From: Sphingobacterium athyrii
GTDB taxonomy: Bacteria; Bacteroidota; Bacteroidia; Sphingobacteriales; Sphingobacteriaceae
DNA: 64,000 nucleotides
NCBI RefSeq assembly: GCF_003071065.1
Contig: NZ_QCXX01000001.1
Span: 186,001-250,000 of the forward strand
Reading direction: 5' to 3'
Positions 1 through 64,000 of this stretch are shown here, piece by piece. Numbering within the stretch: position 1 is the first letter of the stretch; the number at the start of each line of letters is the position of its first letter. Under the pieces are notes generated by a model, which did no database searches, was not told where the DNA came from, and saw nothing but the letters and a program-made list of their open reading frames with translations. Made by a program: the position numbers and the translations under genes.

Positions 1-1
1 T

Positions 2-1264
2 GCACAACAGCAATCTGAAAACTTGCCGCCAAATGCGACGCTTCAGCAGCTGATAGATTATGCTTTGCGGAATAAGATTTCGGTCAAACAAGCAGAACTC
101 GATGAGTCCATAGGTGAAAAAGATATAGACATTTCGCTCTCTGGCTGGTATCCGCAACTTGGTCTGACGGGCAATTACAATCACAATGTGAAATTACCAA
201 CCATGTTTTTCAATGGTGCTAATATTCCAATGGGGACTAAAAATAGTAGCGCTTTAACGCTGCAGGCAGACCAACAGATTTTAAATCCTGCGTTAATGCA
301 GGCGAAAAAAGGTGCTGATTTGCTCCGCCTGAGTAACAAACAGAACACGGAGAGTCAAAAAATTGACGCAGTGGTTGACGTGAGCAAAGCTTACTATGAC
401 ATTCTGACTTCAGAAGAACAGATTAAAATCGTACAGGAAAATATTGCGCGTCTGCAAAAGCAATACAATGATGCCCATTCGCGCTATGATGTCGGTGTAG
501 TCGATAAGACCGACTACAAACGTGCTCAGATTGCCCTCGCAAATGCCAGAGCAGATGAAAAACGTACCGTTGAGCTCCGTAAGTATAAATATGACTATCT
601 AAAACAGCTGCTTGCCTTGGATAAAGGGCAAAACCTGACACTTTCCTTCAACAATACGAATATGGAAGGGCAGGTTTTATTGGATACGACTGCCGGTATC
701 AATGTTACAAATCGCATTGAATTCCAACAATTGCAAACTTCCAAAAAAATTCAGGAATTAAATACCCAATATTATAAATGGACATATCTTCCCAACATAA
801 GTGTTTTCTATAACTATGCATTTAATTATAGAAATAACAGCTTTGGCAAATTGTACAATGATAATATTCCGAGTTCTGTTGCAGGTTTGAACTTATCGTT
901 ACCTATTTTTCAAGGGTTCAAACGCAAGCACCAAATTAACAAATCAAAGTTGCAGGAAGAACGCATCGATTGGGACATCAGGAATTTGGAAAATACGGTC
1001 AACACAGAATATTCGATGGCCCGGGCAACTTATAACGCTAATCTAAATGACTGGAAAACAGCGCAGGAAAATGTTGTCCTTTCCAAAGAAGTTTATGAAA
1101 CCATCAAATTGCAGTATGATGAGGGGATTAAAACTTACTTGGACCTCATGACTGCGGAGACTGATCTTAAAACAACACAATTAAACTATTTGAATGCCCT
1201 TTATGCGCTATTGTCAAGTAAACTGGATGTTCAAAAAGCAATTGGAGCGATCCAAACTAATTAA
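2..1264 (+). CDS. TolC-family outer membrane efflux protein (5' partial)
   Basis: This is the outer-membrane channel of a tripartite efflux pump. The reading frame is open to the left edge, so the true start and signal peptide lie outside the window; the first residues (AQQQSEN) look like the mature N-terminus just after signal cleavage. About 420 residues remain, close to a full mature TolC/OEP protein. Two OEP repeats are recognisable, with long helical stretches (SKAYYDILTSEEQIKIVQEN and the C-terminal EVYETIKLQYDEGIKTYLDL) and barrel segments between them. The next gene (adaptor) starts 28 bp downstream and the RND pump follows, so the three form one operon. The family is certain; the substrate cannot be told from the sequence. 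Confidence 0.93.
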   Translation, partial: AQQQSENLPPNATLQQLIDYALRNKISVKQAELDESIGEKDIDISLSGWYPQLGLTGNYNHNVKLPTMFFNGANIPMGTKNSSALTLQADQQILNPALMQAKKGADLLRLSNKQNTESQKIDAVVDVSKAYYDILTSEEQIKIVQENIARLQKQYNDAHSRYDVGVVDKTDYKRAQIALANARADEKRTVELRKYKYDYLKQLLALDKGQNLTLSFNNTNMEGQVLLDTTAGINVTNRIEFQQLQTSKKIQELNTQYYKWTYLPNISVFYNYAFNYRNNSFGKLYNDNIPSSVAGLNLSLPIFQGFKRKHQINKSKLQEERIDWDIRNLENTVNTEYSMARATYNANLNDWKTAQENVVLSKEVYETIKLQYDEGIKTYLDLMTAETDLKTTQLNYLNALYALLSSKLDVQKAIGAIQTN

Positions 1265-1292
1265 TCAATTCAAACGGAAACTAATACAAATC

Positions 1293-2450
1293 ATGAATAA
1301 AAGACAATTATTATTCGCTTTCTTCCTTGGGACGGCTTTAGTATGGACCTCTTGTGGAAATAAAGATGCAAAAAAGCAAGGTGCAGCACAGGCTCAGGCT
1401 GAGAAGGTTGTTCCTGTTACCTTTGGCGCAGCATCACATGAGATTGTTACGGGAACAATAAGTTATCCCGCAACAGTCAAACCGTTGAACGAAGCAGATT
1501 TATTTGCCGAAGTAAGCGGTTATATTACCAAAATATATGTTTCAGACGGTGCTGTGGTCTCTAAAGGACAAGCCTTGTATGAGATTGACGGAACACGTTA
1601 TAATGCTGCAGTACAACAGGCAAAAGCAAGCCTGCAAGTAGCACAGACCGACCTTGACCGTCAAAAAAGAGATTTGGCACGTTACCAGACATTGGCTGAC
1701 AAAGATGCGATCGCCAAACAAGTATTTGACAATGCAGTATCCGCTGTCGCTTCGTCACAGGCGCAGGTAGAATCTGCCCGCGCAGCGTTGGTTACGGCGA
1801 GTACAAACTTGTCACGCTCTACGATACGCGCACCATTTGCAGGAACTGTAGGTATATCGCAAGTACGTTTAGGTGCTTTGGTCAATCCAGGAACTACCCT
1901 ATTGAACACTTTATCCTCAACAAGCCCTATTGCCATTGAATTTCAGGTGAACGAAAAAGATATCAGCAAATTTGTTCAAATGCAGAGCAGCCGCTCTTCA
2001 TCGGACCTTTCACTTCTATTGCCGGACGGAAGCACTTATGAAGGAAAAGGCAATATAACAACAATTGACCGTGCTGTTGATCCAGCAACAGGAACAATTA
2101 AAGTCCGGGCTACTTTCCCCAACAATTCCAATGTGTTAAGAGCTGGTATGAACATTACGATGAATGTTTCTACGACTTCAGCAAACGAGGAAATCGTTGT
2201 GCCTTACAAGGCGGTTTTTGAGCAATTGGGTGTATTCAATTTATATGCCGTTAATGATAGCAGTAAAGCAGAAATCCGTCAGGTAAAATTAGGCATTAAA
2301 GCCGGTGACAAAGTTGTCATTAAAGAAGGTGTCAAAGATGGTGAAAAAATCATTGTTGATGGTGCCATGAACGTCCAAAATGGTGTTAAAGTTGTCGACG
2401 CTGCCACTGCCGCCCAACAAGCTGCAAAAGGTGCTCCACAAGGAAAATAA
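1293..2450 (+). CDS. RND efflux periplasmic adaptor subunit (HlyD/AcrA family lipoprotein)
   Basis: This is a membrane-fusion protein linking the RND pump to the TolC-like channel. The chosen start at 1293 gives a 385-residue protein opening with a lipoprotein signal, with Cys21 in LVWTSC as the likely lipidated residue; an open frame extends further upstream but overlaps the preceding gene and would hide the signal peptide. A biotinyl-lipoyl-like half motif (VSGYITKIYVSDGAVVSKGQ), a coiled-coil hairpin (about 100-165), the second lipoyl half (STIRAPFAGTVGISQVRLGA) and a beta-barrel domain follow in the usual order. It sits between the tolC-like and acrB-like genes with gaps of 28 and 36 bp, which supports a co-transcribed pump operon. 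Confidence 0.95.
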   Translation: MNKRQLLFAFFLGTALVWTSCGNKDAKKQGAAQAQAEKVVPVTFGAASHEIVTGTISYPATVKPLNEADLFAEVSGYITKIYVSDGAVVSKGQALYEIDGTRYNAAVQQAKASLQVAQTDLDRQKRDLARYQTLADKDAIAKQVFDNAVSAVASSQAQVESARAALVTASTNLSRSTIRAPFAGTVGISQVRLGALVNPGTTLLNTLSSTSPIAIEFQVNEKDISKFVQMQSSRSSSDLSLLLPDGSTYEGKGNITTIDRAVDPATGTIKVRATFPNNSNVLRAGMNITMNVSTTSANEEIVVPYKAVFEQLGVFNLYAVNDSSKAEIRQVKLGIKAGDKVVIKEGVKDGEKIIVDGAMNVQNGVKVVDAATAAQQAAKGAPQGK

Positions 2451-2486
2451 CAACATTAATTTTTAAGAGAATCTAAAAAATATAGA

Positions 2487-5400
2487 ATGATTTCAGAAGT
2501 ATTTATTAAGAGGCCAGTTACCGCAATCGTTATTTCGATATTGATTTCAATTATCGGGATTATTGCTGTTTCTACGTTGCCAATTAGCCAGTATCCTTCT
2601 ATTGCACCTCCAACGGTAACGGTAACAGCCAATTACACAGGAGCAGATGCACAGACGGTTGAACAGACCGTGACGACTCTGATCGAGAGTCAGATCAATG
2701 GTACACCTGGCATGATTTATATGTCGTCAAATAGTACTTCAAATGGTCAAGCAACAATTACTGTCACATTTGAAGTAGGTACTGACATTGATATTGCAAC
2801 CCTAGACGTACAAAACCGTGTCGGGATTGCCGAGCCTGCCCTTCCAGAAGCGGTAAGACGTTTGGGAATCACTACCCGTAAGGCCAACAACGATATCTTG
2901 ATGTTGGTTGCTTTAACTTCACCAAAAGGAACAAGATCCGAAAATTTCTTGGCCAACTACAACAACTTATACGTAAAAGATGCGCTATTACGTGTTAAAG
3001 GCGTCGGTGATGTGACCGCTTTTGGGCAACCATTTTCAATGCGTGTATGGCTAGATGCAAACAAATTAGCCAATCTAAGCATGACTCCTGCTGATGTATC
3101 GACAGCAATTGCGGAACAAAATTCCCGTATACCTGGCGGTAGCGTTGGTGGACGTCCACAAGAGTCTTCGACAGTATTTGAATATCCGGTCATTACCGAT
3201 AGTGACCTTTCAAATCCCGAAGACTTTGAAAACATCGTCGTTAAGACCAACAAAGATGGGTCGATCGTACTTTTAAAGGATGTTGCGCGTGTTGAATTAG
3301 GTCAATTCAATTATGGTACATCGTCTACCGTAAATGGCATGACCTCATCTGCGATGATGATCAATCAAACGCCAGGTGGAAATGCCGTAGAATCTGCAGA
3401 AGGTATTGTCGCGGCTTTGGAAAAATTAAAACAATCTTTCCCAACTGACGTCGATTATACCATTAGTTATGAGACCGTGTCTGTGGTAAATGCATCTATT
3501 TCCTCGGTTATCCACACCTTGGTTGAAGCATTGATCCTGGTAACCGTCGTGGTTTTCTTCTTCCTACAAAGCTGGAGAGCAACTTTAATCCCTGTTCTGG
3601 CGATTCCTGTATCGATTATTGGTACATTCATCTTCTTCCTGATGTTTGGTTTCTCTGTGAACAACTTGACCATGCTTGCCTTTGTACTGGCCATCGGTAT
3701 TGTGGTGGATGATGCCATCGTTGTGGTGGAAGCCGTGCAGCACTATATCGACCATTATAAGCTGGACGCAAAAGAAGCAACACGCCGTGCCATGGGTGAT
3801 ATTACAGCACCGGTTATTGCAATTGCCTTAATCTTGGCGGCAGTATTCGTTCCTGTAGGTTTTATCCCGGGGATGGTCGGTAAATTGTATCAACAATTTG
3901 CGATCACCATTGCGGTATCGGTTATGTTATCCGCATTCATTGCCCTTTCGTTGACACCAGCATTATGTTCGATTCTTTTGAAACCAACAGCCGTACATGA
4001 GGGTGCTAAAGGTTTGAACAAGTTCTTCTACAAATTCAACGTATGGTTTGAAAAAGTAACGATCAGATATTCAAAAGGTGTACAACAATCGATAAAAAAA
4101 GCGCCACTTGTATTGATCATCCTTTTATGTATTTTCATCGGTACAGGCTGGATGTTTACGACCAAGCCAACAGGATTTATTCCTTCCGAGGATGGTGGTG
4201 CCTTTTTTGCAGGTATTACGCTACCAGAGGGTTCTTCTTCCGCACGTACAAATGAGGTGCTTAAAGAGATTGAGGCCGATCTACATAAGACTTTTCCTGA
4301 AATCAAATATGTGACCGCGATCTCTGGTATCAATATCCTGAACCGTGCCTTCAAATCCAATGGTGCGACAGTTTTCGTGTCGCTCAAACCTTGGGAAACA
4401 CGGACACGTACGGCCAGCGATATTGCCGGTATGATCATGGGTAAATACATGGGTTATACCAAAGCAAGGGTATTAGCGGTAACACCACCAGCTATTCCGG
4501 GCTTAGGTACATCCGGAGGTTTCTCCTTGCAGGTACAAGATTTACAAACGGTAAATATCAAGGATTTCGAAGCTACAGTGGGTAAATTCCTCATGGCTGC
4601 CAACCAACGTCCAGAAATTGGAATGGCTTATACGATGTTTAATACCAATTCTCCAAACTACAAATTGGAAGTCAATCGTGAACAGGCTAAACGTATGGGA
4701 GTTCCGATATCAAGTATTTATTCGACGATATCGTCCTATTTGGGTAGTAGCTATGTTAATGACTTTACCAAGTATGGCCGTAGCTATCGTGTCGTTACAC
4801 AAGCCGATATCCCTTATCGTATGAATATCGAAGACATCAACAAACTTTATGTCAACAATACGATGGGCAACCCGGTACCAATGGGTACACTCGTTAAATA
4901 TGAGCTGATAACGATGCCGTCGATCATCAACCACTACAATATCTTTAGAAGTATCGAGATCAATGGTAGCTCGGCTCCGGGTTACTCGTCTGGGGATGCA
5001 TTGAAAGCCTTACAGGAAGTTGCAGCACAGACTTTACCGGAAGGGTTTGATTATCAATTCTCCGGACTTTCACTACAGGAAATGCAGTCAGGATCAAAAA
5101 CCATTCAGATCTTTGCCTTATGTATCCTGTTTGTATTCTTGCTGTTGGCGGCCCTGTATGAAAGTTGGTCAGTACCATTCTCTATCCTTCTATCGGTTCC
5201 TTTAGGGGTATTTGGAGCGATTTTGACCCTAACGTTGATACCATCTTTAGATAATAATATCTATGCGCAGATCGGTTTGGTAACCATTATTGGTCTGGCG
5301 GCCAAGAATGCGATCCTGATCGTAGAATTTGCCAAAGAACGGGTTGACATCGGAATGAATCTCTATGAGGCAACATTGGATGCTGTAAAATTGCGTTTAC

Positions 5401-5657
5401 GTCCGATCATCATGACTTCTTTCGCCTTCATCCTGGGTATTATTCCATTGATGTTGTCACACGGTGCCGGTGCCATCTCCCGCCAAACAATCGGCTGGAC
5501 GGTATTCGGTGGTATGACCGCAGCGACACTTTTGGCAATCTTTATCGTTCCCGTCCTGTTCGTTGTGATTACACGAATGGCCTACGGTAAGAAAAAATTA
5601 GCTGAATTAGAAGCTAATTTCGATGAAGAAAAAGCAAAGAACTTAAGTGCACACTAA
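2487..5657 (+). CDS. Efflux RND transporter permease subunit (HAE1/AcrB family)
   Basis: This is the inner-membrane proton-driven pump of the tripartite system. At 1056 residues it matches the AcrB length. The N-terminus MISEVFIKRPVTAIVISILI is typical. The proton-relay residues are in place: adjacent Asp408-Asp409 in the motif GIVVDDAIVVVE and Lys940 in GLAAKNAILIVEFAKE. Two sets of transmembrane helices flank two large periplasmic loops, as expected for the HAE1 (hydrophobe/amphiphile) group. It is the third gene of the operon and is followed by a strong terminator. The presence of the Asp pair and the HAE1 type argue for drug, bile or solvent-like substrates rather than metals; the exact substrate is unknown. 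Confidence 0.97.
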   Translation: MISEVFIKRPVTAIVISILISIIGIIAVSTLPISQYPSIAPPTVTVTANYTGADAQTVEQTVTTLIESQINGTPGMIYMSSNSTSNGQATITVTFEVGTDIDIATLDVQNRVGIAEPALPEAVRRLGITTRKANNDILMLVALTSPKGTRSENFLANYNNLYVKDALLRVKGVGDVTAFGQPFSMRVWLDANKLANLSMTPADVSTAIAEQNSRIPGGSVGGRPQESSTVFEYPVITDSDLSNPEDFENIVVKTNKDGSIVLLKDVARVELGQFNYGTSSTVNGMTSSAMMINQTPGGNAVESAEGIVAALEKLKQSFPTDVDYTISYETVSVVNASISSVIHTLVEALILVTVVVFFFLQSWRATLIPVLAIPVSIIGTFIFFLMFGFSVNNLTMLAFVLAIGIVVDDAIVVVEAVQHYIDHYKLDAKEATRRAMGDITAPVIAIALILAAVFVPVGFIPGMVGKLYQQFAITIAVSVMLSAFIALSLTPALCSILLKPTAVHEGAKGLNKFFYKFNVWFEKVTIRYSKGVQQSIKKAPLVLIILLCIFIGTGWMFTTKPTGFIPSEDGGAFFAGITLPEGSSSARTNEVLKEIEADLHKTFPEIKYVTAISGINILNRAFKSNGATVFVSLKPWETRTRTASDIAGMIMGKYMGYTKARVLAVTPPAIPGLGTSGGFSLQVQDLQTVNIKDFEATVGKFLMAANQRPEIGMAYTMFNTNSPNYKLEVNREQAKRMGVPISSIYSTISSYLGSSYVNDFTKYGRSYRVVTQADIPYRMNIEDINKLYVNNTMGNPVPMGTLVKYELITMPSIINHYNIFRSIEINGSSAPGYSSGDALKALQEVAAQTLPEGFDYQFSGLSLQEMQSGSKTIQIFALCILFVFLLLAALYESWSVPFSILLSVPLGVFGAILTLTLIPSLDNNIYAQIGLVTIIGLAAKNAILIVEFAKERVDIGMNLYEATLDAVKLRLRPIIMTSFAFILGIIPLMLSHGAGAISRQTIGWTVFGGMTAATLLAIFIVPVLFVVITRMAYGKKKLAELEANFDEEKAKNLSAH

Positions 5658-5704
5658 GCAAACAACGGTTTGCGGCATACGGTACTAATTCTAACAGTAC
5701 GCTT

Positions 5705-5748
5705 AAGCGGCCTTTCTTTCCGACGAAAGAAAGGCCGCTTGTTTTTTG
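5705..5748 (+). terminator. Rho-independent terminator of the RND operon
   Basis: A perfect 16-bp stem (5705-5720 with 5725-5740) and a 4-nt loop are followed by six T residues. It closes the efflux operon 48 bp after the pump stop codon. Confidence 0.93.
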
Positions 5749-5795
5749 CGCTTCCAATTATAATTTTTAATTTTACCGCACACGATTAAAAACAT

Positions 5796-6407
5796 ATGTC
5801 ACCTGAATCACAACGCAAATTTGAACAACTAAATCTTCTTGCCGAATCCTATGATGCCTTACTATTTGATGTCGATGGCACATTGGCGGACAACATGGAT
5901 GCCCATAAACAAGCTTATAAAGCTGCCGCCAAACAATATGGCGTTGAGCTTGATGTCAATCTCATTGACGAAACTGCCGGCTGGCCTACGGTAGCCGTTG
6001 CTGCGGAAATCAGCAAACGCTATGCTGTCGACTTTGACCACGAGGAATTCTCCACACTTAAGTCCACGATATTTAGAGATGAATATGTTTTTAAAACAAA
6101 ACCGGTCGATTATGTTGTTGAGCATTTGAAGTACCAAAAAGGTAAAAAACATATTGCTGCCGTCTCCGGCGGAACAAGGACAACTTTGTCCATGACCCTA
6201 AATACTATCGGAGTATGGGATGATCTTGAAACGTTAGTCTGTGCGGGAGACACTCCAGAAGGTAAACCATCCCCACAACCGTTTCTGCTTGCAGCTTCGC
6301 AGTTGAACATCGCTCCAGAAAAATGCTTGGTCTATGAAGACGGGGTTCCCGGCGTTGAAGGTGCTAAAGCCGCAGGAATGGGCTGGGTCCGCATAGATGA
6401 ACTATAA
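5796..6407 (+). CDS. HAD-superfamily hydrolase, beta-phosphoglucomutase-like
   Basis: A soluble 203-residue phosphatase or phosphomutase of the HAD superfamily, subfamily IA/IB cap type. Motif I is DVDGTLADN (nucleophile Asp and acid Asp two residues on), the Thr/Ser motif II lies in AVSGGTRT, the Lys of motif III is in EGKPSPQPF, and the acidic motif IV is VYEDGVPGVEGAKAAGM. The helical cap after motif I (about residues 40-90) resembles the YqaB/beta-phosphoglucomutase group. The N-terminus MSPESQRKFEQLNLL precedes the domain by about 20 residues. It is a single gene between two terminators, so no operon context helps fix the substrate; a small sugar phosphate is likely by family. Confidence 0.88.
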   Translation: MSPESQRKFEQLNLLAESYDALLFDVDGTLADNMDAHKQAYKAAAKQYGVELDVNLIDETAGWPTVAVAAEISKRYAVDFDHEEFSTLKSTIFRDEYVFKTKPVDYVVEHLKYQKGKKHIAAVSGGTRTTLSMTLNTIGVWDDLETLVCAGDTPEGKPSPQPFLLAASQLNIAPEKCLVYEDGVPGVEGAKAAGMGWVRIDEL

Positions 6408-6430
6408 ACAGGCTCAATGTTTCAACATAA

Positions 6431-6462
6431 AAAAGCCCTTGAATTGAAATTCAAGGGCTTTT
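6431..6462. terminator. Bidirectional terminator between convergent genes
   Basis: A perfect hairpin AAGCCCTTGAATT / AATTCAAGGGCTT type stem with A- and T-runs at its edges lies between the HAD gene (+) and the barrel-like gene (-). It can serve both directions. Confidence 0.85.
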
Positions 6463-6541
6463 CCTTTATGACTGACTCCTCAGTTTTTTGCGGACTGCTC
6501 AACTCCGGGAGGACCGCTTTTTACGTTTTCGACAACTTGTA

Positions 6542-7927
6542 CTAGAAGCTGGTGATAATTTTCACCCCGCCATTGCTGTAATTCAGATCAGACGACCGCA
6601 AACCTCCAACGGGTAGTTTGTAATAAGGTTCCACAGAGATGGAAAGTTTGCCGACTTTCTGTTTTCGTCCGACCGAGAAGTTCACAAACCCATTCACACC
6701 TTTATCATCTACGTTCTTATCTGCGGATGTTTGTTTATACTCTTTATTGTTGGTTTCATAAATCGTAGCCCGTTCCTGATCCAGTACACCGACATAGGAA
6801 ACCCCTACTGAGGTATAGAAATTTTTACTGATCGCATAACGGACATCAACAGGAATATCCACGGTTAAGATTTTACCGGAAACGCGTTCGTTACTTTTAG
6901 CATCTTTAGCATCCGCTGTGCGCATCACCAAAGGATTATTCAAACTGCTGGGCTGCGAAAGATAACTTGGGGCATCGGCAACAAACGAATTGGAAGCCAT
7001 CGCCGGTGTGATGGGCGTATTTCCTGACATCGCTCCATAATGCTGGATAGAAGCACCGGATCGGATACTGATCTTACTCGAAACATTATAAGCCAGGGCA
7101 ACTCCGCCCCCGAGGGTGATGCTCTCCGAAGTAGAAGCCGGTGATACAAATGCCCCCAGTTCCCATTTGCTGTCAAGATCATTCCCGTTTCTCAGAGCGA
7201 CAGTACTCTTCCCATTTCCCTGCTGCCCAGCATATAGCGCAGAAAGGCGTGCAGCTTCAAGCTGTGTCTGTGTATAGGATGAAACGGTATTTGAATTTGT
7301 TGATGCCACAGTTGAATTGGATGGCGCACCAACCTTTGTTGCCCCCGGGATAGCCGACGAAGCAGCAACTGTAGGGTCATCCAGATTGATCCTTGCGGAA
7401 AGGGTACTGTTGCGCAATTGCATGTTCTGCCCCGCACCTAAAGCGGCAAGATTATTTGATACACGAATATTATTCCCGCTTACTGCTTTTCCATCAAATA
7501 AGACAAACCGTTGTTTTTGACTATCATCAGCAGAAGGACTTTCCACTTTCGAATAGGTAAACGGTCGATCACGCATCAGTTCCTGTTCACTCAATCCCTG
7601 TGTCCCGGTCACATCGGACAACGAACGTTGAATAGACTCCTTTAAATCTTTGTTGTCCGCGAGCACCTCACTATCTTTCTGTTGCTGGGTTACAACCGGC
7701 GGAGATGGAATGACTGCAGAATTATTTTTCAACCCCCAATAGCCCGCACCAAAACATAAAAGTACCGCGGCAGCCGCACTCCAATATTTCCATGCGGAAG
7801 AAGGTGGTGTTGCTACCTCATGCGTTGATGCAAATTTTTCCCAGGAACCTTCCCGATAAGGTAGTTCATGGTCTTTTAATTGCCCAATGATCTCTTCTAT
7901 CAATTCTTTTTTCTTATTGCCTTCCAT
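6542..7927 (-). CDS. Membrane-anchored protein with outer-membrane-barrel-like C-terminus, partner of the adjacent ECF sigma factor
   Basis: A 461-residue protein of unknown function. Residues 1-45 are charged and would be cytoplasmic; a single hydrophobic helix follows (WKYWSAAAAVLLCFGAGYWG, about 46-65), then a Ser/Thr/Gln-rich linker to about 240, then a C-terminal region of alternating beta strands (WELGAFVSPASTSESITLGG onwards) ending in a final Phe, as outer-membrane proteins often do. It lies 14 bp downstream of an ECF sigma gene, the place where an anti-sigma factor usually sits, and the N-terminal cytoplasmic tail plus one helix fits such a role. The mixture of an inner-membrane anchor with a barrel-like end is odd. 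Function is inferred from position only. Confidence 0.75.
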   Translation of the reverse strand: MEGNKKKELIEEIIGQLKDHELPYREGSWEKFASTHEVATPPSSAWKYWSAAAAVLLCFGAGYWGLKNNSAVIPSPPVVTQQQKDSEVLADNKDLKESIQRSLSDVTGTQGLSEQELMRDRPFTYSKVESPSADDSQKQRFVLFDGKAVSGNNIRVSNNLAALGAGQNMQLRNSTLSARINLDDPTVAASSAIPGATKVGAPSNSTVASTNSNTVSSYTQTQLEAARLSALYAGQQGNGKSTVALRNGNDLDSKWELGAFVSPASTSESITLGGGVALAYNVSSKISIRSGASIQHYGAMSGNTPITPAMASNSFVADAPSYLSQPSSLNNPLVMRTADAKDAKSNERVSGKILTVDIPVDVRYAISKNFYTSVGVSYVGVLDQERATIYETNNKEYKQTSADKNVDDKGVNGFVNFSVGRKQKVGKLSISVEPYYKLPVGGLRSSDLNYSNGGVKIITSF

Positions 7928-7941
7928 GGTAACAACACTAT

Positions 7942-8547
7942 TTATCTTATTTCTTGCACTACACCTGTATAGTCCAAGTATAATTTTCTGAGTTTTTGCT
8001 TTGCCCTTGTCAAGTACGTACGTGACGTACTATCCGGTATATTTAGCATTTGGGCAATTTCATCATGCGAATACCCTTCTATTTCATAGAGATTAAAAAT
8101 AGTTTTCTGAATTTCGGGGAGCTGATCCAACAAGCTCAAAATCTCATTTACCTCCAAGCGGCTATCCAATTGCACTGATGGCGTATGCATATCCCCTTCG
8201 GCCATATCTTCAACAGAATACAACTGTTTTTTGCTCCGCAGAAAGTCAATTGAGATATTTGCAGCAATTCGACCGATCCATGCCCGAAACGATTTTTCGA
8301 GGTTCTCCGCATCAATATCCCTATTGAAGGACTCCAATTTTCGAAAAATCCGGACAAAGCTCTCATTCACAAGTTCCTCGGCATCGACATCCTGTTTGAC
8401 ATAGCGGATGATGATTGCCATTAGGTAGCCATAATATTTTTTATAGACAAAAGCCTTGCCGTCCTCGCGATTTCGCAAGCAACGTTCCAAGGCATCATGT
8501 AAAGATGATAGCTTCTTGTTATAAAAATATGACTGAATAATTCCCAC
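7942..8547 (-). CDS. ECF-subfamily RNA polymerase sigma factor
   Basis: A 201-residue sigma-70 family protein with region 2 (about 25-95; DAEELVNESFVRIFRKLESF, the core-binding and -10-recognition helices) and region 4 (about 130-190; LYEIEGYSHDEIAQMLNIPD followed by STSRTYLTRAKQKLRKL, a helix-turn-helix). There is no region 1.1 or 3, as expected for the extracytoplasmic-function class. The downstream gene 14 bp away encodes a protein with one membrane helix and is the probable regulator of this factor. No SusC/SusD or FecR neighbours are present, so this is not the usual glycan- or siderophore-linked arrangement of Bacteroidota. Confidence 0.93.
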   Translation of the reverse strand: MGIIQSYFYNKKLSSLHDALERCLRNREDGKAFVYKKYYGYLMAIIIRYVKQDVDAEELVNESFVRIFRKLESFNRDIDAENLEKSFRAWIGRIAANISIDFLRSKKQLYSVEDMAEGDMHTPSVQLDSRLEVNEILSLLDQLPEIQKTIFNLYEIEGYSHDEIAQMLNIPDSTSRTYLTRAKQKLRKLYLDYTGVVQEIR

Positions 8548-8730
8548 TTAAACTATTTAAATATTAAGCTTCAAATAACGAAAATAAAATTATAAAACTT
8601 AAAATCAAATAGTCGAATGTCCCCGCTTAATATCACTATTTAACTATTTTTCTTCTTTTAACGGTCGCCATTTGTATTTCGCTACAGCGCTTTTCAAAAA
8701 AAATCAATAAAAAGAATTGAAAAAAATGGC

Positions 8731-8738
8731 TATTTTTG
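8731..8738 (+). promoter_or_regulatory. Bacteroidota -7 promoter element for lysS
   Basis: TATTTTTG matches the TAnnTTTG -7 consensus exactly and lies 35 bp before the lysS start. No clear -33 TTTG is seen at the expected spacing. Confidence 0.6.
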
Positions 8739-8773
8739 CATGATTTTCACATTTTAAATATTATTCAGACCGA

Positions 8774-10492
8774 ATGAGTACTGTATTATCCGAACAGGAA
8801 CAACTTAGAAGACAGGCGATGCAATCGTTGTTGGATATGGGAATCGAGCCTTTTCCAGCGAATGAATTTGTCGTCAATGCACATGCTGCCGATATTTTAG
8901 AAAACTACGATAGAGATAAATTGAATTATAAGAACATTACCATTGCCGGCCGCATTATGAGCCGTCGTGTGATGGGAAGTGCTTCATTTTTTGAAATCCA
9001 AGATTCTACCGGCCGTATTCAAGCTTATATTAAGCGTGATGATGTATGCCCTGATGAAAATAAAGATCTCTACAATGTTGTTTTCAAAAAACTATTGGAT
9101 ATCGGCGATATTGTAGGTGTCAAAGGATATGTTTTCACGACACAGACTGAAGCGATTGCAGTACACGTAGAGGAACTAACGGTATTATCCAAATCCTTAC
9201 GTCCCCTTCCAGTGGTTAAATCCGCTGAAGGCAAAACATTCGATGCCTTTACGGATCCGGAGCAACGTTACAGAATGCGCTATGTTGACTTAATTGTAAA
9301 CCCTGCCAATAAGGATATATTTGTCAAACGCACCAAACTTTTTAATGCCATGCGTCAATTTTTTAACGACGCCGGTTATATGGAAGTAGAAACACCCGTT
9401 TTACAGTCTATTCCCGGAGGTGCCGCAGCACGTCCGTTTATCACCCACCACAATGCATTGGATATTCCATTATACCTTCGTATTGCGAACGAACTTTATT
9501 TAAAAAGACTGATCGTAGGTGGTTTTGACGGGGTGTACGAATTTTCCAAAAACTTCCGTAACGAAGGAATGGACCGCACGCATAATCCCGAATTTACGGC
9601 CATGGAAATCTATGTGGCTTACAAAGACTACAACTGGATGATGGATTTCACAGAACGCCTTTTGGAGCACTGTGCACTTGCAGTAAACGGTACCACACAA
9701 GCAACTTTTGGCGAACATAAAATTGATTTCAGGGCGCCATATAAGCGTATCTCGATGACCGATTCCATCAAAGAATTCACAGGATTTGATATCACCGGCA
9801 AAACCGAAGAAGAAATCCGTGTAGCCGCAAAAGGTATGGGTATCGACGTTAACGAAACAATGGGTAAAGGCAAATTGATTGACGAGATCTTTGGTGCGAA
9901 ATGTGAAGGCAACTACATCCAGCCAACATTTATCACCGATTATCCGAAAGAGATGTCACCATTGACCAAAAAACATCGCGATAATCCGGATTTAACAGAA
10001 CGTTTCGAGTTAATGGTCTGTGGAAAAGAGATTGCCAATGCTTACTCCGAATTGAATGACCCAATTGATCAACGCGAACGTTTTGAAGATCAATTGAAAC
10101 TTTCAGAGAAGGGGGATGATGAGGCCATGTTTATTGACCAGGATTTCTTGCGTTCTTTAGAGTATGGTATGCCACCTACTTCCGGTTTAGGAATAGGTAT
10201 GGATCGCCTGATTATGTTTCTGACCAATAATGCTTCTATTCAGGAAGTATTGTTCTTCCCGCAGATGCGTCCTGAAAAGGTAACAAAAGTTGCGGACGTA
10301 AAGGACTATGAAGAGCAAGGTATTCCTGCCGCTTGGGTACCGGCATTACAAAAAATGGGCTTTACAACCATCGAAGCCTTAAAAGAAGCCAACCCAAATA
10401 AGGTTTTTAATGATCTTGGCGGCATGCGTAAAAAATTAAAACTAGACATAACTATGCCGAGTAAAGACGAAGTACTGGCTTGGTTTAACTAA
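8774..10492 (+). CDS. lysS: Lysyl-tRNA synthetase, class II
   Basis: Charges tRNA-Lys with lysine using ATP in the cytoplasm. The protein has an N-terminal OB-fold anticodon-binding domain (about 50-150) and a class II catalytic core with motif 2 (FRNEGMDRTHNPEFT) and motif 3 (GLGIGMDRLIMFLT). At 572 residues it is about 65 longer than the E. coli enzyme: after the usual end (VLFFPQMRPE) it carries an extension containing IPAAWVPALQKMGFTTIEAL and GGMRKKLKL, which resembles a helix-hairpin-helix segment. Such extensions are common in Bacteroidota LysRS. The start follows an exact -7 promoter element and the gene is monocistronic, ending at a strong terminator. The cognate tRNA-Lys(UUU) gene is also in this window at 53.2 kb. 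Confidence 0.98.
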   Translation: MSTVLSEQEQLRRQAMQSLLDMGIEPFPANEFVVNAHAADILENYDRDKLNYKNITIAGRIMSRRVMGSASFFEIQDSTGRIQAYIKRDDVCPDENKDLYNVVFKKLLDIGDIVGVKGYVFTTQTEAIAVHVEELTVLSKSLRPLPVVKSAEGKTFDAFTDPEQRYRMRYVDLIVNPANKDIFVKRTKLFNAMRQFFNDAGYMEVETPVLQSIPGGAAARPFITHHNALDIPLYLRIANELYLKRLIVGGFDGVYEFSKNFRNEGMDRTHNPEFTAMEIYVAYKDYNWMMDFTERLLEHCALAVNGTTQATFGEHKIDFRAPYKRISMTDSIKEFTGFDITGKTEEEIRVAAKGMGIDVNETMGKGKLIDEIFGAKCEGNYIQPTFITDYPKEMSPLTKKHRDNPDLTERFELMVCGKEIANAYSELNDPIDQRERFEDQLKLSEKGDDEAMFIDQDFLRSLEYGMPPTSGLGIGMDRLIMFLTNNASIQEVLFFPQMRPEKVTKVADVKDYEEQGIPAAWVPALQKMGFTTIEALKEANPNKVFNDLGGMRKKLKLDITMPSKDEVLAWFN

Positions 10493-10504
10493 TACAATGA
10501 CACT

Positions 10505-10534
10505 AACAGCGGCGGACTAACATCCGCCGCTGTT
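10505..10534 (+). terminator. Terminator of lysS
   Basis: A 12-bp GC-rich perfect stem (10505-10516 with 10523-10534) with a 6-nt loop lies just after the lysS stop. The T-tail is weak (ATTT). Confidence 0.8.
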
Positions 10535-10766
10535 ATTTAGGGTATCCTCCCATATCCCCACAGGATAGTGCCTAAATATCCCGGTCAATAAAACCTAAAA
10601 TCCCCGATTAAGAAACAGTGGCCCCTCTCATTTACCATCCAACGCAAACATGCGCCTGATCGTGATCGGCTATATTTTTATTACAAAAACCTTCGCCTCA
10701 AAAGGGCAATCTAAATTGTAAACATTTTCTATATTTACGTATATTGAATTAAAATAGCGTTAGCGT

Positions 10767-11822
10767 ATGAAGAGCATACTCGCCCTTGATGGAGGTGGTA
10801 TTCGAGGGATTATCCCAGCTATGATACTCGTGGCTTTGGAGGAAAAATTACAAAAAAAAACAATGGATCCCAATGCGCGGATCGCCTCTTATTTTGACTT
10901 TATTGCCGGCACCAGCAGTGGCGGAATTCTTACAAGCATCTTATTGTTTCCGGACGAACGTGATCCTACGCATCCCAAGTTTTCAGCCCGCGATGCTTTA
11001 AATCTATTCGTCAACCACGGGACAGAAATCTTTCACACCTCCAAATGGCGCCGTTTTCTGGGTGAATTCGGCCTGGTGAGTGAATTGTACTCTTCGGCCG
11101 CCTTGTCTAATGTGCTGGACAAATATTTTCAAAATGCGCGGTTAAGCCACCTGATCAAGCCCTGCATTATCACAGCCTATAACATCGAGCTCCGTAAAAA
11201 TCATTTTTTTAGGCAACAGAAGGCAATCACCCATGGCGAAGCGCGGGACTTTTACCTCAAAGATGTCTGCAAAGCGACTTCGGCAGCCCCGACGTTCTTT
11301 CCCGTTGCCGAAATCTATTCCATATCCAATACCAGATATCCGCTCATAGATGGTGGAGTGTTTGCGCAGAATCCCTCCATCTGCGGCTTGCTTGAGGTGT
11401 TAAAAGCCTTTAACAGCACACAGATCAACGATATGTTTATGGTTTCCTTGGGCACCGGGGTATCAAAGACAGCCTACAATTACGAACACTTCAAGAAAAA
11501 GCTTGCCATTCAGATCGGCCCCGCACTTGTGGACATCATGACGAGTGCCTCTTCCGAAAGTACCGAATTTTTTATCAAGCAATTATTTAGAAGCAATGGG
11601 AAACAGCAGAATTACGTTCGGCTGGAGCCGGCAAATCTATCCAGTATCAATGCTTCCCTTGATGCAGCCTCAACAAACAATATCCAAAAACTCATCTCTT
11701 TATCCGATAAGCTGATCAGTGAACATGAGGATACACTGGATTATATCATCGAACACCTCATCAAAGAAAAGAATCAGAATAAGAAGAAAAATCCTTGGAG
11801 CCAGTTGATGGATAAATTCTAA
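10767..11822 (+). CDS. Patatin-like phospholipase
   Basis: A 351-residue lipid acyl hydrolase of the patatin family. The oxyanion-hole motif DGGGIRG begins at residue 8, the nucleophile elbow is GTSSGG (the GxSxG form, near residue 50), and the catalytic Asp lies in DGGVFAQNP (about 195). This is the Ser-Asp dyad arrangement. No signal peptide is seen, so it is cytoplasmic or peripherally membrane-bound, and the C-terminal tail is Lys/Asn-rich. It starts 274 bp after lysS and is followed 31 bp later by a membrane protein gene, possibly co-transcribed. Patatin effectors also occur in CBASS defence (CapV), but no cyclic-nucleotide synthase is adjacent, so a housekeeping lipase role is more likely. 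Confidence 0.9.
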   Translation: MKSILALDGGGIRGIIPAMILVALEEKLQKKTMDPNARIASYFDFIAGTSSGGILTSILLFPDERDPTHPKFSARDALNLFVNHGTEIFHTSKWRRFLGEFGLVSELYSSAALSNVLDKYFQNARLSHLIKPCIITAYNIELRKNHFFRQQKAITHGEARDFYLKDVCKATSAAPTFFPVAEIYSISNTRYPLIDGGVFAQNPSICGLLEVLKAFNSTQINDMFMVSLGTGVSKTAYNYEHFKKKLAIQIGPALVDIMTSASSESTEFFIKQLFRSNGKQQNYVRLEPANLSSINASLDAASTNNIQKLISLSDKLISEHEDTLDYIIEHLIKEKNQNKKKNPWSQLMDKF

Positions 11823-11853
11823 AAGGTTACTTTTACGCATATTTAAATCTATT

Positions 11854-13086
11854 ATGGCATTAAACTACGTATGGGTTGCATTTTTTTTAATCACATTTGC
11901 CGTAGCCCTGGTAAAACTTATCTTTTTCGGAGATACCGAAATCTTCCAACAAATTGTCAATTCCATCTTTGACAGCGCTAAAACTGGAGCTGAAATCTCC
12001 TTGGGGCTGGTCGGGATGATGACTTTCGCTCTGGGAATCATGAAAATCGGTGAGAAAGGCGGCATGATCAATATCTTCGCAAAAATCGTAGGGCCTTTTT
12101 TCCATAAATTATTTCCCGAAATCCCTAAGAACCATCCTGCTCTCGGATCTATTTTAATGAATTTTTCTGCCAATGCGCTGGGTCTGGATAATGCAGCAAC
12201 ACCTTTGGGCCTTAAGGCGATGAAGGAACTCCAGGAACTGAATCCCAATAAGGAAACGGCAACGAATGCACAGATTATGTTCATTGTGCTCAATGCATCC
12301 AGTCTTACCTTATTACCGATTTCCATTATGGCTTACCGCAAGGAAGCGGGTGCACCGGATCCCTCCGACGTCTTTCTTCCGATTTTGATCGCAACCTTCT
12401 TTTCGACTTTAGTAGCTTTGATCCTTGTTGCCCTTTATCAAAAAATAAACCTATTCAACCGAGTCGTTTTAGGCTATTTAGGTGCCATGGGTTTATTTAT
12501 CGGTGGATTATTATATTATTTCTCGGGACTACAACAAGCCGAAATAGAGATCTTCAGCAAAGTATTTGGTAATGTGATCCTGTTTAGCCTCTTCACTTCT
12601 TTCATAGGTTTGGCGCTTTTTCGCAAAGTCAATGTCTACGATTCCTTTATTGAAGGTGCTAAAGAAGGATTTGAAGTTTCTGTCAAAATTATTCCTTATC
12701 TGGTGGCCATGCTGGTCGGCATCGCTGTTTTTAGAGCCTCAGGAACAATGGATTATATGGTTGCCGGAATATCCAAAGGTATTGCCTTATGTGGTTTAGA
12801 TACTTCCTTTGTTGATGCCCTGCCGGTCGCATTTATGAAACCGCTCAGCGGGTCAGGTGCGCGTGGACTGATGGTTGACTTAATGAATGCCAAAGGGCCT
12901 ATGGACTTTGCGGCACGTGTCGCCTGTGTTATTCAGGGTTCCACTGAAACAACTTTTTACGTACTGGCGGTCTACTTTGGCGCCGTGGGGATAAAACGGA
13001 CCAGACATGCCTTGCCTTGTGCCCTATTGGCTGAATTGGCGGGCGTGATTGCCGCTATTATTATATCCTATATTTTCTTTAAATAG
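11854..13086 (+). CDS. Nucleoside-recognition (Gate) domain membrane protein, SpmA-SpmB fusion
   Basis: A 410-residue polytopic membrane protein with two Gate (nucleoside recognition) domains, equivalent to Bacillus SpmA and SpmB joined in one chain. The first half contains NFSANALGLDNAATPLGLKA and the second GSGARGLMVDLMNAKGPMDF plus STETTFYVLAVYFGAVGIKR, both hallmark stretches of the family. About 10 transmembrane helices are visible. In spore formers the pair is named for spore maturation, but this organism type does not sporulate, so the name is historical and the transported molecule is unknown. The gene begins 31 bp after the patatin gene and may share its transcript. Confidence 0.9.
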   Translation: MALNYVWVAFFLITFAVALVKLIFFGDTEIFQQIVNSIFDSAKTGAEISLGLVGMMTFALGIMKIGEKGGMINIFAKIVGPFFHKLFPEIPKNHPALGSILMNFSANALGLDNAATPLGLKAMKELQELNPNKETATNAQIMFIVLNASSLTLLPISIMAYRKEAGAPDPSDVFLPILIATFFSTLVALILVALYQKINLFNRVVLGYLGAMGLFIGGLLYYFSGLQQAEIEIFSKVFGNVILFSLFTSFIGLALFRKVNVYDSFIEGAKEGFEVSVKIIPYLVAMLVGIAVFRASGTMDYMVAGISKGIALCGLDTSFVDALPVAFMKPLSGSGARGLMVDLMNAKGPMDFAARVACVIQGSTETTFYVLAVYFGAVGIKRTRHALPCALLAELAGVIAAIIISYIFFK

Positions 13087-13202
13087 CATTTTACAAGCAT
13101 TGCTTAAGTTTAGAAGATACAGGTAGACATGTTATAAAAAACAAATCTGACTGTGCCCTATCGTAAAATGACACTTGCCGATAGACACATAAATCTGTTG
13201 AA

Positions 13203-13220
13203 GATGGCTTTTTAGCCATC
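13203..13220 (+). other. Short hairpin in the mgsA leader
   Basis: GATGGCT-TTTT-AGCCATC forms a perfect 7-bp stem with a 4-nt loop 36 bp before mgsA. It lacks a T-tail. A second possible stem (CTATCG with CGATAG) lies about 20 bp upstream. Significance is uncertain. Confidence 0.35.
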
Positions 13221-13256
13221 GGAAGCAAATACAAATGAACAAATAATTAGCTAGGG

Positions 13257-13637
13257 ATGAAAAAAACAATCGCACTGATCGCCCACGATGGCAAGAAGCC
13301 AGAAATGGTTGCTTTTGTCAAAGACCACCAGGATTTACTGGAGCATGCTCATATTATCGCAACGGGAACGACGGGTTCCTATGTGCGGCAGACAGGACTT
13401 CCAGTGGAGTTAAAATTAAGCGGCCCGATGGGGGGCGATGCACAGATCGCCGCACTGGCCGCTGAAGGTAAAGTAGATGGCATTATCTTCTTTCGTGATC
13501 CACTTGGTAAGCACGCCCACGAACCTGATATTCAAATGTTGATGCGTGTGTGCGACCTTTACAATGTTCCCTTGGCCACCAATCCTGCCACCGGAAGCTT
13601 AATTATTGAAGGATTATTGGAAGATCTTGTCGACTAA
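13257..13637 (+). CDS. mgsA: Methylglyoxal synthase
   Basis: Converts dihydroxyacetone phosphate to methylglyoxal and phosphate, a bypass of lower glycolysis that relieves sugar-phosphate stress. The 126-residue length and N-terminus MKKTIALIAHDGKKPEMVAF are typical. The phosphate-binding segment TGTTGSYV and the catalytic acidic region GGDAQIAALAAEGKVDGIIF with FFRDPLGKHAHEPDIQMLMR are present. The gene is followed 18 bp later by an OsmC-like protein and probably shares a transcript with it, which is sensible as both relate to reactive electrophile and stress handling. The leader contains a small hairpin. Confidence 0.97.
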   Translation: MKKTIALIAHDGKKPEMVAFVKDHQDLLEHAHIIATGTTGSYVRQTGLPVELKLSGPMGGDAQIAALAAEGKVDGIIFFRDPLGKHAHEPDIQMLMRVCDLYNVPLATNPATGSLIIEGLLEDLVD

Positions 13638-13655
13638 CAAACCATTTTATTTAAG

Positions 13656-14060
13656 ATGATGGAAAATGAAGTTATTGTCACCATAGGTGAAACACCTTAT
13701 ACCACGACCGTACAATATGGTAAACACCAGATTATTGCCGATGAGCCCGAGGACTTGGGTGGACAGGATCAGGGAATAAATCCCACACCGCTGCTGCTCT
13801 CTTCGTTAGGCACCTGCAAAGCAATCACCGTAAAAATGTATGCCGACCGAAAAAGCTGGCCTCTGGAAGAAGTTATTATCCGCCTTTCGCATGAAGTGCA
13901 GACCAGTGAACAGCAACAGACCACCTATATACAATGTCATATTAGCTTTAAGGGTAATCTGGATGACGAACAAAAGAAGAGACTGTTTAAGATTGCCGAA
14001 AAATGTCCTGTACATAAAATCTTAACTAATCCTATTGTAATAACTTCAAATCATTTGTAA
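13656..14060 (+). CDS. OsmC family protein (YhfA/OsmC-like)
   Basis: A 134-residue cytoplasmic OsmC-fold protein. The two conserved redox cysteines are seen in SSLGTCKAITVKMYADRK and in AEKCPVHKIL. The helix after the first Cys and the beta-rich N-terminal sheet fit the family. It is only distantly similar to the second OsmC protein at 24.8 kb and probably belongs to a different subfamily. It lies 18 bp after mgsA. Family members reduce organic hydroperoxides or act on other small electrophiles; which applies here is not settled. The first Met (MMENEV) or the second could be the start. Confidence 0.88.
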   Translation: MMENEVIVTIGETPYTTTVQYGKHQIIADEPEDLGGQDQGINPTPLLLSSLGTCKAITVKMYADRKSWPLEEVIIRLSHEVQTSEQQQTTYIQCHISFKGNLDDEQKKRLFKIAEKCPVHKILTNPIVITSNHL

Positions 14061-14067
14061 TTGTTTC

Positions 14068-14098
14068 TTGGGATAACGGGCGACACTAATTATATTTG
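14068..14098 (+). promoter_or_regulatory. Bacteroidota-type promoter for coaA
   Basis: TTG at 14068-14070 is followed after 20 bp by TATATTTG at 14091-14098, an exact TAnnTTTG. It would give a leader of about 150 nt before coaA. Confidence 0.55.
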
Positions 14099-14255
14099 TC
14101 CGCACAAAAAATCTTCGCACAACAATACCTGCCAATTGCAGTAAAAGATAATGAAGGTTCTTATATGCCGCTGAATAGTTGAAAAGTGCGCTGTAACAGC
14201 GAAAAATAAGCAGGACATCAATAACATATAAACGTTCAATAAAAATAGCAATTCG

Positions 14256-15215
14256 ATGCAATTGGATCCACAAATAGCAATAGACTCTCCTTTTAGATCA
14301 ATTAAACGGGAAGACTGGAAAAATCTAAATGGAAAGGTATTGCACAACTTCAGTTCCGAAGATCTTGACAACCTGCATGCGCTCAATGAGCCATTGACAA
14401 ACCAGGAGATCGAAGAAGTCTATTTTCCGCTGAGCCATTTGCTGGAAATTCACATTGACCGTTTCCAAAGCCTGCATCAGCGGACAAATCGTTTTTTTGG
14501 GAAAGAAGAAAGTAAATTACCTTATATCATCGGTATTGCGGGCTCTGTCGCTGTCGGAAAAAGTACAACAGCCAGGGTGTTGCAACGGGTGCTGAGTATG
14601 CTGCCTTCAAAACCAAAGGTGGATCTGGTGACCACGGATGGTTTTCTCCATCCTAATCAACAACTGATCGAAAAAGGAATTCTGAACCGCAAAGGATTTC
14701 CGGAAAGTTATGATGCCAAACGACTGATCCATTTTCTTTCTGCGGTTAAATCCGGAGCACCTAAAATTATGGTTCCGGTATACAGCCATCTGGTTTACGA
14801 TGTATTACCCGATGATCAGCACCAGATCATTGAACAACCGGACATCTTAATCGTCGAAGGAATCAATGTGTTACAGGTCAATTCACAACGCCCCCGCAAA
14901 GGACATAGCGTCTTCGTTTCCGACTTTTTCGACTATTCGATCTACGTACATGCCAGTGAGAAAAACCTCATCGAGTGGTATACCAACAGGTTTGAATCCC
15001 TACGGGCGACCGCTTTTCAGAATCCGGCTTCGTTTTTCCATAAATATGCAGATATGTCACCCGAAGAAAGTCATGCGATGGCCGTTAATATCTGGAATGA
15101 GATTAATAAGCCAAACCTGATCAAGAACATCTTACCGACCCGCTATCGCGCCGATCTTATCCTGGAAAAAGGCAGCCATCATTTTGTCAAAAATGTGAAG
15201 GTCAGAAAGATCTAA
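14256..15215 (+). CDS. coaA: Type I pantothenate kinase
   Basis: Phosphorylates pantothenate, the first step of coenzyme A synthesis. The 319-residue protein matches E. coli CoaA in length and motifs: N-terminal FRSIKREDWKNL, the P-loop GSVAVGKSTTAR, the stretch TTDGFLHPNQQLIEKGILNR containing the catalytic Asp, KGFPESYD, and the substrate loop DILIVEGINVLQ. It is an ATP-dependent P-loop kinase feedback-controlled by CoA in its family. Its stop codon overlaps that of the convergent MscS gene (15212-15215). Confidence 0.97.
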   Translation: MQLDPQIAIDSPFRSIKREDWKNLNGKVLHNFSSEDLDNLHALNEPLTNQEIEEVYFPLSHLLEIHIDRFQSLHQRTNRFFGKEESKLPYIIGIAGSVAVGKSTTARVLQRVLSMLPSKPKVDLVTTDGFLHPNQQLIEKGILNRKGFPESYDAKRLIHFLSAVKSGAPKIMVPVYSHLVYDVLPDDQHQIIEQPDILIVEGINVLQVNSQRPRKGHSVFVSDFFDYSIYVHASEKNLIEWYTNRFESLRATAFQNPASFFHKYADMSPEESHAMAVNIWNEINKPNLIKNILPTRYRADLILEKGSHHFVKNVKVRKI

Positions 15216-16054
15216 CTGACCGTTCCCTTAAATTGAAGAACCTCATTCAGAATCTTGCTCTGCACCTGCTGGTGAATCCGGTTACTTGAGGATATCGTGC
15301 TGACCTCAACTTTATATTTTACATAGTCTTTGGCTAAGTCAGCTATTTTCACCGTAAATCCCTGGCCATGATCCAAATTGGAATTATGCTGAAATAAGGG
15401 GTTAAAGTACTCTTCCAGCACTTCTACAGGAACGGCACGATCCATCGGCAATTCAAATTTTACGACAATTTTATTGGATTTCTGCGATGTTTTATTGACC
15501 AGGGTTGCCGTAAACACCAAGTTGTTCGGGATCATGACCGCATCATCATCCTCGTCCCGGACAACGAGATTGGCCAGCGTAATGTCGACGATTTTACCTT
15601 GATATTCCCCTATTTTAATGCGATCACCGACGGAAAACTGATCCGAAAACATAATGATCAGGCCCGATATCATATTGGTGATATATTCCCTGAAGATAAC
15701 GGCTATGGCCATCGCCACAATCGTCATGCTGGTTATAAAATCTTTCGGGTTGATACCGACTGCAATCATCAAACTAACAATGATAAAAAACACATTTCCC
15801 ACAGTTGCCACACGTGTAATTCCCAGTACAAAGTTACCGCGGACAACCTGATGTTCATTGCGGCTGTTGTAAAGCTTGACGAGGATAAAATGACCGATCG
15901 AAATTAGTACACTGGCCGTCAGAAACGTATTCAGTCCGTAGGCCATGTTCAGGATGACCTCCCGCTGCTTATAAAAAGACTCGAATTGTACAAATGAAGC
16001 CGTCAATGCAACGAGTAGAATAATCCGTATGATAAAGGAAATAGATTTTGTCAT
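15212..16054 (-). CDS. Small-conductance mechanosensitive channel (MscS family)
   Basis: An inner-membrane tension-gated channel protecting against osmotic downshock. The chosen ATG at 16054 gives 280 residues starting MTKSISFIIRIILL; an open frame continues 11 codons upstream but adds a polar stretch without merit. Three to four transmembrane helices occupy residues 1-110, and the MscS beta domain follows (FSVGDRIKIGEYQGKIVDIT, then NLVVRDEDDDAVMIPNNLV), the diagnostic part. The C-terminal alpha/beta domain is present but short. It converges on coaA with overlapping stop codons. Confidence 0.92.
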   Translation of the reverse strand: MTKSISFIIRIILLVALTASFVQFESFYKQREVILNMAYGLNTFLTASVLISIGHFILVKLYNSRNEHQVVRGNFVLGITRVATVGNVFFIIVSLMIAVGINPKDFITSMTIVAMAIAVIFREYITNMISGLIIMFSDQFSVGDRIKIGEYQGKIVDITLANLVVRDEDDDAVMIPNNLVFTATLVNKTSQKSNKIVVKFELPMDRAVPVEVLEEYFNPLFQHNSNLDHGQGFTVKIADLAKDYVKYKVEVSTISSSNRIHQQVQSKILNEVLQFKGTVS

Positions 16055-16169
16055 TTTTAAACGTTGATGATTTGCAAATAAAAACAAATTTATCGTTTTT
16101 CTCCACGGTGCCGATGATTTTTTTTCCTGTACAGTAGCGCTAAAGCAGTCGTGGAACTAAACAATTTTA

Positions 16170-16181
16170 CTTTACGTAAAG
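16170..16181. promoter_or_regulatory. Palindrome upstream of the copper ATPase, possible operator
   Basis: CTTTACGTAAAG is a perfect 12-bp palindrome sitting in the -33 region relative to the TATCTTTG element of the next gene. It could bind a dimeric regulator; no copper-responsive regulator gene is nearby. Confidence 0.35.
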
Positions 16182-16200
16182 AGCATTATCAGGAAATACC

Positions 16201-16208
16201 TATCTTTG
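16201..16208 (+). promoter_or_regulatory. -7 promoter element of the copper ATPase gene
   Basis: TATCTTTG matches TAnnTTTG exactly, 25 bp before the start codon. Confidence 0.6.
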
Positions 16209-16232
16209 CCTAAAGACATTACATGCTATTAA

Positions 16233-18332
16233 ATGAAGGAATCCAACGTGCAAACTGAACTCAACGTAACCGGAATGCACTGCACAAATTGTGCTATTTC
16301 AATCCATAAATACCTAGAAGACAAGGGTGCTAAGGAGATCTACGTTGATTTCGCTTCAGATGAAGTAAAGTTCTCCGCTATCCCCCAAGATCAGGTTCCG
16401 CAGCTTGTCAAAGGTATCGAGTCATTGGGCTATAAAGTCATTAAGGATAAAGACAGCAAAGTAAGCTTTTGGAAGTCCGTTGAACTCAAATTTTTGATCT
16501 GCCTACTTTTTACCATTCCGCTATGGAGTCATATGTTTGTGACTCTCCCCTTGCTCCACGATCCCTATATACAGCTGGCTTTCTGTACACCGGTTTATCT
16601 TGTCGGTTGTCTCTACTTTGGTAATAGTGCCCTGCGTTCGCTATGGAATAAAATGCCCAACATGGATGTGCTTATCTTTGTCGGATCCACTGCGGCATTT
16701 GTCTACAGTGCTATTGGCACTTATTACCATCTGGGGCACGATTATCAGTTTTACGAAACCTGTGCAACGATTATTACCTTAGTCTTTATGGGTAATGTGC
16801 TTGAAAAACGCGCTGTTACCAAAACCACATCCGCCATCAAAGATCTGGTCAAATACCAAGACATTAAAGCGATTAAAATTGAAGGCGATAACGAAATTGA
16901 AATTAGGGCTAAAGAGATCAAATCCGGGGATATTCTGAAAGTGAATACGGGAAGCCTGATTCCGGTGGATGGTGATATTCTGGATGGCCATGCCTGGATC
17001 GACGAATCCATGCTGACGGGCGAGAGTCTCCCGATCGAAAAAACAAAATATGATGCCGTGATCGGCGGCACATTGCTGAGCGCCGGCAATATCCGGATTT
17101 CGGCCACTAAAGTAGGGTCTAAAAGCGTTTTATATCAGATCATTCAATTGATTAAAGACGCACAGAGCAAAAAACCGCCCATTCAAAAATTTGGTGATAA
17201 AGTGGCGGCCTATTTTGTACCTATTGTTGTCATGATCGCATTTTTCACTTTTTTTATCGCCTACTTTATTGCCCAATTGCCGCTACAGCAGGCATTGATG
17301 AATGCCATTGCGACACTTGTGGTCTCCTGTCCCTGTGCGATGGGCCTGGCCACACCAACAGCAGTGATGGTCGGTCTGGGCCGGGCAGCCAAACAAGGCA
17401 TCCTCATCAAGGGCGGCAGCACAATCGAAGAGCTGTCAGAAATCAAACAGATCGTTTTTGATAAAACGGGAACGCTGACAACAGGCGATTTTAATATCAA
17501 AGCCATTCAGACCTTTGGTATAGCGCAATCGCAGGTGGAGTCAATCATTGCACAGCTGGAAAGTTATTCCAGCCACCCAATTGCCCAATCAATCCGCAAG
17601 CATCTCAAGGAGATCAAGTCATACCGCATTATATTCAAAGAAGTCAACGAAATAAAAGGACAGGGAATATTTGCCACGGACACCAATGGAAACAGCTATT
17701 CCATCTGTAATGCTAAAATTGGCAGGAAAGATTATTCCAACAGGTACGACCTGACGCTGACCATCAATGAGGTTGTCATTGCAGGTATCGTGCTGGAAGA
17801 TCAGATCAAGCCCTATGCAAAAGAACTTGTACAGTACCTAAAAGATAAAGGAATCCGTCCTATCCTATTGAGCGGTGATAGGCAAAGTAAATGTGAACGG
17901 GTGGCACAAAAACTTGGTATAGCGGATGTTTACTGGGAAAAATCACCCAGCGAAAAATTGGCGATCCTTTCGGATCTCAAAAAAACGGCCGCTACGGCAA
18001 TGGTAGGCGACGGCATTAACGATGCCCCTGCCCTTACGGCAGCGGATGTCGGTATTTCACTCGGCGACGCAACACATATTGCCATTCAGTCCGCAAAAGT
18101 CATACTGCTGAACAGCGATCTGAAATCTATCGAAAAGCTACTGCAGATAGGTCATCACACCTTACTGACCATCAAGCAGAATCTTTTTTGGGCATTTGCC
18201 TATAATATTATCGCGATCCCATTGGCAGCAGCAGGATTCTTAGGCCCTATGCTGGCGGCGTTAAGCATGGCCTTCTCCGATCTCATTGTCATCGGTAATT
18301 CGATCCGCCTACGCTTTAAAAAAATGAAATAA
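16233..18332 (+). CDS. copA: Copper-translocating P1B-type ATPase
   Basis: An ATP-driven membrane pump for Cu(I). It has one N-terminal HMA domain with the metal-binding GMHCTNC (Cys17, Cys20), eight transmembrane helices including the CPC metal site in SCPCAMGLATPT (Cys366-Pro-Cys368), the phosphorylation motif DKTGT (Asp410), the SSHPIA nucleotide-site motif of P1B pumps, and the hinge GDGINDAPAL. These identify the P1B-1 class. At 699 residues it is a little short because only one HMA domain is present. It is a single gene with its own promoter and terminator; a 12-bp palindrome in the promoter may be an operator. Whether it works in copper efflux or in cuproprotein assembly is not decided by the sequence. 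Confidence 0.93.
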   Translation: MKESNVQTELNVTGMHCTNCAISIHKYLEDKGAKEIYVDFASDEVKFSAIPQDQVPQLVKGIESLGYKVIKDKDSKVSFWKSVELKFLICLLFTIPLWSHMFVTLPLLHDPYIQLAFCTPVYLVGCLYFGNSALRSLWNKMPNMDVLIFVGSTAAFVYSAIGTYYHLGHDYQFYETCATIITLVFMGNVLEKRAVTKTTSAIKDLVKYQDIKAIKIEGDNEIEIRAKEIKSGDILKVNTGSLIPVDGDILDGHAWIDESMLTGESLPIEKTKYDAVIGGTLLSAGNIRISATKVGSKSVLYQIIQLIKDAQSKKPPIQKFGDKVAAYFVPIVVMIAFFTFFIAYFIAQLPLQQALMNAIATLVVSCPCAMGLATPTAVMVGLGRAAKQGILIKGGSTIEELSEIKQIVFDKTGTLTTGDFNIKAIQTFGIAQSQVESIIAQLESYSSHPIAQSIRKHLKEIKSYRIIFKEVNEIKGQGIFATDTNGNSYSICNAKIGRKDYSNRYDLTLTINEVVIAGIVLEDQIKPYAKELVQYLKDKGIRPILLSGDRQSKCERVAQKLGIADVYWEKSPSEKLAILSDLKKTAATAMVGDGINDAPALTAADVGISLGDATHIAIQSAKVILLNSDLKSIEKLLQIGHHTLLTIKQNLFWAFAYNIIAIPLAAAGFLGPMLAALSMAFSDLIVIGNSIRLRFKKMK

Positions 18333-18353
18333 AAACGATACGGCATAAGTACC

Positions 18354-18382
18354 AAGACAATCCATAAAAGATTGTCTTTTTT
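18354..18382 (+). terminator. Terminator after the copper ATPase gene
   Basis: AAGACAATC (18354-18362) pairs with GATTGTCTT (18370-18378) and is followed by a T-run. Confidence 0.88.
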
Positions 18383-18495
18383 GTGTATATTAGGGCTCAA
18401 TTCATTCGCTTTTGAGGTTAAATTTTTGTAACTTCGCATGCGTAGCAAGCCAATTAAAAAGGCTTGCTTACTAGTTTTATTGAAACCAAATTCAT

Positions 18496-21063
18496 ATGGC
18501 TGAAGAAACAGAAAACGACAACAATCTTGTTCCGGCAAACGACCGGATTATCCCAATCAATATCGAGGATCAGATGAAGTCTGCTTACATTGACTACTCC
18601 ATGTCTGTCATTGTATCCCGGGCTCTTCCTGATGCACGTGACGGCATGAAGCCTGTACACAGACGTGTTCTTTATGGTATGTTGGACTTAGGGGTTACCA
18701 GTGGTAAACCTTATAAAAAGTCTGCCCGTATCGTTGGTGACGTATTAGGTAAATATCACCCACATGGTGATTCCTCCGTTTACGACACCATGGTTCGTAT
18801 GGCTCAAGATTGGAGTTTGCGCTACCCGCTGGTGGATGGTCAAGGTAACTACGGTTCCATTGACGGTGACCCTCCTGCGGCAATGCGTTATACAGAGGCG
18901 AGGTTAAAGAAGATCGCCGAAGAAATGCTATCCGATATCAACAAAGACACCGTTGATTTCCAAAATAACTTTGACGACTCCTTGCAGGAGCCTACCGTAT
19001 TGCCAACACGTATCCCTAACCTCCTGGTCAATGGAGCTTCAGGTATCGCCGTAGGTATGGCAACAAATATGGCACCACATAACCTTTCGGAGGTCATTGA
19101 TGGTACTATAGCTTTCATCGATAACCGTGATATTGAAGTACCTGAATTGATGCAACATATCAAAGGCCCTGACTTCCCTACGGGAGCATTGATCTACGGG
19201 TATGCCGGTGTTCAGGATGCTTGTAATACAGGCCGTGGCCGTATTGTTATGCGTGCTAAAGCCGAAATCGAAACAACCAAGTCCGGAAAAGAACAGATTA
19301 TTGTGACCGAAATCCCTTACCAGGTGAATAAGGCCAATATGATCGAACGTACTGCCGATTTGGTCAATGAAAAGAAATTGGAAGGTATTTCGGCCATCCG
19401 CGATGAGTCTGACCGTACTGGTATGCGTGTCGTTTATGACATTAAACGTGATGCCAACGCCAATGTTGTTTTAAATAATCTATTCAAATATACAGCGCTA
19501 CAAACTTCTTTTTCAGTCAATAATATCGCCTTAGTTAAAGGAAGACCTGTACTGATGAATCTAAAAGATATGATTCGTGAGTTTGTTGAGCATAGACACG
19601 ATGTTATCGTCAGACGTACACGTTACGAATTGGCGGAAGCTGAAAAACGTGCGCATATCTTGGAAGGATACTTGATCGCCCTGGATCATTTGGATGAAGT
19701 CATCAAATTAATCCGTAACTCCGATACACCTGAGGATGCACGTGTTGGATTGATGGAACAATTCGGTCTATCCGATCTCCAGGCCCGTGCTATTCTGGAT
19801 ATGACCTTGCGTCGTCTGACAGGACTGGAACGTGATAAGATCAAAGAAGAATATGCTGAATTGATGAAAACAATTGACTATTTGAAATCTATATTGGCAG
19901 ACGAAGAGCTCCGCATGAAGATCATCAAAGATGAGTTAATTGAGATCAAAGAAAAATATGGTGACGAACGTAGGTCGCAGATTGTTCATTCTGCCGAAGA
20001 CATGCGTATGGAAGACTTTATTGATGACGAAGAAATCGTGATCACAATCTCCCATAACAGCTATGTAAAACGTACGCCGTTATCCGAATATAAACGTCAA
20101 GGTCGTGGTGGCCGTGGATCAATCGGAACAAACACGCGTGAAGAGGATTTCACCGAACACATCATTACAGCCTCAGCGCACAACTACATGCTCCTATTTA
20201 CCGAAGCAGGTCGCTGTTTCTGGTTGCGTGCATTTGAGATCCCTGAAGGAAGCCGTACTTCGCGTGGCCGTGCACTTCAAAACATCATCAATGTACCGAA
20301 GGAAGAGAAAATTAAGGCCTTTATCTTAGTGAAGAACCTGAAAGACCAGGAATACCTGGAAAACAACTTCATTATTATGTGTACTAAAAAAGGTACCATC
20401 AAGAAAACGTCTTTGGAAGCCTATTCCCGCCCGAGAGCAAATGGTATCAATGCGATCAACATCAACGAAGGTGATCAATTGATCGAAGCTTGTTTGACTA
20501 CAGGAAGCAGCGAAATTGTGATGGCACTGCGCTCAGGAAGAGCTATTCGCTTTAATGAGTCTACCGTCCGCCCAATGGGCCGTACAGCAACAGGCGTTCG
20601 TGGTATTACCCTTTCTTCCGAAAGGGATGAGGTGATTGGCATGATTAGTGTCAATGATTCAGAAACAACGGTGTTGGTGGTTTCGGAGAAAGGTTACGGA
20701 AAACGTACGGATATCGAAGATTACCGGGTTACAAATCGTGGTGGTAAGGGTGTCAAAACAATCAATGTAACTGATAAAACGGGTGAATTGGTTGCTATAA
20801 AAGGCGTTACAGACGCAGAAGACCTTATGATCATCAATAAATCAGGTATTGTTATCCGGATAGCTGTAGAAGAATTACGTGTCATGGGCCGTGCAACACA
20901 AGGTGTAAGACTCATTAACCTGAAAGACAACGACGAGATCGCTTCGATCACAAAAGTAGATCGCGAAGAAGAATTGGACGAAGAGTCTGGCGATGAAAAT
21001 TCAACAGAAGCGGATAATGAAGGATTAACTTCTGGAGAAAATATAGATTCAAACGAAGAATAA
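18496..21063 (+). CDS. gyrA: DNA gyrase subunit A
   Basis: Catalytic breakage-reunion subunit of DNA gyrase, acting with GyrB to introduce negative supercoils. The 855-residue protein has the typical N-terminus ([20 protein letters not shown]), the quinolone-resistance-determining region [20 protein letters not shown], the active-site Tyr in [10 protein letters not shown], a coiled-coil gate, and a C-terminal beta-pinwheel with the GyrA box as [10 protein letters not shown]. The residues equivalent to E. coli Ser83 and Asp87 are Ser and Asp, so no classical resistance change is present. The tail is very acidic. Two exported TPR genes follow with 5- and 2-bp gaps, so they are probably co-transcribed. 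Confidence 0.99.
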
Positions 21064-21068
21064 ACTGA

Positions 21069-22169
21069 ATGAAAAACTTACTGATATCATTGTTCATATC
21101 TGCAAGTAGTTTAACTGTTGCTGCCCAATCAAATTTGAAAGAGGGCAGCAACAGTTTTGCTTTATATACCAAAACTGGCGATTTTAAAAATCTTGAAAAC
21201 GCCAGAAAGTTTGCAGATGCTGCATTCCAATCCAAAAAAGATTCGGCATCTGTCAACAACAACCTGCTGAGGGCTTTGGTATATAGCTCACTGGCAGTTG
21301 CGGATTCAACTCGAAAACAGCAGTATAAATTAGACCCTATCGACATATCCATCAAATCATTAAAATTGCTGGATGCGAAAAAAGCACGTCGAAATTTTCC
21401 GGCTGAGATGGATTATATCCGTCAAAATCTTGCTGGTGCCATCTCCTATCAAGGCGGTGCTGCTTTAAAGGACGGAAAGTTTGATAAAGCATACCAGGCT
21501 TACCTTCGCATAGACTCGCTCGGTTTTAAGAATAGCGACCTCAAATATAATCTTGCGGTACTCGCCGGAAAAAACAAAGATTATATGAATTCCATCAAAT
21601 ATTATGATGAACTCATTAAAGGAGAAAACCCTAAGCCGGGCTACTTTCTGGAATTAGCACAAATTTATGGTCTGGGAGGTACTAAACAGGATGTCTTAAA
21701 CGTTTTAGAAAAAGGTCATGCTGTATTCCCTGAGAATAAGCAGATACTTTTTAGATTGATCGATGTGTATTCAGCCAACAGTTCGTATGATGCCATATTG
21801 AATGTGATTGCTGATGCCATTCGTCTGGAGCCTGAAAATGTTGAATTAAATTACATTGCCGGCTATTCTTACGAAAATGCAAATGATCTAAAAAAAGCAA
21901 AAGAGTATTACAATAATGTATTGCGGTTAGATCCAAACAACTATGAATCTAATTTGGCACTAGGCTTAATTAATCTTGAAACGCTATTAAAAGATCCGAC
22001 GAATCAAGATATTCAGGATTTAACGGTCGAATATCTATTAAAAGCAAACGAGATCAAACCCTATGATGTAAATGCCTTGAAGGCACTGGCAAAATATTAT
22101 ACACTTATTGATGATGCCTCACAATTAGACAGGGTAAACTTATTATTGAATCAATTAACAGTTAAATAG
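21069..22169 (+). CDS. Exported tetratricopeptide-repeat protein
   Basis: A 366-residue protein with an N-terminal Sec signal (MKNLLISLFISASSLTVAAQ, cleaved after AAA/AQ) and TPR repeats through residues about 140-340 (for example NVELNYIAGYSYENANDLKK and AKEYYNNVLRLDPNNYESNL). TPRs mediate protein-protein contacts, so this is a periplasmic scaffold of unknown partner. It begins 5 bp after gyrA and is followed 2 bp later by a second TPR gene of similar design. The two look like ancient paralogues by layout and probably work together; nothing in them suggests a DNA-gyrase role. Confidence 0.88.
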   Translation: MKNLLISLFISASSLTVAAQSNLKEGSNSFALYTKTGDFKNLENARKFADAAFQSKKDSASVNNNLLRALVYSSLAVADSTRKQQYKLDPIDISIKSLKLLDAKKARRNFPAEMDYIRQNLAGAISYQGGAALKDGKFDKAYQAYLRIDSLGFKNSDLKYNLAVLAGKNKDYMNSIKYYDELIKGENPKPGYFLELAQIYGLGGTKQDVLNVLEKGHAVFPENKQILFRLIDVYSANSSYDAILNVIADAIRLEPENVELNYIAGYSYENANDLKKAKEYYNNVLRLDPNNYESNLALGLINLETLLKDPTNQDIQDLTVEYLLKANEIKPYDVNALKALAKYYTLIDDASQLDRVNLLLNQLTVK

Positions 22170-22171
22170 AT

Positions 22172-23344
22172 ATGAATTTAAAATCTCTATTATTATTAGC
22201 GGCAATAGGTACTGTATCTACATCAGTTTCTTTCGCCCAAACGGGTAACGTAAAAAAGGCAAAAACTGGTCTTGCAAAATTTCAGGAATTAAAAGAAGCC
22301 GGTACTGCTCAATTAGGCCTGCCTAATCTTAAATCAGCAAAAGAAGCCATCGACGCTGCTGTTATCAACGAAAAAACAAAAGATAATGCAGAGGCTTGGA
22401 CAGTTTATGCTCTCGTTAACGCAAACCTATCAACTATAGATAAATCCACTGAACTGGCAAAATTAGCAGAAGATGGTATTGCCAAAGCAAAACAATTGGA
22501 TACTGATGGTGCCAACAAAGCAAACATCACTGTGGCTGAGCAAATTCTTGGACAATATAACTTCAATATCGGCGCCGAAGAGTATCAGGCACAGAAATAT
22601 GCCGATTCTTATAATTCATTCACCAAAGCATTGACTTACCTTCCCGGAGACACATTGGTGACTTATTATAGCGGTGTAGCAGCATTGTCCAACAAGGATT
22701 ATAAAAATGCAATCGAGCGTTACAAGGAACTGATCCCTAGAAAAGACTTTTCTTCACATAAAACAATTATGGTTGATCTACCTAAATTGTATTTAAATGT
22801 AAAAGACACGACTTCTGCTTTGGAATACGCGAAGAAAGCTGCTGAGGCTTATCCGGATGACAATGCGGCAATGACGCAAAATATCGAATTGAATCTGATT
22901 ACAGGTCACGAAAAAGAGACTATTGATGCCATCACTGCCCAATTGGCGAAAGATCCTTCAAACAAAAGTTTGAACTATTATTTAGGCATTGCACAGTCAT
23001 CCGCAAAAAATGACGAAGCGGCAATTGCGGCTTATAAGAAAGCATTGGAAATCGATCCGAACTTCTTTGAAGCCAATACAAATTTAGCAATCACGTTGAT
23101 GAACAAAACACGTGAAAAGCTTAATGTCGTAAACAACAACAGAAAATTGACACAGGCGCAATATAACGCCGAAGTGGATAAGATCAAGGCAGAATTGAAA
23201 TCGGTATTGCCTTATTTGGAGAAAGCGGTTGCCCTACAGCCGAAAAATGCAGACGCTTTAACAAATCTTAAAAACTATTATGTTTTCATGCAGGACGAAG
23301 CTAAGACAGCTGAGATCAATGCGAAAATCAAAGAATTGCAATAA
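22172..23344 (+). CDS. Exported tetratricopeptide-repeat protein
   Basis: A 390-residue protein with a signal peptide (MNLKSLLLLAAIGTVSTSVS, cleavage near FAQ) and several TPRs, the clearest being SLNYYLGIAQSSAKNDEAAI with AAYKKALEIDPNFFEANTNL. A lysine/alanine-rich helical segment (about 30-120) precedes the repeats. It is periplasmic or surface-exposed by prediction. It is the last gene of the gyrA transcript, ending at a terminator 36 bp downstream. Partner and function are unknown. Confidence 0.88.
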   Translation: MNLKSLLLLAAIGTVSTSVSFAQTGNVKKAKTGLAKFQELKEAGTAQLGLPNLKSAKEAIDAAVINEKTKDNAEAWTVYALVNANLSTIDKSTELAKLAEDGIAKAKQLDTDGANKANITVAEQILGQYNFNIGAEEYQAQKYADSYNSFTKALTYLPGDTLVTYYSGVAALSNKDYKNAIERYKELIPRKDFSSHKTIMVDLPKLYLNVKDTTSALEYAKKAAEAYPDDNAAMTQNIELNLITGHEKETIDAITAQLAKDPSNKSLNYYLGIAQSSAKNDEAAIAAYKKALEIDPNFFEANTNLAITLMNKTREKLNVVNNNRKLTQAQYNAEVDKIKAELKSVLPYLEKAVALQPKNADALTNLKNYYVFMQDEAKTAEINAKIKELQ

Positions 23345-23379
23345 TAACTGGAGTAAATTTTTCTAAAATAGATAAATGA

Positions 23380-23406
23380 AATCCTCGGTTTTTCCGGGGA
23401 TTTTTT
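23380..23406 (+). terminator. Terminator of the gyrA-TPR transcript
   Basis: AATCCTCGG (23380-23388) pairs with CCGGGGATT (23394-23402, one G-T pair) and is followed by a run of T to 23406. The repeat array begins at the very next base. Confidence 0.88.
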
Positions 23407-23931
23407 ATTGCTTTTTCCCGAAGGAGCCGCAAGATTTTCCTGAGGGAATTCCCAATACACTAAGGAGAATTTACTTTTTCCAGTGGGGAACGCTCCGCCC
23501 CCTTAGGGGAATCCAAAAACTTCGTAAGGGAATTTACTTTCGCAGGTGGACTCCGCAACATTCCCTTAAGGGAAACCTAAATACACCAAGGGGAATATAC
23601 TTTTCCCAGTGGAGGACACTCCGTCCCCTTAGGGGAATCCAAAAACTTCTTAAGAGAATTTACTTTTCACAGTGGGGAATGCTCCGTCCCCTTAGGAGAA
23701 TCCAAAAACTCCTTAAGGGAATTTACTTTTCCCAGTGGGGAATGCTCCGTCCCCTTAGGGGAATCCAAAAACTCCTTAAGGGAATTTACTTTTCCCAGTG
23801 GGGAACGCTCCGCCCCCTTAGGGGAATCCAAAAACTCCTTAAGGGAATTTACTTTTCCCAGTGGGGAACGCTCCGCCCCCTTAGGGGAATCCAAAAACTC
23901 CTTAAGGGAATTTACTTTTCCCTTAAGATTA
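23407..23931. repeat. Nested tandem repeat: eight 63-bp units, each of three 21-bp hairpin subunits
   Basis: Eight full 63-bp units start at 23407, 23470, 23533, 23596, 23659, 23722, 23785 and 23848, with a partial ninth at 23911. Each unit splits into three 21-bp subunits that all end in GGGAA or a close variant and each contain a small hairpin: TTCCCAGTGGGGAA, CCCCTTAGGGG and TCCTTAAGGGA. The first units are the most diverged and the last two (from 23785 and 23848) are identical, so growth appears to have been at the right end. Because 63 and 21 are multiples of three, long open frames arise on both strands, but they run into the terminator or lack any start signal, so I treat the block as non-coding. 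Confidence 0.92.
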
Positions 23932-24020
23932 ACCTAGAAAATAAGCGTGATTAAAATCCGCCTTGAAGACATCTAAAACAGCGATTTTAGCAAATATTTT
24001 ATCACAAATCAATAAATTTT

Positions 24021-24082
24021 AGGGGTAAAATCGTGCCAAACCGAATTTTGTGCTTTTTGCATTTTGGCACAATTTTACCCCT
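24021..24082. repeat. Long imperfect inverted repeat
   Basis: Arms 24021-24040 and 24063-24082 pair over 20 positions with one mismatch (core GGGGTAAAA and TTTTACCCC, then GTGCCAAA and TTTGGCAC), enclosing a 22-nt loop. It lies between the repeat array and the FKBP gene and is too far from either gene end to be a plain terminator (110 bp past the FKBP stop on the minus strand). It may be a folded RNA element or a small mobile repeat. Confidence 0.8.
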
Positions 24083-24191
24083 TTTATCTTCATTTTTTTG
24101 TATGAAGCAGTTCCTATTACAAATTTCGGGTAGGCTCAAAATTCGGTGCGAAGCTACGCATTTAGCTCATAGTAATCTTTTCAATAAATCC

Positions 24192-24626
24192 TCACAGAAT
24201 CGCAATCAGCTCAATCTGAAAAACCAAGGTACACTCTCCGCCTTTTCGTGGCAAGAGCTCTTCCTTGCCGTAAGCCAAATGCGGTGGAAGATACACTTGC
24301 CATATCGATCCCACGGGCATCATGCACATCGCCTCTTGCCAGCCACGGATAAGTTCATTGATATAAAATGTTTCCGGACGTTTACGTTTATAGGAGCTAT
24401 CAAATACCGTTCCGTCCAACAGTTCACCCTTGTAATGACAGATGACCTTGGAAGCCTTCGTCGGATTCTTGCCCGCACCTTCTGTCAATATTTTATACTG
24501 TAAACCTGACTGACAGACGATCACACCGTCTTTCGTCGCATTCTCCGCTAGAAATACGAGACCTTCGGCCCTATTCTTTTCAAATAATGCCGTAGCATTT
24601 AGCTTACTTTTCTTTTTTTGTACCAA
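24192..24626 (-). CDS. FKBP-type peptidyl-prolyl cis-trans isomerase
   Basis: A 144-residue prolyl isomerase and folding helper. The C-terminal FKBP domain shows the usual order: LQYKILTEGAGKNPTKASKV, then CHYKGELLDGTVFDSSYKR (substrate-pocket Tyr and Asp), MMPVGSIWQVYLPPHLAYG and a final beta strand ECTLVFQIELI. The N-terminal 35 residues form the short helical lead (LNATALFEKNRAEGLVFLAE) seen in FkpA/FklB-type proteins. No signal peptide is present, so it acts in the cytoplasm unless the true start lies further upstream. It is a single gene. Confidence 0.93.
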   Translation of the reverse strand: MVQKKKSKLNATALFEKNRAEGLVFLAENATKDGVIVCQSGLQYKILTEGAGKNPTKASKVICHYKGELLDGTVFDSSYKRKRPETFYINELIRGWQEAMCMMPVGSIWQVYLPPHLAYGKEELLPRKGGECTLVFQIELIAIL

Positions 24627-24741
24627 AATAATTTCGTTTAACTTTCCCTCACCGCAATCAGTTGGATTTATACATACCCGCGAAGTTTACCGGTATACAA
24701 TAGACTGATCAGAGACCAAAGTAACGGCTTTTTTTTTTAAT

Positions 24742-24787
24742 GAAAAAATGCAGTGATTTTTAGGATTTCCTAAAACATCACTGCATT
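24742..24787 (-). terminator. Terminator of the osmC gene (minus strand)
   Basis: Arms at 24747-24765 and 24768-24787 pair with one bulged base; read on the minus strand the stem is followed by six T residues. It lies 35 bp after the stop of the OsmC gene. Confidence 0.85.
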
Positions 24788-24821
24788 GCTATGGTCGTTA
24801 ACCATTTTTATTCCGGCGTCT

Positions 24822-25232
24822 TTATACTAAAGTAGCCTGTAACGTTTTTTCGAAGCTAAATGCTTTGCTTACGGGACAATTCTCTTTTGCTTTTTGAGCG
24901 AGTGCCTGAAATTCCGATTCATCAATGGATGGTACTTTCGCCGTCAGTTCCAATTCAGAACGGACAATTGCGCCATTTTCAAAAACAATGGTCGATACGG
25001 TTTTGAGTTCATCGGGAGAAAACCCGGCTTCGGTTAAAAATGCGCTCAGCTGCATGGTAAAACATCCGGCATGCGCAGCGGCCAACAACTCTTCCGGATT
25101 GGTACCCACACCATCCTCAAATCGTGTTGAAAATGAATATTGGGTATGGTCTAATACGGTACTGTCTGTTGTTAAATTCCCTTTACCTTCTTTTAGGTTC
25201 CCGTTCCATAGGGCTGTTGCTTTTCTTCTCAT
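24822..25232 (-). CDS. osmC: OsmC family peroxiredoxin
   Basis: A 136-residue thiol-dependent hydroperoxide reductase. The first catalytic Cys lies in AAAHAGCFTMQLSAFL and the second in KENCPVSKAF, with the OsmC signature region GVGTNPEELLAA just before the first. The protein opens MRRKATALWNGNLKEGKGNL, as in E. coli OsmC. It detoxifies organic and inorganic peroxides in the cytoplasm by family. It is divergent from a small lipoprotein gene and ends at its own terminator. It differs clearly from the other OsmC-like protein at 13.7 kb. Confidence 0.95.
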   Translation of the reverse strand: MRRKATALWNGNLKEGKGNLTTDSTVLDHTQYSFSTRFEDGVGTNPEELLAAAHAGCFTMQLSAFLTEAGFSPDELKTVSTIVFENGAIVRSELELTAKVPSIDESEFQALAQKAKENCPVSKAFSFEKTLQATLV

Positions 25233-25431
25233 GATTGCTCTTTTGTTGTTATATGATTATTAATGAATACTATTCTGATCTTCAAAACTTCGCGATAAAG
25301 TCTCATCATCCATCATCTGACTCCCCCCTTTTATTGAACAAACAACAGTATAAAAAGTTGTGTTTTATTCCGCAAAATCATGTCGCACATCCGAATAAAG
25401 TCTCGTTATTCAATATAATAAAACTAAACTC

Positions 25432-25683
25432 ATGAATAAATTAGCGTATCTCCTCATCCTAACAGCAGCATTTACTTCTTGCAAAACCCCTCAGCGCAGC
25501 CAGCAGGCACTTATCCGGGAATGTCCTGAAGAGAAAATTGTCAACAAAATCCCGGGACCGCCGGTAAAAGGAGAATCCGAAAAAATCTATTATATCTATC
25601 AGGGTAAAAAGGTCTCACCGAAACAATTCGATCAGGAATGGCTCGATAAAAATTGTGAGATTAAAGAGACAGTGGTGTACTAA
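25432..25683 (+). CDS. Small putative lipoprotein
   Basis: An 83-residue protein of unknown function. The N-terminus MNKLAYLLILTAAFTSCKTP is a lipoprotein signal with Cys17 as the likely acylated residue. The mature part is short and polar, with YYIYQGKKVSPKQFDQEWLD and one more Cys near the end (NCEIKE). No domain is recognised. It lies 53 bp before an MFS transporter gene that has its own -7 element, so it is probably transcribed alone. Confidence 0.7.
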   Translation: MNKLAYLLILTAAFTSCKTPQRSQQALIRECPEEKIVNKIPGPPVKGESEKIYYIYQGKKVSPKQFDQEWLDKNCEIKETVVY

Positions 25684-25712
25684 CTTTATTTTCAAAAGCA
25701 AGGATAAACAGG

Positions 25713-25720
25713 TATTTTTG
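25713..25720 (+). promoter_or_regulatory. -7 promoter element of the MFS gene
   Basis: TATTTTTG matches TAnnTTTG exactly and is 17 bp before the start codon, implying a very short leader. Confidence 0.55.
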
Positions 25721-25736
25721 CCTAAAATTTTTTAAA

Positions 25737-26921
25737 ATGACAATTTCTCTTCCCGAGGTCAATAAAAAGATTTTAGGCTATGTATCTTTAACTTTCCTTG
25801 GTTATTTCACGATTGGCTTATCACTTGCGACCTTACCCATTTTTATCCATCAAATTCTAGGGTTTAATACAATTGTCGCCGGACTGGTCATCAGTGTACA
25901 ATATATTGCCACCTTTTTACTTCGGGGTTATGCCGGCAAAATCGTGGACACCAAAGGCCCAAAAGTCTCCGTCCTCCGCAGTATGCTCTTTTTTGCGCTT
26001 TCGGGAATTTTACTTTTGCTGGTCTTTTTATTCCGGTCACAACCGTTGATTAGTTTAGGTTTATTGCTGGTCACCCGGCTGTTCACCGGTATTGGCGAGG
26101 GGCTGGTCGGAGCCAGTCCGATCAACTGGGCTTTATTGGAACTCGGGGATGAACACGCAGCCAAGGCTATTTCATTTAATGGGATTGCGAGCTATGGCGC
26201 ACTTGCCCTCGGAGCACCGTTGGGGGTACTTATGGTTGACCATATAAATTATGAATCGCTGGGGATACTCGCCTGTTTAATAGGGATACTGGGCTATCTC
26301 TACAGCAGATCAAAAACGCCTTATCAGGTAATCAGCAAAAAAACAGCCGCTGTCAGTTTCAGGCGAGTGCTTCTTACTGTGGCTCCATTCGGAATTTGCC
26401 TGGCCTTGGGTGGCCTTGGTTTTGGGAGTATTTCCACCTTTATGACGCTATATTATGAGCACTTCAATTGGCAGAATGGTGCGGCTTGTTTGACGGTCTT
26501 TGGTGTTTTCTTTATTCTGACAAGACTTGTATTCAACAAAGTAATCGATCAATATGGCGGTCTAAAAGTAGCCTTAATTAGTCTTTTTGTCGAAACATTG
26601 GGCCTCCTGGTCATCGCCCTGGCCTTCCACCCTCTTTGGACCCTTGTTGGGGCCGCACTGACGGGACTGGGATTTTCGCTTGTTTTCCCGGCTCTTGGTG
26701 TGGAGGCAATCAAAAGGGTGCACCAGAATCAACAGGGTTCAGCATTAGCTGCCTACGGACTATTTATCGATATTTCCCTAGGCATTACAGGCCCTCTGAT
26801 CGGTTTCGTTGCCAACAATGTCGGCATGACGGGCATCTATCCTTTCAGTGCCATCATGGTATCCATCGGTTTTGCAGTCGTCGGAAATTTATTATACAAT
26901 CGAAGGACAAAGCTTGCCTGA
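25737..26921 (+). CDS. MFS transporter (YhhS/YfcJ-like)
   Basis: A 394-residue major-facilitator protein with about 12 transmembrane helices. Long stretches resemble the E. coli YhhS/YfcJ group: SLATLPIFIHQILGFNTIVA, GYAGKIVDTKGPK (the loop 2-3 motif), and ALTGLGFSLVFPALGVEAIK in the second half. Members of that group are efflux carriers for sugars or drugs with poorly known substrates. It is a single gene with a short-leader promoter and a bidirectional terminator. Confidence 0.9.
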   Translation: MTISLPEVNKKILGYVSLTFLGYFTIGLSLATLPIFIHQILGFNTIVAGLVISVQYIATFLLRGYAGKIVDTKGPKVSVLRSMLFFALSGILLLLVFLFRSQPLISLGLLLVTRLFTGIGEGLVGASPINWALLELGDEHAAKAISFNGIASYGALALGAPLGVLMVDHINYESLGILACLIGILGYLYSRSKTPYQVISKKTAAVSFRRVLLTVAPFGICLALGGLGFGSISTFMTLYYEHFNWQNGAACLTVFGVFFILTRLVFNKVIDQYGGLKVALISLFVETLGLLVIALAFHPLWTLVGAALTGLGFSLVFPALGVEAIKRVHQNQQGSALAAYGLFIDISLGITGPLIGFVANNVGMTGIYPFSAIMVSIGFAVVGNLLYNRRTKLA

Positions 26922-26935
26922 TGATCGGCACCAAC

Positions 26936-26968
26936 AAAAAAGGCTAACCAAATTGGTTAGCCTTTTTT
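26936..26968. terminator. Bidirectional terminator between MFS gene and fabV
   Basis: AAAAAGGCTAACCAA pairs perfectly with TTGGTTAGCCTTTTT, with A- and T-runs at the outside, between two convergent genes. Confidence 0.93.
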
Positions 26969-26986
26969 ATTAACATATATCTTCAA

Positions 26987-28189
26987 TTAGCTTTCGATAC
27001 TTGGCACAGCAACCACCTCATTGGTATCTGCGTTGTAATCTATACCATCGAAGTTAAAACCAAATAAATTGAAAAATTCATTACGGTAACCTTCGATATC
27101 GGAGATTTCTTCCAAATTTTCTGTAGTTGCTTTTTCCCACAATGCAGCAACTTCCGCCTGAACATCTGCACGCATCTCCAGGTCGTCAACACGAATTCGG
27201 CCTTTATCATCAAGCAATACATTGCCATCAGCAGTATAAAGGCGCTCGGCAAACAAACGTTGCATCTGTTCGATCGTACCTTCGTGGATTCCCTTTTCTT
27301 TCATCACTTTATACAATAGGGAAATGTACAAAGGCACTACCGGGATCGCAGAACTGGACTGTGTCACCAATGCTTTGTTAACCGAAACGTAAGCCACACC
27401 GTGGAGATCACTTAAGATCGCATTGATAGCAGGCACAGTACCTTCCAAATCGTCTTTCGCACGGCCAATTGTTCCGTTACGGTAGATCGGATAAGTCAGT
27501 TCAGGTCCGATATAAGAATAAGCAACTGTTTTTGCGCCATCAGCCAAAACGCCGGCAGCTTTCAGATCTTCGATCCAAAATTTCCAGTCTTCCCCACCCA
27601 TTACAGCAACCGTATTCGCAATATCCTCATTATTTTCTATAGGTTGGATCGTGATATCCGACACAACGCCTGTGTGAAAGTCTACCGTTTTATTGGTAAA
27701 AGGCTCCTGAATAGGTTTTAAAACTGAAGCATGTGCGACACCTGTTTTCGGATGCGTACGACGTGGAGATGCTAAACTGTAAACCACTAAATCGACCTGT
27801 CCCAGATCCTTTTTGATCAATTCAATGGTCTGTTTTTTTATGTCATCTGAAAATGCGTCACCATTGATACTTTTGGCGTATAGTCCAGCTTCATGGGCTT
27901 CTTTTTCAAAAGCTGCAGAATTGTACCAACCAGCGGTTCCCGGTTTACCTTCTGCCGCAGGTTTTTCAAAAAATACACCGATTGTAGCAGCTCCAGAACC
28001 AAATGCTGCAGAAATCCGGGACGCAATACCAAATCCTGTTGAAGCACCTATGACGAGGACTTTCTTCGGACCATTCGCGATCTCACCCTTTGATTTCACG
28101 TATTCAATTTGATTTTTAATGTTTTGCGCAGCCCCTTGTGGATGCGAGGTTAAACAAATAAAACCTCTAGTTCTTGGTTGTATAATCAT
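26987..28189 (-). CDS. fabV: Enoyl-ACP reductase, FabV type (trans-2-enoyl-CoA reductase family)
   Basis: Catalyses the last reduction of the fatty acid elongation cycle with NADH. The 400-residue length is typical of FabV (FabI is about 260). The N-terminus MIIQPRTRGFICLTSHPQGA, the dinucleotide-binding VLVIGASTGFGIASRISAAF, and the active-site region with Tyr and Lys spaced by eight (YSYIGPELTYPIYRNGTIGR-AK) are diagnostic. FabV enzymes are known to be insensitive to triclosan. It is a single gene, divergent from a DMT transporter and ending at a shared terminator. Confidence 0.97.
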   Translation of the reverse strand: MIIQPRTRGFICLTSHPQGAAQNIKNQIEYVKSKGEIANGPKKVLVIGASTGFGIASRISAAFGSGAATIGVFFEKPAAEGKPGTAGWYNSAAFEKEAHEAGLYAKSINGDAFSDDIKKQTIELIKKDLGQVDLVVYSLASPRRTHPKTGVAHASVLKPIQEPFTNKTVDFHTGVVSDITIQPIENNEDIANTVAVMGGEDWKFWIEDLKAAGVLADGAKTVAYSYIGPELTYPIYRNGTIGRAKDDLEGTVPAINAILSDLHGVAYVSVNKALVTQSSSAIPVVPLYISLLYKVMKEKGIHEGTIEQMQRLFAERLYTADGNVLLDDKGRIRVDDLEMRADVQAEVAALWEKATTENLEEISDIEGYRNEFFNLFGFNFDGIDYNADTNEVVAVPSIES

Positions 28190-28350
28190 CTTGATTAATT
28201 TTCTTACTACTTGTTTTATTGATTAGGCAAAATAAGGAATTTTAAATGAGAAAATTGCCATAAAAATCAATTACTTTTTGTTTCATTTCCGATTAAACGG
28301 CCATTTGCGTACTTTCACCATACGAAATAGACACCGCATTCATTTTATTT

Positions 28351-29289
28351 ATGTCCTCCCAATTTACAATAAAAAACAATAAAAGTACGGCACTTTTTTT
28401 AGGAATATTAGCCGCATTATTTTTCGCAAGTACTTTTGTCCTCAACCGTATCATGGCTGTTTCGGGAGGAAGCTGGCAATGGACAGCAGCCTTACGCTTC
28501 CTATGGATGCTTCCTGTCCTGTTGCTTATCGTAGCTGTACGGGGCAACTTAGGCCCGCTCTTCCATGCGATCAAATCCAATCTGCTGCAATGGCTGCTGT
28601 GGAGCACCATAGGTTTTGGTGTATTTTATGCCACGCTGACATTTGGTGCGAGCTTCGGTCCCTCCTGGCTGGTTGCCAGCACCTTTGAATTCACCATTAT
28701 CGCCGGGATGTTTATAGGCCCTTTACTGGAGAAAAAAGGGCATCGAAAAGGAATATCCAAAGCTTCACTTCTTTTTTCGATCATTATTTTTTTGGGAATT
28801 GTACTGATGCAAATCTCCGAAGCACGGGCCACTTCCTTTAAATCCATGTTATTGGGCACGATCCCGGTATTGATCGGAGCAATTGCTTATCCCCTGGGCA
28901 ACCGTAAAATGATGCAAATCGCGGGAAATAAATTGGATGCTTTCCAACGAACGTTGGGCATGACCCTATGTAGTATGCCTTTTTGGATCCTGCTCAGCAT
29001 CTTTGGTTATATGAACAATGGCCTTCCAACGGAAAGTCAGCTGCTACAAACCCTAATGGTTGCCCTCTTTTCGGGTGTAATTGCCACGCTCCTATTCTTT
29101 AGCGCAACGGATATCGTGCGCAGCGACCCCAAAGCACTCGCCGCAGTAGAAGCGACGCAAGCCATGGAAGTCATCTTTACGCTATTGGGTGAAATCATTT
29201 TATTACATGCCGCGCTTCCAAATAGCTATTCCTGCATAGGGATTGGCCTGGTCGTCATTGGAATGATCTTGCATAGTCGCTCAAATTAA
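28351..29289 (+). CDS. DMT-superfamily transporter (multidrug resistance efflux family)
   Basis: A 312-residue membrane protein with about 10 helices in two repeats, as in the drug/metabolite transporter superfamily. The first repeat contains LFLGILAALFFASTFVLNRI and a conserved WQWTAALRFLWMLP; the second ends in LAAVEATQAMEVIFTLLGEI. The layout fits the YwoB/EmrE-like multidrug efflux group. Its substrate is unknown. It starts 161 bp from the divergent fabV gene and converges on the ABC exporter gene with an 18-bp gap. Confidence 0.85.
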   Translation: MSSQFTIKNNKSTALFLGILAALFFASTFVLNRIMAVSGGSWQWTAALRFLWMLPVLLLIVAVRGNLGPLFHAIKSNLLQWLLWSTIGFGVFYATLTFGASFGPSWLVASTFEFTIIAGMFIGPLLEKKGHRKGISKASLLFSIIIFLGIVLMQISEARATSFKSMLLGTIPVLIGAIAYPLGNRKMMQIAGNKLDAFQRTLGMTLCSMPFWILLSIFGYMNNGLPTESQLLQTLMVALFSGVIATLLFFSATDIVRSDPKALAAVEATQAMEVIFTLLGEIILLHAALPNSYSCIGIGLVVIGMILHSRSN

Positions 29290-29307
29290 AATGCGAGAAC
29301 AGCACTA

Positions 29308-31098
29308 TTAATTTTCATTTGCCTGTAAGGTCTTACTGATCTTGCTTAAATTAAGGCTATTGGCCATGGCCGAAAAAATCTCATGGTAGGTACCTTTCGC
29401 CAGGTAGAGGTCTTCATGTTGCCCCTGCTCGACAACGCGACCTTTCTCCATGACAACGATCGCATTGGAGTCTATTATCTGGGAAATGCTATGCGACACG
29501 ATAATTACCGTACGATCTTTCTTAATCGCATCCAGGCTATTTTTAATCTGCTCCGTAGCAATCGCATCCAGATTTGCAGTAGGCTCATCCAGAAAAATAA
29601 TGGGCGGATTTTTCAGAAACAGCCGTGCGATGGCAATACGCTGTTGCTGTCCACCGGAAAGCGATTGTGCATCCGTCTCATATCCTTTTGGCAATTCCAG
29701 GATCTGCTGATGGATATAAGCTTTCTTTGCGGCTTCCACGATCTCCTCAGGCGAACTTCCCATCTTGCCATATTCAATATTTTCAAATATTGTTCCTTTA
29801 AATATATGATTGCGCTGCAGCACCATGCCGATATGCTGCCTGAGGAATGCGGTATCATAATCCACAAGATCAACACCATCCAGTAGAATCTTGCCCCGTG
29901 TCGGCTCATAAAATTTATCCAACAAATTGATAATCGTACTTTTACCGGCACCGCTTAATCCGACCAGGGCAGTAATTTCATTGGGTTTAATGGCAAAACT
30001 GACATCCCTTAAAGCCTGTGTCCCGTTGGGATACGCAAAAAAGACATTCCGCAATTCCAAGTGTCCTCGAATTTGCACCGGTCGATAAGTTCCTTTCGAT
30101 TCAATCTGATCATCAGATTCAAGTATCTCAAAAAAAGATTCCGAATAGATTAAGGCATCATTGACCTCATCGTAAATGCGGTGCAATTGGCGAATCGGTG
30201 CCGAAACATTATTAAATAGCATAATATGAAACATAATCGCTCCAATCGTAATCTGACCGGATAACACTAGATAAGCAGTCAGGACGATAATAATTACAAC
30301 CGCGATCTGTTCCACAAAATTTTTAATGCTATCGTAAAAGAAGCTTGTCTTGCGAGTTTCCATCTGATTTTCGGTCATTTCGTATTGGATCTTTTCATGC
30401 CGTTTCGCTTCTTCGGGTTCGCGGACAAAAGATTTAATAACGAGAATGGAGTCAATCAGACCGATGATCCGGTTATTTTTCGATTCGCGGTATTTGCGCA
30501 TCTGCCGCCTAAAACCTGTTAATTTAGAGGCCTGCGTCTGACTGATATAAAGATACAATGGGATTACCGCCATCCCCACCAGTCCAACGTATACGTTAGC
30601 ATAGAACATGCAGGTCAGTGCAATGATGGCATTGGCAAACAAGGGCAGAATATCGATAAAGAAATTCTGTACCAAACGTGTAAGTGAGCTGATGCCTGCG
30701 TCGATACGTGTCGCCAGCTTTCCGCTTTCATTATCCGTGGAGGTGTAAAAAGCAAGCTTATAGGTCAAAATCCGGCTAACAATAGCCTGTGAGAAATCAC
30801 GCGCGATATAAATCCGAAGTTTCTCGCCATAAAATTTTTGTCCAAACTGTACCAATGCGTAAACAATTTCCTTCAGCAACAGCACCGCACTGATGATCCC
30901 GACAATATACATTCCCTTAGAAAGCGGCTCTTTGGCCACCATCAAAGCGTTGATGGTATCTACCGTATACCGCAAAATAAAAGCATTGATCTGCGCAGCC
31001 AATGATCCGACAACGGTCAAAAGCAGGGTATAAACAATCAATTTACGGTAAGGACGGGCAAAGGGAATAATTTTTTTAAAGAGCTGTGGAATGGTCAT
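29308..31098 (-). CDS. ABC transporter, fused permease and ATPase (exporter type)
   Basis: A half-size ABC exporter of 596 residues that would work as a homodimer. The start at 31098 (MTIPQLFKKIIPFARPYRKL) is preferred over an open frame ten codons longer. Six transmembrane helices fill residues about 15-310; the nucleotide-binding domain has Walker A GLSGAGKST, signature LSGGQQQR, Walker B IIFLDEPTANLD and the H-loop IIVSHSIS. Family members export lipids, peptides or drugs. There is no adjacent adaptor or substrate gene, so the cargo is unknown. Confidence 0.93.
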   Translation of the reverse strand: MTIPQLFKKIIPFARPYRKLIVYTLLLTVVGSLAAQINAFILRYTVDTINALMVAKEPLSKGMYIVGIISAVLLLKEIVYALVQFGQKFYGEKLRIYIARDFSQAIVSRILTYKLAFYTSTDNESGKLATRIDAGISSLTRLVQNFFIDILPLFANAIIALTCMFYANVYVGLVGMAVIPLYLYISQTQASKLTGFRRQMRKYRESKNNRIIGLIDSILVIKSFVREPEEAKRHEKIQYEMTENQMETRKTSFFYDSIKNFVEQIAVVIIIVLTAYLVLSGQITIGAIMFHIMLFNNVSAPIRQLHRIYDEVNDALIYSESFFEILESDDQIESKGTYRPVQIRGHLELRNVFFAYPNGTQALRDVSFAIKPNEITALVGLSGAGKSTIINLLDKFYEPTRGKILLDGVDLVDYDTAFLRQHIGMVLQRNHIFKGTIFENIEYGKMGSSPEEIVEAAKKAYIHQQILELPKGYETDAQSLSGGQQQRIAIARLFLKNPPIIFLDEPTANLDAIATEQIKNSLDAIKKDRTVIIVSHSISQIIDSNAIVVMEKGRVVEQGQHEDLYLAKGTYHEIFSAMANSLNLSKISKTLQANEN

Positions 31099-31172
31099 GA
31101 AGAAAGATTTACAATGAGCAAATAACAAATAAGCGTGGTGCTTTGTTTAAAAATAAACGGAAATCCTGTCAC

Positions 31173-31205
31173 AAAAAAGTCGTACCATGAACCATGGCAC
31201 GACTT
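31173..31205 (-). terminator. Terminator of the S1/P1 nuclease gene (minus strand)
   Basis: Arms 31177-31189 and 31193-31205 pair over 13 positions with one mismatch around an AAC loop; on the minus strand six T residues follow. It lies 26 bp past the nuclease stop. Confidence 0.85.
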
Positions 31206-31230
31206 AGGCTGCATATTTACTTATTTTAGA

Positions 31231-32025
31231 CTATCCAAAAATACGGTTCAGCACCTTAGCTAAGCGTAATCCGCCTTTTAATAAACATTGTTCCATCGTA
31301 TCTTTATTTTGATAAACATACGAATACGACAAATTCGCATTATTCGCTACGTCGGCATAAATTTTCTCAGCAAGCTGATTGGATTCGTATAGCCAATTAG
31401 ACAACTCTCCGGCGGCCAATTGTTCATTTTCCTTTTTTCCATTAACATCCAATACAGTTGCATATTCGGTATAGCTATATTTTTCATTGTCTACCAAATC
31501 ACTATCCCAGACACGGTGAATATTGGATTTTTTTCCAAACCAGCTTACCTCAATCTTATTTCCCCCTTGGTCTTCGGCACGACTGACATGCATGGGCTGA
31601 TGGGCATCCCCCAGGATATGGATCAAGAAATAGAGATTCTGTTTCTGCTGATCCAGCGACATGTTTTTATCTGCAAAAGATTGCTCGATACGGATGGCCG
31701 TTTTGTATAAATTCTCGTCAGCCGAACGTTCGAGTCCCTGTTGAAACTCTGCCCATGGCAGATTTGAATTTAGATTTATAAAATGTGAATTTCCCAATTT
31801 CTTAAATTCAGGATTGGGATCCGACTTGATAAAATCTCCCCAATTTGCCCAATATGCCAGCTTTTGCTGTCCAATGATTTTTCCGATATTCTTCTTTGCT
31901 TTTCTGTTCAAATGACGCTCCGCAATTTCTGCGACAACGCGATGCCCAATGGTCCCCCAGGCATATACCGATGAAAGTTGAAAGCATAAAGCTACAGCCA
32001 ACAGACCCTTAATCACTTTTTTCAT
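31231..32025 (-). CDS. S1/P1 nuclease, exported
   Basis: A zinc-dependent single-strand nuclease of the S1/P1 family, 264 residues from the ATG at 32025. The signal peptide (MKKVIKGLLAVALCFQLSSV-YA) ends just before Trp in WGTIGHRVVAEIAERHL; in this family the freed N-terminal Trp is itself a zinc ligand, which fixes the start and the cleavage site. Further metal ligands are seen in WGDFIKSDP, HFINLN, and FLIHILGDAHQPMHVSR plus GNKIEVSWFGKKSNIHRVWD. It acts in the periplasm or outside the cell, likely on RNA or ssDNA for phosphate and nucleoside supply. It follows a DUF4268 gene by 22 bp in the same direction. Confidence 0.95.
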   Translation of the reverse strand: MKKVIKGLLAVALCFQLSSVYAWGTIGHRVVAEIAERHLNRKAKKNIGKIIGQQKLAYWANWGDFIKSDPNPEFKKLGNSHFINLNSNLPWAEFQQGLERSADENLYKTAIRIEQSFADKNMSLDQQKQNLYFLIHILGDAHQPMHVSRAEDQGGNKIEVSWFGKKSNIHRVWDSDLVDNEKYSYTEYATVLDVNGKKENEQLAAGELSNWLYESNQLAEKIYADVANNANLSYSYVYQNKDTMEQCLLKGGLRLAKVLNRIFG

Positions 32026-32047
32026 TGCTATATTTATTTTATTGTAA

Positions 32048-32509
32048 TTATTTAAAGATATCGAACGCATATTTTGCCGAAGACCAGAACTCATCCAGCG
32101 CAATCATCCGTGGTTTAAAGAAAGCGATCAGTTCTCCCCATTCCGCTTCCTTAAAAATGCTATGGCCCACCAACGTTTTATAGATCTGACAGTAGGGCTT
32201 ACCGTACGCATCATAACTATCCAGATCCCATTCCCAATCCTCTCCAAGCGTAGCATGAAGCAACCCTTTATACTGCATGAATTGCTCCGCCATTAATGTG
32301 CGGATCCCGGCATCCGAATGAGACCAGATAATTGCTATTTTCGCCGTATTATTATCAGCATCCATCTTAAAATACAAATGCTTGACACCGGTTTTATAGT
32401 TAATCCAATTGACCTTTTCGCCGTCCGCAGCTGAATGTAGGGACATGAATTGTCCAAATTTAGTCCAGAATAGCTGTTTTAATTGCTTTACCTCTTCTCT
32501 AGAATACAC
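32048..32509 (-). CDS. DUF4268 domain-containing protein
   Basis: A 153-residue cytoplasmic protein with the DUF4268-like pattern: KQLFWTKFGQFM near the start, GVKHLYFKMDADNNTAKIAI in the middle and a conserved acidic/aromatic stretch EDWEWDLDSYDAYGKPYCQI. DUF4268 domains have a nuclease-like fold in some proteins, but I see no clear catalytic set, so I give no function. It is upstream of the S1/P1 nuclease gene by 22 bp and probably co-transcribed with it. A TAnnTTTG element lies 21 bp upstream of the start. Confidence 0.8.
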   Translation of the reverse strand: MYSREEVKQLKQLFWTKFGQFMSLHSAADGEKVNWINYKTGVKHLYFKMDADNNTAKIAIIWSHSDAGIRTLMAEQFMQYKGLLHATLGEDWEWDLDSYDAYGKPYCQIYKTLVGHSIFKEAEWGELIAFFKPRMIALDEFWSSAKYAFDIFK

Positions 32510-32529
32510 AAATACAATTTTTAAGTCAA

Positions 32530-32537
32530 CAAAATTA
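32530..32537 (-). promoter_or_regulatory. -7 element for the DUF4268/nuclease operon (minus strand)
   Basis: The minus-strand reading TAATTTTG fits TAnnTTTG and is 21 bp before the start codon at 32509. Confidence 0.45.
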
Positions 32538-32609
32538 AGAAAATAGCGCGGTATGCCTAAACCATATTGGTATTAAAATTGTTGTTTTATCAACAAACAA
32601 CTCCAAAAG

Positions 32610-33146
32610 ATGAATATAGACAAGAAAAAATCGCTCTTACTGCTGACCGCTGTGGCGTTGGGAACGGTGGCATACAATGCCTTAAAGCCCGTCATCTCGC
32701 GTCCAGATGTAGTAGATCCTTTTGATTTAGATAAATACCTCGGAAAATGGTTTGAAATTGCCCGGCTGGACTTTCGCTGGGAAAAAGGGCTCAGTCAGGT
32801 TTCGGCAGAGTACACCAAGAATAAGGATGGAACAATCCGGGTCAATAATCAAGGTTACTCGGAAGAAAAAGAACGCTGGAAGCAGTCCATCGGAAAAGCT
32901 AAATTTATCAATGGTCCCCACGAAGGCGCATTGAAAGTATCATTCTTTGGCCCATTCTACAGTGGTTATCATATTGTAAAAATAACGCCCGATTACAGCT
33001 ACGCCCTTGTCTTTGGAGACAACCTCGATTACATGTGGATTCTGGGCAGAAATACCGAAATTCCGGACAAGATCAGGAATGAATTTCTTACTTATGCTTT
33101 ACAATGTGGCTACGAAACCGGCAATCTGGTCTGGACAAAGCATTAA
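32610..33146 (+). CDS. Lipocalin family protein (Blc-like)
   Basis: A 178-residue lipocalin with a hydrophobic N-terminal segment (LLLLTAVALGTVAYNAL, about 9-25) that is an uncleaved anchor or signal; no lipobox Cys is present, unlike E. coli Blc. The family signature GKWFEIARLDFRWEKGL is followed by the expected VSAEYTKNKDGTIRVNNQGY and the strand YALVFGDNLDYMWILGR. Bacterial lipocalins bind fatty acids or lysophospholipids in the envelope. Its stop overlaps by 4 bp the end of a convergent hypothetical gene. Confidence 0.92.
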   Translation: MNIDKKKSLLLLTAVALGTVAYNALKPVISRPDVVDPFDLDKYLGKWFEIARLDFRWEKGLSQVSAEYTKNKDGTIRVNNQGYSEEKERWKQSIGKAKFINGPHEGALKVSFFGPFYSGYHIVKITPDYSYALVFGDNLDYMWILGRNTEIPDKIRNEFLTYALQCGYETGNLVWTKH

Positions 33147-33448
33147 TCAAAAATTGGCGCGAGTACCTGATAATTGAGCGTTGGATCCTGGGCTAAAACA
33201 TCTGCGATCTCCTGAAGGTCATGCTGATTGATCACATTTTTGATGCCTGCATTATACAGACTCGCAAGAAATAGTGCAGCTTCACGCTTTTCAGCTAACC
33301 CTAAGATGGAGCTTCCAACATAGAAATTGAGTACAGATGCAGCGTAATCACCAAATATATGGAAACCAAAATCACCATTTTTTTGTAATGCATGACGCAT
33401 CATTTTCTCAAAATCCGAACGCAAGGTTTCTTTTGTTGTATCTTTCAT
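33143..33448 (-). CDS. Hypothetical protein
   Basis: A 101-residue protein from the ATG at 33448 (MKDTTKETLRSDFEKMMRHA). An open frame runs 22 codons further upstream but overlaps the amt terminator and is less likely. The protein is mostly helical with a glycine- and alanine-rich middle (YAASVLNFYVGSSILGLAEK) and no signal peptide. I do not recognise a domain. It lies just downstream of amt on the same strand, after the amt terminator, and converges on the lipocalin gene with overlapping stops. Confidence 0.6.
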   Translation of the reverse strand: MKDTTKETLRSDFEKMMRHALQKNGDFGFHIFGDYAASVLNFYVGSSILGLAEKREAALFLASLYNAGIKNVINQHDLQEIADVLAQDPTLNYQVLAPIFD

Positions 33449-33496
33449 AACAAAAACTAAATAGTGCAGCATATTCGCCCAGTTGGGCAAAGGTGC

Positions 33497-33540
33497 AAAA
33501 AAAATCCCAAACAATGCCGTGTGAAAAGCATTGTTTGGGA
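33497..33540 (-). terminator. Terminator of the ammonium transporter gene (minus strand)
   Basis: Arms 33505-33517 and 33528-33540 (TCCCAAACAATGC type) form a perfect 13-bp stem; on the minus strand eight T residues follow. It lies 27 bp past the amt stop. Confidence 0.93.
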
Positions 33541-33566
33541 CAATTAAACGATTTTGACCTTAGTAA

Positions 33567-34871
33567 TTAAAGTGCCTCAGCGTGCTGAGAAACGTCCAAA
33601 CCAAGTTCCTCGTCTGTTTCCTCTACACGTAAAGGAGAAATCAGATCCGTTACTTTTAATAATACTAAGGAGCCTACGAAAGCAAAGAATGATACCGCAA
33701 ACAAGGCTACCGTATGCACAAAGAATAATTTCGTTTCACCAAAAAACAAGCCATTGTCAACAACCAATGGATTTACATTATGGTGTGCAAATACTCCAGT
33801 CAGTACCATCCCTACCATACCACCTACACCATGACAAGGAAATACATCCAACGTATCGTCGATGCTGGTTTTGCTTCTTAAATAGACAACGAGATTACTA
33901 ATCAATGCAGCGACTAATCCAATGACCATGGCGTGAGGAATGCTCACAAATCCTGCTGCTGGTGTAATTGCTACAAGTCCTACAACTGCGCCGATACATG
34001 CCCCCATTGCGGATGGTTTTTTACCGCGGATAATATCCACAAATATCCACGCCATTGCCGCCATAGCCGAAGCGGTCGTTGTGGTTGCAAAGGCATAAGC
34101 TGCTAGCGAGTTTGCACCGCCGGCCGAACCTGCATTAAATCCGAACCAACCGAACCACAACAAAGCAGTTCCTAAGATGACATAACTTATACGCGCTGGA
34201 TTATGTGTCTGTGATTTACGGCCTTTTAGATAAATTGCAGCAGCCAATGCCGCCCAGCCTGCTGACATATGCACAACAGTACCGCCGGCAAAATCAAGCA
34301 CACCGAATTTTGCTAAAATTCCTTCCGGATGCCAGGTAGCATGCGCCAATGGCATATAAATAAAGACACCGAACAAGATAATAAACAACATATAAGAGTT
34401 AAATCGGATACGCTCAGCAAATGCACCGGTAATGAGTGCAGGCGTAATGATCGCGAACTTCAGCTGAAACATGGCGAATAAGACCAAAGGTATGGTCGGT
34501 AATGCACCCCAAGCGACATTCCCTAAGGTACCTTTCATCATAAAGAAGGTGCGTGGATCACCTATAATTCCGCCGATATCATCACCAAAGGCTAAACTGA
34601 ATCCAACAATAACCCATAGGATCGTCATCAGACACATACAGATAAAACTCTGCATCATCGTTGAGATCACATTCTTTTTACTGACCATTCCCCCGTAAAA
34701 AAATGCCAAGCCGGGCGTCATAATCAACACCAATGCTGAAGAAGTCAATAACCAGGCTGTATCCCCCGTGTCAAACTCTACTTTATCCAATGCAGATAAA
34801 TCTATCGAAGGAAATACAAGTCCTAATACGCCCAAAAGTACCAGAACAAAGAGTGGAATAATTTTTTTCAT
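33567..34871 (-). CDS. amt: Ammonium transporter (Amt family)
   Basis: A 434-residue membrane channel for ammonium uptake with an N-terminal signal-like segment and 11 transmembrane helices. Family motifs are TSSALVLIMTPGLAFFYGGM, the pore His in GGTVVHMSAGWAALAAA, FGFNAGSAGGANSLAAYAF and the second pore His in PCHGVGGMVGMVLTGVFA. No glnK/PII gene lies next to it, although the pair usually travels together; instead a barrel porin gene is divergent from it. The 257-bp space between them is very A-rich and contains a minus-strand TATATTTG element. Confidence 0.96.
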   Translation of the reverse strand: MKKIIPLFVLVLLGVLGLVFPSIDLSALDKVEFDTGDTAWLLTSSALVLIMTPGLAFFYGGMVSKKNVISTMMQSFICMCLMTILWVIVGFSLAFGDDIGGIIGDPRTFFMMKGTLGNVAWGALPTIPLVLFAMFQLKFAIITPALITGAFAERIRFNSYMLFIILFGVFIYMPLAHATWHPEGILAKFGVLDFAGGTVVHMSAGWAALAAAIYLKGRKSQTHNPARISYVILGTALLWFGWFGFNAGSAGGANSLAAYAFATTTTASAMAAMAWIFVDIIRGKKPSAMGACIGAVVGLVAITPAAGFVSIPHAMVIGLVAALISNLVVYLRSKTSIDDTLDVFPCHGVGGMVGMVLTGVFAHHNVNPLVVDNGLFFGETKLFFVHTVALFAVSFFAFVGSLVLLKVTDLISPLRVEETDEELGLDVSQHAEAL

Positions 34872-34964
34872 TTTTTTAAACTGATTAGTGTTTATTAATA
34901 CGTCAATAAATTTTAAATAAAATACAAAAACAAAACAAAAACCCTTTCTTACTTATTGTTTTGA

Positions 34965-34972
34965 CAAATATA
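34965..34972 (-). promoter_or_regulatory. -7 element of amt (minus strand)
   Basis: On the minus strand this reads TATATTTG, an exact TAnnTTTG, 93 bp before the amt start. The rest of the divergent amt-porin spacer is A/T-rich without other clear sites. Confidence 0.45.
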
Positions 34973-35128
34973 AACTCTTTTTATTGAAAAATTACTATCA
35001 AATATTATTTTTTATGATATTTTTTACATAATTTCACAGAAAACAAAAACAAAACCACAAAAACCTATAAAAAAAACAAAGAAAAATCAACCAAAATTCA
35101 AACAGATCAAACTTAAAACCTTATCAAC

Positions 35129-36181
35129 ATGAAAAAAATCTTAACAATCATCATTTTTTCAATAATTTTCATACAAAAATCAAAATCACAAGAAGAAAAC
35201 AAAGAAAAACCTATTGAAATATCCGGATCTGTGGATACTTACTGGAAATATGATTTCCAAAACAAACCTAATATCAACACCTATTTTACGGAGGACAATA
35301 ATTCAGTCTCGATCGGAATGGTTGACCTCGCAGTAAAGAAACATTTTAAAAAGGCTTCTTTTGTAGGAGAACTCTCCTTCGGTCCACGTGGACAATATCG
35401 TTCTATTATTAATGGAGACGGCCAGCCGGGTGATGATAAGAACAGCTTTCACATTCAGAATTTATATGTGGGCTATGATCTTACCGACAAACTGAATCTG
35501 ACTGCCGGATTCATGGGTACATTCGTGGGATTTGAAGTCATCTCTCCCACTTACAATTTTCATTACTCCACTTCTTATTTATTCGGAGCCGGCCCTTTTC
35601 AGGATGCAGGTCTGAAAGCGACTTATAGTTTTTCTGACAAATTTGCGTTAATGGTCGGTATATTTAATGACTGGAACGTTTATCAAGATCTGAACGGGGT
35701 CTCACATATCGGCTCACAACTAGCGTATAGACCTAACGAGAAAGGCAGCTTCTACTTAAATTTCCTAAGCGGATCTTCTGTTGGGGGCAAAGAAAACTAC
35801 AGCTCGGGCACGCTTGTGGACTTTGTGGGAAATTACGACTTCACGCCTAAATTCTACCTTGGCGTAAACGCCACACATTATAAGAGAAGAGCAGAAGGCG
35901 GATACACAGGGGTAGCACTTTACCCAAGAGTGCACCTGTCAGAACATTTCGGAATTGGATTACGGGAAGAGTTCTTCCAAACGCACAAAGAAGAAGCCAA
36001 TGGTATTCCAAGTTCCAATATGTTAGCCACCACATTGACCGCTGAATACAATTACCATGGTTTCAAATTCATTCCCGAAATAAGAATTGATAAAAGCAAT
36101 ACTGAAAAGTTCGTTAAGAATGACCTATCTCCGACAAAATCAGCCGGCCAGTTTTTATTAGCCTGTGTATATAGCTTCTAG
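35129..36181 (+). CDS. Outer membrane beta-barrel porin (BBP2/OmpL-like)
   Basis: A 350-residue outer-membrane protein. It has a signal peptide (MKKILTIIIFSIIFIQKSKS-Q), a first strand IEISGSVDTYWKYDFQ, and regularly spaced amphipathic strands to a C-terminal aromatic residue (FLLACVYSF). The layout fits the putative beta-barrel porin 2 family. In Bacteroidota such porins are often beside amt genes, and here it is divergent from amt, which suggests a role in nitrogen-source entry; this is inference. It ends at a bidirectional-looking terminator. Confidence 0.87.
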   Translation: MKKILTIIIFSIIFIQKSKSQEENKEKPIEISGSVDTYWKYDFQNKPNINTYFTEDNNSVSIGMVDLAVKKHFKKASFVGELSFGPRGQYRSIINGDGQPGDDKNSFHIQNLYVGYDLTDKLNLTAGFMGTFVGFEVISPTYNFHYSTSYLFGAGPFQDAGLKATYSFSDKFALMVGIFNDWNVYQDLNGVSHIGSQLAYRPNEKGSFYLNFLSGSSVGGKENYSSGTLVDFVGNYDFTPKFYLGVNATHYKRRAEGGYTGVALYPRVHLSEHFGIGLREEFFQTHKEEANGIPSSNMLATTLTAEYNYHGFKFIPEIRIDKSNTEKFVKNDLSPTKSAGQFLLACVYSF

Positions 36182-36282
36182 ATCAGCGATGCAACACTTT
36201 ATTCTCCGCTATAATACCCATAAAATGAGTTTAAATTATCTCGAAATTGATATAATACCATAAAATTCCAACTATTAACAGA

Positions 36283-36310
36283 AAAAGCGGATTCATTAGG
36301 ATCCGCTTTT
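36283..36310. terminator. Terminator between the porin and OmpA-DUF937 genes
   Basis: AAAAGCGGAT (36283-36292) pairs with ATCCGCTTTT (36301-36310) around an 8-nt loop, between convergent genes. Confidence 0.8.
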
Positions 36311-36371
36311 CTATCTTACATTTTTTACGCCAAACTTATCTTGCTAACCTCAGTTCCATGTTCAAGCCACA

Positions 36372-37706
36372 TCACCGGACACTGACAGAGACATGCCGAT
36401 CTAAAATCCGGTCAGTTTCTGGAGCATCGGCCGCGTATTTCGCAAATTGTGATCCATAGCCCTCCGCTCCGACGATCTGTTTAGAGAGTCCCGCCTTATC
36501 CAAATAATCTTTCACGGCATTTGCCCGATCCAATGATATTTTTTTGTTGAAATCTTCATTTCCGGTTTTATCGGTATAACCACCAATTTTCACGTTGGCT
36601 GCCGGAAAAGCTTTTAGTATTTCCGCCAGGTTACTGAGCTGCACCTGACTTTCGGGCAAAACCTTTGCCGTGCTGGTTTCAAAATTAAGATTATCAAAAT
36701 CAAACCAGGTATTTTTCAGGGAATCTTCACCCAAGGATTTATAATCGGATTTTAAGAACTGAACCAATTGCTCCTCTATTCCGCTCTTAAATGCGGCAAG
36801 TTTTCCTCCATTGGGCAACATCACATCTAAATGCTCACGACCAATCTGGCCGGCAGCTCCGCTAACCATTGCATTTCCGGAATCAACCTGTCCCCGATTG
36901 ACACTCGTGTCCGTAGCACCTTCTTTTTTACCACTGCTACAGCCCTTGCCAAACCAAAACCAAAGCAGCGCAATAACAATCAACGCAATTAAGATTTTCC
37001 ACCAGCCGCCACCCGAAGAACCCGTCGAAGCAGCCGCAGGCCTGGCAGCTTCCGCCCGCGGTAATGCCAACGGCTCTTTATGTGCTTCCAGTTCATTCGC
37101 CGGATTAATAAGCGGCGTTTCAAGCAAAGCTTCCTCGGGCGCGGAAAAATGTCCGCCATCAAATAATTTCCCAAAAGCACCTAAACTTAATCCCGCAGGG
37201 ATAGCGGCCGCAAATGCAGTTTTATTCGCTTTTAGTTTCTGGCTCACCCCTTCCACATCCCAATTTTGTCCTTTATTAGTTAAACTGGAAAAGATCGCCG
37301 GCAAAGAAAAACCCATCAATTTCTTCACCGAATCAGCATTAAAACCCAGATACGCAGCAACAGTAGTTAATACGGTGTCCAAGCCGTCACCGAATATTGA
37401 CGTCAGTATATTGCCATACCCAGCATTTCTTTCCTCCGGCTGCCCTTCGAGGTCCCCAGCATCCGTGTGCCCACCCAGTATCTGACCGGGATCAAAACTT
37501 GAAAAATGCTGTTTTGCCTGTTCCAAAATCGCTCCGATCCCGCCACTATTTTCTGACTGTTGACTCAACCCCAGAAACAAAGCCGGGACGACAGCATTTA
37601 AGCTCTGCTTTACCTGTTCATTATCCTGGTTTAAACTTTGTCCGACCCTGGCAAGCAACTGTTGATCAAAAAAGTCTTTTGCCGATTTTAAAAGCTGATT
37701 TTCCAT
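36372..37706 (-). CDS. OmpA-family protein with N-terminal DUF937 domain
   Basis: A 444-residue protein made of three parts. Residues about 1-180 form a DUF937 domain (QSLNAVVPALFLGLSQQSEN and MGFSLPAIFSSLTNKG are typical), a single helix near 240 (WWKILIALIVIALLWFWFG) anchors it in the inner membrane, and the C-terminus is an OmpA/MotB peptidoglycan-binding domain (FETSTAKVLP, VKIGGYTDKTGNEDFNKKIS, LDRANAVKDYLDKAGL). There is no cleavable signal peptide, so DUF937 is cytoplasmic and OmpA reaches the cell wall. It may couple an internal process to peptidoglycan. It is a single gene. Confidence 0.9.
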   Translation of the reverse strand: MENQLLKSAKDFFDQQLLARVGQSLNQDNEQVKQSLNAVVPALFLGLSQQSENSGGIGAILEQAKQHFSSFDPGQILGGHTDAGDLEGQPEERNAGYGNILTSIFGDGLDTVLTTVAAYLGFNADSVKKLMGFSLPAIFSSLTNKGQNWDVEGVSQKLKANKTAFAAAIPAGLSLGAFGKLFDGGHFSAPEEALLETPLINPANELEAHKEPLALPRAEAARPAAASTGSSGGGWWKILIALIVIALLWFWFGKGCSSGKKEGATDTSVNRGQVDSGNAMVSGAAGQIGREHLDVMLPNGGKLAAFKSGIEEQLVQFLKSDYKSLGEDSLKNTWFDFDNLNFETSTAKVLPESQVQLSNLAEILKAFPAANVKIGGYTDKTGNEDFNKKISLDRANAVKDYLDKAGLSKQIVGAEGYGSQFAKYAADAPETDRILDRHVSVSVR

Positions 37707-37784
37707 AACCTTCGTTTATTAATTATTAATTGATAAAGCACTAACAAACAAAGCCTTAATTTGTTCACATCAAGCTACGCTACT

Positions 37785-38192
37785 TTAAAAATCCCCGGAT
37801 AGCCACTTGGGCACGACAAACTCTGCCGCCAGATGTGCCAGCTGATAATTTTGCCAGTTATCTTTTCTGATCCATTGCACTTCTTCCAATTCCGCCTGTG
37901 GCAGAAAAGTAAATTGAGTGTCGAGTTGTATCAGATAGATACGCCCCTCCACAAGGGTGTCTATCTCATTCACGGCCTGTGTACAATGTTGCCCAATAAA
38001 CTGTAAGGGCGTACCGTTTGCGTCAAATTGCAGTTCCTCCCGGAGTTCCCGAACCAATGCCGTCACATCATCTTCACCCACAGCAATCTTCCCTCCGGGT
38101 AATTGAAAATAGTAAGATCCTTTTTTTCTCACCATCAGCAGATCGCCATCCGGACCGATCATCATTGCTGAACAAATTACAATCTTATGCAT
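37785..38192 (-). CDS. Nudix hydrolase
   Basis: A 135-residue pyrophosphohydrolase. The Nudix box reads GGKIAVGEDDVTALVRELRE followed by EL, matching Gx5Ex7REUxEE with the final Gly replaced by Gln. Its N-terminus MHKIVICSAMMIGPDGDLLM is a typical first strand. Substrates in the family are nucleoside diphosphate derivatives; a MutT-like role is possible but not shown. A minus-strand TAGTTTTG element lies 19 bp upstream of the start. Confidence 0.88.
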   Translation of the reverse strand: MHKIVICSAMMIGPDGDLLMVRKKGSYYFQLPGGKIAVGEDDVTALVRELREELQFDANGTPLQFIGQHCTQAVNEIDTLVEGRIYLIQLDTQFTFLPQAELEEVQWIRKDNWQNYQLAHLAAEFVVPKWLSGDF

Positions 38193-38210
38193 ACCTTTTA
38201 CTTGAAATTA

Positions 38211-38218
38211 CAAAACTA
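38211..38218 (-). promoter_or_regulatory. -7 element of the Nudix gene (minus strand)
   Basis: The minus-strand reading TAGTTTTG fits TAnnTTTG and lies 19 bp before the Nudix start. Confidence 0.4.
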
Positions 38219-38295
38219 ACTTTTTGTCAATCATTTAAAAAATGTGTTTTATTCTTATATTTAAAGAATAAAACAATAATTTATATAGCCCATAT

Positions 38296-39315
38296 ATGAA
38301 TAAAGGATTAACGTGTATCGTATTTAGCCTATTATTTCTGGCATTGGCATGCCAACAGGAAAAGAAAAGCACAGTACAAAAAGAACAGCCAATTAAGCAT
38401 CAGGAAGCTGTCCCCGACAAAAAACAGGAGGAGAAGCCGAAGATGATCACTGCAGAAGATATTGTTATCAAAAAAGATCTGCTCTACAAAAAGTACACGT
38501 TGGAAGATACCTACCCTTATAAAGATACTACGCGCGGTTTTCAGTGGGATAAAATAAAGGAAAAGCTGGCTTTCGTTGAAAATTTCCAACAGACTCCTTC
38601 GCGCTATGCCGTTCTTCAGAATTATCAGAATGAAAAAGGAGAAGCTCCTACGATTAAAGATTTCAAACGAGATGCATACAAACGCGTTGCTGACAGCTTC
38701 AATGTGGCTCGCTATCAAGCCGCCCCGTTATACGACCCGACTACGGATAAGCCGGTTCGTTATGGACGTGACGGATGGCTAGTCCGCGTCAAGGGAGCAG
38801 ATACCCTCGCCCGGGTACCTATCGCCGGTGTTTCATTTGAAGGAGAATACACTGTCCCCAAACGCTATCTACGCCTGATAAGCGATAGTGTGCAGTTTAA
38901 CATTATTAACGTTGTCGATGTTAAAAACCAAAACATCTGCACACTGGAAAAAGTGGGCAAAGAATGGCTTATCCGCAGCATGAACCCGGTCACCAGCGGC
39001 CGCCACAAACCTCCACACGCACAGGAAACACCGACAGGACTTTTTGTTGTACAGGAACACAAATCAAAAATGTTCTATTTCGAAGACGGCACACGCACCT
39101 ATGCGGGCTTTGCCCCTTACGCTACCCGATTTACCGCCGGAGCCTATATCCACGGGGTACCGGTCAATAATCCCAAGGGCAGCATCATCGAATATAGTGA
39201 AAGTTTGGGCACCACACCCAAGTCACATATGTGTGTCAGAAATGCGTCATCTCACGCCCAATTTGTCTATAAACGGTCAAAAGACCTCTCCTCACTGGTC
39301 ATCGTTATTGATTAA
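38296..39315 (+). CDS. L,D-transpeptidase (YkuD family) lipoprotein
   Basis: A 339-residue envelope enzyme that forms 3-3 peptidoglycan cross-links or attaches proteins to the wall. The signal ends at Cys19 in FLALACQQ, making it a lipoprotein; a Lys/Glu-rich linker follows. The C-terminal YkuD domain has the His motif AYIHGVPVNNPKGSIIEYSE and the catalytic Cys in TPKSHMCVRNASSHAQFVYK. It is followed 81 bp later by a second, different L,D-transpeptidase gene with its own -7 element. Both point to active wall remodelling from this locus. Confidence 0.92.
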   Translation: MNKGLTCIVFSLLFLALACQQEKKSTVQKEQPIKHQEAVPDKKQEEKPKMITAEDIVIKKDLLYKKYTLEDTYPYKDTTRGFQWDKIKEKLAFVENFQQTPSRYAVLQNYQNEKGEAPTIKDFKRDAYKRVADSFNVARYQAAPLYDPTTDKPVRYGRDGWLVRVKGADTLARVPIAGVSFEGEYTVPKRYLRLISDSVQFNIINVVDVKNQNICTLEKVGKEWLIRSMNPVTSGRHKPPHAQETPTGLFVVQEHKSKMFYFEDGTRTYAGFAPYATRFTAGAYIHGVPVNNPKGSIIEYSESLGTTPKSHMCVRNASSHAQFVYKRSKDLSSLVIVID

Positions 39316-39361
39316 CAATATTTAACATTCTGTAAATCAAATATGTATTAACTTTAATAAT

Positions 39362-39369
39362 TATTTTTG
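39362..39369 (+). promoter_or_regulatory. -7 promoter element of the second L,D-transpeptidase gene
   Basis: TATTTTTG matches TAnnTTTG exactly, 27 bp before the start. A Shine-Dalgarno-like AGGAGG at 39388-39393 is also present, which is uncommon in Bacteroidota. Confidence 0.55.
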
Positions 39370-39396
39370 TAAACATCTACACAGAAAAGGAGGAGA

Positions 39397-40158
39397 ATGG
39401 GAAATACGTTTATGTTTCTTTTGATGGCACTAAATACAGCACTGTCGTCAAAAGAAGATTTAAAAACAACAGTTCAACAGACCAATGCCCATCATATAAA
39501 TGTAGAACGTCAACGTACGGAAGTTGATTCTTTATATGATGAAATGAATTTAAGCCCTGTATTAAAATACGAGGCGTTTCGACAAGCGATGGAAGGCAGA
39601 AAAAAGCTATCCATTCACAACAAAGCTATTATGACAGTCATTGACTTTTCCTTGGCATCCACGGAAAAAAGACTTGTTGTGCTTGATCTGGAGAACAAAA
39701 AGGTACTTTTTAATACCTTGGTGTCACACGGTAAAAATAGTGGCGAAAACTATGCCACAAATTTTTCAAATCAACAGGAGTCTTTAAAAAGCTCGCTGGG
39801 TTTTTTTATGACCGAAAATACCTATAATGGGGAAAATGGCTACTCACTGGTATTAAATGGTCTTGAGGAAGGAATAAATGACAATGCCAAAGCACGGTAC
39901 GTGGTCATGCATGGTGCAGACTATTGCAGCACAGGAACAATATCCAGCCTGGGAAGATTGGGTAAGAGCTATGGCTGTCCTGCCGTACCCCGTGAATATG
40001 CGGGTCCGATTATCAATACCATTAAAGACGGCACCCTGCTCTTTATCTATGCAGATAATCCCGATTATCTAGCTAAAACCCATATCATCCATCAACCGAA
40101 TGTATTAATGGCGCAATTCAGCCGAAAACAACGGCTTGAAAATGCAGATGAGGGTTAA
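39397..40158 (+). CDS. Murein L,D-transpeptidase catalytic domain family protein (YkuD_2)
   Basis: A 253-residue protein with the YkuD_2 type catalytic domain. Residues about 75-235 contain FSLASTEKRLVVLDLENKKV, MTENTYNGENGYSLVLNGLE, the His motif YVVMHGADYCSTGTISSLGR and the catalytic Cys motif SYGCPAVPREYAGPIIN. The N-terminus is only weakly hydrophobic (TFMFLLMALNTALSS), which may act as a signal. It differs from the YkuD protein just upstream, and the two are not paralogues by motif. A strong ribosome-binding site supports the start. Confidence 0.9.
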   Translation: MGNTFMFLLMALNTALSSKEDLKTTVQQTNAHHINVERQRTEVDSLYDEMNLSPVLKYEAFRQAMEGRKKLSIHNKAIMTVIDFSLASTEKRLVVLDLENKKVLFNTLVSHGKNSGENYATNFSNQQESLKSSLGFFMTENTYNGENGYSLVLNGLEEGINDNAKARYVVMHGADYCSTGTISSLGRLGKSYGCPAVPREYAGPIINTIKDGTLLFIYADNPDYLAKTHIIHQPNVLMAQFSRKQRLENADEG

Positions 40159-40163
40159 AATAA

Positions 40164-40193
40164 CAAAAAGGCTGATGAACATCAGCCTTTTTG
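40164..40193. terminator. Bidirectional terminator
   Basis: CAAAAAGGCTGAT pairs with ATCAGCCTTTTTG around a GAAC loop between convergent genes, with T-run on the right. Confidence 0.93.
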
Positions 40194-40217
40194 TTTTATA
40201 ATACCCATTTGTCAACC

Positions 40218-40916
40218 TTAGGATTTATGCTTTTTCTTAAATTTTAACATCCAGTCATAAATCGCATCATCGTGAAATAAACGTTCGACACTGCCGTGCG
40301 TCCCGCCTTTGATCACATTTAAGCTCACATCAGCATCGGGATCGGCCTTTTTTATGGCATTCATAATTTTTTTGGACTCTGAAATTGGTACAGCACGATC
40401 AGCCGTTCCGTGATGCAACCAAATTGGCACCTGGCTCAGGTTGGAAGCATATTGACTCGATCCACCCCCACAAATCGCCACGGCCGCCGCAATACGGTCC
40501 GGATATTTTCCGGCAACATCCATGGTACCATAGCCTCCCATACTCATTCCACATACATAAATACGATCAGGATCAGCATGATAATGTGCGATAACATAAT
40601 CTATAATTTCGATCACTTTATCCGGATCCCAACCGCCGCGGGATTGGGGAGCGACAATAATTCCGGGCACCTCCTGCCCCTTATTGATTGCATATAACAC
40701 CCCATAGCGTTTGACGCGATCTAAATTTGTACCCGATAAGCTCCGCCCATGCAAAAACACAAAAACAGGCTGCTTTTCAGATTCCGCAGTATCCCTATCG
40801 GCATCTTTCAATAAAAAAGGATAAGCAGTTTCCCCTTTGATTGCTTGTATCTCCTGTGCATTTAACTTCGTAAAAAACAGAAAGAAAACACATAAACAGA
40901 GGTAAATTTTACGCAT
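40218..40916 (-). CDS. Secreted alpha/beta hydrolase (esterase/PHB-depolymerase-like)
   Basis: A 232-residue exported hydrolase. The signal peptide is MRKIYLCLCVFFLFFTKLNA-Q. The catalytic triad is visible: Ser in GMSMGGYG, Asp in HGTADRAVPISE, His in GGTHGSVERLF; the oxyanion strand is FVFLHGRSLSG. It resembles the small esterase/PHB-depolymerase-like hydrolases that act on acyl or feruloyl esters in polysaccharides. The gene stands alone, divergent from sbcD, with the 50-bp palindrome in the shared upstream region. Confidence 0.88.
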   Translation of the reverse strand: MRKIYLCLCVFFLFFTKLNAQEIQAIKGETAYPFLLKDADRDTAESEKQPVFVFLHGRSLSGTNLDRVKRYGVLYAINKGQEVPGIIVAPQSRGGWDPDKVIEIIDYVIAHYHADPDRIYVCGMSMGGYGTMDVAGKYPDRIAAAVAICGGGSSQYASNLSQVPIWLHHGTADRAVPISESKKIMNAIKKADPDADVSLNVIKGGTHGSVERLFHDDAIYDWMLKFKKKHKS

Positions 40917-41051
40917 ACATTTAATTTATCAACGATTACTTAGCTTAATTTTGGAAGACTAAAAATACAATTAAATGATTTTTACCGACCGCATTTAACA
41001 ACTTTTAACATTTTAGCAGTATCCAGCGACACCGTTTTAACCTACGCCAGC

Positions 41052-41101
41052 ATAAATTTAGACGGATATGCAATTATAATTGCATATCCGTCTAAATTTA
41101 T
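41052..41101. repeat. Perfect 50-bp palindrome upstream of sbcDC
   Basis: Bases 41052-41101 equal their own reverse complement with no spacer and no mismatch (25 bp per arm; half-site core ATTTAGACGGATATGCAATT). It sits in the divergent space between the esterase and sbcD genes, 38 bp before the sbcD start, so it is not a terminator. A near-consensus -7 element TTAGTTTG (41103-41110) abuts its right end, with TTG at 41080-41082 inside the right arm at a 20-bp spacing, so the palindrome overlaps the likely sbcD promoter. Confidence 0.95.
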
Positions 41102-41139
41102 CTTAGTTTGTACTATCTGGTAAAAATTAAGGGCTCATC

Positions 41140-42345
41140 ATGAAAATACTTCATACTGCCGATTGGCATTTAGGAAAGCGATTGGACAGCTTTTCCCGCA
41201 TGGATGAACAACACTTGGTCATGGAAGAGATTATCCAAATAGCTGATCAACAAGAGGTGGATCTGGTGCTTATTGCTGGTGACCTTTTCGACAGCTTCAA
41301 TCCCGGTGTAGAAGCCATCGAGCTCTTTTACAAAACCATCAAGCGACTGGCAAAAAATGGTATGCGCCCTGTAATCGCCATTGCCGGGAACCACGATTCG
41401 CCGAATCTGATCGACGCACCGGATCCCTTAGCCCGTGCATCGGGCATTATCCTTATCGGTCATCCCAATGCACTTGTTACACCATTTACTACCGAAGGTT
41501 TCACTATCACCCACAAGGACAAGGGTTTTATCGAGCTTCATATTGACCGCCACGACTATCCTATCCGAATACTCCACACAGCTTATGCCAACGAGATCCG
41601 GCTCAAACAATACCTCGGCGAAGAGAAAGAAGTTCAATTAAATAGAGCGCTCGCAGAAAATTGGCGAAAGCTGGCTGAAGCTTATTGTGACGACAGGGGT
41701 GTCAATATTCTGACGGCACACCTCTATATGAATAAAATTGGCACCCCGCTGATCGAAGAGCCTGATGGAGAAAAACCCATTAAAATCGGAAATGCTGACC
41801 TGATTTATTCCGAATCTATCCCCGATCAGATTCAGTATACGGCTTTGGGCCATATCCACGGATTCAAAAATATCGGTTCCACGCAAAAGCCTGTTGTATA
41901 CGCTTCATCACCGCTTTGCTATAGTTTTGCTGAAGCGGGACAGACAAAGTATGTGAACATCGTCAATGCTGTACCTGGCGAAGACGTCACATACGACCAA
42001 ATTGCACTCCGTCAGGGAAAATCACTGGTCCGAAAATCATTTACGGATATTGGCCAATGTATCACCTGGCTGTCCGAAAATCCCGAAACATTCGTGGAGT
42101 TAACGCTAAAATCGCAAACATTCCTGAAAGCTGAGGACCGTAAACTGATTTACCAGACGCATTCAGGAATCGTCTATTTAATCCCTGTTGTTCAACATGA
42201 TCAACAAAATACGCTGGATAAAAAAGAAATTAATCTGACCCAAGATATCGCCACGCTCTTTACCGATTATTTCAAATCCAAAAATGCCAACCAGGCGCCC
42301 AATGAAGACATTCTTAACCTCTTTCGCGAAATATTAAATTCTTAA
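41140..42345 (+). CDS. sbcD: Exonuclease SbcCD subunit D (Mre11-like nuclease)
   Basis: The nuclease subunit of SbcCD, which cuts hairpins, palindromic DNA and protein-blocked ends. The 401-residue protein shows the metallophosphoesterase motifs in order: TADWHLGKRL (residues 6-15), AGDLFDSFNPG, IAGNHDSPNL, an internal His in LTAHLYMNKIGTP, and LGHIHGFKN. It is followed 4 bp later by sbcC, so the two are translationally coupled. A perfect 50-bp palindrome lies just upstream, which is striking because palindromes are the enzyme's own substrate. Confidence 0.98.
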   Translation: MKILHTADWHLGKRLDSFSRMDEQHLVMEEIIQIADQQEVDLVLIAGDLFDSFNPGVEAIELFYKTIKRLAKNGMRPVIAIAGNHDSPNLIDAPDPLARASGIILIGHPNALVTPFTTEGFTITHKDKGFIELHIDRHDYPIRILHTAYANEIRLKQYLGEEKEVQLNRALAENWRKLAEAYCDDRGVNILTAHLYMNKIGTPLIEEPDGEKPIKIGNADLIYSESIPDQIQYTALGHIHGFKNIGSTQKPVVYASSPLCYSFAEAGQTKYVNIVNAVPGEDVTYDQIALRQGKSLVRKSFTDIGQCITWLSENPETFVELTLKSQTFLKAEDRKLIYQTHSGIVYLIPVVQHDQQNTLDKKEINLTQDIATLFTDYFKSKNANQAPNEDILNLFREILNS

Positions 42346-42349
42346 GCCC

Positions 42350-45300
42350 ATGATCCCTTTAAAGTTAATTGTAGAAGGTATATATTCATACCAGGAACGT
42401 CAGACAATAGATTTCTCGGCATTGACAGAAACTGGCCTTTTTGGGATCTTTGGCGCTGTCGGTTCCGGAAAATCTTCAATTTTGGAAGCAATTACCTATG
42501 CCTTATATGGCGAAACGGAGCGATTAAATGCACGGGATAAACGTGCTTATAATATGATGAACCTCAAATCAAACCGTTCGTATATCGAATTGGATTTCAT
42601 TAATTTCGAAAACCGCAGGTTCAGGGCCACCCGGGAATTTAAACGAAACTCCAAAAATTTTGAGGATGTCAAATCGCCAACGGTAGTATTATACGAAAAC
42701 ATTAATGAAGAATGGATTCCGCTGGAAAGCAGTAACGTACAACCTATCATAGGATTAAGCTACGAAAATTTCAAAAGAACCATCATTATCCCCCAAGGAC
42801 AGTTTAAGGAATTTATTGAACTGGGTGCAAAAGAACGCACCGATATGATGAAGGAAATCTTTCAGCTCCATCGCTTCGACCTGCAGGACAAAGTCGCTAC
42901 GTTATATAAAAAAAACCAATCCGAGCTGGATCAGCTCAACGGTCAATTGATCGGTTTCGAAGAGATCAACGGCGACCGCATCCAGGCAATGCAGGACAAG
43001 TTGCTTGAAGAACGTAAATCTTTCATCCAGGTGCAAGATAGCAACACGATCCTTCTGGAGAAATTCCAGGCCCTTAAAAATCTGAAAGAAGATTTTCTGG
43101 AATTGCATAAAATGAAGACGCGATTTCAGCAGCTGACAAACCAGCGGGCAGAAAAAGAACATTTACGTCAGCGCATGATACGCTTTGAAGAGGCCTGGAC
43201 AAATTTCTACCATATCCTCCAGGCACAGGAGAAATTGAGGCAGGAACAAGTTCACGAACAGGGCAGGCTGCAGCACGAAGAAACGAAAGCCAATGAAATC
43301 CAAAAGCTTACCCAACAGTTGTCGCTGCAACTCCAACAGATTAGACCCCAGTACGACCGCTTAGCAGAACGGCGAATAAGTGAACTGGATCTGGAGCTCA
43401 TTCTGCAGCTGATCCAGTTTTCAGCAGAAATAAAAGTTTTAAAAGAAAGTGCTGAGAAAGGGCGAAACTTTGTCCTGGAGACCAAAGAGCAGCAGACGCA
43501 ATGCAAAATCAGCATCCGAGATACAGAAGCCTTGCTCCTTGATCTAAAACAATCGCGACCATCGGCCAATGAACTGATGGAACTGGGCCAGTGGTATACT
43601 CAGCAACAGTCTATCCTTCAGCGAGAGGTTGAACTCCATCAGCAACTTCTTGAACTGGAGACCGCAATAGCTGACCTGAAAAACAACTTGCTGAGCTGCG
43701 GATTTGATGCCCTCGAATTTGAATCCAAGTATAACAGTGAATTACGAACGCTTGAAAGCAGACTTACCAAACTAAACGACGAGAAAGCACATCTTTTGTT
43801 ACAGCAGAAGCTGACACAATTTGCTGAGAATCTAAGTGCGGGTTCCCCCTGCCCTTTATGTGGAGCGCTAGAACACCCGGCCATCGCTGAGCATATGGAC
43901 ATTAGCCAGGAGCTCGCCGATAATCAAAAGGCGATCACGGAAATTACTGCAAGTATAAAATCCAGGACTGATCAAAAATTCGAATTCGAAAAACTCCTGC
44001 TCCAACTGCAGTCGCTAGAAGCCCAGAAAAATGACCTTAATGTAAAAAGTCAGGTAAACGAATCCCTTAAATCCAGCCACCTGCTTCAATTTACCTGGAC
44101 AGATTACAGCAGTACAGATACGTCAATTTATACACAAAAAAAACAAGAACTTACCAAGATTGAAACCCAGATCGTAGCGACGGAACACATGCTGACCAAC
44201 CACCAGCTGGTCTTGGTCGATATTGAGAAGAAGCTTGAAAGGGCTAACAAAAGACTAAATGAGCTAGAAGTTGATGAAGTGCGAAAACAAACTCAGATCA
44301 ACCAAAATATGGGCCATTTAAAACATTTGAAATGGTCAGATTACCAGTCTTTGGAACAGACGTCCATCGAAAGTGAGTACAAGACGCTGAAAGCAGAAAA
44401 CCTGCAGATAGAACAGCATTTTAATACCTTAACGGAGCAGTTAAATGGATTAAACAGCCAATTTGCAGCACAAAATAGCTTGGTACAAGCTATTCTTGAA
44501 AGGATTGACAAAATAAAAGCTGAGGCCCTTCAAACCGAGACCACGCTTGGGCAACTGCTACAGACTTCTACATTTGACACAATAGATCAGGTCAAAGAGA
44601 CTTTGGCGGAGAACCTTCCTGTACAACAGATCCGGGCAGAACTGGAACAGTTTCAGATCCAGTTTGAAACCCTCAAAGCCCAAATAGCGCAGCTGGACAA
44701 AAAGCTTACAGATCAAGTTTACGACGAGGAAGCTTTCATCGCGCAGGAGAATGCTTTGAAAGAAAGCTCCCATCAGCTAAAAGTGCTCACAGAGAATGTT
44801 GCCAAATACGAGCAGGAGCTGCATCAGCTGGAAACTGCTTATAAGAAAAAGGAGGTTTTACTTCAACAACAAGCAACGTTAAACTTGCGTAATGACAATC
44901 TAAAACAGCTCTTTAACCTCTTTAAGGGTGCAGGATTTGTGCAATATGTATCTTCGATCTATTTACGTCAGCTCTGCGATCATGCGAATATCCGCTTTCA
45001 CCGCATGACCCGCAACCAACTGAGTCTACAGATCAATGAAAACAATGAGTTTGAAATCATAGACTATCTGAATGAAGGAAAAAGCCGGAGTGTTAAGACA
45101 CTCTCCGGGGGGCAAGCTTTTCAGGTGTCATTGAGTCTGGCCCTGGCCCTGGCCGAAAGTGTACAATCCAATACCAAAGCCACAAAAAATTTCTTTTTTA
45201 TTGACGAAGGTTTTGGCACCCAAGACATCGCATCCGTCAATATCGTCTTTGAGACCTTACTTGATCTTCAAAAAGAAAATCGGATCGTAGGTATTATCTC

Positions 45301-45388
45301 CCACGTGGAAGAGTTGAAAGAACGGATTCCACTATCACTTTCCATAGAAAAAGATGAAGAACGGGGCAGTCAAATTTTTATCAATTAA
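42350..45388 (+). CDS. sbcC: Exonuclease SbcCD subunit C (Rad50-like ATPase)
   Basis: The ATPase and tether subunit of SbcCD. The 1012-residue SMC-type protein has Walker A GAVGSGKSS (residues 35-43), a long coiled coil rich in Gln/Glu/Leu, the zinc hook CPLC (Cys501 and Cys504), the returning coiled coil, the signature LSGGQAFQVSLSLALALAE and Walker B FFFIDEGFG. The zinc hook lies exactly at mid-chain, as expected. It pairs with sbcD directly upstream and no other gene is clearly in the operon. Confidence 0.97.
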   Translation: MIPLKLIVEGIYSYQERQTIDFSALTETGLFGIFGAVGSGKSSILEAITYALYGETERLNARDKRAYNMMNLKSNRSYIELDFINFENRRFRATREFKRNSKNFEDVKSPTVVLYENINEEWIPLESSNVQPIIGLSYENFKRTIIIPQGQFKEFIELGAKERTDMMKEIFQLHRFDLQDKVATLYKKNQSELDQLNGQLIGFEEINGDRIQAMQDKLLEERKSFIQVQDSNTILLEKFQALKNLKEDFLELHKMKTRFQQLTNQRAEKEHLRQRMIRFEEAWTNFYHILQAQEKLRQEQVHEQGRLQHEETKANEIQKLTQQLSLQLQQIRPQYDRLAERRISELDLELILQLIQFSAEIKVLKESAEKGRNFVLETKEQQTQCKISIRDTEALLLDLKQSRPSANELMELGQWYTQQQSILQREVELHQQLLELETAIADLKNNLLSCGFDALEFESKYNSELRTLESRLTKLNDEKAHLLLQQKLTQFAENLSAGSPCPLCGALEHPAIAEHMDISQELADNQKAITEITASIKSRTDQKFEFEKLLLQLQSLEAQKNDLNVKSQVNESLKSSHLLQFTWTDYSSTDTSIYTQKKQELTKIETQIVATEHMLTNHQLVLVDIEKKLERANKRLNELEVDEVRKQTQINQNMGHLKHLKWSDYQSLEQTSIESEYKTLKAENLQIEQHFNTLTEQLNGLNSQFAAQNSLVQAILERIDKIKAEALQTETTLGQLLQTSTFDTIDQVKETLAENLPVQQIRAELEQFQIQFETLKAQIAQLDKKLTDQVYDEEAFIAQENALKESSHQLKVLTENVAKYEQELHQLETAYKKKEVLLQQQATLNLRNDNLKQLFNLFKGAGFVQYVSSIYLRQLCDHANIRFHRMTRNQLSLQINENNEFEIIDYLNEGKSRSVKTLSGGQAFQVSLSLALALAESVQSNTKATKNFFFIDEGFGTQDIASVNIVFETLLDLQKENRIVGIISHVEELKERIPLSLSIEKDEERGSQIFIN

Positions 45389-45470
45389 TTGCAAATCTTG
45401 AGGAAATTTTGTAAATTAGGGATAGCACCGGTAGCCAAAAGACTGGTGCCATAACCAAAAACGAAAGATT

Positions 45471-45671
45471 ATGGGCTTATTTTCAAATAACAGAAAAGGG
45501 AAAGGGTCGCATCCTTTTTTTCATAAATCAGCTAAATCAACCGTTCATCCAGCTGCTGCAAATACCAATCCATCCATTGTGCAACGGACAACACGATCCG
45601 TGCTCTTCATCAAGCAATATGATATTATGACCATCTTAAAAGAAATTTTAATGCCACAGAATCAGAATTAA
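45471..45671 (+). CDS. Possible small protein of unknown function
   Basis: A 66-codon frame (MGLFSNNRKGKGSHPFFHKS onwards) that is basic at the N-terminus and has a leucine-rich end. It is preceded by a purine-rich AACGAAAG and a small hairpin (about 45426-45450). No homologue comes to mind, and it may be a chance frame. The rest of the 45389-45922 stretch shows no gene, only this candidate. Confidence 0.3.
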   Translation: MGLFSNNRKGKGSHPFFHKSAKSTVHPAAANTNPSIVQRTTRSVLFIKQYDIMTILKEILMPQNQN

Positions 45672-45922
45672 CGATACCAACTTATTTAAGCGGAATGATC
45701 GTTGTTCCCTTCTCGTTTATTTATATCGCTGCCTATTAGATGACATTGTTGTTTCTCTGCATAGTGTTCGCCACCTATTTACTGGATTCGCCCACCTGAA
45801 AAAGAAATAAAAAAAACCATTGAAATTCTAAAAAGGAAATTTAATTTAACAATATAAAACATTTACAGAAAAATATTGTCATACGATACATACAAATTTA
45901 GAGCGATACTTATTCCAGACAC

Positions 45923-47017
45923 ATGAAATACAAACAGATAAACAACAATTCCATTAACCAGATCATGCTTATCGTCATTATTCTGCTGATATGCATCTTA
46001 ATATTTACGAGTTTATTCTATTATCTTCCCGGCTTTTTGGGCGCGATAACATTATATGTCCTGTTCCGAAAAATCAATTTTAAATTAACCGAAGAAAGAA
46101 AATGGAAAAAATCCCTCGCAAGTCTTTTATTAATTCTGCTCACAATTGTATTTCTGGTCGGCCCGCTTTACTTGCTGATCAATTATATGGTCCCTCAGGT
46201 AACTGATGCAATCAGCAATAAAGATGAGATTATGGAAAAATTTGATTCCATTAAAACCTATTTCAAGAATAGTCCATACCTCAGCAGCATTGATCTATCG
46301 GATACCGCTTTGATGGGCGGACTACAGCGGGCGGCAAAGTTTATTCCGAATATTCTGAATTCCGTTGCCGAAGTTGGTGTTAATGTTTTGGTCGCCTTAT
46401 TTGTACTTTATTTTATGTTGGTAAGCAGCAAGGAGCTAGAACGGACCATCTATAATGCCATCCCATTTTCCACTGGCAGTAAAGCAGAACTATGGAAAGA
46501 ATTCGACATGATGGTCAAATCAAATGCTATCGGTATTCCGATCCTTGCCATGTGCCAAGGTGTTGTTGCCGGTGTAGGCTATTGGATTTTCGGGCTTGAA
46601 AGCCCCATTTTTTTAGGCATCTTAACGGCGGTATCGACCATTATCCCCATTTTAGGCACAATGGTGGTCTATCTTCCGGCAGCTGTATTTCTTTTGGCAA
46701 ATGGACAATCTGGCAATGCCATTGGACTTGCACTATACGGTATCATTATCATTGGGAGTATTGACAATGTCCTTCGTTTTACGATCTTAAAAAAACTTGG
46801 CGACGTCCATCCTTTAATTACTGTTTTTGGTGTATTGCTGGGATTAAATCTATTCGGCATGCTTGGATTGATATTTGGACCTCTAATTCTTTCTTGCGTG
46901 GGCGTACTCCTTAAAGTCTATAGCAATGAATTTGGCCGTGGTACACCAGAAATCATCCAATCCACCTCGCTGATAGACCCAAACAGTCCACCTGACATCA
47001 GAGACAGGTCAGAGTAA
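45923..47017 (+). CDS. AI-2E family transporter (PerM/YdiK-like permease)
   Basis: A 364-residue inner-membrane protein with about eight helices. The family signature appears in the second half: AMCQGVVAGVGYWIFGLESP, ILTAVSTIIPILGTMVVYLP and GSIDNVLRFTILKKLGDVHP followed by LITVFGVLLGLNLFG. The family was named for a member that exports autoinducer-2, but others are Na+/H+ antiporters, so the substrate here is open. It is a single gene; the 233 bp after it hold no clear feature. Confidence 0.92.
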   Translation: MKYKQINNNSINQIMLIVIILLICILIFTSLFYYLPGFLGAITLYVLFRKINFKLTEERKWKKSLASLLLILLTIVFLVGPLYLLINYMVPQVTDAISNKDEIMEKFDSIKTYFKNSPYLSSIDLSDTALMGGLQRAAKFIPNILNSVAEVGVNVLVALFVLYFMLVSSKELERTIYNAIPFSTGSKAELWKEFDMMVKSNAIGIPILAMCQGVVAGVGYWIFGLESPIFLGILTAVSTIIPILGTMVVYLPAAVFLLANGQSGNAIGLALYGIIIIGSIDNVLRFTILKKLGDVHPLITVFGVLLGLNLFGMLGLIFGPLILSCVGVLLKVYSNEFGRGTPEIIQSTSLIDPNSPPDIRDRSE

Positions 47018-47250
47018 GACAAATCCCGGGACTAATGGCGGCGGCCAGTGATATCGATGTTTAACCAGTAAACTGTCATAACTTAAGATTAGACACTGCA
47101 TAATCCCATTTTTTTTATAGTTTTGATCCTTCATTGATATCGTTGAGGCATGGCTGATATTCAGCTAAAGTTGAGTTAAAAAACACATCCTGTTGACGAA
47201 TCTAAAAAAATAAAAAATCACGGAAACTGATTTAAAATCAAAGGTAGTCT

Positions 47251-47886
47251 ATGAACAAAAAAATAATCTTAGGAGCAGCCGCTGTATTCGCAGCAGCCAT
47301 GCTTTATTCATGTGACAATAAAGGCAGTCAAAAGGCAGCTGGTACGGAAAGTAGCACAGCGGAAAATACCGCAGATAGTCACGATCATGCTGGTCACGAT
47401 CATGCTGGTCACGATCATGCTGGCCATGACCATGCGCAAGCGGCCCCCGCGCAGTCGTCCGAGCCGGCAGCAATTCTTCCTAATTTCACTTTTTATCAAC
47501 TTCGATCAGGTATACGGGTCAGCAATGAGAACCTTGCGAAAGATAAGAATACCGTTTTTATTTTATTTGATCCGGGATGCAGCCACTGCCAGCATGAAGC
47601 AACTGAACTTGAAAAAAATATCGATCGTCTAAAAGATGTAAACATCTTCTACATTTCCATGAATGATCCGGCATTGGTTTTAGGCTTCTTCGACAGTTTT
47701 GCCCCAAAATTATCCAAATCCTCCAATGTGGAGGTGTTGATAGACAAAGATCAAACCTTTATCCAAAGCATACATGTCCCTTCGCAATTCCCGGCAAACT
47801 ATGTCTACGGTGCTGATGGCAAACTAAAAGCACATTGGGAAGGTGAAAAAAATATTAATGAGGCGATAAGCCAATTTCATAAATAA
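47251..47886 (+). CDS. Thioredoxin-like lipoprotein with His-rich (HDHAG) repeat
   Basis: A 211-residue envelope protein. The lipoprotein signal ends at Cys21 in AAAMLYSCDN. A linker carries a near-perfect repeat HDHAGHDHAGHDHAGHDHA (about residues 43-61), a likely Zn/Cu/Ni-binding segment. The remaining part is a thioredoxin/AhpC-TSA-like domain with a redox pair CSHC (in FDPGCSHCQHEATELEKN) and strands NTVFILFD and FPANYVYGADGKLKAHWEGE. It may be a periplasmic metal-linked thiol oxidoreductase. It lies 6 bp upstream of gap, so the two are probably one transcript, an unusual pairing. Confidence 0.88.
   Translation: MNKKIILGAAAVFAAAMLYSCDNKGSQKAAGTESSTAENTADSHDHAGHDHAGHDHAGHDHAQAAPAQSSEPAAILPNFTFYQLRSGIRVSNENLAKDKNTVFILFDPGCSHCQHEATELEKNIDRLKDVNIFYISMNDPALVLGFFDSFAPKLSKSSNVEVLIDKDQTFIQSIHVPSQFPANYVYGADGKLKAHWEGEKNINEAISQFHK
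47380..47436 (+). repeat. 15-bp tandem repeat coding the HDHAG units
   Basis: Three copies of CACGATCATGCTGGT (the third with one change) and a degenerate fourth, in frame inside the thioredoxin-like gene. The near identity of the copies implies recent slippage. Confidence 0.9.
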
Positions 47887-47892
47887 GTTGAA

Positions 47893-48900
47893 ATGCTGAA
47901 TATAGCAATAAACGGATTCGGACGTATCGGAAGAAACACTTTGCGCAATATTTTTCTGCGTGATGTTTTTGACCAGCTGCAGGTAGTCGCCATCAATGAT
48001 TTGGCTGATACCCAGACTTTGGCGCATTTGTTCAAATATGATTCAGTACATGGGCCTTTCCGTGGCACGGTGACACACGATGAAGATCATATTATCGTGA
48101 ATGGCCATCCCATTTTGGTGACCAATGAAAGAGATCCGGCTCTACTGCCCTGGAAATCCTTACATATTGATGTTGTTATTGAATCCACAGGCCATTTTAC
48201 AAGTCGCGATAAAGCGACACTACATTTAACTGCCGGTGCGAAAAAGGTGATCATCTCCGCTCCGCCGACAGACAAAGATATTCCAACAGTGGTATTGGGC
48301 ATCAACGATAATGCGGTGGACCTCTCCGACTCCATTCTCTCGAATGCCTCCTGCACAACAAACAACGTTGCACCCTTGGTCAAAATATTAGACGACAATT
48401 GGGGGATAAAAGACGGATATATTACGACTGTACACTCCATGACGGGAGATCAGAATCTGCATGATGCACCGCATAAAGATTTGAGACGCGCACGGGCAGC
48501 CTCTTCGGCGATCATACCGACAACGACAGGTGCTGCCAAGGCAATTACCAACGTCTTTCCGCATTTACAGGATAAATTGGGTGGCGCGGGTATACGTGTT
48601 CCTGTACTGAACGGATCATTGACAGATTTTACCTGTACCTTGGAAAAAGAAACAACGGTTGAAGAAATCAACAGCGCATTCAAAGCTGCAGCAGAAAATG
48701 AATTAAAGAATGTATTGTTTTATACGGAAGATCCTATTGTATCTGTCGATATCATAAACAATCCCTACTCGTGTGTTTTCGATGCACAGTTGACCTCGGT
48801 TGTGGGAGGATTGGTAAAAGTCGTGGGTTGGTATGACAATGAATTTGGTTATTCCAATCGTTTGGTTGACCTCTTGATCAAGATCGACCAGCTTGTTTAA
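47893..48900 (+). CDS. gap: Glyceraldehyde-3-phosphate dehydrogenase, type I
   Basis: Oxidises glyceraldehyde-3-phosphate to 1,3-bisphosphoglycerate with NAD(P)+ in glycolysis. The 335-residue protein has the Rossmann start INGFGRIGRNTLRNIF, NDLAD after the second strand (Asp favours NAD+), the catalytic Cys154 in SNASCTTNNVAPL, and WYDNEFGYSNRLVDL at the end. Typical phosphate-site residues are in HSMTGDQNLHDAPHKDLRRA. It starts 6 bp after the thioredoxin-like lipoprotein gene. It lies well apart from other glycolysis genes in the window (pfkB at 60.7 kb). Confidence 0.97.
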   Translation: MLNIAINGFGRIGRNTLRNIFLRDVFDQLQVVAINDLADTQTLAHLFKYDSVHGPFRGTVTHDEDHIIVNGHPILVTNERDPALLPWKSLHIDVVIESTGHFTSRDKATLHLTAGAKKVIISAPPTDKDIPTVVLGINDNAVDLSDSILSNASCTTNNVAPLVKILDDNWGIKDGYITTVHSMTGDQNLHDAPHKDLRRARAASSAIIPTTTGAAKAITNVFPHLQDKLGGAGIRVPVLNGSLTDFTCTLEKETTVEEINSAFKAAAENELKNVLFYTEDPIVSVDIINNPYSCVFDAQLTSVVGGLVKVVGWYDNEFGYSNRLVDLLIKIDQLV

Positions 48901-48909
48901 TATCTGTCT

Positions 48910-48964
48910 GCTGAAAATAAAGAAAGCCCGTATCTTAAAAATACAGGCTTTCTTTATTTTCAGC
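48910..48964 (+). terminator. Terminator of gap, long stem
   Basis: A 24-bp stem (48910-48933 with 48941-48964) with one mismatch and a 7-nt loop lies 10 bp past gap. Most stems of this kind are half as long. Confidence 0.85.
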
Positions 48965-49253
48965 TTTTAGATGCATATTGGATGCATATCAACGACATAG
49001 ATCAAGCATAGATAAGATACAGAAAAAGTACTTTTCCCTTTGTGTAATATTAGTCTATCACGACTAGCTCACTAGTACATGTTTCGGACGATCAGTATGC
49101 TGAAGAAGACATTCCACGCCCCTGTGTACCTGTTGGCCGTATGCCCCGTTGTTGGGATAATACTGCTATATGAGTACAAGATCTGTGTAATATCTGTACC
49201 GGAGTAAGGTAGTTGAAGGGACTTGAACGGAGTTCAACGAACTTGAAGGGACT
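48965..49253. other. Non-coding spacer with a short 10-bp-period repeat
   Basis: No gene is seen. Its last part (49213-49252) is made of four degenerate 10-bp units (TTGAAGGGAC, TTGAACGGAG, TTCAACGAAC, TTGAAGGGAC). The rest shows nothing definite. Confidence 0.6.
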
Positions 49254-50033
49254 TTAAAGCTCCCTTTCCACCCCTAAGCCGAAAAGTGCAAAATCATACT
49301 TGACCGGATCATTTGGATCCAGTAGGCGAAGGTTTGCCGTTAGTTCCTGAGCCGTCTTCCAGTTGACTTTTTCCAAGGTTATCAGTCCAAATTTTCGTGC
49401 GACACGCTCCACATGGACATCACATGGGCAGATCAGATCTTTTGGTGACAGGCGGTTCCAAATACCAAAATCAACGCCATTGTTATCTTTTCGGACCATC
49501 CAACGCAAAAACATATTGATGCGCTTGACAGTGGATTTTTGTGCCGGGCTGCTGATATGCTTACGCGTACGTTGCGGATAGTCGGGCAGGGAAAAGAAAT
49601 ATGTCTTAAACGCGTTGAGTGCCTGTTCTAAATTGACCTCTGTCCGGGTTTCCTGTCCTACCAAAAAAGCATCCTCCAAAGAGTTAAAGTGATTGTAATG
49701 ATGCTTAAAAAAAGCGACAAAATAGAGTATATCCGTATCATTGAACGTACGGTGCTTAAAACCAAGCAGGCTTTTAAGATCTTGGTCTCGATGATTCATC
49801 ATAAAATCATAAGGAGCACCATCCATTCTTTGGATCAACTCATTACATTTATTGATGATCGTTTTACGTTGTCCCCAAGCCATAATAGCTGCCAGGAATC
49901 CCATAATTTCAATATCATTCTTACTAGAAAACTGATGCGGAATGGAGATCGGATCATTGGGAATAAAATTAGGCTGATTATATTCATCAACCTTTTTATC
50001 CAAAAAATCTTTTAAATTAAAATCTACGGCCAT
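49254..50033 (-). CDS. TIGR02757 family protein (DUF2400)
   Basis: A 259-residue protein of the conserved TIGR02757/DUF2400 family, whose function is unknown. Typical stretches are DPISIPHQFSSKNDIEIMGF, LAAIMAWGQRKTIINKCNEL and the Cys-His part KDLICPCDVHVERVARKFGL. The fold is mostly helical and resembles DNA-glycosylase-like HhH proteins, but no activity is proven. It is 9 bp downstream of pyrD on the same strand, so it is probably in that transcript. Confidence 0.9.
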   Translation of the reverse strand: MAVDFNLKDFLDKKVDEYNQPNFIPNDPISIPHQFSSKNDIEIMGFLAAIMAWGQRKTIINKCNELIQRMDGAPYDFMMNHRDQDLKSLLGFKHRTFNDTDILYFVAFFKHHYNHFNSLEDAFLVGQETRTEVNLEQALNAFKTYFFSLPDYPQRTRKHISSPAQKSTVKRINMFLRWMVRKDNNGVDFGIWNRLSPKDLICPCDVHVERVARKFGLITLEKVNWKTAQELTANLRLLDPNDPVKYDFALFGLGVEREL

Positions 50034-50042
50034 TATCCCGAT

Positions 50043-51077
50043 CTATCGTCCTGTCTGTAATATTCCTTTGCAAATATTTGCAATCAAACCCGGTCCCTCA
50101 TAGATAAATCCGGTGTAGACCTGAACAAGGCTAGCGCCAGCATCCAGCTTTTCAATAGCGTCTTTTGCAGAATGAATGCCACCGACACCAATAATCGGAA
50201 ATGCTTTATTGGATTTTTCGCTTAAGTAACGGATTACCTCGGTAGAACGCTTGGTCAATGGGCGTCCGCTTACCCCACCCGCTTCTTGGGTCAATTCTTG
50301 TTGGCTCTTTAAACCTTCTCTAGAAATTGTGGTATTGGTCGCGATAACCCCAGCGATCTGAGTCTCCATGACGATTTCCACAATATCATCCAGTTGGTTA
50401 TCGGTAAGATCAGGAGCGATCTTAAGCAAGATAGGCTTTGGCGCCGGTTTTGCTTTGTTCAGATCCTGCAGCGTATTTAATATATTTTTTAACGGTTCTT
50501 TTTCCTGCAGGTCCCTTAGCCCTGGTGTATTGGGAGAGCTGACATTGACAACAAAGTAATCCACATAATCAAAGAGTGCATTGAAGCAATAAATATAATC
50601 GTTCACCGCTTCTTCGTTCGGTGTCACCTTATTTTTCCCGATATTACCGCCAATCAAAAGCCCTTTTCGGTCTTTTAGATTCTTCAAGCGATTTGCAGCG
50701 ACATCCGCTCCCTGATTATTGAATCCCATGCGGTTAATCAACGCTTCATCTGGTACAAGACGGAACATCCGGGGTTTGTCATTTCCAGGCTGTGGTTTTG
50801 GTGTTACTGTTCCAATTTCGATAAAACCGAATCCTAAATTAGTCATGTCGGATATATATTCGGCATTTTTATCGAAGCCCGCAGCCAGGCCTACCGGATT
50901 TTTAAATTTCAATCCAAATACCTCACGTTCCAAGCGAGGATCTTCCACGGTAAAAATAGCATTCAATAATTGCTTGGCGCCCCAGATTTTTGAGAAGACA
51001 TTCAATCCGCTGGTCACTTTGTGGTGAGCCATCTCCGGATTCATGGTAAAGAATATAGGTTTGACTAATTTATACAT
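50043..51077 (-). CDS. pyrD: Dihydroorotate dehydrogenase (quinone), class 2
   Basis: Oxidises dihydroorotate to orotate in pyrimidine synthesis and passes electrons to quinone at the membrane. The 344-residue protein from the ATG at 51077 ([20 protein letters not shown]) has the N-terminal membrane helices of class 2. It has the FMN-binding barrel with [64 protein letters not shown] (with the catalytic Ser) and [13 protein letters not shown]. An open frame extends 12 codons upstream but the internal ATG matches the family start. It is upstream of the TIGR02757 gene by 9 bp and divergent from the ABC-F gene. Confidence 0.97.
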
Positions 51078-51113
51078 AATCGCAAAGTTACTCAAACAAG
51101 AAGAAATATTCAT

Positions 51114-51129
51114 TACTTTTGTACTTTTG
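51114..51129 (+). promoter_or_regulatory. Tandem -7 elements (TACTTTTG twice) before the ABC-F gene
   Basis: TACTTTTG occurs at 51114-51121 and again directly at 51122-51129, each an exact TAnnTTTG. The start codon follows only 8 bp later, so the transcript would be almost leaderless from the second element. Confidence 0.6.
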
Positions 51130-51137
51130 CATTTGAA

Positions 51138-53057
51138 ATGATATCAATAAATAACTTAACATTTGAAATAGGGTCCCGTGCGTTGTATGACGAGGCAAAC
51201 TGGCACATTAAACCGGGTGATAAAGTAGGCTTAATTGGTGCCAATGGAGCCGGAAAATCTACCTTATTGCGGTTGATCGTGGGACAGTACGCCCCAACTT
51301 CGGGAACGATTTCCATGGCAAAAGATCTTAAGATCGGTTACCTCAACCAAGACTTACTGTCCTATCACTCCGATAAGAGCATACTATATGTAGCCATGGA
51401 AGCGTTTGAACGCCAAAATCAATTACATGCCGAGATCGAGGACTTACTTGCTAAATTAGAAACAGATTATTCGGACGATATTCTAAATAAACTCAGTGAC
51501 AGACAATTGGAATTTGAAGCGCTGGACGGTTACAATGTGGAATTCAAGGCCCACGAAATCCTGGCCGGTCTAGGTTTTTCAGAAGAAGAACAAAAAAGAC
51601 CGTTAGCGACATTCTCAGGAGGCTGGCGTATGCGTGTGATGCTGGCCAAAATCCTGTTGCAAACTCCTGATATCCTCTTATTGGATGAGCCGACCAACCA
51701 CATGGACTTACCTTCGATCAAATGGCTAGAGAATTATTTACAGGCATTTGACGGCGCTATTGTCATCGTATCGCACGATAGGTATTTTCTCGACCGTATC
51801 ATCAAAAAGACAGTTGAATCACGAAAAGGAAAATTAACACTTTATGCGGGCAACTACAGTTTTTATCTGGAAGAAAAGGAATTAAGAAACGAATTACAGG
51901 CCAACCAGTTCAAAAATCAGCAAGCGAAGATCAAACAGGAAGAGCGACTTATCGAACGTTTCCGTGCCAAAGCTTCCAAAGCAAAAATGGCGCAGTCGCG
52001 GATTAAAGCCCTGGATAGAATGGAGCGAATTGAAGATGTGGATGATGATAATCCAACGGTCAACTTTAGCTTCAAGTTTTCAAAACCTTCCGGCCGTCAT
52101 GTGGTAACTTTAGACCATATTTCTAAATCTTATCCGAATTTAGAAATATTAAAAAATACCTCTGCAATCATTGAAAAAGGGGATAAGATCGCCTTGATCG
52201 GTGCAAATGGAAAAGGTAAGTCTACCCTACTCCGTATTGTGGCTGGCGCAGATAACCAATTTGAGGGAAAATCGGAACATGGGCATAATGTGTCGCAAAC
52301 GTTCTTTGCACAGCACCAGCTCGAAGCACTTCACCTCGAAAACTCGATCTTGGCCGAACTGCAGGCTTTTGCTCCAAAGCATACGGAGACCGAATTGCGT
52401 TCAATATTGGGCTGTTTCCTATTTACAGGCGACGATGCCTTCAAAAAAATCAAGGTATTATCAGGAGGTGAAAAATCCCGTGTAGCTCTTGCTAAGGCAT
52501 TGACTGCCGATGCCAATTTCCTGGCACTCGATGAGCCCACCAACCACTTGGATATGCAATCGGTCAATATTTTGATTCAGGCCTTGCAGCAATTCGAAGG
52601 CACCTTTATTGTTGTTTCCCACGACCGCTATTTCTTGGATCACGTGGCCAATAAAATATGGTATATCGAAGACAAAGAGATCAAAGAATATCCGGGTACG
52701 TATCAGGAGTATGAGGAATGGGCTTCAAAGCGCCTTGTAAAAACAGAGGTCAAACCAGAGAAAAAAGTCAAAGAAGAACCAAAAGTTAAAAAAGAGAAAC
52801 AAGCGCCATCTGAAGACCGCACCCGACTGCTGAGCAAAAAGAACAAGGAACTTTCCACATTGGAGAAAAAGATCGAAGAACAGGAAATATCGGTCAAGGA
52901 CCTTGAACAGAAGCTGGCGGATGAAGCTGTTTATTCGGATGCGACTAAGTTACAGGAAACTACGCGAGCTTACAATTCGGCCAAGGCCGAGTTAACCCAT
53001 TATCAGGAACAATGGGAGCAATTGGCCGAAGAAATTATGGAATTGGAAAATGATTAA
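51138..53057 (+). CDS. ABC-F family ATP-binding protein (translation/ribosome factor)
   Basis: A 639-residue cytoplasmic twin-ATPase without membrane domain. The two nucleotide domains have Walker [10 protein letters not shown] and GANGKGKST, signatures FSGGWRMR and LSGGEKSR, and Walker [12 protein letters not shown] and [11 protein letters not shown]. Between them is a charged linker (P-site tRNA interaction motif region, about 245-310: [20 protein letters not shown]). The C-terminus is a Lys/Glu-rich coiled coil (about 545-639) as in Uup and YdiF. ABC-F proteins act on the ribosome or in antibiotic protection; resistance is not implied here. Confidence 0.95.
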
Positions 53058-53072
53058 TTTTTTTTGCTTAAA

Positions 53073-53091
53073 ATCAGCTTTTTAAGCTGAT
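53073..53091 (+). terminator. Possible terminator after the ABC-F gene
   Basis: ATCAGCTT (53073-53080) pairs with AAGCTGAT (53084-53091) around a 3-nt loop, 16 bp past the stop. There is no T-tail on the plus strand, so it is weak. Confidence 0.4.
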
Positions 53092-53115
53092 GAGTGCGAT
53101 TTAAAGCCAGAAAAA

Positions 53116-53147
53116 TTTGCAGGAATAGGATTAAAGCCCTACTTTTG
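53116..53147 (+). promoter_or_regulatory. Promoter of tRNA-Lys (TTTG-20-TAnnTTTG)
   Basis: TTTG at 53116-53119 is followed after 20 bp by TACTTTTG at 53140-53147, a full match to the Bacteroidota promoter consensus, 41 bp before the tRNA. It is the best promoter in the window. Confidence 0.85.
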
Positions 53148-53188
53148 CATCACTTCAAAAAAGGAACGATAGTTCAAAAAAGAAGTAC

Positions 53189-53261
53189 GATTCCGTAGCT
53201 CAGCTGGTAGAGCAATACACTTTTAATGTATGGGTCCTGGGTTCGAATCCCAGCGGGATCA
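53189..53261 (+). tRNA. tRNA-Lys (anticodon UUU)
   Basis: A 73-nt cloverleaf: acceptor GATTCCG/CGGGATC with one G-T pair, D-arm GCTC/GAGC, anticodon stem ATACA/TGTAT with loop CTTTTAA (anticodon TTT), a 5-nt variable loop, T-arm CTGGG/CCCAG with TTCGAAT loop, and discriminator A. No CCA is encoded. It has its own promoter and terminator. An accessory region begins directly after it. Confidence 0.97.
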
Positions 53262-53266
53262 CAGAG

Positions 53267-53294
53267 GAAAAGCTAATCGCAAGATTGGCTTTTC
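53267..53294 (+). terminator. Terminator of tRNA-Lys
   Basis: GAAAAGCTAATC (53267-53278) pairs with GATTGGCTTTTC (53283-53294) with one G-T pair, followed by a T-containing tail. Confidence 0.8.
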
Positions 53295-53349
53295 TTGTTT
53301 AAGCAGATTAGGATTCTTTTGCCAACGTAAACGAGGATCATACCGAAAG

Positions 53350-54750
53350 TTTGGGGGTTAAAGATAATTAAGCATACAATTTCATCACCCTATACAAGAA
53401 AAAAGTAGTATCTCTTACACCACGGAATACACTGCGAAAAGCCTTTAATTTAGCATTGAAAGACTCAGCTGAAGCATTTGTGCTCCTGTTGTCAAAGTAA
53501 TGCAGGATTTCAGGGTGGTGTGCTGCAATAGACTTTGCTACACTCTCAAAAGATAGGATGCCCGCATTCTCCACTTGATTATGCCACAGACCCAATTTGG
53601 TAAAGGCAAGTGTTTTGTCTTTGCATTTGGTAAAAATAGCACCCAGAGCAATCCCTAAATCATATGCTTGTCTTAGCTTTGGGAAGCGAATAAACAATAA
53701 CTCTGCACGATGTTTTTGACTTTCTGTCCACCGCCCAGGGTGCTTGAACAACAGATGTCTAGATCTAGCCAATAGTTGCCTGATGGTGTCTCCATTGGAT
53801 AATACCTCTGGCTCATAAGGAAGACTTTGCTTTCTTGCATCCTTTATTTTTTGGCTTTCTATATCCAATACTTCCCAGCGATACTGGATCCGTAGTTCCT
53901 GAACAGCATCGTATGCTAGCTTTTGAACATGAAAACGATCTATTACCCGCCTGGCATTTCTGAAACATCTACGGATAGCCTTAGCCATATTAGGAGCCAT
54001 ATCCATGGTCACCTCTTTAACCTTGTTTCTTGTACCAAGAGGAATTCGCTCTAATACAGCGATAATATCTTCCGCTTTTGTTCCCTTGATTGTCGCTAGA
54101 ATGGTTCCTTTCCTACCTTTTGCAGATTTACTACTTACAATGGTATAAAGTTCACCATTACTAAAACTGGTCTCATCAATACTTAAGTGTTCAGCTATAT
54201 TCTGTGGAAATAGTGTCCAATTCTCTGCATGTGATTTTTGATCCCAATCATGGAAATCGCTCAGATGATTCTTATATTGATCTTGTAGCAGCTTGCCATC
54301 CATCTGAAAGAACAAACCTACTAACTGGGCACTTACAGGATGGTTATCCAAATATCTTCTTTAAAAAAAGCCCGAATTCTGTTGTCATTCGGGTACCCTC
54401 ACGTACTAGATTCCAATCTCTTGTGATAATCTCTCCAGTGTCCAAAACAGTCCAACGACGACGACGGATATGCAGGGTAACTTTCTGCCCCCGAATGGGA
54501 AAATCGGAAATCTCCGTAGAAGGCATAAAACCTTTTGATTCTAGGTTACTATTTTCATAACCCGCTGGAGTAATATTAAGCTCATCTAAATAGATATGAA
54601 GTTGATCTTCTACCTGATCTACTTCTAAAATCTGAAAATATTCTAATAGCCCTTCGGGCATTAACAAGGATAATAATTTACGTTCGGCAGCTTCCAAGTG
54701 TTCTCTAGTTTTTAAAAACACTAAACTAAGTATTTTTTCAATTCCCCCAA
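53350..54750 (-). mobile_element. ISAon1-type insertion sequence (approximate ends)
   Basis: Two overlapping transposase frames on the minus strand define the element. The ends are estimated: a TTGGGGG motif occurs in opposite orientation at each side (about 53351-53357 on the plus strand and 54744-54750 as its complement), which could be the core of the terminal repeats. Matching target-site duplications were not found, so the exact limits are open. It lies between tRNA-Lys and the phosphopantetheinyl transferase gene. Confidence 0.65.
53368..54351 (-). CDS. ISAon1 family transposase (catalytic part)
   Basis: A 327-residue DDE-type transposase of the ISL3/ISAon1 type. The catalytic acids fit LSIDETSFSNGELYTIV (first Asp), VTMDMAPNMAKAIRRCF with RVIDRFHVQKLAYDAVQELR (second region) and NASAESFNAKLKAFRSVFRG (the Glu). 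The first codon is TTG at 54351 and the frame is closed by TAA just upstream, so it is either started there by coupling to the preceding frame or reached by a shift from it. It appears intact. Confidence 0.9.
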   Translation of the reverse strand: MDNHPVSAQLVGLFFQMDGKLLQDQYKNHLSDFHDWDQKSHAENWTLFPQNIAEHLSIDETSFSNGELYTIVSSKSAKGRKGTILATIKGTKAEDIIAVLERIPLGTRNKVKEVTMDMAPNMAKAIRRCFRNARRVIDRFHVQKLAYDAVQELRIQYRWEVLDIESQKIKDARKQSLPYEPEVLSNGDTIRQLLARSRHLLFKHPGRWTESQKHRAELLFIRFPKLRQAYDLGIALGAIFTKCKDKTLAFTKLGLWHNQVENAGILSFESVAKSIAAHHPEILHYFDNRSTNASAESFNAKLKAFRSVFRGVRDTTFFLYRVMKLYA

Positions 54751-54787
54751 GAATTATGCTTGATCCGTAAACGACTGAATAGATCAT
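54344..54787 (-). CDS. ISAon1 family transposase, N-terminal region protein
   Basis: A frame of up to 147 residues giving the DNA-binding N-terminal part of the ISAon1 transposase (LLSLLMPEGLLEYFQILEVD; GQKVTLHIRRRRWTVLDTGE). The start is uncertain: the frame is open to an ATG at 54787, but that lies in a tandem duplication outside the probable element end, so a GTG at 54721 is a better fit to the family. It overlaps the catalytic frame by 8 bp in the +1 register, the usual arrangement for this element type. Confidence 0.82.
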   Translation of the reverse strand: MIYSVVYGSSIILGGIEKILSLVFLKTREHLEAAERKLLSLLMPEGLLEYFQILEVDQVEDQLHIYLDELNITPAGYENSNLESKGFMPSTEISDFPIRGQKVTLHIRRRRWTVLDTGEIITRDWNLVREGTRMTTEFGLFLKKIFG

Positions 54788-54806
54788 ATACTGAATAGAT
54801 CATATA
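54775..54806. repeat. 16-bp perfect tandem duplication at the IS-PPTase junction
   Basis: CTGAATAGATCATATA occurs twice back to back (54775-54790 and 54791-54806), across the stop of the phosphopantetheinyl transferase gene. It may be a footprint of past insertion or slippage. Confidence 0.9.
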
Positions 54807-55441
54807 AAGTCAAGTTTAATCATTTTATAATCATGTTGCGTTTCTGAAGTCACTAGGTGGCCTGAATAATCCGTATCAAAAAATAGTTCATGACAAAACC
54901 AGTTGTTATTTCCAATGTGAACAATATCTTTTTTTACGCAAACTTTGTCCGGATCAGTTAGGAACCCTGTCCCTTCGGCTTTTAAAGCTGCTTCTTTTAA
55001 TGTCCACATCCGATAAAACTCTCGCAATGGGTCAATTGCAGCCCTAATATATAGCCATTCCGTTGCATTCATGATTTGATGCACTTCTGAGAAATTGATT
55101 GGCTTCAACTCTTCAATGTCAATACCAACCTTCGATCCTTCTGCTATAGCGCAGAAAATATAATTGCCTGAGTGACTTATATTAAAATCGATATGGTCAT
55201 ACAGATAAGGCTTTCCAAAAGGGTTATATTTCACTTCGTCAAGAGATATATTTGGTATTCCGAAATCTCGCATGCCTTCGATTAACAATAATCTACCCAG
55301 TAATTTTCTTGTTTTATCTTCTTCCAACTTATACCGTGAAATGATATCTCGAAATTTAATGGGCAGAAATGACAGCCACTGCGTTAGAATGGCTGTCTTA
55401 TTTTCTGCGTTGAATTGGGTGTAAAATATTTTTACGCTCAT
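54800..55441 (-). CDS. 4'-phosphopantetheinyl transferase (Sfp type)
   Basis: Transfers phosphopantetheine from CoA to a carrier-protein Ser. The 213-residue protein from ATG 55441 has the three Sfp motifs: GKPYL with HIDFNISHSGNYIFCAIAEG, the Mg-binding GIDIEELKPI, and MWTLKEAALKAEG. The ATG follows the stop of the upstream reductase gene after one base, so the two were translated together. Its natural partner would be the carrier domain (GGHSLL) of that reductase protein, whose adenylation part is broken. The enzyme itself looks intact; the last codons fall in a tandem duplication. Confidence 0.92.
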   Translation of the reverse strand: MSVKIFYTQFNAENKTAILTQWLSFLPIKFRDIISRYKLEEDKTRKLLGRLLLIEGMRDFGIPNISLDEVKYNPFGKPYLYDHIDFNISHSGNYIFCAIAEGSKVGIDIEELKPINFSEVHQIMNATEWLYIRAAIDPLREFYRMWTLKEAALKAEGTGFLTDPDKVCVKKDIVHIGNNNWFCHELFFDTDYSGHLVTSETQHDYKMIKLDFI

Positions 55442-55442
55442 T

Positions 55443-57239
55443 TTATAGCACACCTAGATATTTACAGAATGCCTCCACGCTGTTGCGATTAACTTTGGTG
55501 ATCTCTATATCGCTATTTTTTATAAAGCGCTTGGTGTTGCTTATATCAAAATCAGGCGTATTCTGGTGAATCTCGATAAGCGACTTGTTGTCATAAGCTT
55601 TGAATTTAAATAAATTGAGGAGCGGATATAGCGGACTGTTTTCGTCAGCTTCCCAGAGTGCTAACCAATCCTGATAAGGAACTGGCTGTAAGTCAAATTT
55701 AAATTCATGCCTAAGCATTTCAAAAAATTCCGTTACTGTCATGTTGTCTTTCGGTTCCGGACTTAAATGAAAAACCTCGCCTATTGATGCTGGATTTTTG
55801 GAAATATGTGCAATTGCCTTGCTCACAAAATCAACCATAATCAACTCCTCCTTCTGATTGACCAGCGTTGGATATGTTTTTAACTGAATACATGTTTTGA
55901 TCAAGAGGGACCACCATTGATAACTCGCTGTTGCGCCTGTCTTACTATGGCAAAAAACATAGCCAAGCCGGAAAATGATGATGGGAACACCTTGTTTGAT
56001 CGCTTCTTGTGCAACTTGCTCCATGACCCATTTACTCTGGATATACCCCATGTCGCGGCTCAGATATTTAAAAGCACTTTGTATGTCGGTATCTTCCTTC
56101 AGAAGAGCTGGTTTGGTAAAATAATGTTCCCAGCTAAAAGCGCCTACGGTCGATAGCAAGGACAACTGTTTTAATTTGTGGGTTGTCACAAATCTGATCA
56201 ATTTATGTAATGCGTCAACATTTGCTGCCCGCATATAAGAATATGGTTGTATAAAATTCACGGAACTACCAGCGTGGTATACTACATCAATGATTTTAGT
56301 TAAGTGGTCATAACTGTCGGCATCCAGTCCTAAAAACGGTTTTGCAAGATCTCCGCATAAATAATTGATGCGCGCTTCGTTGTAACTATCTAGTGAAATA
56401 TGCTGGTCAGTCATGGTTTTTAACAGACGAATTTTGGCCTGTTTTTTATCTTCAGCACGAATTAATAAATATATGTCGGCCGTGGTTGACTTGAGCAGCT
56501 CAACTAAAATATTGATTCCAACAAAACCAGTTACACCGGTCAGCAGAATAGCACCAGGGTTTTCAAAATCTCCTTTCTCTACGGTGTTGAACATAAAAAA
56601 ATCAGAAGGTATTGTCGCATCTTTTTTTATCTCTCCGCTCAACGGATCTTCTCCCAAGCCGTATTCGTGAATGTGTGGATTTGCATCCCTTTCTTCTATT
56701 AAATCCGCTAGCTTTCTGATCGTACTGTTTAAATAGAGTTCACCTAACGTGAGCTTATTTGGATATTCTGCATACAGTTTATTATAAAGTTTGGTAAGTA
56801 AGAGCGAATGGCCCCCAAGATGGAAAAAGTCATCCTCCAGACTTGTTATTTTGGATTCAAGAACCTCGTTCCAGATTTTTTTTATTGTTTTCTCATACTG
56901 ATTTAGGCTATCTTCATCCAGATCTTTTGTTTCTTTAATCCTATCTTCGGCTATTGAAGAAAGCACCTGCCAGTCAATTTTACCATTTGTTTTCAAGGGT
57001 AAGTCTTCAATGTGGTAAATCTCATTTGGTATCATATACGCCGGAAGTTTTTTGCTTAATTCATTTCTAAGATCTGAAGCTTGAGCCTGCCCTGTCACAA
57101 AAGCACGTAACAATTTCACATCTTCTGAAGACTGATGAACATGGACGGCCGCGTTTATTACCCCTTTCGTCTGACAGATCACTTTCTCTATTTCTGACAA
57201 TTCAATCCGATTGGTTAAAACAAAAGCAGATGGGGACAT
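55443..57239 (-). pseudogene. NRPS-like adenylation(fragment)-carrier-thioester reductase, C-terminal part
   Basis: A 598-codon frame. It starts abruptly at the A8 motif of an adenylation domain (NRIELSEIE), continues through A10 (LPLKTNGKIDW, the catalytic Lys87), then a carrier domain with the attachment Ser145 in DDFFHLGGHSLLLTKLY, then a thioester reductase domain (NAD-binding start GVTGFVGINILVELL, YxxxK-like region in the middle). A normal adenylation domain has about 400 residues before A8; here only about 67 codons in another frame survive (57202-57405), so motifs A2-A7 are gone. The enzyme would have activated an acid, held it on the carrier and released it as an aldehyde; it cannot now load substrate by itself. 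Carrier and reductase could still be translated. Confidence 0.85.
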
Positions 57240-57405
57240 TTGTGGATATCCGCCGAAGCTTCAAATAGTTTGCAATCTGGCTCGATCGCGCTTCCAACTC
57301 TGAGAACGAAATTTTGTTTCCTTCGAAAATAAGAGCCGTCTTTTTGGGATTGAGACTTGCTGAAGTTTCAAATAAAGATAAAACTGACGATTTTTGTGTT
57401 AACAC
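57202..57405 (-). pseudogene. N-terminal remnant of the same adenylation domain
   Basis: A 67-codon frame (GTG start at 57405) with a clear adenylation-domain beginning: LSLFETSASLNPKKTALIFE and the A1-type segment KISFSELEARSSQIANYLK, then STNVPICFCFNQS before a stop. It overlaps the next frame by 38 bp in another register. The junction between this piece and the A8 motif marks an internal deletion of roughly 350 codons plus a frameshift. It should be read with 55443-57239 as one broken gene. Confidence 0.8.
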
Positions 57406-57550
57406 TTTGTTTACTTTGATTTATTATGGCATTTATTTTTGTTGTAACATAAAATTATAATAAAAAACAATTAAATTCACACATTATTGAATTTAATTAT
57501 AATATTTTTTTATAGAAAGATTACTTGAACAACCACAACTGACCTTTAAA

Positions 57551-58266
57551 ATGTATGAATTGATCAGCGGATACTGAGTGGCATGTTGTATACATGTCGT
57601 AACACAACTAAGTATAGCGGATATACTACTAAAGGGTCCCAAAACACTAGCTGAACTCGCTGCAGAAGCACAGTCAGATGCAAAATCGTTAAGTCGCCTA
57701 TTAAGAGCCGTTACTAGTGTCGGAATTTTTACAGAGAAGGAAGACGGCACCTTTGAACTGGAATGATTTTGGAGCAACTTTACTTAGTGATGTTCCCAGT
57801 TCGGTAAAACCTTGGGCATTAGCAAATATGGGAGAACATTATCCTGCATTCGGCGCATTAACATATGGTGTGCAAACAGGAAAGGTGCCATTCGAACATG
57901 CGCATGGAAAACCTGTCTGGGAATATTACAAAGATAATCCGGTACGTGGCGCCAATCTTGCAAAAGCAATGGCCGGAATGTCTGGTGCTGTCCTTAAAAA
58001 CTATTATTGATGCCTATGATTTTAATCCATACAAAAAAATGGTTGAATTATTAATCATAGATTCCGTTATTCCAGATTATTCTAGAAATCGTCCTCATGC
58101 AGGAAAACTTTTGGATATCAATATTCTAGCGATGACCACTGGACAAGAACGGACGCTGAGTGAATTTAAGACAATTATCGAAAGAGCTGGGCTCAAATTT
58201 AACAGGTTAATTGAAACTGAAACTGAAACTGAAATTTCAAGTATAATTGAGTGCGGGAGATATTAA
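57551..58266 (+). pseudogene. O-methyltransferase pseudogene
   Basis: A decayed SAM-dependent O-methyltransferase (acetylserotonin-type). Reading from ATG 57551: MYELISGY, then TGA (57575-57577) where relatives have Trp, then the dimerisation domain (CIHVVTQLSIADILLKGPKT), a frame change near 57765, DFGATLLSDVPSSVKPWALA and HGKPVWEYYKDNPVRGANLA, a second frame change near 57995, then IIDAYDFNPYKKMV joined directly to ELLIIDSVIPDYSRN. The GxGxG SAM-binding core normally between those last two pieces is missing. The C-terminal end (KLLDINILAMTTGQERTLSE) is typical. The gene cannot make an active enzyme. Confidence 0.85.
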
Positions 58267-58282
58267 GTTTTATAGCATCAGC

Positions 58283-58327
58283 CCCCCCCAAAAAAGCTAA
58301 TCTTTTGATCCGCTTTTTTGGGGGGCT
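58283..58327. terminator. Strong hairpin after the methyltransferase pseudogene
   Basis: GCCCCCC-type and AAAAAAGC arms pair with GCTTTTTTGGGGGGC (58312-58326) around a 14-nt loop. It probably ended the former methyltransferase transcript. The 180 bp after it, up to the kinase gene, show no clear gene. Confidence 0.7.
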
Positions 58328-58511
58328 CCTAGGTTTTTACCGAATATCTTCTAAAAGTGTGTTATGCCAAAAGGACTTTACCCTCCTAAAAATGGGAGGG
58401 CAAATTTAATGGTTTATCTGTATTGCGATAGTTGCCGAAACTTAATATGTTTGTCAATGGATAGAGCTTGTCATTTTAAAACACTGATCAGCACGCAATT
58501 ACTAGCTCCCA

Positions 58512-60467
58512 ATGAAGAAACTCCTTTTCCATTTGATCTATGCGATGCTATCGCTACCGCTGGCATATAGTCAAGAGACTGGTACGATAGATAGTTTAAG
58601 AACTGAATTTATAGCGGCCAAATCCGACACCGCTAAACTTTCACTCTCGAATAAGCTCACCCGAGAATATTTTATGCGTGGAGATAGTAGTTCTGCCTTT
58701 CAATATGGCTATAGATCGCTAGCGCTGTCAAAAAAAACGAAGGTTCCGTTATATCAGGCAAAGGGCAGACAGATCATGGGTTATCTGCATACGATATTGA
58801 TCCACCTGGACAGTGCGGAGTACTATAACAATCAGGTTATCCAGATCTTAAAAAATGCAAAATCCAATGAGGAAATGCGGGTTGTCGCCTATGCGAAAAA
58901 TAACTTAGCAGCCAACTATCAGGTTACCGGGCACCTCAAAAAGTCAGCTAAGTTATTAATTGACAACCTCCCCATATTTGAAAAAATAAAAGATAATAGG
59001 CTTTATCATGTAACTTTAGAAAATATCGCTGCCACCTTTAATGAACTGGAAGACTTTGAGAAAGCGACATTTTATATTAAAAAGGGAATCGATTTTCTGA
59101 ATAAAAATAATTTTGATGAAGAACATAAAATTGGTACTTATCTCATAGCCAGTTTGATTGCCTATGGCCAGAACAATCTTTCATTGATGAAAAATCACTT
59201 GGATCAGGTGAAATCCTATTTGGAGCATGTGGGCCCAACCACATTATACTCAGGCCGTTATTATTCCTATCTGACTTGGTATTATGTAAAAAAGAAGGAC
59301 CTAAATAATGCAAGGAAAGCCATTACACAGGCGGGAAAAGCGCTCGATAAGCTGAAGAGCAGAACCAATTATTATGATTTTTACAATTCCCAATATGAGC
59401 TTGCCTATTTCGCCGGAGAGTACAAAAAAGCGCAACGAGCTGCACTCACATTATATGAGATGGCAAAAGAAGACGATCGGAAATCGGTCGCAGCAAAACA
59501 TGCGCAGGATGTTGCTCTTCTGGCTAGCATGTCCGGTGATTATAGGACAGCCTATGATTTTCAGAAAAAATATTCGGATATCTCAGATAGCACGAAATTT
59601 GAAAATATGGAAGTTGAGATTCAGGATCTGGAAATTGACTATCAAACAGCTGAAAAAGAGAAGCGAATAGCTTTATTGGAAAATGAGAAACGGGAGGCCA
59701 CACTGAAAAACAAAAATCAGGTTTTGCTTAATTTAGTTTTGGGCATTGGCGCATCCGCACTTTTAGTGATCCTGTTTTTTCTTTTCTATGTGTTAAGAAC
59801 AAATAAAAAAAATAATAAAAAACGGCTGGAAGAAATTGAAAAAGATAAGGAATTAAAGATAGCACAGGCTCTTCTGGAAGGTGAAGACCGTGAGCGCATG
59901 CGGCTCGCCCGGGACTTACATGATGGCATTGGCGGAACCTTGAGTGGTATAAAACTAAAACTTTCCGATCCAAGCGGAGATAAAGCAATTAAGGTACAGC
60001 ATGCAAATGAGCAATTAGGCATCGCTATTGGTGAGCTCAGAAGAACCGCAAGGGGGATGATGCCCGAAAATCTTCTAAAAAACGGACTTGCAACAGCAGT
60101 GCATGACTTATGCGCGGATAGAATAAGCTCAGAAGTGCAGATAGAGTTTCAGTCCAATAGTTTATTCGCTGATCTTTGTCCAAATAATACCGTTCATATT
60201 TACCGTATTGTGCAGGAATTATTAACGAATGCGATCAAGCATGGTGAGGCTAAAAATATCCTTATCCAACTTATTCAAGAAAAGGACAGCATTTTAATCA
60301 CAGTAGATGACGATGGTAAAGGATTCGACCCGACAAAACTTGCAAATGCGTCGGGAATTGGCTTGAAGAATATCCAGAATCGGGTTAATTTTCTCAAAGG
60401 GAAATTGTCGATAGATAGTACGCCCGAACATGGCACCTCAGTAAATATTGAGACTTATGTGCGATAA
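58512..60467 (+). CDS. TPR-containing sensor histidine kinase (HisKA_3 type)
   Basis: A 651-residue membrane sensor kinase. It has a signal peptide (MKKLLFHLIYAMLSLPLAYS), a periplasmic TPR-rich domain to about residue 395, one transmembrane helix (about 400-430; LVLGIGASALLVILFFLFYV), a HisKA_3 dimerisation helix with the phospho-acceptor His470 in RLARDLHDGIGGTLSG, and a HATPase domain (N-box QELLTNAIKHGEA, G1 box VDDDGKGFDP, G2 box ASGIGLKNIQNR). This is the NarL-partner architecture common in Bacteroidota. Its matching LuxR-type regulator should follow; it does, but only as a broken fragment whose ATG overlaps the kinase stop. Confidence 0.93.
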   Translation: MKKLLFHLIYAMLSLPLAYSQETGTIDSLRTEFIAAKSDTAKLSLSNKLTREYFMRGDSSSAFQYGYRSLALSKKTKVPLYQAKGRQIMGYLHTILIHLDSAEYYNNQVIQILKNAKSNEEMRVVAYAKNNLAANYQVTGHLKKSAKLLIDNLPIFEKIKDNRLYHVTLENIAATFNELEDFEKATFYIKKGIDFLNKNNFDEEHKIGTYLIASLIAYGQNNLSLMKNHLDQVKSYLEHVGPTTLYSGRYYSYLTWYYVKKKDLNNARKAITQAGKALDKLKSRTNYYDFYNSQYELAYFAGEYKKAQRAALTLYEMAKEDDRKSVAAKHAQDVALLASMSGDYRTAYDFQKKYSDISDSTKFENMEVEIQDLEIDYQTAEKEKRIALLENEKREATLKNKNQVLLNLVLGIGASALLVILFFLFYVLRTNKKNNKKRLEEIEKDKELKIAQALLEGEDRERMRLARDLHDGIGGTLSGIKLKLSDPSGDKAIKVQHANEQLGIAIGELRRTARGMMPENLLKNGLATAVHDLCADRISSEVQIEFQSNSLFADLCPNNTVHIYRIVQELLTNAIKHGEAKNILIQLIQEKDSILITVDDDGKGFDPTKLANASGIGLKNIQNRVNFLKGKLSIDSTPEHGTSVNIETYVR

Positions 60468-60654
60468 AGAACTGATTATCGTTTTCTAGATGAAAACCCA
60501 ATAGTATTACGGAATTCAAGAGATTATCCAAAAAAAATCGCTCCAATGCGACAGTGATCGACATCTTGCCTGTTTCGCTGTTTACTGATATTATTCGGCC
60601 CAAATCTGTAGACTTACTGTTGGTGGACATGTTTCTCGGCAATGGCTGTGTATA
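60457..60654 (+). pseudogene. Response-regulator receiver domain remnant (NarL/LuxR type)
   Basis: Directly overlapping the kinase end is ATG TGC GAT AAA GAA, reading MCDKELIIVF (first strand of a receiver domain) up to a stop. In other frames follow DENPIVLR, IQEIIQKKS (helix 1) and finally KSVDLLLVDMFLGNG, which matches the phospho-acceptor strand (xDLLLLDMxLPxxxG) with Asp coded at 60626-60628. The spacing from the ATG to that Asp is 56 codons, the normal distance, so the DNA is nearly full length there but frameshifted at several points. The rest of the receiver and the helix-turn-helix domain are absent. The kinase is therefore orphaned. Confidence 0.75.
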
Positions 60655-60746
60655 GAAATTTAACGTGGGCAGCATCATTGCATTATTATCGCTTGTTCCT
60701 AGCAATAATATGCTAGGAAAATCCTAAATTTAATAAAAGCAATCGG

Positions 60747-61682
60747 ATGAAAAAAACTGTTTTAACCATAACATTAAACCCCTCGGTCGACAAGAGTACC
60801 AGCGTTCAAAATATTGTTCCCGAAAAGAAATTGCGCTGCGATCGCCCAAAGTATGAAGCTGGCGGTGGCGGCATTAATGTAAGTCGGGCGCTCAAGCGAC
60901 TTGACATACCTTCAGATGCACTTTTCACATCTGGCGGAAAAACGGGCAGTATGCTCGAGAATTTATTGAAAAAGGAAGATCTCGATATCCTACCCGTGCA
61001 TTTAGGCAGTGAAACAAGGGAAAATTTTATCGTAGTTGACAAGACCACTAATCAACAATACCGATTTGGATTTCCAGGTGAGGCGTTTTCGAAAAATGAA
61101 CAGGATGAGATTCTGGCTCTTATCGACCAAATAAGCCCAGCACCGGATTTTGTCGTCATTAGCGGCAGTCTCCCCGGCGATGTTCCTGCTGACTTTATTG
61201 GACTTCTTATCAATAAATATAAAGCGAAAGGAAGTAAGGTAATCGTGGATACTTCAGGCGATGCACTGAAAGTAGCACTTAAAGAAGGAGTATTTTTATT
61301 GAAACCCAATGCCGGTGAGTTGGCGGCCCTTGTTGGAAAAGAGGAACTGGAAAACGCCGATTTAGATCACGCTGCTCAACAGATCATTATGCAAGGTCAA
61401 GCCAACATTGTTGTCGTCTCTTTGGGCGCTCAAGGAGCTGTATTGTACACCGCGACAGAAAAAATTCAGATGGTACCACCACTTGTAAAAATACGGAGTA
61501 CTGTCGGTGCCGGAGATAGTATGGTTGCCGGCATGGTATCCGTCTTGGTCAACCAGGGCACAACTGAAGAAATACTCCGTATGGGAATCGCATGCGGTTC
61601 GGCCACCACAATGGCTGAAGGAACTGCGCTCTTTCAAAAGAAAGATGTTGACAGGTTGTATAACGAGGTCAGAAAACAATAA
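60747..61682 (+). CDS. pfkB: 6-phosphofructokinase 2 (PfkB family)
   Basis: Phosphorylates fructose-6-phosphate (or a related hexose phosphate) with ATP. The 311-residue ribokinase-fold protein resembles E. coli PfkB throughout: TLNPSVDKSTSVQNIVPEKK, KLRCDRPKYEAGGGGINVSR, VISGSLPGDVPADFIGLLIN, VVVSLGAQGAVLYTATEKIQ and the catalytic Asp257 in STVGAGDSMVAGMVSVL. The 1-phosphofructokinase group (FruK) is the alternative, but no fructose PTS genes lie nearby and the N-terminal motifs favour PfkB. It follows the decayed regulator region and appears to be transcribed alone. Confidence 0.92.
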   Translation: MKKTVLTITLNPSVDKSTSVQNIVPEKKLRCDRPKYEAGGGGINVSRALKRLDIPSDALFTSGGKTGSMLENLLKKEDLDILPVHLGSETRENFIVVDKTTNQQYRFGFPGEAFSKNEQDEILALIDQISPAPDFVVISGSLPGDVPADFIGLLINKYKAKGSKVIVDTSGDALKVALKEGVFLLKPNAGELAALVGKEELENADLDHAAQQIIMQGQANIVVVSLGAQGAVLYTATEKIQMVPPLVKIRSTVGAGDSMVAGMVSVLVNQGTTEEILRMGIACGSATTMAEGTALFQKKDVDRLYNEVRKQ

Positions 61683-61777
61683 AAATGTAAACCTCTGCTA
61701 GCGCTTAGCCTGTCTTATCATTGTTGGTTGCTAACTTACAAAAAGGAGATTTTTAACCTATTCAGTTACCATTATCT

Positions 61778-62491
61778 ATGCATTTTAATAAAATTCAGCA
61801 CCAAAATCTTTTTGCCTATCGAAGATTACGCAGGGCGATCGGTTATTTGGGCATTTTTTTACCCATTATCTTAGTATTACTTTCGCTATTCAAGTTTTTC
61901 GGTACCGGTATCCAACCTTCGATAAGTCACTATTACTTCTCAAACCTGCGGGAAATTTTTACCGGAACATTATGTGCTGTAGGTCTATTTTTAATTTGTT
62001 ATAAGGGTAATGGCAACAAAGTCTTCTGGAAGAACGATAACTACCTCACAAACCTTGCGGGATTCATGGCTATTGGAGTTGCATTTATACCGACGGATCC
62101 GATCGGCACCAGCTGTACACAATGTACATTGATCTCTTTTGGCTTAAAGGAACTGCATTATGGATTTGCTGCAGTGCTTTTTCTCACTTTTGCCTTCCTC
62201 TCTATTCACGTATTTACGATTGGCCAGGCGCTCAATACAGCAATTCCAATCAGCATGGTCAATGAAAATAACATCTACAGATTTTGCGGTTATGGTATAA
62301 TCTTTTGTATTGCCTTAATCCCATTTAAGCTTTTTGAGTATGCCACATTGGTCTTTGAAGCACTTTCACTGTTTCTATTTGGCACGTCATGGCTTATTAA
62401 GGGACGGGCCTTGGGTGACAAAGGTATTATTGGCAGAAAATTGTATCGTGAGCAAAATATCATAGACACCGAAGAAACGGTGCCTCAATAG
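61778..62491 (+). CDS. Hypothetical membrane protein (DUF998-like)
   Basis: A 237-residue inner-membrane protein with about six helices, for example LGIFLPIILVLLSLFKFFG and IFTGTLCAVGLFLICY. A conserved-looking polar loop (QPSISHYYFSNLREIFTG) and a Cys pair (GTSCTQCTLISFG) are visible. The pattern suggests a DUF998-like protein but I cannot assign it firmly or give a function. It lies 95 bp after pfkB and ends 43 bp before the convergent YihY gene. Confidence 0.75.
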   Translation: MHFNKIQHQNLFAYRRLRRAIGYLGIFLPIILVLLSLFKFFGTGIQPSISHYYFSNLREIFTGTLCAVGLFLICYKGNGNKVFWKNDNYLTNLAGFMAIGVAFIPTDPIGTSCTQCTLISFGLKELHYGFAAVLFLTFAFLSIHVFTIGQALNTAIPISMVNENNIYRFCGYGIIFCIALIPFKLFEYATLVFEALSLFLFGTSWLIKGRALGDKGIIGRKLYREQNIIDTEETVPQ

Positions 62492-62533
62492 GGATTTAGC
62501 AGCTGCTCCCCTCCCCGACAACCTCCGCCTAGC

Positions 62534-63544
62534 TCATGGCGTCCTAGCTCCGGAATCAGATTTCTGATCAGATACGACCTGTTTCTCCTCCTGCGTAAGC
62601 GGGGCTGGAGGAATCTCTCCGTCCGAGCGTTCGATCTCCTGAGTTTCGACATGTACCGCAAATTGAGCCGGCTCAATCGGAATACCCATCACGGTTGCAT
62701 ACTCTCTGGTGTAGATTGCTCCAAAATATAATATAGCAGCCGTATAATACACCCATAGTAAAATCAGGACAAAGGAACCTGCAGCACCATAGGTATCCTG
62801 GGTTGCCGAATGTTCCAGATATATTCCAATCAGGTAACGGCCCAGCACAAATAAGATGGAGGTAAATAGGGCTCCTGCACGTACATTACGCCACTGAATA
62901 TTGACGTCGGGAAGAACCTTAAAGATAATGCTAAAAAGTACGAATATAATACCAAACGATAATGCAAAGTTGATTCCGTCAACCAACATGACGGTCATGT
63001 CAGGAAAATAGCGCTGTAACTGTCCAGTCAATGCCAAAATTATACCATTGATGATCAGGGTAACCACCAGTAAAAACCCTAGGCCGATGACTAAGGAAGA
63101 AGATAACAAACGATCCTGAATTAACTTCAACCAGCCTTTCTTTGGCTTGGCCCGCACATGCCAGATTTTATTGATCGAATTTTGGATATCCCCAAATACA
63201 CTTGTTGCCCCTAAGATTAGGGTGATACTACTGATCAGCAGGGCCATATTGGATTTGCCCGATAGTTCGAGATTTTGAATAACTTCCTGAATCTGTTTGG
63301 CGGCACTGTTACCGACTAATCCCCGTAACTCCATAAATACCTTGCCTTCAATGGCATCTTCGCCGTAAAATATGCCCGCTAGGGAAATGATCAACACGAG
63401 TATCGGGCCAATGGAAAAAACGGTATAGTAAGATAAGGAGGCACTATATTTCATGGAATCTTCATTCAGAAACCCGGCAACTGAACTCTTCAAAATTCGC
63501 CAGTAGGTCTTTATTTTACTTCGACTTTTAGTCCTTATATCCAT
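62534..63544 (-). CDS. YihY/virulence factor BrkB family protein
   Basis: A 336-residue integral membrane protein from ATG 63544 (MDIRTKSRSKIKTYWRILKS). Family stretches are LNEDSMKYSASLSYYTVFSI, GPILVLIISLAGIFYGEDAI, and YGAAGSFVLILLWVYYTAAI with LYFGAIYTREYA. About six to eight helices are present and a charged tail follows. The family was once linked to RNase BN but is now thought to be a membrane transporter or lipid-related protein; the true role is unknown. An open frame extends 14 codons upstream, which I regard as non-coding. Confidence 0.92.
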   Translation of the reverse strand: MDIRTKSRSKIKTYWRILKSSVAGFLNEDSMKYSASLSYYTVFSIGPILVLIISLAGIFYGEDAIEGKVFMELRGLVGNSAAKQIQEVIQNLELSGKSNMALLISSITLILGATSVFGDIQNSINKIWHVRAKPKKGWLKLIQDRLLSSSLVIGLGFLLVVTLIINGIILALTGQLQRYFPDMTVMLVDGINFALSFGIIFVLFSIIFKVLPDVNIQWRNVRAGALFTSILFVLGRYLIGIYLEHSATQDTYGAAGSFVLILLWVYYTAAILYFGAIYTREYATVMGIPIEPAQFAVHVETQEIERSDGEIPPAPLTQEEKQVVSDQKSDSGARTP

Positions 63545-63640
63545 ATTGATGGTCTTTTTTAATATGAATAAACCACCTACTGGCAAAGAATGTTTTGGAT
63601 TTACGAAGAAACGCTGCCGGGTAACTGGCGAATTCCCTTG

Positions 63641-64000
63641 TTATTCATACGAATAATCCCGAATGGTCCCCTGAAGAATAAGCTGATTGGACCGGACAAC
63701 TTTCAAACTCAGATCCATATCCGATGCAATGGCCTTTAGCATTAAAACCGGAGGCACTTTGAGGCCATTCGGCCAGTCTGCAAGATGAATCGCCAGGTGC
63801 GAAAGACTATTGGTCTTCGCGTATTTTGACTGTAATTTATCTATCGTTGGGGCAGTAGATAAGATACTGACCTGATCATCTCTTTTCTGAAACCATTGGT
63901 AAAATAACTTATTGGGCAAAAATTTTGGTAATCCTGCATCACCTCTTACGCTCAACCTAACATTAGGCACTTTACTTTCATAAGGGGTTTTCTCCTCCAC
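63641..64000 (-). CDS. Unidentified protein, partial at the window edge
   Basis: The C-terminal 119 codons of a minus-strand gene that continues past the right edge. The visible part is mostly beta-strand-rich (VRLSVRGDAGLPKF, DQVSILSTAPTIDKL) with a helix LKVPPVLMLKAIASDM. I recognise no domain. The start near 64000 is probably internal. It is 97 bp from the YihY gene on the same strand. Confidence 0.6.
   Translation of the reverse strand: MEEKTPYESKVPNVRLSVRGDAGLPKFLPNKLFYQWFQKRDDQVSILSTAPTIDKLQSKYAKTNSLSHLAIHLADWPNGLKVPPVLMLKAIASDMDLSLKVVRSNQLILQGTIRDYSYE

Follow-up and report, generated by a model that had tools for sequence, protein, structure and literature searches.

The window analysed here, a 64,000-nucleotide stretch of the Sphingobacterium athyrii genome, contains the two genes for SbcCD, a hairpin-cutting nuclease. 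Specifically, sbcD (41140–42345, plus strand; 401 aa, TIGR00619 above the cut-off) is followed by sbcC (42350–45388, plus strand; 1012 aa, with AAA_23 and SbcC_Walker_B domains), and the divergent gene on the other side (40218–40916, minus strand) is assigned by gene call and domains to the esterase-like alpha/beta hydrolases and is not a regulator. The gap between the hydrolase and sbcD holds a perfect 50-bp palindrome at 41052–41101, assigned to neither strand, which starts 135 bp from the hydrolase start and whose right end is 38 bp from the start of sbcD at 41140; with the hydrolase and sbcDC as its neighbours, no regulator gene lies beside it. Comparison of the left arm (41052–41076, likewise strandless) with the right arm (41077–41101, plus strand) confirms the spacerless palindrome reported in the initial annotation, the arms being 25+25 bp, 100% complementary, without mismatch and with a gap of 0 nt. 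The predicted fold of a palindrome strand is a 23-bp hairpin of -22.6 kcal/mol (z -12). At 41% GC, a 6.85-Mb genome would contain about 1e-8 palindromes of this kind by chance, and a chance origin, already thought very improbable, is therefore ruled out. The full 50-bp sequence is present in one copy in the genome and its remaining matches are weak, which rejects a repeated element, REP or MITE as its identity.

Promoters of Bacteroidota are characterized by a -7 element TAnnTTTG and a TTTG (or TTG) near -33 (PMC7366714, PMC9723704). On the basis of conservation and this consensus, a putative promoter can be placed at 41080–41110 on the plus strand, in which a TTG at 41080–41082, within the right arm, is separated by a 20-nt spacer from TTAGTTTG at 41103–41110, matching the consensus with one departure; alternatively, the -7 element may be read as TATCTTAG at 41099–41106. 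The predicted transcription start would be near 41117. The -7 region and the stretch AAATTTATCTTAGTTTGTA are nearly invariant across 22 close Sphingobacterium genomes. We infer that sbcDC has a Bacteroidota-type promoter that overlaps the right arm of the palindrome. The promoter previously suggested at this position thus stands as an overlap with a putative sbcDC promoter of the Bacteroidota type, whereas a scan of the region gave no promoter of the E. coli sigma-70 type. Additionally, TAGTTTGT at 41104–41111 also matches TAnnTTGY, the -7 box of the alternative promoter class SM5 in Flavobacterium psychrophilum (PMC9723704). A symmetric divergent promoter was rejected, because the -7 region falls beyond the right end of the palindrome and is not mirrored on the left side. 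An intrinsic terminator was rejected as well, in agreement with the initial annotation: the hydrolase (minus) and sbcD (plus) diverge, and the weak T tail, TCTTAGTTTG, coincides with the -7 region of the promoter.

A search for SbcD covered 94 genomes of the genus Sphingobacterium, and the region upstream of sbcD was compared in the 22 close genomes. Five species, referred to as clade A (S. athyrii, S. puteale, S. prati, sp. HMA12 and one metagenome bin), carry the identical 50-bp palindrome, and five others, clade B (S. detergens, sp. GVS05A, sp. CZ-UAM and two more), carry a palindrome at the same site with a different arm, ATAAATTTGGTCTGATATGCAATTA. The mirror is perfect over at least 46 bp in nine of these ten species, sp. 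CZ-UAM having two internal mismatches, and an eleventh species (L057) shows a partial mirror with 15-bp arms around an altered 6-nt centre. The remaining 11 of the 22, including S. multivorum, S. siyangense and sp. N143, have the right arm and the promoter without the mirror. The right arm, which bears the -33 side of the putative promoter, is therefore conserved across all 22 close relatives, and the left arm is retained in the palindromic species only, having diverged in the other 11. Nearly all 22 also share, with or without the long palindrome, a 12-bp core palindrome, CAATTATAATTG, at 41071–41082 (no strand assigned). A decayed mirror in the left arm gave a weak signal in two of the 11 non-palindromic species (p 0.016–0.024) and was not significant in the rest. 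Clades A and B are grouped in the sbcD tree, and L057 sits beside the S. multivorum group with moderate support (90/87); the sequences would fit either an older palindrome that decayed twice or a palindrome that arose twice.

Farther away, inverted repeats with perfect arms longer than 9 bp are missing upstream of sbcD in about a dozen more distant members of Sphingobacterium and in 50 sbcD upstream regions from other Bacteroidota, the one exception being Bacteroidetes bacterium 43-16, with an unrelated 15-bp repeat (loop of 4 nt) about 107 bp upstream of sbcD. None of the 50 regions has a palindrome of the S. athyrii kind, and a general association between the palindrome and sbcD was rejected. 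Throughout the 94 genomes, the sbcD copy is the only exact match to the palindrome motif, and matches with one or two mismatches are at about control level. The motif being found nowhere else, there is no sign of a regulon. In one of the Sphingobacterium genomes, the SbcD match (G038:C1:3215811-3216921) consists of several pieces interrupted by stops, as would be seen for a broken gene or a faulty sequence.

Clades A and B differ at positions 9, 11 and 13 of the arm (numbered from the outer end), and each is changed on both arms; sp. CZ-UAM (L030) contributes a further pair with changes on both sides, bringing the total to four. In a covariation test, 96.5% of pair cells are intact with four pairs changed on both sides, compared with 20–40% and zero to one such pair for structures slid by 1–3 columns, figures to be read in the light of only five distinct rows and of slid controls that favour the true register by construction. 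The three symmetrically changed positions are clustered between invariant blocks. The inner 24 bp, GATATGCAATTATAATTGCATATC, are invariant in clades A and B except for one change in L030, and their outer 9+9 bp recur in L057 around a different centre. At 41089–41093 and in the left-arm mirror of this segment, clade A CGTCT is almost the reverse complement of clade B AGACC, as would result from inversion of a 5-bp stem segment. In the five clade A species both arms are unchanged, while the upstream flank deviates at about 12% of positions (mean consensus identity 0.876 versus 1.0) and sbcD differs at 9–20% of its third codon positions. The comparison indicates that the arm symmetry is actively maintained, because the changes between clades A and B are symmetric although the third codon positions of sbcD differ by 42–45%. 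A palindrome conserved with changing sequence, the pattern that the initial annotation had named as support for a structural role, is thus what is seen within these ten species.

Palindromes elsewhere in the same genome, surveyed over 1.6 of its 6.85 Mb, put these observations in context. Five gapless perfect palindromes with arms of at least 23 bp (34, 27, 25, 24 and 23 bp) occur in the 1.6 Mb, at least three of which read as terminators, and most of the palindromes surveyed lie in convergent or co-directional gaps and are terminator-like. The longest, at 68 bp (C1:649488-649555), is perfect and gapless, lies in a convergent gap and reads as a bidirectional terminator. In divergent gaps, only two inverted repeats with a gap of 0–1 and arms of about 16 bp or more were present, the sbcD palindrome and C1:640354-640401. 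Perfect palindromes are therefore not rare in this genome, but one on a promoter is. The palindrome at C1:640354-640401, which is perfect, gapless and 48 bp long, overlaps the beginning of a TetR-family gene. Each of its arms contains a -7-like box, TAATTTTG, and it resembles a TetR operator combined with symmetric divergent promoters; its core, TTAGAACAATTGTTCTAA, recurs at other sites in other Sphingobacterium species.

Among orthologous palindromes in S. prati and S. detergens, compensated paired changes are widespread, as at the sbcD palindrome. Most of these comparison palindromes are probably terminators, and would therefore themselves be selected as hairpins. A 32-bp perfect palindrome at C1:379533-379564 lies inside a coding gene of the TMP-TENI type (thiE-like, thiamine-phosphate-synthase-like), and it too shows paired third-position changes, one pair being G-C in S. 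athyrii, C-G in S. prati and A-T in S. detergens. This coding palindrome would favour a general copying process, as a single example with near-saturated third positions in which chance is possible.

We propose, with a probability of roughly 45%, that the palindrome is a promoter arm that was mirrored and homogenised by template switching and has no dedicated function. The functional sequence would be the right arm, which forms the upstream half of the sbcDC promoter and adjoins the conserved 12-bp core. In one Sphingobacterium clade, the left side would have been converted into a reverse-complement copy of the right arm, and the most likely mechanism is replication template switching starting at the core, which is a plausible site for fold-back of the nascent strand. 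Repeated copying from arm to arm would then restore complementarity when either arm changes, such that the palindrome would be mainly the product of a mutational process acting on a constrained promoter, possibly with a mild effect on promoter strength and without a dedicated SbcCD sensor. The conservation of the right arm and the -7 region in 22 of 22 close relatives, including the 11 in which the left arm does not mirror it, argues for this reading, and changed positions between invariant blocks are expected under it because the bases would be copied, not recognised. On the other hand, the strong maintenance of the arms in clade A speaks against it, since selection would explain that maintenance equally well.

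Precedent for such a process comes from E. coli, in which template switching is established to turn quasipalindromes perfect (PMC7202029); it has also been put forward to explain multi-base compensatory changes, and it can generate stems and keep them intact (PMC8794818). The sbcD palindrome resembles the E. coli quasipalindrome sites, studied in reporters and at the thyA hotspot (PMC7202029), in that the arms of an inverted repeat become perfect copies and paired multi-base changes separate relatives, but it is seen here solely as an evolutionary pattern at a promoter.

Less probable, at appreciably under even odds but ahead of the other rivals, is an operator, in which a homodimeric transcription factor encoded elsewhere would bind the inner 24 bp over the -33 element and repress sbcDC. 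The near invariance of these 24 bp in clades A and B, the recurrence of their outer 9+9 bp in L057 and the location over the -33 region, which suits repression, are all consistent with such a site, and the TetR-linked 48-bp palindrome indicates that long perfect operator-like sites occur in this genome. The two palindromes are alike in being perfect, gapless and about 50 bp long and in lying between divergent genes, where they overlap promoter elements; however, C1:640354-640401 lies beside its own TetR gene, keeps its sequence and has a core that recurs elsewhere in other species, whereas the sbcD palindrome has no adjoining regulator, varies in sequence between clades and is single-copy. The lack of a second exact site in 94 genomes, with near matches at about control level, and absence from 11 of 22 relatives that retain the promoter also argue against an operator, and a symmetry of 50 bp exceeds the need of one dimer. 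Moreover, a base-reading protein would resist change at the bases it reads and would not enforce symmetry elsewhere, so that symmetric changes at arm positions 9–13 are unexpected for bases that no protein reads. Symmetric changes between invariant blocks therefore fit arm-to-arm copying or a structural need better than a sequence-reading dimer.

A structural need could arise if the palindrome served as a sensor, its hairpin or cruciform hiding the promoter, or SbcCD binding or cutting it, with negative feedback on the SbcCD level as the outcome. We consider this unlikely, and slightly more so the fuller version in which, in one Sphingobacterium clade, a palindrome selected as a hairpin or cruciform on the sbcDC promoter is bound or processed by SbcCD and lets the nuclease gauge its own activity. 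A sensor would account for the remarkable neighbourhood of the palindrome, as SbcCD cuts hairpins, and the predicted hairpin is strong and is preserved by the paired changes; yet cutting the sbcDC promoter would break the chromosome. Palindromes with an AT-rich centre are the sole kind detected as cruciforms in E. coli cells, but in the same organism even a 460-bp palindrome is cleaved by SbcCD in a replication-dependent manner and not through cruciforms (PMC4245961). The sbcD palindrome shares with that substrate perfect symmetry, the capacity to form a hairpin and the association with SbcCD as a hairpin nuclease, and differs in being 50 rather than 460 bp long and in that cleavage there is replication dependent, not regulatory (PMC4245961). 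The specific link to SbcCD advanced in the initial annotation is not borne out by the comparison: the occurrence of the palindrome does not track that of sbcD from lineage to lineage, with 11 of the 22 close relatives and all 50 of the other Bacteroidota sampled lacking it, and similar palindromes with compensated changes are common at unrelated genes in the genome. In the literature searched at title and abstract level, we found no earlier report of a palindromic sbcDC promoter or of such regulation of the sbcDC operon or SbcCD.

Least likely of the explanations, and very improbable, is an RNA element in which a transcript from an upstream or antisense start would cross the palindrome and form an attenuator or terminator hairpin: a terminator-like pattern is called on the plus strand and the fold is very stable, but the weak T tail is the conserved -7 region, the flanking genes diverge, and no Rfam family reaches the gathering score, the sub-threshold microRNA matches merely reflecting a perfect hairpin.

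Taken together, these comparisons point to a real, maintained and clade-specific palindrome on the sbcDC promoter, for which a link to SbcCD is possible and suggestive but unsupported by the comparative data. The locus represents a natural case in which a long perfect promoter palindrome stays perfect while its letters change, directly ahead of the genes of a hairpin nuclease. If the palindrome is merely a copied mirror, it illustrates the power of template switching to shape promoters; if it is under selection, it would tie SbcCD expression directly to DNA hairpins.
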